A DNA stretch of 32,201 nt, taken from assembly GCA_028287525.1 (NCBI GenBank), contig JAQBPM010000313.1:1-32201 (forward strand). Reading direction: 5' to 3'. Shown here piece after piece: positions 1 through 32,201 of the stretch (its first letter is position 1; the number at the start of each line of letters is the position of its first letter). Below the pieces are notes generated by a model, which was not told the DNA's origin, made no database searches, and saw only the letters and a program-made list of their open reading frames with translations. Position numbers and translations under genes: made by a program. The DNA comes from Vulcanimicrobiota bacterium. Its GTDB lineage: Bacteria; Vulcanimicrobiota; Vulcanimicrobiia; Vulcanimicrobiales; Vulcanimicrobiaceae.

Positions 1-1591
1 TGAGCGTACCGCGGAGCGGCGTGACCGCGACCGAGGTGTCGCCGACGATGCCGACCTTCACCGGCACGGCGTTCAACTGCCCGTTGCGCTCGACGAAGAT
101 GCGGCTGGTGCTCCCTGCCGTGACCGCGCCGCTGCTGGTGCCGGTCGTCGCGCCCCACGGTGACCCGCCGCCGGCCGCGTTACCGCTGCCGGTGCGCGCG
201 GCACCGGAGGCTTGCCCCGCACCGGGGCCCGCGCCATTCGCACCCGGGGGCCGTTTGCGGTGCGCGACGCTCCCGGCCGCGGGCGTGTAGCTGAATGCTG
301 CGAGCGGTACGATCGTCGCATTGTCGGCGTGGGCGACTTGAATCGTCGCGTTGGCCGTCATGCCGGGAAGGAGCGCGCCGTCCTTGTTGTCGACGACGAC
401 CACGTTGGTGTAGGTCACGACGTTCGACACGGTGGTCGGGTTCTGACGAACCTGTTTGACCACGGCCTTGAAGACCCGGTTCGGGTACGCCAGCACCGTG
501 AAGGTGACCGGATCGCCCGGGCGCACGCGCCCCATGTCCGGCTCGCCGACGGCGAGATCGAGTTCCATCTTCGAGAGGTCTTGCGCGATCGAGAACAGCG
601 TCGGCGTCGACAGGCTCGCCGCGACGGTCTGACCGACCGCGACGACGCGCGCGATCACCGTGCCGTCGACCGGCGAGGTGATGATCGTGTGGTTGACGTT
701 CTGCTGGGCCTGCGCGACCTGCGCCTGTTGGATGCCGATCGCCGCGACGCTCGCGTCGTGCGTCGCGACTTGGTTCGCGGCCGTCGCGCCGGTGACGCCG
801 GTCTGCGCGGAGAGCGCTTGCGCGGAGGCGTTCGCCTGCGCGATCTGCGCGACCGACGCGCTCGTTTGCGCCTGGGCCTGCGCGACCGCGGCGCGCGCGC
901 CGTCGACTGCCGTCTGCGCCGCGACCAGAGCGGACTGATCGGCGTCGACCTGATTCTGAGCGATGAAGCCCTGCGAGACCAATTGCCGATCGCGATTGAC
1001 CGTCTGCTGCGCGAGCGCAAGCGCCGCCTGATCCTTGGTAACCGTAGTTTGGGCGGTCTTGACGGCGGCCTGCGAGGCGGCGGCCGTCATTTGCGCGGCG
1101 CGCGCCGTCGCGGTCGCGGCTTGTGCCTGGGCCTGCGCTTGCGCGACGGCGGACGGACCGCCGCTCGCGGTCGCGCCGGTCGCCTGCGCTTGTGCCATGC
1201 TCTGAGCGAGGGTCGACTTCGCCTGGTCGAGCGCCGCCTGGAACGTCGTCGGATCCAGTTTCGCGAGAACCTCGCCCTTCTTCACCCGCGAGTTGAAGTC
1301 GGCGTAGATCGCGGAGATGGTCCCCGAGACCTGCGTGCCGACGCTGATGGTGTTCTGCGGGTTGAGCGTTCCGCTCGCGGTGACCGTCTGCGCGAGCGAA
1401 CCGGTCTGCACCGGTTCGGTCGTGTACGTCACGGCAGCCGCCCGCGAACGGATCACCAGCACCGACGCGACGATCGCGACGATAACCAAAGCGGCAAGGG
1501 CGGCGAACAGCCATCGCGGGCGACGGCGCTTGGTCTCCAGCTTTACCGACGAGACGTGACCGTTGGTTGACGGCCGTTCTAAAGTTTGCAT
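1..1591 (-). CDS. RND/MacA-HlyD family periplasmic adaptor subunit (3' end outside window)
   Basis: Open minus frame not listed in the ORF track because it runs off the window edge: MQTLERPSTNGHVSSVKLETKRRRPRWLFAALAALVIVAIVASVLVI...TVTASGTLNPQNTISVGTQVSGTISAIYADFNSRVKKGEVLAKLDP...TIITSPVDGTVIARVVAVGQTV...GMTANATIQV. TM anchor, biotinyl-lipoyl-like half motifs and an Ala/Gln-rich coiled coil. Confidence 0.9.
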   Translation of the reverse strand, partial: MQTLERPSTNGHVSSVKLETKRRRPRWLFAALAALVIVAIVASVLVIRSRAAAVTYTTEPVQTGSLAQTVTASGTLNPQNTISVGTQVSGTISAIYADFNSRVKKGEVLAKLDPTTFQAALDQAKSTLAQSMAQAQATGATASGGPSAVAQAQAQAQAATATARAAQMTAAASQAAVKTAQTTVTKDQAALALAQQTVNRDRQLVSQGFIAQNQVDADQSALVAAQTAVDGARAAVAQAQAQTSASVAQIAQANASAQALSAQTGVTGATAANQVATHDASVAAIGIQQAQVAQAQQNVNHTIITSPVDGTVIARVVAVGQTVAASLSTPTLFSIAQDLSKMELDLAVGEPDMGRVRPGDPVTFTVLAYPNRVFKAVVKQVRQNPTTVSNVVTYTNVVVVDNKDGALLPGMTANATIQVAHADNATIVPLAAFSYTPAAGSVAHRKRPPGANGAGPGAGQASGAARTGSGNAAGGGSPWGATTGTSSGAVTAGSTSRIFVERNGQLNAVPVKVGIVGDTSVAVTPLRGTL

Positions 1592-1615
1592 GGTCGTATC
1601 GATACTACGACCATG
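1589..1615. promoter_or_regulatory. Perfect inverted repeat CATGGTCGTA-N7-TACGACCATG overlapping the adaptor start codon; candidate operator
   Basis: 10-bp perfect arms (1589-1598 and 1606-1615); the central GTATCGATAC is itself palindromic. Confidence 0.5.
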
Positions 1616-1631
1616 TGCCTCGGAAAGTGCT

Positions 1632-3014
1632 TCAGGTTATATGAGAATCGCTCTCAGGTAGCTGCCAGGGAACGAACGGCCATTCGCCGGTTCGCGCTGC
1701 CCAAATGAGGAAGACGGCTCCGCCCGCCGCGATGGTGAGTACCCCGTACGCAATCGCTGCCCAGCCGGCGCTTGCAAACGCGTAGCACCAGCCCACCAAC
1801 GCCACGACTGCCGGCAACGGAAAGAGCCACATGCGATACGGCGAGCGGATGCCGCGTGCGCGCATTACAGCGAGCGCCGCAATTTGCGCGACCGGTTGAA
1901 TCAGCACCATCCCCGCGACGAGCGCGTTGATGACGTTTCCGAGCGAGAGCAAGCTTGCAGGAAGCGCCAACAGGCCGATGACGAGCAGCGAGACGTCGGG
2001 GAACCGCAGGCGCGGATGCACGTGCGCGAAAGCGCGCAAGAACACGCCGTCGGCTGCGGCGGCGAACGGGACGCGCGAGAAGGCGAGCAGGTTGCCGTAG
2101 ACCGACGCGAACGCCGTCAGCAGGATCAGCACCGTGACGATGCCGGCCACCGCGACGCCGAACGCACGCTCGACGACAACCGATGCGATGAACCCGCCGA
2201 CGCCGTGCTCCGCCACGATCGACTGCCACGGCACGGCTCCCAGCACGCCGAGCTGCATAGCGACGTACAGAACCGCGACCAGCCCGATCGAGATCAGAAT
2301 CGAACGCGGCAGCGTGCGCGCCGGGGCGATCACTTCATCGCCGACGGAACTCGATGCGCCGTACCCGGCGTAGTCGTACATCGTGATGATCAGCGCCTGG
2401 CCGAAACCGGCGGCGAACCCGGCCCAGAAGGAATCGCCGCCGAGCGCGAACGCCTGCGCCGGCGAGAAACGGGCGAATCCGGCGACGACGACGCAGAGCA
2501 GCGTGATGACGGCGACGATGCCGAGCGCCACGCCGAGGCGCGCCACCGAGCCGATCCCGCGATACAGCGCGAGCAGCGTCACCACACCGACGCCGATGGC
2601 GACGGCGTTCGCTTCCCACGGATGCGCGGCGAGGTGCGGGAACAGATAGCCGGCGTAGTTCGCGAAACCGATGTAGCCGGATGCGAGCAGCAGCGGCGCG
2701 CTGCAGATCGTCTGCCACACGAACAAGAACGCGAGCAGACGGCCGAGACTGCGCCGTCCGAAGACCTCGCGCAAGAAACCGTACGTCCCACCCGAGCCGG
2801 GATACTGCGCGCCGAGCTCGGCCCAGACCAGGCCGTCGCAGAGCGCCAGACCGGCACCGGCGATCCACCCCACCAGCGAAAGCGGACCGCGCAGCGATTG
2901 GAGCACGAGCGGAATCGTGATGAGCGGGCCGATCCCGACCATCGTGATGACGTTGATCGCGACCGCGCCGCGCAGGCCCACGCCGCGCACCAAGCCGCGA
3001 TTCGCGCCGCTCAT
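1632..3014 (-). CDS. APC superfamily amino acid permease
   Basis: 460 aa, ~12 hydrophobic segments; N-terminal GLRGAVAINVITMVGIGPLITIPLVLQ and ELGAQYPGSGGTYGFLREVFG typical of APC permeases. Confidence 0.88.
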   Translation of the reverse strand: MSGANRGLVRGVGLRGAVAINVITMVGIGPLITIPLVLQSLRGPLSLVGWIAGAGLALCDGLVWAELGAQYPGSGGTYGFLREVFGRRSLGRLLAFLFVWQTICSAPLLLASGYIGFANYAGYLFPHLAAHPWEANAVAIGVGVVTLLALYRGIGSVARLGVALGIVAVITLLCVVVAGFARFSPAQAFALGGDSFWAGFAAGFGQALIITMYDYAGYGASSSVGDEVIAPARTLPRSILISIGLVAVLYVAMQLGVLGAVPWQSIVAEHGVGGFIASVVVERAFGVAVAGIVTVLILLTAFASVYGNLLAFSRVPFAAAADGVFLRAFAHVHPRLRFPDVSLLVIGLLALPASLLSLGNVINALVAGMVLIQPVAQIAALAVMRARGIRSPYRMWLFPLPAVVALVGWCYAFASAGWAAIAYGVLTIAAGGAVFLIWAARTGEWPFVPWQLPESDSHIT

Positions 3015-3017
3015 CGA

Positions 3018-4088
3018 TCAGGCGAACTGGACGGCGAACGCATCGTAGTCGAGCGCGTCGACGCCCGCGGCGAGCGCGCGCACGCGGAGCGCCGCGAGAT
3101 CCGGTTGCGGCCGGACCGCCAGCGCACTCGTCGGCGTGCCGCCGGGGATCAGCGCGATCCGCTGGGCCGCGGCCGGCGTCACGATGCTCTGCCACGGCTC
3201 GAGCGCGACGCTGCCGCCGCCCGCGTCGACGCGCAGATGCGCGCCCATCGCGGTGATCGTCAGCGGCAACCCGTCGGAGTCGAGATACGACTCCGCCGAC
3301 CGCACGTCGATCCGTTCGACCGCAAAGCGATGATCGGCGATCAGCAACGTGTGCTCGAGACCGTCCGCCTCGTACTGCAGCTGCCCGACGGCACCGGGGA
3401 ACGTGGCGCGATAGTCGAGCACGTCGCCGGCTTTCTGCACGTGCAGCGGGCGCGGCTTTCCGTCTGTACCGACGCGGTTCCAATCGAAGATGCGATAGGT
3501 CAGATCGCTCGCCTGCTGCGTCTCGAACAACTGGATTCCGGCGCCGATCGCGTGCAGCGTCCCCGCCGGAAGATAGAACGCGTCGCCCGGCTGGACCGGC
3601 ACGCGGCGCAGGATCTCGCCGAGCGTGCCGTCGGCGACGCGGCGCTCGAACTCTTCGCGGGTCGTGTCGCGCGTCCAGCCGAGCACGAGTTCCGCATCCG
3701 GCTCGCTCGCGAGGATATACCAGCACTCGGTCTTGCCGTTCGGCTGGCCTTCGACGCGCTGCGCGTACGCGTCGTCGGGATGCACCTGCACCGAGAGCGC
3801 CTGCCGCGCGTCGATGATCTTCGTCAGCACCGGAAAGACGCGCGCCGGATCGATCGGGCCGGTCAACGTCGCGCCGAGGTTCGCGCGCAGGCCGCCGAGC
3901 GTCGTCCCCGCGAGCGGACCGTTGCGGACCGCGTTCTCGTCCCAGCACTCCCACGATTCGCCCAGCGGCTGCGGCGCCTCACCGGGTCGCAAAACAGCCT
4001 TGTGGTAGCGGGTGACGAGCGCATCCCCACCCCAGATCGCGGGCGCCAATCGGGGCTCGAGGAGATACGGATAGAGCCGGTCACTCAC
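3018..4088 (-). CDS. manA: Mannose-6-phosphate isomerase, class I
   Basis: 356 aa; LEPRLAPAIWGGDAL, GESWECWD, KIIDARQALSVQVHPDD, NGKTECWYIL, GDAFYLPAGTLHAIGAGIQLFETQQASDLTYRIFDW. Confidence 0.88.
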   Translation of the reverse strand: MSDRLYPYLLEPRLAPAIWGGDALVTRYHKAVLRPGEAPQPLGESWECWDENAVRNGPLAGTTLGGLRANLGATLTGPIDPARVFPVLTKIIDARQALSVQVHPDDAYAQRVEGQPNGKTECWYILASEPDAELVLGWTRDTTREEFERRVADGTLGEILRRVPVQPGDAFYLPAGTLHAIGAGIQLFETQQASDLTYRIFDWNRVGTDGKPRPLHVQKAGDVLDYRATFPGAVGQLQYEADGLEHTLLIADHRFAVERIDVRSAESYLDSDGLPLTITAMGAHLRVDAGGGSVALEPWQSIVTPAAAQRIALIPGGTPTSALAVRPQPDLAALRVRALAAGVDALDYDAFAVQFA

Positions 4089-4134
4089 GTGCCGGCTCTA
4101 CGCTTTTTCTCACCAGCGTTCCGCTTGGTGCGGG

Positions 4135-4467
4135 CTATTCGCGGCGAATCGTGGTGCTCGAGGTGCTGCCGCGGTTGTTCGACATCGCGACGAGGCCGAC
4201 GATCACGACCAGCACGACCGCGCCGACGATGATCCACGTCCACGGAAGGTTGCTGGTGTCGGTCGTCGTGTTCGTCGTCGTGGTGGACGAACTGCCGGCG
4301 GGCGCATTGCCGGTGGTGGCGGAGCCGCCGCTCGTCCCGCCGCCGGTGGTCGTCGTCGTGGAACTGCCTCCGTTGCTGCCGCCCGTGGTCTGCGCGTACG
4401 CGAACGTCGGAGCAAACGCGAGGAACATCGCTAACACGAGGATCGAAAGCCGTGTGAAAATTCGCAT
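4135..4467 (-). CDS. Small secreted/membrane Gly-Ser-Thr-rich protein with C-terminal TM helix
   Basis: Likely start MRIFTRLSILVLAMFLAFAPTFAYAQ (signal peptide), preceded by a GGA-rich RBS; low-complexity TTGGSNGGSSTTTTTGGG then TWIIVGAVVLVVIVGLVAM. The ORF track begins at 4500. Confidence 0.6.
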   Translation of the reverse strand: MRIFTRLSILVLAMFLAFAPTFAYAQTTGGSNGGSSTTTTTGGGTSGGSATTGNAPAGSSSTTTTNTTTDTSNLPWTWIIVGAVVLVVIVGLVAMSNNRGSTSSTTIRRE

Positions 4468-4496
4468 CGTTCCCTGCTTCCTACAAAAGTCGTAAC

Positions 4497-4634
4497 TCAT
4501 GACAGCGAGCCCTGAGGTTCCGGATCACCGGTCGGGGACGTCGGATCCGGCGGAATGCCCGGCATGTCCGGCGGCGCGTCGGGCATCGACGGTACGTCCG
4601 GTACAGATTCGGGGACCTGGTACTCTGCTACCAT
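4497..4634 (-). CDS. Possible short Pro/Asp-rich ORF (45 aa)
   Basis: MVAEYQVPESVPDVPSMPDAPPDMPGIPPDPTSPTGDPEPQGSLS; abuts the next gene. Composition suggests a real PDxP-type peptide, but the ORF is very short. Confidence 0.25.
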   Translation of the reverse strand: MVAEYQVPESVPDVPSMPDAPPDMPGIPPDPTSPTGDPEPQGSLS

Positions 4635-4733
4635 TGCCCCCGAAGCGTTCCCGACGGGCAGAAAACCGAAACGGCAACCGAGCGATGGGCGCCGACCGGC
4701 AACCAACGGCACGACGGCAGAGTCCTGGAGGCA

Positions 4734-5369
4734 ATGCGCCCACTGCACCGCGTTGCCGCACTGGCTGCAACGATCGCGCTGCTCGGCGAAGCCCCTGCAC
4801 CTTCAGCCCCGTCTGAAGAAGCGGCGCGGCTTTTTGCCATGAGCGGCACGCGAACCGCCGCCGTCCAATCCTACACCTCGCGCCTGCACGTCGACGTCGC
4901 GCTGCGCTCCTTTCCGTACCTCAAGTTTCACTTGAACGGAACGATCTCGTTCAAGCGCCCGAACTTGTACTCTGTGCACTTCGAGCACGTGCCGTGGTTC
5001 GGCAAAGGCTTCGAAGACATGAAGATGGACCCGATGGTCCCCTCGACGTGGGGCGAACACTACGACGTGACAAGCCTCACTCGCACAGGTGACCGGACGC
5101 ACATCGAGATGCGCGACAAGGTGGACGGCCACATCAAGGGCGTGCACGCCGAACTCGACGCCGACGGTCTACGCAAGATCGAGTGGCAGTATCTCAACGG
5201 CGGCAACATCGGCGTCGCCGTCACGCCGGTCATCGTGAGCGGCATCCCGGTGCCGGCGACCGAAGACGCCGACATCCATCTGCCGACGTATCACGTCATC
5301 TGCCACGCGACCTTCAGCGACTACAAGATCGTCACGGACTCACCCTACGCCGCCGGCGGCGGCCGGTAA
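4734..5369 (+). CDS. Secreted LolA-like/outer-membrane-lipoprotein-sorting-like protein, first gene of the hopanoid operon
   Basis: N-terminal signal-like region; VQSYTSRLHVDVALRSFPYLKFHLNGTISFKRPNLYSVHFE pattern of LolA-like beta sheets; 12 bp upstream of hpnK. Confidence 0.55.
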   Translation: MRPLHRVAALAATIALLGEAPAPSAPSEEAARLFAMSGTRTAAVQSYTSRLHVDVALRSFPYLKFHLNGTISFKRPNLYSVHFEHVPWFGKGFEDMKMDPMVPSTWGEHYDVTSLTRTGDRTHIEMRDKVDGHIKGVHAELDADGLRKIEWQYLNGGNIGVAVTPVIVSGIPVPATEDADIHLPTYHVICHATFSDYKIVTDSPYAAGGGR

Positions 5370-5381
5370 CTCACCCGCGCG

Positions 5382-6248
5382 ATGCGCCGGGTGATCGTCA
5401 CGGCGGACGACTTCGGCCTCGCGGTCCCGGTGAACGAAGCCGTGGAGCGCGCCCACCGCGAGGGCGTGCTCACCGCGGCCAGCCTCATGGTTGCCGAACC
5501 GGCGGCCGCCGACGCGGTCGCGCGAGCCCGCGCGCTGCCGTCGCTGCGCGTCGGGCTGCACGTCGTCGTCGTCGAAGGGCGGCCGCTGCTGCCGCCGGAG
5601 CGAATCCCCGACCTCGTCGACCGCGCCGGAATGCTCAGCTCGAACCTCGCGCAGACGGGGGTGCGCTACTTCTTCCACCCGCGGATCCGGCGGCAACTGG
5701 AAGCCGAGGTGCGCGCGCAGTTTGCGGCCTTCGCCGCGACCGGACTCGCGTTCGACCACGTCAACGCTCAGTGCCACATGCATCTCCACCCGACGGTGCT
5801 CGGCATCATGCTGAAGGTCGCCCGCGACTACGGCCGTCCGCCGATGCGCGTGCCGTACGAGCCGTTCGCGGCGTCCTGGCGCGCGACGCACGACGCCCGC
5901 GGCCTGCGCCTTGCCAACGCGTTCCTGCTCGCACCGTGGCTCGCGCTGATGAAAGCGCGGCTGCGCGTTGCCGGCGTGCGGTACAACGACCGCGTCTTCG
6001 GCTTGGGTGACTCGGGCCGGATGACGCCGCAGCGCGTCCTTGCGCTGCTGGGCGAACTGCAGCCGGGCGTCACCGAGATCTTCTTCCACCCGGCGACCGG
6101 GCCGTGGCCGGGGATCGCACCGGGACTGCACGCGTACCGTCATGCCGACGAACTCGCCGCCTTGCTGGACGGTGACGTCGCGCGCGCGCTGCACGCGCCC
6201 GGCGTCGAGACGATCGCGTTCTCCGACCTCGTGCCCGCGCGTGGCTGA
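5382..6248 (+). CDS. hpnK: Hopanoid biosynthesis-associated YdjC-family deacetylase HpnK
   Basis: MRRVIVTADDFGLAVPVNEAVERAHREGVLTAASLMV; HVNAQCHMHLHPTV; FFHPATGPWPG; context with hpnI, hpnG, shc and hpnH. Confidence 0.88.
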   Translation: MRRVIVTADDFGLAVPVNEAVERAHREGVLTAASLMVAEPAAADAVARARALPSLRVGLHVVVVEGRPLLPPERIPDLVDRAGMLSSNLAQTGVRYFFHPRIRRQLEAEVRAQFAAFAATGLAFDHVNAQCHMHLHPTVLGIMLKVARDYGRPPMRVPYEPFAASWRATHDARGLRLANAFLLAPWLALMKARLRVAGVRYNDRVFGLGDSGRMTPQRVLALLGELQPGVTEIFFHPATGPWPGIAPGLHAYRHADELAALLDGDVARALHAPGVETIAFSDLVPARG

Positions 6249-7380
6249 CCTGCGCCGGTTTGCCGACCGCGCGACGTTGGCGCTCTCGCTGGCGAGTCTG
6301 GCGTACGGCGCGTTCGCGCTCGAACGGACGCTTGCGTTCGGCCGCCGCACCCGGCGCCCGGCGGCGCGCGCGCCATACGTGACGATCCTCAAGGCGCTCC
6401 ACGGCGACGAACCGCTGCTCGCGCAGAAGCTGCGCTCGTTCTGCGACCAGGACTATCCCTCGTACGATGTCGTGCTCGGCGCGCGGAACGGCGACGATCC
6501 GGCGCTCGCGACGGCAAGCGTCGTCGCGACCGAGTTTTCGGACCGCGTGCGCGTCGTATCGGCGAACGATGGGACGCCGCACCACGCGAACCCGAAGATC
6601 GACACGCTCGCCGCGCTCGTCCCCCATGCGCGCGGCGACATCCTCGTGTTCGCCGACAGCGACATGCGCGTGACGCCCGATTACTTGCTCGCGATCGTCG
6701 AGCCGTTCGCGGACGAACGCGTGGGCGCGGTGACGTGTCTCTATCGCGGAGTCCCCGCCGATGGCGGCGTCGCGTCGCGGCTGGGTGCGATGGCGAACCA
6801 CGAGCACTTCGCGCCGTCGGTGCTCATCGCGGAGCGATTACTCGGAATGCGTTTCGGCTTCGGCTCCACGATCGCGGTTCGCCGCACGCTGTTCGAAGAG
6901 ATCGGGGGGCTCGACGCGATCGGCGCGCACCTCGCCGATGACGCACTGTTGTGCGCCGAAGTCACGAAGCGCGGCGCGGCGGTCGTGCTCTCGGATTACG
7001 TCGTCGAGAACGTGGTCGACGAACCTACGTTCCCAGGGCTGTGGTCGCACGAGCTGCGCTGGGCCCGCACGCAGCGCGCGCTGGAGCCGGGCGGTTTTGC
7101 GGGCGTCGTGCTGACGTATCCGATTCCGCTCGCGCTGCTGCACGTCGCCGTCGCGCGCGAGCGGTCGAAGCCGCTGGTCGTCTTGGGCGCGGCAATCGCG
7201 CTGCGGTACGCGCTGGCATTCGCCGCCGCTTGCGCGTTCGGCGCACGCCCGGCACCGCTGCTGGTCCCGCTGCGCGACACGCTCGGTCTCGCCGTCTGGT
7301 GCGCGTCATTCATCTCCCGTGGCGTCCACTGGTCGGGCGACGACTACCGCGTGAACCGCGACGGCCGCATGACGCCGTGA
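6241..7380 (+). CDS. hpnI: Hopanoid-associated glycosyltransferase HpnI (GT2)
   Basis: GTG start overlaps hpnK stop by 8 nt; VTILKALHGDEPLLAQKLRSFCDQDYPSYDVVLGARN, FADSDMRVTPDYL, RWARTQR motif; C-terminal WSGDDYRVNRDGRM. Confidence 0.88.
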   Translation: MADLRRFADRATLALSLASLAYGAFALERTLAFGRRTRRPAARAPYVTILKALHGDEPLLAQKLRSFCDQDYPSYDVVLGARNGDDPALATASVVATEFSDRVRVVSANDGTPHHANPKIDTLAALVPHARGDILVFADSDMRVTPDYLLAIVEPFADERVGAVTCLYRGVPADGGVASRLGAMANHEHFAPSVLIAERLLGMRFGFGSTIAVRRTLFEEIGGLDAIGAHLADDALLCAEVTKRGAAVVLSDYVVENVVDEPTFPGLWSHELRWARTQRALEPGGFAGVVLTYPIPLALLHVAVARERSKPLVVLGAAIALRYALAFAAACAFGARPAPLLVPLRDTLGLAVWCASFISRGVHWSGDDYRVNRDGRMTP

Positions 7381-8051
7381 CAATCGTCGTCCCGCGCGGC
7401 GCCGAGGCCGCCGCCGTCCGGCGCGCCCGTCCGAGCTCGCGCGTGATCGAAGTACCGGCGGGCGCGCGCGCCGCGACTGGGCTGCCGACGTTCGAAGACG
7501 ACGATACCGTGGTCGTGCTCGGGTTGTGCGGCGCGCTCCACGGCGGTTCGGTCGGTGACGTCGTCGTCTATCGGCGCGTCGTCGACGATGGGGCTTCCTA
7601 CCAGTTGGACGCCGGAGTGCGCGACGCGCTCGCCTCTTCGCTCGGTGCCAACGTTGTTGCTGCGTGCACGGCAAACCACGTCGTTACTACCCTCGCCGAA
7701 CGGTCGGCGCTGGCGTCCCGTTACAACGCGACCGTCGTCGACATGGAGGGAACGCACCTCGCCGCCGCGCTCGCAACGCGCGGCGTGCGACTCGCAATGG
7801 TCCGCATCGTGAGCGACGACGATTCGTGCGACTTGCCGGCACTGGAGCGAGCGATCGGCGCAGACGGAAGCATCGATGTCGTGCGCATCGCGACGGCATT
7901 CGTTCGCTCACCACGCGCAGCGTATGCCTTCATCCGTAACGTACGGCACGCCCTCCGGCGCCTCACCGAAATCGCGCCCGTCGTCATTCGGGGGTCACCC
8001 TTCGACTTCGCTCAGGCTGACGACGGGGGTTCCTCGACAGGCTCGGAATGA
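7377..8051 (+). CDS. hpnG: Hopanoid-associated nucleoside phosphorylase HpnG
   Basis: GTG start overlapping hpnI stop; GLCGALHGGSVGDVVVYRRV; VVDMEGTHLAAALATRGVRLAMVRIVSDD (phosphorylase superfamily). C-terminal ~22 aa lies in a dispersed repeat. Confidence 0.82.
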   Translation: MTIVVPRGAEAAAVRRARPSSRVIEVPAGARAATGLPTFEDDDTVVVLGLCGALHGGSVGDVVVYRRVVDDGASYQLDAGVRDALASSLGANVVAACTANHVVTTLAERSALASRYNATVVDMEGTHLAAALATRGVRLAMVRIVSDDDSCDLPALERAIGADGSIDVVRIATAFVRSPRAAYAFIRNVRHALRRLTEIAPVVIRGSPFDFAQADDGGSSTGSE

Positions 8052-8052
8052 C
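7983..8052. repeat. Dispersed repeat copy A (two directly oriented units) at the hpnG/hpnB convergent junction
   Basis: cccTTCGACTTCGCTCAGGcTGAC ... GGTTCCTCGACAgGCTCGGAATGAC; same family as copies near 16.3, 16.8, 30.6 and 31.9 kb. Confidence 0.8.
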
Positions 8053-9223
8053 GGGGGGCGGGCGTGAACGTTCGACCTTTCCAGGTGCCGCCTGCGCCGC
8101 GTGCGTGGCGGCGTACGGAGTCGATCGTCATCGCGGTGTAGAGCGCGCCGGCGAGCGGCAGTGCGAGCGCTGCGAGCGGACGCACGCGATACAGACGCAG
8201 CGTCGGCGCGTAGGCGAGCGCCATCGCGCCCCAGGCGACGGCGCCGGGCAGGGCGAGATCGACGCGGCGGCGGCGCGCGCCGGCGACCGTCGCGGCGATG
8301 GGAACGACGTACATCAGCAGCATCCCCGCGACGGTCCCGGCGAGCAGCACCGGCGAGTAGCGCAGCTGCGTATACGCGGTGCGCGCGACCATCGACCAGA
8401 TCGTCGCGAGCGACGCGTACGCGCGGATGCTGCGCGAGCGCGTCGCGAGTCCGAGCCAAAGGCCGCCGCCGCTGCCCTTCACCGCGGCCGCCAGCGCGCA
8501 GTCGTCGATCAGCTCGCCCGCGATCCGCTCGACACCGCCGATCCGTTGCAGCGCATCGTCGGAGAGCAGCACGCAGCCGCCCGCGGCGGCGGCCGTCGCG
8601 CGCGTGTCGTCGTTGACCCATGCGAACGGGTAGAGCATGCGGAAGAAAAAGACGAACGCCGGGATCAAGAGTTGCTCGGCCGCGGATTCGCAGTGCAGCG
8701 CGACCATCTGCGAGACGAGCGCGCGATCCGACGCCGTTGCGGTCGCGACGAGCCGCGCGAGCGTGTCGGGGTCGTGCTCGACGTCCGCGTCGGAGAACCA
8801 CCAGTACGCCGGCCGCGCGCCGCTCGCGCGCGCCGCGGCGACGCCCTCGGCGAGGGCCCACACCTTCCCGGTCCAGCCGTTGGGCCGCGGTTGGGCTTCG
8901 ACGACGCGCGCCCGCTCGTGCGCCGCAAACCCGGCGATGGTCGCCCGCGCGACGTCACCGGTACCGTCGCCGCTGCGGTCGTCGACCAGCGTGACGGAGA
9001 AGCGTCCGGGATAGTCCTGGGCGAGCAACGACCCCAGCGTACGCGCCACGACGTCCGCCTCATTGCGAGCCGGCACGATCGCATGCACGTCGGGAACCGT
9101 CGCATCCGGAACAGGGTCACAGAGGCCGTCGGCACGCGAATCCCAAAACCGACCCCTTGCGACGATGAGACCCACCCATGTCACCGCACCAACCCACGCC
9201 GCAACCCGAAGCACCTTGACCAT
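8012..9223 (-). CDS. hpnB: Hopene-associated glycosyltransferase HpnB (GT2)
   Basis: 403 aa; AIVPARNEADVVARTLGSLLAQDYPGRFSVTLVDDRSGDGTGDVAR, PNGWTGKVWALAEGV, WWFSDADVEHDPDTL, ELIDDCALAAAVK. Confidence 0.9.
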   Translation of the reverse strand: MVKVLRVAAWVGAVTWVGLIVARGRFWDSRADGLCDPVPDATVPDVHAIVPARNEADVVARTLGSLLAQDYPGRFSVTLVDDRSGDGTGDVARATIAGFAAHERARVVEAQPRPNGWTGKVWALAEGVAAARASGARPAYWWFSDADVEHDPDTLARLVATATASDRALVSQMVALHCESAAEQLLIPAFVFFFRMLYPFAWVNDDTRATAAAAGGCVLLSDDALQRIGGVERIAGELIDDCALAAAVKGSGGGLWLGLATRSRSIRAYASLATIWSMVARTAYTQLRYSPVLLAGTVAGMLLMYVVPIAATVAGARRRRVDLALPGAVAWGAMALAYAPTLRLYRVRPLAALALPLAGALYTAMTIDSVRRHARGAGGTWKGRTFTPAPRHSEPVEEPPSSA

Positions 9224-11198
9224 TCACACTCCGCCTTCGAATCGCGACAGCGACCGCCCCTCCGAAACCGAGCTCGATGCCGCGATCGAGCGCGCGGTGG
9301 ATGCGTTGTTCCAGCTGCAGGATCCGGCTGGGTACTGGTGGGCGGAGCTGCAGTCGAATGTCACGATCACGGCGGAAGTCGTGCTGCTGCACCACGTGTG
9401 GGGAACGTTCGACCGTGTCCCGCGCGCGGCCGCGGAGAAATATTTCCGCGAGAACCAGCGCCAGCACGGCGGCTGGGAACTTGCTTTCGACGACGGCGGC
9501 GAGCTGAGCGTGAGCGTCGAGGCGTACATGGCGCTTCGCCTCCTCGGCGTGCCCGTCGATGATCCCGCGCTGCAGCGCGGGCGCGCGTTCATCCTCGCGC
9601 GCGGCGGGATCAGCGCGAGCCGCATCTTCACCAAGATGCACCTGGCGCTGCTCGGCGCATATGAGTGGAGCGGGCTGCCGTCTCTGCCGCCGTGGCTGAT
9701 GGTGCTGCCGGAACGCGGGCCGTTCTCGATCTACGATCTCTCGAGCTGGGCACGCGGGAGCACCGTCCCACTCATCTTGCTGTTCGCGAAGAAACCCGTG
9801 TACGGGCCGCGCTTGAACCTCGACGAGCTATATGCGGAAGGACGCGCCAACGCCCAGTTCACGCTGCCCGCGGCGCGCGGCGCGCTGGAATCGTTCTTCA
9901 ACGCGCTCGATGCGGCGTTCAAGTGGTCGGAACGCACCGGACTCGTGCCGTTTCGCGAACGCGGGCTCGCGCTTGCGGAGAAATGGACCGTCGAGCGGCA
10001 GGAAGAGACGGGCGACTGGGGCGGGATCATCCCCGCGATGCTCAACGCGATGCTGGGTCTGCGCGCGCAGGGTTATACGGTGGACGATCCCGTCGTCGTG
10101 CGCGGTTTCGCGGCGCTCGACGGCTTCACCATCACCGCCAAGGGCGCGTACCGCGTGCAGCCGTGCATCTCGCCGGTGTGGGACACCGGCCTTGCGGTGC
10201 GGGCGCTCGTCGATGCGGGCGTGCGGCGCGACGACCCGCGCCTGGTGCGCGCGGCGAGCTGGCTGATGGACAAGCAGATCGTGGCGCGCTACGGCGACTG
10301 GGCGGTGAAGAACCGCACCGGAAAGCCCGGCGGCTGGGCGTTCGAGTTCGAGAACGCGTGGTATCCGGACGTCGACGACACCGCGGTGGTCGCGATGGCG
10401 CTCGCCGCGGTCGACCATCCGCAGCCTGAACGCATCGGCGCGTCGCTCGAGCGGGCCGCGCAGTGGGTTGCGACGATGCAGTGCCGCAGCGGCGGCTGGG
10501 GCGCGTTCGACGTCGACAACGACAAGGACTGGCTCAACCGCATCCCCTACGGCGATCTGCAGGCGATGGTCGATCCCAATACGGCCGACGTCACTGCGCG
10601 CGTGCTCGAGATGGTCGCGCGCGGCGGGCTCGAAGGCTTCGATCGCGCACGCTTCTCGCGCGGCCTCGACTATTTGCTCGCGGAACAGGAAGCGGACGGT
10701 GCATGGTTCGGCCGCTGGGGCGTCAACTACGTCTACGGCACGAGCGGCGCGCTCGCGGCGCTGGCACCGATCACCGTGCAGGGAGCGGGAAGTTCAGCGC
10801 GGATGCGGCAGGTCGACGCCGCCGTCGTGCGCGGCGCCGTGTGGCTGAAGAGCGTGCAGAACGCCGACGGCGGCTGGGGCGAGACGACGGCGAGTTACGC
10901 CGATCCGGCAGTGCGCGGCGTCGGGCCGAGCACCGCGAGCCAAACCGCATGGGCGCTGATCGGACTGCTGGCCTGCACGCAGCGCCACCCGCCGATCGCG
11001 GACGAGTTCGCGCCGGCGATCGAACGCGGCGTCGCGTATCTGCTCGCGATGCAAACCGCGACCGGAACGTGGGACGAGCCGCAGTTCACCGGGACCGGAT
11101 TTCCGGGGCACTTCTACTTGAACTACCACCAGTACCGGCTGAACTTCCCGCTCTGCGCGCTCGGCCGTTACGCCGCGATGCGTCGCGCCTCGGGTTGA
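9216..11198 (+). CDS. shc: Squalene-hopene cyclase
   Basis: ELDAAIERAVDALFQLQDPAGYWWAELQSNVTITAEVVLL; catalytic DxDD-type motif in WYPDVDDTAVVAMAL; multiple QW repeats (QNADGGWGE, QCRSGGWGAFD). Candidate start TTG 9216; an in-frame ATG lies further upstream. Confidence 0.95.
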   Translation: MTIHTPPSNRDSDRPSETELDAAIERAVDALFQLQDPAGYWWAELQSNVTITAEVVLLHHVWGTFDRVPRAAAEKYFRENQRQHGGWELAFDDGGELSVSVEAYMALRLLGVPVDDPALQRGRAFILARGGISASRIFTKMHLALLGAYEWSGLPSLPPWLMVLPERGPFSIYDLSSWARGSTVPLILLFAKKPVYGPRLNLDELYAEGRANAQFTLPAARGALESFFNALDAAFKWSERTGLVPFRERGLALAEKWTVERQEETGDWGGIIPAMLNAMLGLRAQGYTVDDPVVVRGFAALDGFTITAKGAYRVQPCISPVWDTGLAVRALVDAGVRRDDPRLVRAASWLMDKQIVARYGDWAVKNRTGKPGGWAFEFENAWYPDVDDTAVVAMALAAVDHPQPERIGASLERAAQWVATMQCRSGGWGAFDVDNDKDWLNRIPYGDLQAMVDPNTADVTARVLEMVARGGLEGFDRARFSRGLDYLLAEQEADGAWFGRWGVNYVYGTSGALAALAPITVQGAGSSARMRQVDAAVVRGAVWLKSVQNADGGWGETTASYADPAVRGVGPSTASQTAWALIGLLACTQRHPPIADEFAPAIERGVAYLLAMQTATGTWDEPQFTGTGFPGHFYLNYHQYRLNFPLCALGRYAAMRRASG

Positions 11199-12082
11199 GC
11201 GTCCTTCGCCGGCAGCGGCGGGAGCATGCGCAAGCCGATCAGTGCGGCCGTTGCAAGCGCCGGCATGAGACGCGGCTTGATGAGCCGCGGGTCGAGCCGC
11301 GCCATGTGCCGGCGATTCTCGGCGAGCGCCGTCTCCAGAAACATCACGGGTGTGATGCCGTCCACGATCGCCTTGATCTGCGCGCTCTCGATATTCGGCA
11401 GCGGGTTACCGGCATCGCCTTGCGCCGTGCCCACGATCGCGCGCAGGTGATACTTCACGCTGCCGTAGGCTCGCTGGAGGAGGCCGTCGCGTCCGGCGCG
11501 CGCCTCTTCGTAGTGCCACCAGTTGATGAAGAACGCGATGTGGCGCGCCTCTTCCCACAGGACGTTATCGAAGATCGAGAGCAGCGATTCGGGAAAGAGC
11601 TGCTTCTGACGCGCCAGCGCAAACGCGCCGAAGCCGACGAACGAGTCGGTGCACTCACCGAAACCGAAGACCAGAAAATCCTCGCGGCGCACCGGCGGAT
11701 CTGCGGCGGGCAACGCCGGAGCATCGATACCGTAGCGTTCGAGCACGTGCGACATCAGTCGCCCGTGACGCGTTTCCTCGACGCCCTGCAACGCGACGGC
11801 TTCGCGGATCAGCGGATCGTCGAGGGTCTGCGCGAACGTGGTCACCATGCGGCCCGCGCGTTGCTCGATGGAGCGCGCGTAGCTCCAGAGCGGAAACGAG
11901 CGCAGCCGTTCGAGATGGAGCCCGTCGAGCACCGGCCAGGGGAGCCGTTCGGGCTCGTACGGGTCGTGTGTGTCGATGAAGGTGCGGCAGAACAGCTCGC
12001 GATGCGCCGCGGTTCCCGGTTTCATGGCCGGCTCTTCCGCCAAGCGGGCCGCGTCATCCTGGGCTCGACCGTCGTCGTTCAA
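11168..12082 (-). CDS. Ferritin-like / RNR-R2-like di-iron protein embedded in the hopanoid cluster
   Basis: Two ExxRH di-iron-type motifs: GVEETRHGRLMSHVL and LWEEARHIAFFINWWHYEEAR; helical 304-aa protein. Confidence 0.7.
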   Translation of the reverse strand: MNDDGRAQDDAARLAEEPAMKPGTAAHRELFCRTFIDTHDPYEPERLPWPVLDGLHLERLRSFPLWSYARSIEQRAGRMVTTFAQTLDDPLIREAVALQGVEETRHGRLMSHVLERYGIDAPALPAADPPVRREDFLVFGFGECTDSFVGFGAFALARQKQLFPESLLSIFDNVLWEEARHIAFFINWWHYEEARAGRDGLLQRAYGSVKYHLRAIVGTAQGDAGNPLPNIESAQIKAIVDGITPVMFLETALAENRRHMARLDPRLIKPRLMPALATAALIGLRMLPPLPAKDAQPEARRIAA

Positions 12083-12183
12083 CCCCGGGACGCGACTGCC
12101 ACCGATGGGCGTTGCCGCGTGTCGTTGGGCCTGACGGCGAGCGATCGGGCGCGCCGCTCGTCGAGAGGAGGTGAGGAACTCCA

Positions 12184-13224
12184 GTGCTGGCTCAGGAACG
12201 GTCGGTAACCGTCGCGACCCGTGAATCGAGGCTCATCCTTCCGCGCGTCTCGCGCACGTTCTCCCTCGGCATCAAGCTGTTGCCTGCGCGCCTCGAGCCG
12301 CCGGTTCGCATCGGCTATCTGTTGTGCCGCATCGCCGACACGGTCGAGGACGACGTGACGCTGACGCCGCAACGCAAGGCGGCGCTGCTCGACACCTTCC
12401 TCGCTTGCTTCGACGACGAGGCCGCGGCGGACACGTTCGGTACGGTCGGCGCAGAGCTCACGACGAGCGAGGACTACCAAGCACTCGTCGCTGCTACGGG
12501 GCACGTGTTCCTGATGTGGCGGATGCTCGAGCGGCCGACCCGCGAGATCCTGCGCCGTTGGGTCGAGGAGATGGTCCGCGGAATGCGGCGCTTCGTGCTA
12601 GCGCACCCCACGGGAATTCGGATCGCGAGCGTCGGCGAGTTTCGCGAATATTGCTACTACGTGGCCGGAACGGTCGGACATCTGCTCACCGAACTCTGGT
12701 ACGAGCACTCGTACGTCGTCGGGCAACGCACGTACGCGCGACTGCTCGAGAACTGCGAAGCCTTCGGCGAAGCGCTGCAGACGGTCAACATCCTCAAGGA
12801 CATCGCCTGGGACGCCGAACGCGAGAACGCGATCTACATTCCTTCGGAGCTTCTGAACGCGGTCGGCAGCGGCCACGACACGATCCTGGGAGCGGAACGC
12901 CGCACCGCGAATCGCGACGCGCTGGTTCCGCTGATGCAGCTCGCTCAAGACGATCTCGAACGCGCGCTGTCCTATATCGAGGCGCTCCCCGCGGCAGCGG
13001 TTCGGATTCGGCTCTTCTGCGTGCTGCCGGTTCTGTTCGCGATCGCGACGATGCGCGAGCTCGAAGGGACCGAGGCGATGCTGGTCCCGGGCGGCGGCGT
13101 GAAGATCGAGCGGGCGGAAGTGCGCGCACTCGTCGTCGCCGCCTCCACCTCGACGCTCACGAACGCGTCGCTGCGCTGGCTTGCCGACCGCGTGCGCAAA
13201 CGCCCCTTCGTCTTCGGCCGCTAG
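12184..13224 (+). CDS. Squalene synthase (squalene/phytoene synthase family, resembling the eukaryotic FDFT1 type)
   Basis: GTG start with SD GAGGAGGTGAGG upstream; RTFSLGIKLLP, LCRIADTVEDD, YCYYVAGTVGHLLTELWYEHS, LQTVNILKDIAWDAE, RLFCVLPVLFAIATM. Confidence 0.88.
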   Translation: MLAQERSVTVATRESRLILPRVSRTFSLGIKLLPARLEPPVRIGYLLCRIADTVEDDVTLTPQRKAALLDTFLACFDDEAAADTFGTVGAELTTSEDYQALVAATGHVFLMWRMLERPTREILRRWVEEMVRGMRRFVLAHPTGIRIASVGEFREYCYYVAGTVGHLLTELWYEHSYVVGQRTYARLLENCEAFGEALQTVNILKDIAWDAERENAIYIPSELLNAVGSGHDTILGAERRTANRDALVPLMQLAQDDLERALSYIEALPAAAVRIRLFCVLPVLFAIATMRELEGTEAMLVPGGGVKIERAEVRALVVAASTSTLTNASLRWLADRVRKRPFVFGR

Positions 13225-13234
13225 TCAGCCGAAA

Positions 13235-14242
13235 TTGTCGCGCACCGCGTTCGTCACCGGCGCCTCCGGTTTCGTAGGTGCGAACCTCGTGCGTGCCCTC
13301 CTGGCAGCCGGCTGGCAGGTGCGTGCGCTGGTGCGCTACGGCGCGCCGTCGCTGGACGGCCTCGACGTCGAGCGCGTCGCAGGCGACGTCTTTGCGCCGG
13401 AGCTGTCCGATGCGATGCGCGGCTGCGAGGCCGTCTTCCACGCGGCGGCGTTCTACAGTCTCTGGCACCGGGATCGCGCGGCGCTGATGCGCGTCAACGT
13501 CGACGGCACGCGCAACGTGCTCGCCGCCGCGCGGGCAGCGCATGTGCCGCGGGTCGTGCACACCAGCTCCGTCGCGGCGATCGGCGTACGGCCGGACGGG
13601 TTCGCCGCGGACGAGTCGTACCAGAGCCCGCCGGAGGCACTGATCGGGGCGTACAAGCGGTCCAAATACCTGGGAGAACTCGAGGCGCGCCGCGCTGCCG
13701 CCGCCGGCCAGGACGTCGTGATCGTCAATCCGGCGACGCCCGTCGGCCCGTGGGACGCCCGGCCGACGCCGACCGGCGAGATCATCGTGCGCTTTCTGAA
13801 CGGCCGCATGCCTGCGTACGTCGATACCGGCCTCAACCTGGTCGACGTCGCGGAGGTCGCGGAAGGTCACCTGGCCGCGTACGAACGGGGCGTCGCCGGC
13901 CAACGGTACATTCTGGGGAACGAAAACCTCACGCTGCGCGCGCTGCTGGAACGCCTTGCCATCCTGAGCGACCGCCCGGCGCCGCGTTTGCGCCTGCCGC
14001 GCGCGATTCCGCTCGCCTACGCGGCGTTCGGCGAGTTCGTGCTGGCGCGCGTCGGGATCACGCCGGACGTCTCCTTCGAAAGCGTGCGCATGGCCAAGCA
14101 GATGATGTTCTACGACGCGACGAAATCGGTCACGGAACTCGGACTTCGCCACCACGATGGAACCCTCGCGCTCGGGTCTGCGGTCAGGTGGTTTCGAGAA
14201 CACGATTACGCCCCGGCAGGCGGGCGTCCAACGGAGGATTGA
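13235..14242 (+). CDS. hpnA: Hopanoid-associated sugar epimerase HpnA (NAD-dependent epimerase/dehydratase)
   Basis: Candidate TTG start [23 protein letters not shown] (ORF track starts at 13181); [56 protein letters not shown]. Confidence 0.88.
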
Positions 14243-15261
14243 TGGCGGTCTCACTCAAGCAGGTTATGGCAGTCGGGTCGTACGTCGTGCGCCAACGCAT
14301 CGCGGGCCGCAAACGGTATCCGCTCGTGCTGATGCTCGAACCGCTCTTCCGCTGCAACCTCGCCTGCGGCGGCTGCGGCAAGATCCAGCATCCGGTCGAA
14401 GTGCTGCGCAAACACCTCACCCCCGAGCAGTGTTTCGCGGCCGTCGAGGACTGCGGCGCGCCGGTCGTGGCCATCCCCGGCGGCGAGCCGCTGCTGCACC
14501 CGCAGATCGACCAGATCGTCGCCGGCCTGATCGCGCGCAAGAAGTTCGTGTACCTCTGCACCAACGGGATTCGCCTGGAGCAGAGCCTCGAGAAGTTCAC
14601 GCCGTCGCCGTACTTCTCGTTCAGCGTCCATCTCGACGGTTTGCGCGAAGAGCACGACCGCGCCGTCGACCGGGGCGGGATCTTCGACATCGCGGTCAGC
14701 GCGATCAAAGCCGCCAAGGCGCGCGGCTTCCGCGTGACGACCAACACGACGATCTTCAAGGACGCCGATCCCAAGCGCGTCGCGGAGTTCTTCGACTTCG
14801 CCACCGACGAGCTCAAGGTCGACGGGATGATGATCTCGCCCGGCTACCCGTACGAAAAAGCGCCGGATCAGGAGCACTTCCTGCAGCGCGATCAAACGAA
14901 GTCGCTCTTCCGCGAGATCATGGCGCCGTACCGCGCCGGGAAGAAGCGCTGGCAGTTCAACGCCAGCCCCTTCTTCATCGACTTCCTGGTCGGCGAAAAA
15001 GACTACGAGTGCACGCCATGGGGGATGCCGTCGTACAGCCTCTTCGGCTGGCAGAAGCCGTGCTATCTGCTCGGTGAAGGGTACGCCGACTCGTACCAGC
15101 AGCTGCTGGACGAGACCGAGTGGGACAACTACGGGCACGCCAGCGGCAATCCGAAATGCACCGACTGCATGGTGCACTCGGGGTTCGAAGCGACAGCGGC
15201 GGCCGACGCGATGCGGCCCGGTAACGTCCTGCGCGCGGTGCGCGGCGTGCTGGCCAAGTAG
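14242..15261 (+). CDS. hpnH: Adenosyl-hopene transferase HpnH (radical SAM)
   Basis: ATG overlaps hpn[26 protein letters not shown] radical SAM Cx3Cx2[24 protein letters not shown]. Confidence 0.93.
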
Positions 15262-15266
15262 CGAGA

Positions 15267-16265
15267 TTGCAGACTCGTCCCACGCTCGAAGCGTTCGAGC
15301 ACTATCTGGAGAGCGCCATCGACCGGCTCGATGACGGCTCTCCGAACAGGGCGCTGATCCGCGAGCATTTCGCGCTCGACGATCCGCACGGCAAGCGCGG
15401 GAAGCGCCTGCGCCCGCGCATCCTGCTCAGCGTCGCCGAGACGGAAGGGGGCGGCGCCGAGCGCGCCTTTCCCGCGGCCGCGGCGCTCGAGCTGCTGCAC
15501 AACTTCTCGCTGGTCCACGACGACATCGAGGACCGCGACGAACTGCGTCACGGGCGGCCGACGCTGTGGGCGCGTTTCGGCATCCCGGCGGCGCTCGAAG
15601 CGGGCAACGCATTGTGCGCGCTCAGCTACCTTACGCTGATGAACGACACGGACGGTCTTCCCGCGGCGACCGTCGCGGCGATGGCCTCCGCGCTCTATCA
15701 CGCGCACTATCGCATGTGCCAGGGTCAAGCGTACGACATCGGGTTCGAGACGGCGCCGTCCGTATCGTTCGGCGAGTACGTCACGATGATCGAAGGAAAG
15801 ACCGCCGCGCTGTTCGCCGCGGCGTGCGAACTCGGCGCGCTCGCCGCCGGCGCGTCGCGCGAACGTGCCGCCGCCTACGCGCGCGTCGGCCGCGCGTACG
15901 GTTTGGCGTTCCAAGTGCGCGACGACGTGCTCGGGACGTGGGGCGCGACGCACGAGACCGGCAAGCCGAGCGGCGCGGACATCCGCCGCCGCAAATGGTC
16001 GTTCCCGGTGGTCTGGTCGCTGGACGGAAGCCCCTCCGCCGATCGCGCGACGATCGCCGATGCGTACGCGTCGATCGGCGAGATCGACGACGCGCGCGCC
16101 GAGCAGGTGATCGCCGCGCTCGAGCGCCTCGGCGCTCAGACCGCCGCCGACAACGCGTGCAACGCCTACATCGCGGAAGCGAACAGCATCGCCGCCGAAC
16201 ACGATCTCGACCGCGACGGCCGCCTCGCCGAGATCTTCACCTCCACCGCCCGCCGCACCGCGTAG
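15267..16265 (+). CDS. Polyprenyl (farnesyl/geranylgeranyl-type) diphosphate synthase
   Basis: TTG start; GKRLRPRILL, LLHNFSLVHDDIEDRDELRHGRPTLW (first Asp-rich motif), FQVRDDVLGTWGATHETGKPSGADI. Confidence 0.88.
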   Translation: MQTRPTLEAFEHYLESAIDRLDDGSPNRALIREHFALDDPHGKRGKRLRPRILLSVAETEGGGAERAFPAAAALELLHNFSLVHDDIEDRDELRHGRPTLWARFGIPAALEAGNALCALSYLTLMNDTDGLPAATVAAMASALYHAHYRMCQGQAYDIGFETAPSVSFGEYVTMIEGKTAALFAAACELGALAAGASRERAAAYARVGRAYGLAFQVRDDVLGTWGATHETGKPSGADIRRRKWSFPVVWSLDGSPSADRATIADAYASIGEIDDARAEQVIAALERLGAQTAADNACNAYIAEANSIAAEHDLDRDGRLAEIFTSTARRTA

Positions 16266-16268
16266 CCC

Positions 16269-16348
16269 CGTCACCCTGAGCGCCTTTATCGGCATCGAAG
16301 GGCGAGTGGACGGGCCCAAACCCTTGTCATCCTGAGCTTGTCGAAGGG
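16269..16348 (+). repeat. Left inverted-repeat arm of a GIY-YIG element
   Basis: ...ggcatcgaagggcg-agtggacgggcccaaacccttgtcatcctgagcttgtcgaaggg; near-identical to the reverse complement of 16761-16848. Confidence 0.85.
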
Positions 16349-16395
16349 CGCTCTGGGCGGGCTCAAACCGTTGTCATCCTGAGCTTGTCGAAGGG
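16326..16395 (+). repeat. Tandem GTCATCCTGAGCTTGTCGAAGGG units (47-bp offset)
   Basis: Identical 23-mers at 16326-16348 and 16373-16395, with related intervening sequence. Confidence 0.85.
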
Positions 16396-16688
16396 TGGTT
16401 CGGTCCGTGGACATGTGATAAGCGACGGATTTCGTTCCAATCGCCGGCGATCAACGCCCGTTTTTTCGCGCGACGCCAGCCTTTGAGACGCTTCTCGGCA
16501 AAGATCGCCTCGTCAGGGGTCGAGAACGATTGTACGTATACGAGCTTCACCGGGCGGCGGTGGTGCGTGTAACACGCAGGATCCCAGCCGCTCGCGTGTT
16601 GCGCGACGCGCACGTCCACGTTTGAGCTAACGCCGACGTAGTAGCTGTCGTCCCGGCATTCGAGCATGTAGACCCAATATTGCTTCAC
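16374..16688 (-). CDS. Small GIY-YIG nuclease-domain protein (YhbQ/UPF0213-like)
   Basis: Candidate GTG start 16688: MKQYWVYMLECRDDSYYVGVSSNVDVRVAQHASG...AIFAEKRLKGWRRAKKRALI; stop codon inside the left repeat (tail ...HPSTSSG*). The ORF track extends it to TTG 16772. Confidence 0.85.
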   Translation of the reverse strand: MKQYWVYMLECRDDSYYVGVSSNVDVRVAQHASGWDPACYTHHRRPVKLVYVQSFSTPDEAIFAEKRLKGWRRAKKRALIAGDWNEIRRLSHVHGPNHPSTSSG

Positions 16689-16760
16689 GCCGGTACAGTC
16701 GCGACGAACGCACCCTTCGGCAAGCGCACGGCGTCCTGCGTCGCGGCGCGATCGGGGCTC

Positions 16761-16848
16761 ATCCTTCGACAAGCTCAGGATGACAGGGGCTTAGGCCCGT
16801 CCACTGCGCCCTTCGATGACTTTAGCGGCGCTCGGGGTGGGGTGACAG
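16761..16848 (-). repeat. Right inverted-repeat arm of the GIY-YIG element
   Basis: Reverse complement reads gtcatcgaagggcgcagtggacgggcctaagcccctgtcatcctgagcttgtcgaagga. Confidence 0.85.
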
Positions 16849-16858
16849 CGATTTGCTC

Positions 16859-17338
16859 TCAGCGGCGGATCAGTACGACGCCGGCGACCAGCAGGAGGGC
16901 GCCGAGCACGCGTAGCGGGTCGACCGGATGTTTCGGGGTGCCGAACCACCCGAATTGGTCGAACGCGAGCGACGCGATCATCTGCCCGAGCACGAAGAGC
17001 GCGATCAGCGCTGCGGTGCCGAGCCGCGGCAGCAGCAGGATGATGATCACCACGTACACCGCGCCGAACGCGCCGCCGAGCCACGACCACCACGGCGCGT
17101 TCGCGACCGCCATCCCGTTCGGCCACGGGTCGCGCGTGACCAGGACGATCGCGGCCATGACCAGGGTCCCGCCGGCGTAACTGATCAGCGCCGACCAGTT
17201 CGGCGAGTTCAGCCCCGTGCGCAAGTTGGCGTTCACGCTCGCCTGCAGCACGAAGCTCACCCCGGCCGCGATCGCCAAGAGCGCCAGAGCCCCGAGCCCG
17301 ACCGCCTCCCGCATCATCCAGGTTCTTGAAGCGTTCAT
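16859..17338 (-). CDS. DMT superfamily YdcZ/DUF606-type transporter
   Basis: 159 aa with ~5 TM segments; GVSFVLQASVNANLRTGLNSPNWSALISYAGGTLVMA; LIALFVLGQMIASLAFDQFGWFG. Confidence 0.82.
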   Translation of the reverse strand: MNASRTWMMREAVGLGALALLAIAAGVSFVLQASVNANLRTGLNSPNWSALISYAGGTLVMAAIVLVTRDPWPNGMAVANAPWWSWLGGAFGAVYVVIIILLLPRLGTAALIALFVLGQMIASLAFDQFGWFGTPKHPVDPLRVLGALLLVAGVVLIRR

Positions 17339-17355
17339 CGCGGATGGTCCTCGTG

Positions 17356-18654
17356 ATGAGCCGCAGCGCCGCGAACCTGATCTTTCAGCCGGAGTTCGAG
17401 ACGCTCGAACGCCACGCGCTGGAAGCCCTGCAGCTGGAGCGCCTGCGCGCGCTCGTCGACCGGCTCCGTGATGCCAACGACATCTACCGGGAGCGCCTGC
17501 GCGGCCGCGCGACGCCCGAGGGGCTCGACGGGCTGGCGGACCTGCCGTTCAGCACGAAGGCCGATATGCGCGACGCCTATCCGCTCGGTCTGCTGGCGGT
17601 CGGGGAACGCGACCTCGCCCGCATCCACGCCTCCTCGGGTACGACCGGGACTCCGACGGTCGGCGCGTACACGCGCAAGGATCTCGACGTGTTCGGCGAG
17701 GTCATGGCGCGCAGTCTCGCGGCGGGCGGAATTCGTCCGGGCGACATGTTTCAGGTGGCTTGGGGATACGGGCTCTTCACCGGCGGCCTCGGCGCGCACG
17801 GCGGGTGTGAGACGCTCGGCGCGTGCGCGATCCCGGCCTCGGCGGGAAACACCAGCCGCCAAATGCAGCTGCTCGCCGACCTGCCGGTGATCGGGATCGG
17901 CGCGACGCCGAGCTACCTGCTCGTCCTGGCCGAACGATTCCGCGCCGAGAACCGCCGTCCGAAGGCGCTGCGCTACGCGATCTGCGGCGCCGAAGCGTGG
18001 ACGCGCGAGATGCGCGCGTCGCTCGAAGAACTCTTCGGCGTCATCGCGACGAACATCTACGGGCTCACCGAGATCATCGGCCCGGGCGTCGCGCAAGAGT
18101 GTTTGGAAAAAGCCGGCATGCACGTTCAGGAGGATCACTTCCTGGCGGAGATCGTCGATCCCGAGAGCGGCAAGCCGCTCCCCGACGGTGAGCGCGGCGA
18201 ACTGGTGCTCACGACGCTCACGCGCGACGCGATGCCCGTGCTGCGCTACCGCACGCGCGACCTCACCTCGATGGTCCGCGAACGGTGCGCCTGCGGCCGG
18301 ACGACCGCCCGGATCGATTGGTTCACCGGACGCGTCGATGACATGCTGGTGATTCGCGGCGTCAACGTCTTTCCGTCGGCGGTCGAGGAAGTATTGCTGC
18401 GCTTCCCGGAGCTCTCGCCGAACTACCGCATCTTCGTCGACCGTCCGCCGAACGGATTGGACGAGATGCTGGTCGAGGTCGAACATCACCCCGAAGCGTC
18501 GATCGACGACCTCGACCGTCTCGCCGCGGTCGTCACCGCGCGCATCTCGGAGACGCTGCTGGTGTCGCTGCGCACGAGCGTCGTCGCGCCGGGAACGATC
18601 GAGCGGATCGAAGCCGGCAAAGCCAAGCGCGTCATCGATCGGAGAACCCTGTGA
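17356..18654 (+). CDS. paaK: Phenylacetate-CoA ligase-like adenylate-forming enzyme
   Basis: LPFSTKADMRDAYPLGLLAV, HASSGTTGTPTVGAYT, YGLTEIIGPGVAQEC, MLVIRGVNVFPSAVEEVLL. Confidence 0.87.
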   Translation: MSRSAANLIFQPEFETLERHALEALQLERLRALVDRLRDANDIYRERLRGRATPEGLDGLADLPFSTKADMRDAYPLGLLAVGERDLARIHASSGTTGTPTVGAYTRKDLDVFGEVMARSLAAGGIRPGDMFQVAWGYGLFTGGLGAHGGCETLGACAIPASAGNTSRQMQLLADLPVIGIGATPSYLLVLAERFRAENRRPKALRYAICGAEAWTREMRASLEELFGVIATNIYGLTEIIGPGVAQECLEKAGMHVQEDHFLAEIVDPESGKPLPDGERGELVLTTLTRDAMPVLRYRTRDLTSMVRERCACGRTTARIDWFTGRVDDMLVIRGVNVFPSAVEEVLLRFPELSPNYRIFVDRPPNGLDEMLVEVEHHPEASIDDLDRLAAVVTARISETLLVSLRTSVVAPGTIERIEAGKAKRVIDRRTL

Positions 18655-19404
18655 GCGAACCGCTGGTCCTCATCGAGCGCCCGTCGCCGCACGTGCTGCT
18701 GCTGCGGCTCAACCGGCCGAAGGTGCTCAACGCGCTCTCGAACGCGGTGATCGCGCAGCTCGGCGACGCGCTCGAAGCGGCCGACCTGGACGGCGAGACG
18801 CGCGGTCGTCATCACCGGCGACGAACGGGCGTTCGCGGCCGGCGGCGACATCGCCGAGTTCGCCGGCGAGGGACCGCGGCTCGAGGAATGGGATCGCCTC
18901 TGGGCCTGCGGGCTTCCGCTGATCGCAGCCGTGCGGGGTCTCGCGTTCGGGGGCGGGCTCGAGCTCGCGATGTCGTGCGATCTGCTCGTCGTCGCGGAGA
19001 ACGCGCGCCTGGGACAGCCGGAGATCAATCTCGGCGTGATGCCGGGCGCCGGCGGGACCCAGCGGCTGACCCGCGCCGTCGGCAAAACGATTGCCACCGA
19101 GATGGTGCTGCTCGGCCGGGAGATCAGCGGCCGTGACGCGGAAGCGCACGGGCTCGCGAACCGCTGCGTCCCGCCCGAGCGCGTGCTCCCGGTCGCGCTG
19201 GATCTCGCGAAGGCCCTCGCCCGCCAAGCGCCGCACGCGGTGCGGGTCGCGAAGCGCGCGATCGCGCAGGCATTCGAGCAGTCGCTGCACGGCTCGCTGC
19301 TCGACGAGCGGCGCGCCTTCATGGCGCTCCTGCAATCCGACGACGCGCGCGAGGGCGTCGCGGCATTCCTTGAGAAGCGCAAGCCGACATGGCACGGACG
19401 ATGA
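18651..19404 (+). pseudogene. Enoyl-CoA hydratase/isomerase with apparent frameshift at about 18799-18806
   Basis: 5' frame MSEPLVLIERPSPHVLLLRLNRPKVLNALS...DLDGETR continues in another frame as AVVITGDERAFAAGGDIAEF...RGLAFGGGLELAMSCDLLVVAENARLGQPEINLGVMPGAGGTQRL...KRKPTWHGR. Confidence 0.82.
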
Positions 19405-20192
19405 GCGCACCGGTTCAGCACAGCGTCGCCGTCGAGGGCGGGGTCGCGACGATCACCTTCAATCGCCCGCAGGCGTACAACGCCCTCACGGCCGACCTGA
19501 TCGAATCGCTCATCGAAACGCTCGGCGCGCTCGAACGCGACGCGTCGGCGCGCGCGATCGTCATCACGGGCGAAGGGAAAGGCTTCTGCGCCGGACAGGC
19601 CCTCGACGATCCGCGCGTGATGAACGCCGACGTCGCAACCGACATCGCGGCGACCGTCGAGCGCCGGTACAACCCGCTGATCCTCAAGCTGCTCACGATG
19701 GAAAAGCCGATCGTCGCCGCGGTCAACGGCGTCGCCGCCGGCGCCGGAATGGGGATCGCGTGCGCCTGCGACTTTCGCATCGTTGCCGACACCGCCTCGT
19801 TCACCACTGCGTTCGTGAAGATCGGCCTGGTGCCCGACAGCGGAACGTCGTTGACGCTGCCGCGCATCGTCGGCTACGCGAAGGCGCTCGAGCTGTGCAT
19901 CCTCTCGGAGAAGATCGACGCGGCACGAGCCGACGCGCTCGGTTTGTGCACGAAGGTGGTGCCGGCGGAGCGCTGCCTCGTCGAAGCGCAGGAGTTCGCC
20001 GCGACGCTCGCACGCGGACCGCGCGCGATCGGCCTGATCAAACGCGAGCTCGCGCACAACGGCCTCGGCTCGATCCGCGAAGCGTTGGCGTACGAAGCGG
20101 AGATGCAGGCGATCGCAGCGCAAACCGCCGATTTCGCCGAGGGCGTCGCCGCGTTCACCGAAAAGCGCGCACCGAAGTTCCAGGGCCGGTGA
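19401..20192 (+). CDS. paaG: Enoyl-CoA hydratase/isomerase, PaaG-like
   Basis: VATITFNRPQAYNALTADLIESL; ITGEGKGFCAGQALDDP; VNGVAAGAGMGIACACDFRIVADTASFTTAFVKIGLVPDSGTSLTLPRIVG. Symbol assigned by similarity and by paaK context. Confidence 0.78.
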   Translation: MSAPVQHSVAVEGGVATITFNRPQAYNALTADLIESLIETLGALERDASARAIVITGEGKGFCAGQALDDPRVMNADVATDIAATVERRYNPLILKLLTMEKPIVAAVNGVAAGAGMGIACACDFRIVADTASFTTAFVKIGLVPDSGTSLTLPRIVGYAKALELCILSEKIDAARADALGLCTKVVPAERCLVEAQEFAATLARGPRAIGLIKRELAHNGLGSIREALAYEAEMQAIAAQTADFAEGVAAFTEKRAPKFQGR

Positions 20193-20659
20193 CCGCCGTC
20201 GCGCTGCGGCGCGCAACGGTCGAGGACGCGCAGCTGCTCGCCGAACATCGCGCCGCGATATGGGTGGAGGTCGGGGATTGGAGCGCCGAAGCGATGGCGG
20301 CCCAAACGCCGGTATGGACCGACTTCACCCGCCGCACCGTCGCCGACGGCACGTACGTCGCGTGGATCGCGGAAGAACGCGGCGAGCCGATCGCGAGCGG
20401 TGCGATCCTGGTGCAGCTCGCGATCCCGCGGCCGGGCTCCGATTCCGAGCGGGCCGGCCGCGTCCAGTCGGTCTACGTCGTTCCGCCGGCACGCCGGCGC
20501 GGCGTGGCGCGCGCCGTCATGGACGCGCTGCTCGCCGACGCGCGCGATTTGGGGCTGATTTGGCTCAGCCTCCACCCGTCCGACGAAGCACGCGGCCTCT
20601 ACGCGTCGATGGGCTTCACTGCGGGTGACGAGATGCTGCTGCGCTTGAGCGGCGCCTGA
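20189..20659 (+). CDS. GNAT family N-acetyltransferase
   Basis: GTG start; RVQSVYVVPPARRRGVARAVMDALLADARDLGLIWLSLHPSDEARGLYASMGFTAGDEM. Confidence 0.88.
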   Translation: MTAVALRRATVEDAQLLAEHRAAIWVEVGDWSAEAMAAQTPVWTDFTRRTVADGTYVAWIAEERGEPIASGAILVQLAIPRPGSDSERAGRVQSVYVVPPARRRGVARAVMDALLADARDLGLIWLSLHPSDEARGLYASMGFTAGDEMLLRLSGA

Positions 20660-20660
20660 C

Positions 20661-21563
20661 GTGCGCATCGGAATCGTCGGCGCGGGAGCGATCGGACTCT
20701 CGTTCGCGGCCGCGCTCTCCGCCGCGCACGACGTCGTGCTGCTGGTGCGGCGTGCCGAGGTCGCGGGTGCCATCTCGCGTGACGGCATCGCGGTCGCAGG
20801 CCCCGAGGAGTCGGAGTTCGTTCCGGTCGCCGCCACGGCGGATCCGCGCGGGATGGCGGACCGCGACGCGCTCATCGTCGCGGTGAAGGCGTTCGCCACG
20901 CGCGACGCGCTCGCGCCGCTGAACGGCATCCTCGCGCCGCACGCGCTGATCGCCTCGGTCCAAAACGGGATCGACAACGCCGCCGACGCACGTGCCGTGT
21001 TGCCCGGAAACCGCGTCGTCGCGGGATCGACGATGTTCGGCGCGATCAAACTCGCCGACGGGCACGTTCGCCCGGTCATCGTCTCGGGCGCGACGATCTT
21101 CGAACGCGACGATTCCGCCGCTCCCACCAGCGACGATCTCGCCGCTGCGTTCGTCGCCGCCGGGCTCGACGCGAGCGTCGTCGACGACATCGCGCCGGTC
21201 TTGTGGCGCAAGCTGATCGTCAACGCGACGATCAATCCGCTGGGCGCCCTCGCGCGGCGCCCGAACGGCGCGATCGCCTCCGATCCCGACCTGAGCGAAC
21301 TCGGCAAAGCCCTCGCGCGGGAGGCCGGCGCGGTCGCACGCGCGGCGGGCGTCGACGTCGGCGACCCGTGGGAGGCGGCCGAAGCGGCGGCGCGCGCCAC
21401 CGCGGCGAACCGCAACTCGATGCTGCAAGACCTCGACGCCGGCCGCCCAAGCGAGATCGAAGCGATCGCCGGAGCCATCGTTCGCTCCGCCGCCGATCAC
21501 GGGATCGCCGTTCCCCTCACCGACGCGATGCTGCGCCTCGTGCGCGCGCGGCAACGCGCGTGA
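20661..21563 (+). CDS. panE: 2-dehydropantoate 2-reductase
   Basis: MRIGIVGAGAIGLSFAAALSAAHDVVLLVRR; VKAFATRDAL; SVQNGIDN; LWRKLIVNATINPLGAL; NRNSMLQDLDAGRPSEIEAIAGAIV. Confidence 0.92.
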   Translation: MRIGIVGAGAIGLSFAAALSAAHDVVLLVRRAEVAGAISRDGIAVAGPEESEFVPVAATADPRGMADRDALIVAVKAFATRDALAPLNGILAPHALIASVQNGIDNAADARAVLPGNRVVAGSTMFGAIKLADGHVRPVIVSGATIFERDDSAAPTSDDLAAAFVAAGLDASVVDDIAPVLWRKLIVNATINPLGALARRPNGAIASDPDLSELGKALAREAGAVARAAGVDVGDPWEAAEAAARATAANRNSMLQDLDAGRPSEIEAIAGAIVRSAADHGIAVPLTDAMLRLVRARQRA

Positions 21564-22336
21564 AAGGGAGGCTCGGCGCGGCGGAGATCGGCGCCCGCAA
21601 AGGGACCGCGTTCCCCGTCATCACCGCCTACGACGCGCCGTTCGCCCGGTGTGCGGAAGCCGCCGGGATCGACGTGATCCTGGTCGGCGACTCGCTCGGC
21701 ATGGTCGTCCTCGGCTACCCCGCGACGACGCCGGTCCAACTCATCGACATGGTGCGCCACACCGGCGCCGTCGTGCGCGCCACGACCCGCGCGCACGTGA
21801 TCGCGGACCTGCCGTTCGGGGCGTACGAGGCCTCCGATGCCGATGCGATCTCGAGCGCCGTGCGGCTCATCAAAGAAGGCGGCGCATCGTCGGTCAAGCT
21901 CGAAGGCGGGGAGGCGGCCGCGCCGCGCATTCGCGCGATCGTGGGCGCGGGCATCCCGGTGTGCGCGCACATCGGCCTGCTGCCGCAGACCGCGGCGCTC
22001 GGCGAAGGTTTCCGTCCCCGGCGCGCGCGCGAACAGCTGCTGCGCGACGCAGCCGCCGTCGCCGAAGCGGGAGCGTTCGCCGTCGTTCTCGAGATGGTCG
22101 ACGCCGCGGTCGCCGCCGCCGTCACCGAACACGTCGGCATCCCAACGATCGGCATCGGCAGCGGCGCGAGCTGCGACGCGCAGGTGCTGGTGCTGCACGA
22201 CGTCCTCGGCCTCTATCCCGATCCGCCGAAATTCGCGAAAGCCTACGCCAACCTCGCCAACGACGCGACCAACGCCCTGCGCGCCTATGCCGGAGAAGTG
22301 CGTTCCGGCGCCTTCCCGCCTCGGCGCCAGTCGTAG
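21560..22336 (+). CDS. panB: 3-methyl-2-oxobutanoate hydroxymethyltransferase
   Basis: FPVITAYDAPFARCAEAAGIDVILVGDSLGMVVLGYPATTPV; VKLEGGEAAAPRI; PVCAHIGLLPQTA; GIGSGASCDAQVLVLHDVLGL. Confidence 0.93.
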   Translation: MKGRLGAAEIGARKGTAFPVITAYDAPFARCAEAAGIDVILVGDSLGMVVLGYPATTPVQLIDMVRHTGAVVRATTRAHVIADLPFGAYEASDADAISSAVRLIKEGGASSVKLEGGEAAAPRIRAIVGAGIPVCAHIGLLPQTAALGEGFRPRRAREQLLRDAAAVAEAGAFAVVLEMVDAAVAAAVTEHVGIPTIGIGSGASCDAQVLVLHDVLGLYPDPPKFAKAYANLANDATNALRAYAGEVRSGAFPPRRQS

Positions 22337-22396
22337 GCTTCGCAGCTGCCGGGCGCCTGAAACCGCGCGTCGGCTCGGGAAGGTTGTAGCGCCGCC

Positions 22397-24043
22397 ATGA
22401 TCACGCCGACCGACGCGTTGAGCGTCCCCCTGCTCGCCGCGCTTCCGCACGCGCTCCGCTCGCGGATCGTCGCGCGGGCCGCCGACGTCCGCGCCAACGT
22501 CGGGGAATGGATCATACGCGAAGGCGACCCGCCGTACTTTTGGATCGTCCTCGAAGGCGAAATCGAGGCGGTGCGCACGATCGCGGGCCGCGAACGCCAA
22601 ACGACCACCTGGGACCCGGGTGAATTCTTCGGCGAGGTGCCGCTGATGCTGGGGTCGACGGCGACCGTCGGCTGCCGCGCGATCCAGCCGTCGCGCCTCA
22701 TGCGGACCGATCCGACCGACTTCCACGCAATGGTCACCGAGGCGACGGAAGCCAGCGCCATCCTCGCGCAGACGCTCGTTCGTCGTGTCGGCATGATTAG
22801 CGACATCTACGCCGCCGCAGAGGTTACGCAAGCGACGATCGTCGGCGATCGCTACGATTTCGCCTGTCACGACATTCGCGACTTCCTCTCGCGCAATCAA
22901 GTCGCGTTCGATTGGCTCGATCCGAGCGATCCGGCCGATCGGCCGTTCGTCGCGGCCGAGGTGCTCGAGGCGAACGTGTATCCGGTCGTCGTCACCGAAG
23001 GGCACTCGCTCGTGCAGCCGAGCCAACGGGATCTCGCCGAGTCTTTAGGATTGCAGACTCGGCCGACCACCGACGTCTACGACCTGGCGATCGTCGGCGG
23101 CGGACCGGCAGGCCTTGCCGCGGCCGTCTACGGCGCCTCTGAAGGCTTACGGACGATGATGATCGAGCGCGAAGCACCTGGCGGCCAAGCCGGGACGTCG
23201 TCGCGCATCGAAAACTACTTGGGCTTTCCCGGCGGCGTCTCCGGCGGCGATCTCGCGCATCGAGCGCTGCTCCAAGCCAAGCAGTTCGGAACGGAGATCC
23301 TGGTGACGCGCCAGGTCGTCGAAATGCGCCTCGACGAGCCGACATTTTCGATCGTGCTCGACGGCGGTGAGACGATCGCCGCGCGTGCCATCGTCATCGC
23401 GACCGGCGTGTCGTGGCGTCCGCTCGAAAGCGACGGAGCGGAGCGCTTTGTCGGGCGCGGCGTCTACTACGGAGCCGCGCGCACCGAGGCGCTCGGAACG
23501 CGCGGGCGAGACGTCTTCATCGTCGGCGGAGGAAACTCGGCCGGGCAGGCAGCGATGTTCTTCGCGAATTACGCACGCAGGGTAACGATTCTCGTGCGCG
23601 GCGACGGGCTCGCGAGGACCATGTCGCATTATCTCATCGAGCAGATCCGCTCGAAGGTGAATATCGCGGTCGAGACCCGAACCACCGTCGCTAGGGTGTT
23701 GGGCGAGGACCATCTCGAGGCGATCGTCACGCGCGAGCGGTCCGGAGCGGAGGTCGAGCGTCGCGCGGACGCGCTCTTCGTGTTCATCGGGGCCGACGCC
23801 GAGACCGGCTGGCTGCCGAAGACGATCGAGCGCGAAGATTCCGGTTACGTCCGCACCGGTCGCGACGTGACGAACTGGACGGCCGTACGCCCGCCGTTCG
23901 CATTTGAGACGAGCGTCCCGGGAATCTTTGCGGTCGGCGACGTTCGGAGCGATTCCGTCAAGCGGGTCGCCTCCGCCGTCGGTGAGGGCAGCATCGTAGT
24001 CTCCTACATCCACCAATACCTGGACTCGCTTTTGTCACCCTGA
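22397..24043 (+). CDS. Cyclic-nucleotide-binding domain / glutaredoxin-like / thioredoxin reductase-like fusion protein
   Basis: CNB-type N-term (GEWIIREGDPPYFWIVLEGEIEAV...GEFFGEVPLML); middle FLSRNQVAFDWLDPSD...YPVVVTEGHSLVQPSQRDLAESLGL; FAD/NAD folds DLAIVGGGPAGLAAAVYGASEGL and DVFIVGGGNSAGQAAMFFA; GIFAVGDVR. Confidence 0.87.
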   Translation: MITPTDALSVPLLAALPHALRSRIVARAADVRANVGEWIIREGDPPYFWIVLEGEIEAVRTIAGRERQTTTWDPGEFFGEVPLMLGSTATVGCRAIQPSRLMRTDPTDFHAMVTEATEASAILAQTLVRRVGMISDIYAAAEVTQATIVGDRYDFACHDIRDFLSRNQVAFDWLDPSDPADRPFVAAEVLEANVYPVVVTEGHSLVQPSQRDLAESLGLQTRPTTDVYDLAIVGGGPAGLAAAVYGASEGLRTMMIEREAPGGQAGTSSRIENYLGFPGGVSGGDLAHRALLQAKQFGTEILVTRQVVEMRLDEPTFSIVLDGGETIAARAIVIATGVSWRPLESDGAERFVGRGVYYGAARTEALGTRGRDVFIVGGGNSAGQAAMFFANYARRVTILVRGDGLARTMSHYLIEQIRSKVNIAVETRTTVARVLGEDHLEAIVTRERSGAEVERRADALFVFIGADAETGWLPKTIEREDSGYVRTGRDVTNWTAVRPPFAFETSVPGIFAVGDVRSDSVKRVASAVGEGSIVVSYIHQYLDSLLSP

Positions 24044-24049
24044 CAACGA

Positions 24050-25171
24050 TTAGAGCGTGCCGCGTTTGGCTTGTTCTTGTTCGATCGAGACGAAAAGCGC
24101 TTTGAAGTTGCCTTTGCCGAACGAGAGCGCGCCGCGGCGCTGGATGATCTCGACGAACAGCGTCGGGCGGTCTTGCAGCGGTTTGGTGAAGATCTGCAGC
24201 ATGTAGCCCTGATCGTCGCGATCGACCAGGATGCTCAAACGGCGCAGCGCTTCTAGATCTTCGGCGATCGCGCCGACGCGTGAGGGCAGCTCGTCGTAGT
24301 AGGATTCGGGCGCTTGGAGCAGCTCGACGCCGTTCGCGCGCAGGGCTTCGACGGTCGCCACGATGTCGTCGGTCTGGATCGCGATGTGCTGCACGCCGGC
24401 ACCGCCGTAGAACTGCAGGTACTCCTCGATCTGCGATTTCTTCTTGCCGTGTGCGGGCTCGTTGATCGGAAACTTGATCCCGCCGCCGATGCTCTGCATC
24501 ACGCGCGACTTGAGCGCGGTGTATTCGGTCGAGATGTCGCGGTCGTCGAACGAGATCAGCGCCGTAAGGCCAAGAGTCCGCTCGTAGAAATCGCACCAGC
24601 GGTCCATCTCGTCCCAGCCGACGTTCGCGACGCAATGATCGATGCGCGTCAAGCCGACCGGACGCGAGGGAAACGGCGACGACTCGAGCGGCACGAAGCC
24701 CGGGAGCCACGCTCCACGATATGCGCCGCGCTGGACGAAGGTGTGGACCGTGTCCCCGTACGCCCCGATCGTGGCGAGCACGACGTTGCCGTGCTCGTCG
24801 CTCACGGTGTGCGGTTCCGCGATCGGCGCTGCTCCGTGCGCGACCGCGTGCCGGTAGACGGCCGCCGCATCGTCGACCGCGATCGCGATGCCCCGCACGC
24901 CGTCGCCGTGACGCGCAACGTGACGGCCCGCCGCGTCGTCCGGTGTCAACCCGGACGTAACGACGATGCGCACGCCGTTCTGCACGAGCACGTACGAGCA
25001 CGAATCGGCCTGGCCCGTCTCCGGTCCGCGATATGCGGCGGCCCGGAAACCGAGCGCGCCGCAATAGTAGTACGCGGCCTGGCGGGCGTTGCCGACCCAC
25101 AGCTCGAGATGGTCGAACCGGAACCCCGAGTTGTCGATGCGGGCGGGCTTGGCGAGGGTCGTCGCGTCCAT
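24050..25171 (-). CDS. hppD: 4-hydroxyphenylpyruvate dioxygenase
   Basis: FRFDHLELWVGNARQAAYYYCGALGF; LTRIDHCVANVGWDEMDRWCDFYERTLGL; GAGVQHIAIQTDDIV; DDQGYMLQIFTKPLQDRPTLFVEIIQRRGALSFGKGNFKALF. Confidence 0.94.
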   Translation of the reverse strand: MDATTLAKPARIDNSGFRFDHLELWVGNARQAAYYYCGALGFRAAAYRGPETGQADSCSYVLVQNGVRIVVTSGLTPDDAAGRHVARHGDGVRGIAIAVDDAAAVYRHAVAHGAAPIAEPHTVSDEHGNVVLATIGAYGDTVHTFVQRGAYRGAWLPGFVPLESSPFPSRPVGLTRIDHCVANVGWDEMDRWCDFYERTLGLTALISFDDRDISTEYTALKSRVMQSIGGGIKFPINEPAHGKKKSQIEEYLQFYGGAGVQHIAIQTDDIVATVEALRANGVELLQAPESYYDELPSRVGAIAEDLEALRRLSILVDRDDQGYMLQIFTKPLQDRPTLFVEIIQRRGALSFGKGNFKALFVSIEQEQAKRGTL

Positions 25172-25220
25172 GAAAGGAGAGGTACGACCTTCCGCGGCGA
25201 ACCCAGCCCGCGGCAGCGCA

Positions 25221-25258
25221 ATTCTCTGCCAACTAGGGGCCTCCCGAGGGCAGAAAAT
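25221..25258. promoter_or_regulatory. Candidate operator: ATTCTCTGCC-N17-GGGCAGAAAAT
   Basis: Imperfect inverted repeat in the hppD/lrp divergent region, reaching the lrp start codon. Confidence 0.35.
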
Positions 25259-25769
25259 GACGACTTCTCACATCGACGCGACCGACCGCCGCATTTTGGC
25301 CGCCCTTCAGCGCAACGGCCGCCTGCAGAACCAGGAGCTGGCGAAGCTAGTCGGGCTCTCGCCGTCACCGTGTCTGCGCCGCGTGCGACGCTTGGAGGAC
25401 GAGGGCTACATCGCCCGCTACGGAGCGGTCTTGGATCGCGCCAAGCTCGGGTTCGGCATCACCGCGTTCGTGAGCATCGAGATCGAACGCACCCGCAAAG
25501 CCGAAACCGAACTCTTGCGGGAGCAGATCCTCAAGCTCCCCGAGGTGGTGGCCTGTCACATCATCACCGGCGACGCCGATTTTCTGCTCGAGATCGTCGC
25601 CGCCGATCTCGCGGCGTTCTCGCAGTTCGTGCTCGCCGTCGTCAACAAACTCCCGGCGATCAAGGCGATCCGGACCAGCATCTCGCTCGAAGCGGTCAAA
25701 GCCTCAGGGCCGCTGCCGATCGACGTGGCGGAACCGGCAGCCGTGCGCGGAGTTCGTGCGAAGCGGTAA
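25257..25769 (+). CDS. Lrp/AsnC family transcriptional regulator
   Basis: IDATDRRILAALQRNGRLQNQELAKLVGLSPSPCLRRVRRLEDEGYIARYGAVLDRAKLGFGITAFVSIEIE; GDADFLLEIVAADL. Confidence 0.92.
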   Translation: MTTSHIDATDRRILAALQRNGRLQNQELAKLVGLSPSPCLRRVRRLEDEGYIARYGAVLDRAKLGFGITAFVSIEIERTRKAETELLREQILKLPEVVACHIITGDADFLLEIVAADLAAFSQFVLAVVNKLPAIKAIRTSISLEAVKASGPLPIDVAEPAAVRGVRAKR

Positions 25770-25789
25770 GTCACGCGGTGCGCTCCGCT

Positions 25790-26245
25790 TCATCCGCGCC
25801 GGATCTGACCTGCCTGCTCGCGTACGGTGCCGTATGCGTCCCATGTTTCGGCGACGAGGAGAGCTGCCCCAGTCGCGATAGCGACGGTACCGACCGCCGC
25901 GACGAAGAGTCCGACCATGGTGATGATCGGCGCGATCTCGCCGCGCACGAGCACCGCGAATCCGCCGCCCAGCAGTTCGGAGAACGTTCCGATCGCGAAC
26001 GCGGCGAGCGCCACGTAGAACGCGGTGAGCGCGCGGCTCAACGCGAGCACTCGCCGCATGATGGGCGTAAGTCGGGACTCGCGGTCCGGAGCGTTCGGGG
26101 TTTCTTCCAGATTCCGCGCACGGTCGAGCACGCTCGCGAACCGGTTCGAAATCGAGAGGATGAGGATCGACGTTCCATTCATCAATAGTGCGGGCGCTAC
26201 GATGAAGCTCAGGAGCTGGAACGCGTTCTGCGCGTGCAGGACCAT
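25790..26245 (-). CDS. DUF2721-like integral membrane protein
   Basis: 151 aa, ~3 TM; SFIVAPALLMNGTSILILSISNRFASVLDRARNLE...LTPIMRRVLALSRALTAFYVALAAFAIGTF. Confidence 0.75.
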   Translation of the reverse strand: MVLHAQNAFQLLSFIVAPALLMNGTSILILSISNRFASVLDRARNLEETPNAPDRESRLTPIMRRVLALSRALTAFYVALAAFAIGTFSELLGGGFAVLVRGEIAPIITMVGLFVAAVGTVAIATGAALLVAETWDAYGTVREQAGQIRRG

Positions 26246-26251
26246 CGTGCC

Positions 26252-26281
26252 TTGAGCAACCCGTTTGTCATGCGGTAGGAT
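26252..26281 (+). promoter_or_regulatory. Possible sigma70-like promoter TTGAGC-N18-TAGGAT upstream of ccoN
   Basis: Motif spacing only, by eye. Confidence 0.25.
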
Positions 26282-26323
26282 ACGCGTACGCGGGTCGATT
26301 TCGAACGAGCGAGGGCTAGCTTC

Positions 26324-27700
26324 ATGGACGTCGCCGGATCACAGCGCGAAGCTCGGGAGCAAGCAACGCTCTTGAGCGCGTTCGTCGGATCGGCGACGGT
26401 TTGGCTGCTCATTGCGACGGCGATCGGGGTGCTTCTCAGCTTCAAGTTTCCATTTCCGGATCTCGCAACGAGCCCGTACCTTTCGTTCGGCCGCTTGCGA
26501 GCGATTCACACGAACGGCACGTTCTACGCCTTCGCGTCGGTCGCGCTGAGCGGGATGGCGATCTACGTTGCGGCGCGCTCTTCGGGTGCGGCGGTCTTCG
26601 CGAAGCCCGTCGCCTGGGTATCGCTCGCGCTGTTCAACCTCGCCGCAATCCTCGGGACGATCACGCTCGATCTCGGAATGAGCGACGGAAGCCAAGAATA
26701 TCGCGAATGGCTCTGGTGGGTGAGAGTCATCTTTTTAATTGGCGCGATCTGCAGCGCCTACGTCGTCGCCGGGACCATCGCCAACCGCGTCGAGCGCCCG
26801 ATTTACATCGCCAATTGGTACACGCTCGGAGCGTTCACGTTCACGACCATCCTCTGGATCGTCGCGCTGATTCCGACCTATCAAATCGGCCTCGGAGGGG
26901 TGACCCTGCAGGCCTTTTACATGCATAACGCGGTCGGAATGTGGTTCACCTTCCTCGCGCTCGGGGTGACGTATTACGCGCTCCCAAAATTACTGAACCG
27001 GCCGATCTACTCGTATTCCCTCGGCGTCCTGGCCTTCTGGACGAACCTCGTGTTCTATCCGATCATCGGGTCGCACCACTACGAGTTCTCACCATTGCCG
27101 TGGTGGCTCCAGACGCTGGCGATCGTCTTCAGCGTCGGCATGCTCATTCCGGTTTTCGCCGGGAGCGCCAACTTGATCCTGACGACGCGCGGCCGCTGGG
27201 AGATCGTGCGCCGATCGTATGCGCTGCCTTTTCTCGCAGCCGGAGTCGTCTACTATTTCGTCGGCTCGACGCAGGGAACGTTCGAGGCGCTGCGCACCGC
27301 GCAAGCCTACTGGCATTTCACGAGCTTCACCGTGGGGCATTCACATGCCACGATGTATGGGTTCATTACGCTCATCACCTTTGGTGCCGTGTACGCGCTG
27401 CTTCCGCTCGCCACCGGTCAGCAGCCCTCGATCTTGCTGACGGGGGTGCATTTCTGGTTCGCGTTGCTCGGCGTGACGCTGTACGTCGTCGTCTTATCGG
27501 TCGGCGGCACCATACAAGGGATCGACTGGGCGAGCGGCAACCCGTTCATCTCGTCCGTCGAGGCGGCGGCGCCATTCTGGCTTGCGCGCGCGCTCGGCGG
27601 ATCGATGATGTTCGTCTCGCACCTCTTGTTCGCGTACAACGTGTACGTCATGGTCGCCGCCAAGCGGACCGCCTTCGAGCCGAAGGCGCAAGCGGCATGA
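26324..27700 (+). CDS. ccoN: cbb3-type cytochrome c oxidase subunit I
   Basis: RLRAIHTNGTFYAFASVAL; AFYMHNAVGMWFTFLALGVTYYALPKLL; PIIGSHHYEFSPLPWWLQ; YWHFTSFTVGHSHATMYGFITLITFGAVY. Confidence 0.9.
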   Translation: MDVAGSQREAREQATLLSAFVGSATVWLLIATAIGVLLSFKFPFPDLATSPYLSFGRLRAIHTNGTFYAFASVALSGMAIYVAARSSGAAVFAKPVAWVSLALFNLAAILGTITLDLGMSDGSQEYREWLWWVRVIFLIGAICSAYVVAGTIANRVERPIYIANWYTLGAFTFTTILWIVALIPTYQIGLGGVTLQAFYMHNAVGMWFTFLALGVTYYALPKLLNRPIYSYSLGVLAFWTNLVFYPIIGSHHYEFSPLPWWLQTLAIVFSVGMLIPVFAGSANLILTTRGRWEIVRRSYALPFLAAGVVYYFVGSTQGTFEALRTAQAYWHFTSFTVGHSHATMYGFITLITFGAVYALLPLATGQQPSILLTGVHFWFALLGVTLYVVVLSVGGTIQGIDWASGNPFISSVEAAAPFWLARALGGSMMFVSHLLFAYNVYVMVAAKRTAFEPKAQAA

Positions 27701-28275
27701 ACCGGCCTATGGACCGGTTGTGGGTCCTGATGACGGCAAGCTTCGTGATCTACGCGCTGCTCGCGATCGTCATGGGCGTCATCCCCGGCATCGTTCTGTC
27801 CGACACGAAGCCGACCCCAGGCCTCTCCCCGTTGAGCGCCTCGGCGGCGCGCGGCCGCGACGTCTACGTTTCGGAGGGATGTTCGTACTGTCATACGCAG
27901 CAGGTGCGTCCGCTCGCGCAGGACCTCGTCTTCGGCCGCCCGTCGACCCGCGGTGACTACGCGTATTCGACGCCGCAGCTCCTCGGCACCGAGCGCACCG
28001 GACCCGACCTCACGAACATCGGGAAGCGTCAACCGAGCGCGGTCTGGAACTACATCCATCTCTACGAGCCGCGATCGCTCGTCAGCGCGTCGATCATGCC
28101 GGCCTATCCGTGGCTCTTCTCCGTCAAGGCGCACGCCGATCCGGGCGACGTGACGGTGCCGGTCCCACCCGGCTACGCGCCCGCCAACACCGTCGTCGTC
28201 GCCGGAAGCAATGCGATCGATCTGGTCGCCTATCTGCAGTCGCTCAAGCAGCCCCAGCTCGGGAGCGCAAAGTGA
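27697..28275 (+). CDS. ccoO: cbb3-type cytochrome c oxidase subunit II, mono-heme cytochrome c
   Basis: ATGA overlap with ccoN; AARGRDVYVSEGCSYCHTQQVRPLAQDLVFGRPSTRGDYAYSTPQLLGTERTGPDLTNIGKR. Confidence 0.9.
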   Translation: MNRPMDRLWVLMTASFVIYALLAIVMGVIPGIVLSDTKPTPGLSPLSASAARGRDVYVSEGCSYCHTQQVRPLAQDLVFGRPSTRGDYAYSTPQLLGTERTGPDLTNIGKRQPSAVWNYIHLYEPRSLVSASIMPAYPWLFSVKAHADPGDVTVPVPPGYAPANTVVVAGSNAIDLVAYLQSLKQPQLGSAK

Positions 28276-28445
28276 TGGAAGAGCACGCACTCTGGAATCC
28301 GGCCGACCCGCTCGGTATCGCGATCGTCGTCGCAGGTGCGATCGTGACGGCGTGGGTCTACTATTTTGCGGTGCGCTGCATCCAGTCGCCGGGCGAACGC
28401 GACCCCGATCATCCCAAGTATTCGATATTGCGAGACGATCGATGA
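28275..28445 (+). CDS. Small single-TM oxidase-associated protein (CcoQ-like position)
   Basis: 56 aa MEEHALWNPADPLGIAIVVAGAIVTAWVYYFAVRCIQSPGERDPDHPKYSILRDDR; start/stop overlaps with both neighbours. Confidence 0.65.
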   Translation: MEEHALWNPADPLGIAIVVAGAIVTAWVYYFAVRCIQSPGERDPDHPKYSILRDDR

Positions 28446-29317
28446 GCGAATATCTGGCGGCGCCGCCCGAGCCGTCGCAACAGGCCGCCCTGGTCGAGCT
28501 TTTCCTGGACGGGTCGCTCACGCCGTTTGCGACGTATCACCCGCCGGCCGTGTTCTCGCTCGACACGCGAACGTTGGAGGATGGCCCGCACACGCTGCAG
28601 ATCCGAGCGACGGATACGCTGGGAAAGGTCGGGCGCCGTTCGATAGCGTTTACCGTCCAGAACGGTCCCGGCATTACGCTCACCGGTCTGCGTGAAGGGT
28701 CCCTGGTCGGCGGGACCGTTGAGGTTGCCGTCAACGCGTTCGGCGGTGAAGAGCCCTTCGATCCGCATCGTGCCGAATCGCTCGCCACCGTTCCGGTCTG
28801 GGTTTGGGTCATGTGCTCGCTTGTCGTGCTGTGGGCCGCGTGGTACGCAATCGAGTTTTTCCCCACGCCGCAACAGTTTGCGAACACGGCGACGTACGCC
28901 GCGAACCCGGCCGCGTTGGCTGCGCAACCCGCGCCTGCCGGCGCAAACGCTCCTCCTGCATTCTCGGGCAAAGGATCTGCAGGCGGTTTCGATTATGCCG
29001 CCTCGGGCGCGACCGTCTTCACCGCGAACTGCGCCTCGTGTCACGGCGCCGGAGGAACGGGCGTCCCCGGGGTCTTTCCGCCGCTGGTCAACGATCCCGT
29101 CGTGACGGCGAAGGACCCCGCGCAGCACGTCACGATCCTGCTCAAGGGTTTGCAAGGAAAAGCGATCGGCGGAAAACCGTACTCCGGGCAGATGCCGTCG
29201 TTTCCACAGCTGAGCGATGCCGATATCGCCGCCGTGATCGACCACGAGCGAACGTCGTGGGGCAATCAGGCACCGATCGTAACGCCGGACGCCGTCAAGC
29301 AAGCCCGAGGCCACTAG
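28442..29317 (+). CDS. Ig-like domain / TM / mono-heme cytochrome c protein of the cbb3 operon (CcoP position)
   Basis: Beta-rich N-term (LDTRTLEDGPHTLQIRATDTLGKVGRRSIAFTVQN); TM VWVWVMCSLVVLWAAWYAIEFF; GATVFTANCASCHGAGGTGVPGVFPPLVND; GQMPSFPQLSDADIAAVIDHERTSWGN. Confidence 0.85.
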   Translation: MSEYLAAPPEPSQQAALVELFLDGSLTPFATYHPPAVFSLDTRTLEDGPHTLQIRATDTLGKVGRRSIAFTVQNGPGITLTGLREGSLVGGTVEVAVNAFGGEEPFDPHRAESLATVPVWVWVMCSLVVLWAAWYAIEFFPTPQQFANTATYAANPAALAAQPAPAGANAPPAFSGKGSAGGFDYAASGATVFTANCASCHGAGGTGVPGVFPPLVNDPVVTAKDPAQHVTILLKGLQGKAIGGKPYSGQMPSFPQLSDADIAAVIDHERTSWGNQAPIVTPDAVKQARGH

Positions 29318-29330
29318 CGCCCGAGGGGGA

Positions 29331-30524
29331 CTAGGCGCGTTCGAAGATCGTGGCGATGCCTTGGCCCATGCCGATGCACATCGTGGCGAGACCGTAGCGG
29401 CCGCCGCGGCGCTTGAGCTCGTGCAGGAGCGTCGTCGTGATGCGGGCTCCGCTGCAGCCGAGCGGGTGTCCCAGCGCGATCGCGCCGCCGTTGACGTTGA
29501 CGATCGCCGGATCGATGCCGAGCTCTTTGACGCACGCCACGGACTGCGCGGCGAAGGCTTCGTTCAGCTCGACGAGATCGAGATCGGCGACGGTGAGGCC
29601 GGCGCGGGCGAGCGCCTTGCGCGTCGCGCCGATCGGGCCAATCCCCATCACGCTCGGGTCGACGCCGAACGTCGCCGACGTCACGACCCGCGCCAGCGCC
29701 GTCCAGCCGTGCTTCTGCGCCGCCTCGGCGCTGCAGACGAGCAGGGCCGCGGCGCCGTCGTTGAGCGGTGAGGCATTGCCTGCGGTCACCGTTCCGTTCG
29801 CTTTGAACGCCGGCTTCAGTTTTGCGAGCGTCTCCAGCGTGGTGTCGGGGCGCGGCGGTTCGTCCGCGGTGAGCTCGATGCTCTTCTTCCCTACGCCGTC
29901 GCGGAACGCGATCAACTCGTCCGCGAATCGGCCCGCGTCGATCGCCGCCTTGCATTTCATCTGGCTGTCGTAGGCGAACCGATCCTGATCGTCGCGCGTC
30001 ACGCCGAATTGTTCGGCGACTTTCTCGGCCGTTTCGCCCAGCGAGATCGGCGGATACATCGCGGCGAGCCGCGGGTTCAGCATCCGGTTTCCCAGTGTAG
30101 AGTCGTGGATGTCCGGCGCGCGATCGTAGGCCTTCTCCGATTTGAGGATGACGAACGGCGCTCGGGTCATCGATTCCGCACCGCCGGCGACGGCGACGTC
30201 GATGACGCCCGCAGCGATCGCATGATACGCGGAGTTGATCGCCTGCAGACCGCTGCCGCAGAGCCGGTTGAGCGTCGTGCCGGGCACGCTCGACGGCAGC
30301 CCGGCCAGCAGGGTCGCCATCCGTCCGCCGTTGCGGCAATCCTCACCGGCCTGGTTCGCGGCGCCCCAGAACACGTCGTCGAGGACCGACGGATCGATCC
30401 CGGTGCGTTCGACGAGCGCCCGAATCGCGTACGCGCCCAAGTCGTCGGGCCGCACGGAAGCGAGGGCGCCGCCGTAGCGGCCCATTGGGGTGCGAACGGC
30501 ATCGATGATTACAGCGTCGGACAT
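29331..30524 (-). CDS. Thiolase, PcaF/PaaJ-like (3-oxoadipyl-CoA thiolase type) or acetyl-CoA acetyltransferase
   Basis: MSDAVIIDAVRTPMGRYGGALASVRPDDL; GAANQAGEDCRNGGRMATLLAGLPSSVPGTTLNRLCGSGLQAI; NVNGGAIALGHPLGCSGARI; CIGMGQGIATIFERA. Confidence 0.9.
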   Translation of the reverse strand: MSDAVIIDAVRTPMGRYGGALASVRPDDLGAYAIRALVERTGIDPSVLDDVFWGAANQAGEDCRNGGRMATLLAGLPSSVPGTTLNRLCGSGLQAINSAYHAIAAGVIDVAVAGGAESMTRAPFVILKSEKAYDRAPDIHDSTLGNRMLNPRLAAMYPPISLGETAEKVAEQFGVTRDDQDRFAYDSQMKCKAAIDAGRFADELIAFRDGVGKKSIELTADEPPRPDTTLETLAKLKPAFKANGTVTAGNASPLNDGAAALLVCSAEAAQKHGWTALARVVTSATFGVDPSVMGIGPIGATRKALARAGLTVADLDLVELNEAFAAQSVACVKELGIDPAIVNVNGGAIALGHPLGCSGARITTTLLHELKRRGGRYGLATMCIGMGQGIATIFERA

Positions 30525-30568
30525 GATCGGAGGAACACGTTCGCTCCGGCGTTGGCCGCGCCTTGGGG

Positions 30569-30592
30569 CCCTTCGACGCTCAGGGTGACAAC
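30569..30592. repeat. Dispersed repeat copy D (single unit)
   Basis: cccttcgacGCTCAGGGTGACaac between the divergent thiolase and monooxygenase genes. Confidence 0.55.
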
Positions 30593-30618
30593 GGGACCGG
30601 GCGCGAAGCGCGGGTGCG

Positions 30619-31863
30619 ATGGAGGGCAGCGTTTTGCGGGTCGGGTGCTGCATCGCGGGCGGCGGGCCGGCGGGGATGATGCTCGGGTATCTTCTCGCGC
30701 GGGCAGGCATCGAGGTCGTCGTGCTGGAGAAACACGCGGATTTTCTGCGCGACTTTCGCGGCGACACCGTGCATCCGTCGACGCTCGACGTCATCGCGGA
30801 ACTCGGTCTGCTCGAGGCGTTTTTGGCGCGGCCGCACCAGGAGGTCGCGAAGCTGACCGGCATCGTGATGGGACACGACGTCACGCTGGCGGACTTCACG
30901 CATCTGCACACGCGCTGCAAGTTCATCGCGCTGATGCCGCAGTGGGAGTTCTTGAACTTTCTCGCCGAGAACGGACGGCGGTTCCCCGCCTTTCGCGTGA
31001 TGATGAGCGCGCAGGTCACCGAACTCGTGCGCGACGGCGGCGCCGTCGTGGGCGTGCGGGCAACGACGCAGGACGGGCCGATCGAAATTCGCGCCGATCT
31101 CGTCGTCGGCGCCGACGGACGCCACTCGACGGTGCGCGCCGCCGCAGGCTTGACCGTGCGCGATCTCGGCGCGCCGATCGACGTGTTGTGGATGCAGCTC
31201 AGCAAGCACGCGGACGACCCGAATTCGGCGCTCGGCCGGTTCGTCGCCGGTCACGTGCTGGTGACGCTGGATCGCGGGGATTACTGGCAGTGCGCCTTCG
31301 TGATCCCGAAAGGCGGCTTCGACGCGCTGCGCGCGCGCGGATTGCAGACGCTGCGGGACGACCTGGTCGCCATCGCCCCGTTTCTACACGATCGCGTCGA
31401 CGAGCTGCGCAGTTGGGATGACGTCAAGCTGCTGGTCGTCACCGTCGACCGCCTGCGCCGCTGGCACGCTCCCGGCGTGTTGTGCATCGGCGACGCGGCG
31501 CACGCGATGTCGCCGATCGGCGGGGTCGGCATCAACCTCGCAATTCAGGACGCGGTCGCGGCCGCCAATCTGCTCGTCGAGCCGCTCCGCGCGCGTTCCG
31601 TCACCGAACGGGATCTCGCGGCGGTGGAACGGCGCCGGACCTTCCCGGTGAGGGTGACCCAAGCGATACAGGTGTTCGCGCAGGACCGCATCTTCCGCAG
31701 CGTGCTCGGGGCTCCGGCCGCCGCAGCCACGCCGCAGGCGGTTCCGCTTCCGGTACGGCTCCTTCGCCGGTTTCCGTTCCTGCAGCGCATCCCGGCGCGT
31801 GTGGTCGGCGTCGGCGTGCGCCCGGAACACGTTCGCACGCGTCCTTCGACTAGCTCAAGATGA
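30619..31863 (+). CDS. FAD-dependent monooxygenase (UbiH/PheA-TfdB-like)
   Basis: VGCCIAGGGPAGMMLGYLLARAGIEVVVLEKH; DLVVGADGRHSTVRAAAGL; GVLCIGDAAHAMSPIGGVGINLAIQDAVAAANLL. Confidence 0.9.
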   Translation: MEGSVLRVGCCIAGGGPAGMMLGYLLARAGIEVVVLEKHADFLRDFRGDTVHPSTLDVIAELGLLEAFLARPHQEVAKLTGIVMGHDVTLADFTHLHTRCKFIALMPQWEFLNFLAENGRRFPAFRVMMSAQVTELVRDGGAVVGVRATTQDGPIEIRADLVVGADGRHSTVRAAAGLTVRDLGAPIDVLWMQLSKHADDPNSALGRFVAGHVLVTLDRGDYWQCAFVIPKGGFDALRARGLQTLRDDLVAIAPFLHDRVDELRSWDDVKLLVVTVDRLRRWHAPGVLCIGDAAHAMSPIGGVGINLAIQDAVAAANLLVEPLRARSVTERDLAAVERRRTFPVRVTQAIQVFAQDRIFRSVLGAPAAAATPQAVPLPVRLLRRFPFLQRIPARVVGVGVRPEHVRTRPSTSSR

Positions 31864-32045
31864 CCTGTCCTTCGACCCGTTAGCCGCCACAATTCACCCC
31901 GTCATTCCGAGCTCGTCGAGGAACCCTCGTTTCGGCGCGAGCCAAGTCGAGCGCCGAGCCGTCATCGCGACGGCGCGCCTTGCGGGGTCACGCTCGACTT
32001 CACTCGGGTGACGACGAGGGTCGCTCGACAAGCTCGCGATGACGG
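31842..32045. repeat. Composite dispersed-repeat array (copy E)
   Basis: Units tccttcgactagctcaagatgac, gtcattccgagctcgtcgaggaaccc, gtcatcgcga...tcgcgatgac, ggtcacgctcgacttcactcgggtgacgac. Confidence 0.7.
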
Positions 32046-32090
32046 GCGGACGAGGTTTGTGCGATAAAGGCGATATCGTTGTGCGTGCCC

Positions 32091-32201
32091 TCACGCCGCG
32101 TCCTGCGACGTGAGCGGGGTCCTCGCCCGCGGTAGCACACTCATGCGCTGCAACTCAGCGCGTCGTCGAATCTCCAGCGCTGCCGCTACGTCGGCGTGGC
32201 A
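32091..32201 (-). CDS. Possible 3' end of a CDS entering from outside the window
   Basis: Open minus frame ...CHADVAAALEIRRRAELQRMSVLPRARTPLTSQDAA*; short and unverified. Confidence 0.3.
   Translation of the reverse strand, partial: CHADVAAALEIRRRAELQRMSVLPRARTPLTSQDAA

Follow-up and report, generated by a model that had tools for sequence, protein, structure and literature searches.

We found that a stand-alone gene for a small GIY-YIG protein is framed by inverted, tagged hairpin repeats, and the association of these repeats with the gene is real, general and specific. The framing is confined to two GIY-YIG clades, across many phyla, while other GIY-YIG genes are not framed. The gene lies in the window, the whole stretch of 32,201 nucleotides that was analysed (Vulcanimicrobiota bacterium, contig JAQBPM010000313.1). 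The best explanation, which we consider likely, is a REPtron-like mobile unit in which the GIY-YIG protein would mobilise these REPs in the manner of a RAYT, by means of an unrelated nuclease fold. Our data show the framing and how specific it is, the hairpin, a link of repeat number to the presence of the gene, and a whole unit that is present or absent at fixed sites. Recognition, binding, cleavage, insertion and transposition are inferred, and no movement was observed. A previous sequence-only reading of the locus had suggested a system that resembles RAYTs but uses a nuclease of unrelated fold; this proposal was supported, with binding, nicking and strand transfer being inferred.

The window locus, its hairpins and its protein

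The repeat of the window is a tagged hairpin, TGTC-ATCCTGAGCTTGTCGAAGG, with inverted copies on either side of the GIY-YIG gene, which is the sole ORF with a family match inside the repeat pair. The features are as follows.

16374..16688, minus strand: GIY-YIG nuclease gene (104 aa, GTG start, TGA stop)
16461..16682, minus strand: GIY-YIG catalytic domain, PF01541 (E=4.5e-16 for the ORF)
16270..16301, plus strand: outer left REP, longer-loop form GTCACCCTGAGCGCC..ATCGAAGG
16326..16347, plus strand: left REP, GTCATCCTGAGCTTGTCGAAGG
16373..16394, plus strand: innermost left REP, overlapping the 3' end of the GIY-YIG gene
16763..16784, minus strand: right REP, inverted relative to the left REPs
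16810..16846, minus strand: outer right REP, degenerate counterpart of 16270-16301
30570..30589, minus strand: solo REP of this repeat class, away from the GIY-YIG unit, GTCACCCTGAGCGTCGAAGG
ending at 16265, plus strand: polyprenyl synthase gene, flanking the GIY-YIG unit
16859-17338, minus strand: YdcZ-type DMT exporter gene, flanking the GIY-YIG unit

The polyprenyl synthase and YdcZ-type exporter genes are convergent around the unit, and the TGA stop of the GIY-YIG gene comes from part of the tag (GTCA on the other strand) of the innermost left REP. The arms at 16305-16347 and 16763-16805 are 93% complementary, and those lying outward (16272-16304 and 16807-16839) are 82% complementary. At the density of the repeat in the genome, any one gene has a chance of about 5e-5 of being flanked by REP copies at no more than 150 bp on each side. 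Most of what the sequence-only reading had described at this locus was confirmed, namely the coordinates and content of a GIY-YIG ORF of about 104 aa, the stop codon within the left repeat, the near-identical inverted arms with weaker similarity outward, and the position between two convergent genes. Its single inverted repeat of about 80 nt did not hold: the arms are several tagged hairpins, three on the left and two on the right, arranged in tandem and inverted. No matches for the locus were found in PHROGs, PADLOC or NCBIfam, nor in Rfam, where a 1-kb stretch was searched and the repeat region gave no match. Further along the window (18651-19404, plus strand), an enoyl-CoA hydratase-like reading is split over the overlapping frames 18651-19136 and 18931-19404, by a frameshift or an assembly error.

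The genome of the window (G000) is a fragmented MAG of 4.5 Mb. Counted at up to 3 mismatches, the repeat core CATCCTGAGCTTGTCGAAGG has 216 copies in it, compared with 1 for the reversed pattern used as control. Many of these copies form convergent pairs with core starts 79-81 bp apart, in units of about 108 bp; such an inverted pair folds end to end (-60.1 kcal/mol, z -17), and the pairs resemble REPINs. Only two GIY-YIG matches were detected in this genome, the window gene and one in a 681-aa frame, which we take to be UvrC.

The repeat is conserved as structure more than as sequence. We compared 48 loci picked solely for carrying the core GAGCNNGYCGA. Apart from the constant T-A pair, the stem has three pairs, and these were complementary at 47, 47 and 42 of the loci, against expectations of 32, 19 and 16; the exchanges seen in the stem were C-G, G-C, T-A and A-T. 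Stem covariation was 0.592, compared with 0.152 for shuffled data (0 of 500 shuffles), and it collapsed on sliding the partners. Only the GAG/CGA core and the 5' tag are kept across the repeats; as inferred from sequence alone, two G-A mismatches would lie side by side in the core, with G-C closing them. The 5' tags fall into the classes TGTC/CGTC, CGTTC and CGCTC, and placing tag class on the protein tree required 8 changes, compared with 26 for shuffled labels, a result partly confounded with phylum. Nested hairpins were observed in three Sphingomonas loci (L106, L126 and L146), with one GAG/CGA hairpin in the loop of another and both stems complementary.

The sole domain match of the protein is to PF01541 GIY-YIG, with no HUH motif and no Y1 transposase match. 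The two motif tyrosines, the glycine, the arginine and the glutamate are invariant or nearly so in the alignment, which also keeps lysines. The protein meets the active-site residue criterion of a GIY-YIG nuclease, and DNA cleavage is inferred. AlphaFold2 gave a confident fold (pLDDT 96.7), predicted to be nearest to the UPF0213 proteins and then to Slx1, a branched-DNA nuclease. The closest solved structures by sequence and fold are 1zg2 and 1ywl (UPF0213/YhbQ-like).

Framing and repeat number in type A genomes

We refer to the window's kind of GIY-YIG genes and repeats, with the GAG/CGA core, as type A. In the window's relatives, stand-alone type A genes are each bracketed by inverted, lineage-specific repeats, the lineage versions being GTCATCCTGAGC.., GTCACGCTGAGC.., GTCATCCCGAGCGTAG.. 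and GTCACCCTGAGGAG... The inverted-repeat score was 13-95 for the type A loci in these relatives and 8-11 for the other GIY-YIG genes of the same genomes, the unframed genes being YhbQ-like and others. Within the window's genus, the place of the GIY-YIG gene differs in every member that has it. A scan of GTDB species yielded 80 loci in nine named phyla, 68 of which had at least 20 control positions in their contig. At 49 of these 68 loci, spanning seven phyla, the inverted match around the gene was stronger than at any control position of its contig, where 1.25 such loci were expected; at the other 19 of the 68 it was not above all control positions. Within 150 bp of the gene, the hairpin motif, defined here as GAG..CGA inside a 5-bp stem, has a density of 4.7-4.9 per kb, compared with 0.07 at 5-10 kb (about 70-fold), and six shuffled cores gave no comparable peak near the gene. 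Moreover, the orientation of the repeats is inverted around the gene (54 plus and 24 minus upstream, 32 plus and 59 minus downstream). Co-conservation of the inverted repeats in other genomes, suggested in the sequence-only reading as a check, was found across phyla, far beyond the window's clade. The first outcome that would have refuted the proposal, homologues without repeats at a fixed syntenic position, was not met, as positions vary and the homologues are framed.

Gene presence is also linked to repeat number. Among genomes of the window's family, the 51 that carry the gene have a median of 93 copies of the searched pattern (minimum 16); the 46 genomes without it have a median of 11.5, or 2 for the 24 of them that are at least 90% complete (p=1.5e-8 for the 51 against these 24; within-genus permutation p=6e-4). 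The two nearest families, which lack a type A gene, have 0-4 copies. In the Sphingomonas-centred family, where only one repeat core was counted, the medians are 38 for 87 genomes with the gene and 2 for 160 without (p=8e-20). The other refuting outcome, repeats equally abundant without the gene, was thus not met. The Sphingomonas-centred family has exceptions of both kinds: the counted core is present in fewer than 5 copies in 11 genomes that carry the gene, and in 30 or more in 17 genomes where no gene was detected. These could arise from repeat variants, decayed genes or limits of the gene search. Two siblings of the window's genome carry remnants of the gene, a frameshifted copy in one (G009:C6:1015290-1015567) and a 3' remnant in the other (G002:C10:19395-19505); both genomes are still repeat-rich, as expected if the gene decays while the repeats persist.

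The paired repeats on contig C1 of genome G405 are all convergent and 42-63 bp apart, and the gene lies inside one such pair, 346 bp wide. A strand bias of the repeats with replication direction was considered and rejected, because the repeats lie in convergent pairs. As a separate observation, repeat orientation on contigs C4, C6 and C8 of genome G034 (L189-L208) is strongly one-sided per contig, with 0 plus and 17 minus repeats in the sampled stretches of C8, and this bias correlates with GC skew (Spearman -0.70, p=6e-4, 20 stretches). It might reflect a coupling to replication direction; in other genomes, convergent pairs are found instead.

Type B genes, CGTC REPs and fixed sites

CGTC REPs were defined by Di Nocera 2013 (PMC3733652), where they were said to seem to lack a dedicated transposase and where no class of transposase was found to go with them. 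A sister GIY-YIG clade, type B, was first met in locus L018, and its gene is carried by 74 of 369 genomes in the class of a Salinisphaeraceae MAG (G164). The inverted-repeat score was at least 14 in 21 of the 29 testable loci, and tagged hairpins were found on both sides in 20 of the 29, for example CGTC-ATTCCCGC-NNNN-GCGGGAAT-CCA. Hairpin density was 4.0 per kb near the gene, compared with 0.36 beyond 600 bp. By reading the flanks directly, we found the type B gene between sufB and sufC with REP dimers on both sides in Azospirillum lipoferum, framed by CGTC REPs in Novosphingobium aromaticivorans, by dRS3 in Neisseria gonorrhoeae, and by REPs with a CCTC tag in Sinorhizobium meliloti; these framed species are ones named in PMC3733652. 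The type B loci meet all the criteria of CGTC REPs, with the tag CGTC, TGTC or CCTC at one hairpin end, a stem starting with AT, and dimers. The type A repeats of the window meet the tag and dimer criteria but carry an internal mismatch core, and were therefore not filed in the four published CGTC families. The type B framing rests on fewer loci than that of type A, without a comparison of gene presence with repeat number.

The type B unit of gene and repeats is present or absent at orthologous sites. The sufB-sufC gap of A. lipoferum is 617 bp long with the gene and REPs; in Azospirillum ramasamyi, A. oryzae and strain B510 it is 87-129 bp long, with flanks 95-96% identical. Similarly, seven strains of Sphingobium have the gene and REPs between fnrL and a response-regulator gene, and strains TYG72 and TYG65 have neither the gene unit nor a palindrome at this site. 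In TomTYG74 (L272) and TomTYG64 (L273), only a double-tagged palindrome is found there (CCGTCACCCCGGGTCAAGCCCGGGGTGACGG in TYG64), a fusion of two halves, the left one from the left REP and the right one from the right REP. This palindrome may be a deletion via CCCCGGG microhomology, or a step or excision footprint of the process; the present data are compatible with either. At the empty sites, the outer ends coincide with tags, but no clean target-site duplication was seen, the flanks having diverged too far to reveal one. In addition, the terminal bases of short REPIN pairs in Sphingobium plasmids are identical to those of the gene-bearing unit at 35/37 and 30/32 positions. One intergenic site in related Sphingobium plasmids holds a CGTC REPIN in three of the plasmids, a GAG/CGA-type pair in two and neither in one, so that REPIN polymorphism was seen for both types.

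These data on presence or absence of the gene unit are for type B; for the window's own unit, only its non-syntenic position is available. The sequence-only reading had suggested an orthologous region lacking the insert as a means to define the ends and any target-site duplication, and siblings were compared for this. The AMP-ligase gene follows the polyprenyl synthase gene almost directly in three of them (G003, G004 and G009), and after a solo REP in a fourth (G002). A clean empty site for the window's insertion was rejected, because the window also has the ydcZ gene there, and the exact ends of the unit are therefore unreadable from the siblings.

In one genome of the gammaproteobacterial class (G534; L239-L243), copies of the type B gene are up to 96% identical and adjoin remnants resembling an IS5-type transposase, as read by eye. 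An IS may therefore carry the unit in that genome, and the multi-copy gene was for this reason rejected as proof of autonomous movement.

Proposed mechanism, rival explanations and known systems

In the REPtron-like reading, the GIY-YIG protein would recognise the REP as a folded hairpin, which could form in single-stranded DNA during replication or be extruded as a cruciform. Recognition would read the 5' tag (TGTC, CGTC, CGTTC or CGCTC) and the tandem-mismatch GAG/CGA core, and the protein would cut near the hairpin foot. Two inverted REPs would bound the unit that is copied or moved, which may be the gene-bearing unit or, far more often, a short REPIN-like derivative. GIY-YIG enzymes hydrolyse DNA without a covalent protein-DNA intermediate; resealing, copying or insertion would therefore have to be completed by host repair or replication, unlike with the Y1 transposase of RAYTs.

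Four other explanations were weighed. A homing-type spread, in which the protein cuts sites without repeats and host double-strand-break repair copies in the repeat, or the gene and repeat, is unlikely. GIY-YIG domains do occur in homing endonucleases. That of the window protein is small and alone, and the alternative occupants of the one Sphingobium plasmid site (CGTC-type pair, GAG/CGA-type pair or neither) would also suit homing. However, this process needs homologous target flanks, yet the repeats sit at unrelated places, and the covarying stems and conserved tag suggest recognition of the repeat itself and not of an empty target. We give even less weight to a maintenance role, in which a host enzyme would process REP hairpins or cruciforms, or remove them (cf. 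SbcCD, Slx1), and its gene would stay beside these substrates, the repeats being spread by something else. The predicted fold is close to that of Slx1, a structure-specific nuclease, and some genomes are repeat-rich without a detected gene. Against this, a housekeeping gene would stay in synteny and would have no need to lie within a pair of repeats, whereas the gene is patchy, decays to pseudogenes and varies in position, and at fixed sites the gene of the sister clade is found with its repeats in some genomes and is missing along with them in others.

It is also very improbable that the gene is a passenger, that is, cargo or a trapped insertion among repeats spread by an IS, a RAYT or another transposase. 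The IS5-like remnants next to the gene copies of G534 are in its favour. On the other side, the framing is specific to two GIY-YIG clades over many phyla and spares other GIY-YIG genes, CGTC repeats are tied to no transposase class (Di Nocera 2013, PMC3733652), and no other ORF with a family match lies inside the window's pair. Finally, ordinary terminators or mRNA-stability hairpins flanking the gene by chance can be almost entirely dismissed. As a rule, REPs lie between genes, and they can have effects at the RNA level (Di Nocera 2013, PMC3733652), but here the repeats are inverted on both sides, including upstream of the start, their enrichment peaks at the GIY-YIG gene, and the 1-kb stretch searched has no Rfam match. 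The control genes and the profile of repeat density with distance already speak against this explanation.

A bolder form of the REPtron-like reading, to which we lean only slightly, is that two REP superfamilies (CGTC and GAG/CGA) have their dedicated mobilisers in GIY-YIG nucleases, a very widespread new class of bacterial mobile element in which the RAYT lifestyle was reached by convergence with a hydrolytic, host-assisted mechanism. With the arrangement recurring in at least seven bacterial phyla, no better candidate than the GIY-YIG protein has so far been put forward for the missing machinery behind the spread of a large and long-known class of repeats. CGTC-type repeats occupy many bacterial genomes, including those of Neisseria (dRS3) and Rickettsia. 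The candidate enzyme has about 100 residues and is routinely annotated merely as a GIY-YIG nuclease family protein, and the question of the mobiliser becomes directly testable. If the reading is true, these units would be among the smallest mobile systems known, a convergent counterpart of RAYTs with an enzyme that recognises DNA hairpins. It would moreover give a function to many genes known by domain label only and answer a question open since 2013. In the open-access literature searched, no report of a link between GIY-YIG proteins and REPs and no paper on the repeat sequence itself were found; an earlier report of the link in preprints or subscription journals is not excluded.

Several known systems share features with the units described here. 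Free-standing GIY-YIG homing endonucleases have the same catalytic domain and a putative role in genetic mobility, but the conserved partner here is a multi-copy flanking hairpin repeat and not an intron or homing site. UPF0213/YhbQ-like GIY-YIG proteins are of similar size and are the nearest in sequence and fold; those sampled in the window's relatives are however unframed and have a far lower family-profile score. CGTC REPs (PMC3733652; including the dRS3 of Neisseria) have the tag CGTC, TGTC or CCTC, the AT-starting stem, the CCA tail and head-to-head dimers, and exactly these repeats frame the type B genes, while the type A repeats of the window share the tag but form a separate family with a constant GAG/CGA stem core. 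The likeness to RAYT/TnpA-REP systems (REPtrons, GTAG REPs) includes a single small nuclease-type gene between inverted, genome-abundant tagged hairpins, paired inverted copies as short units (REPINs), two hairpin styles, with internal-mismatch stems or perfect palindromes (RAYT data: PMC8266576), and genomes that keep the repeats after loss of the gene. The window protein is nevertheless not a RAYT, because the HUH/Y1 domain is absent: a GIY-YIG (UPF0213/Slx1-like) protein is found here in place of an IS200/IS605 Y1 transposase with its HUH motif, and the tags are TGTC, CGTC, CGTTC and CGCTC in place of GTAG.
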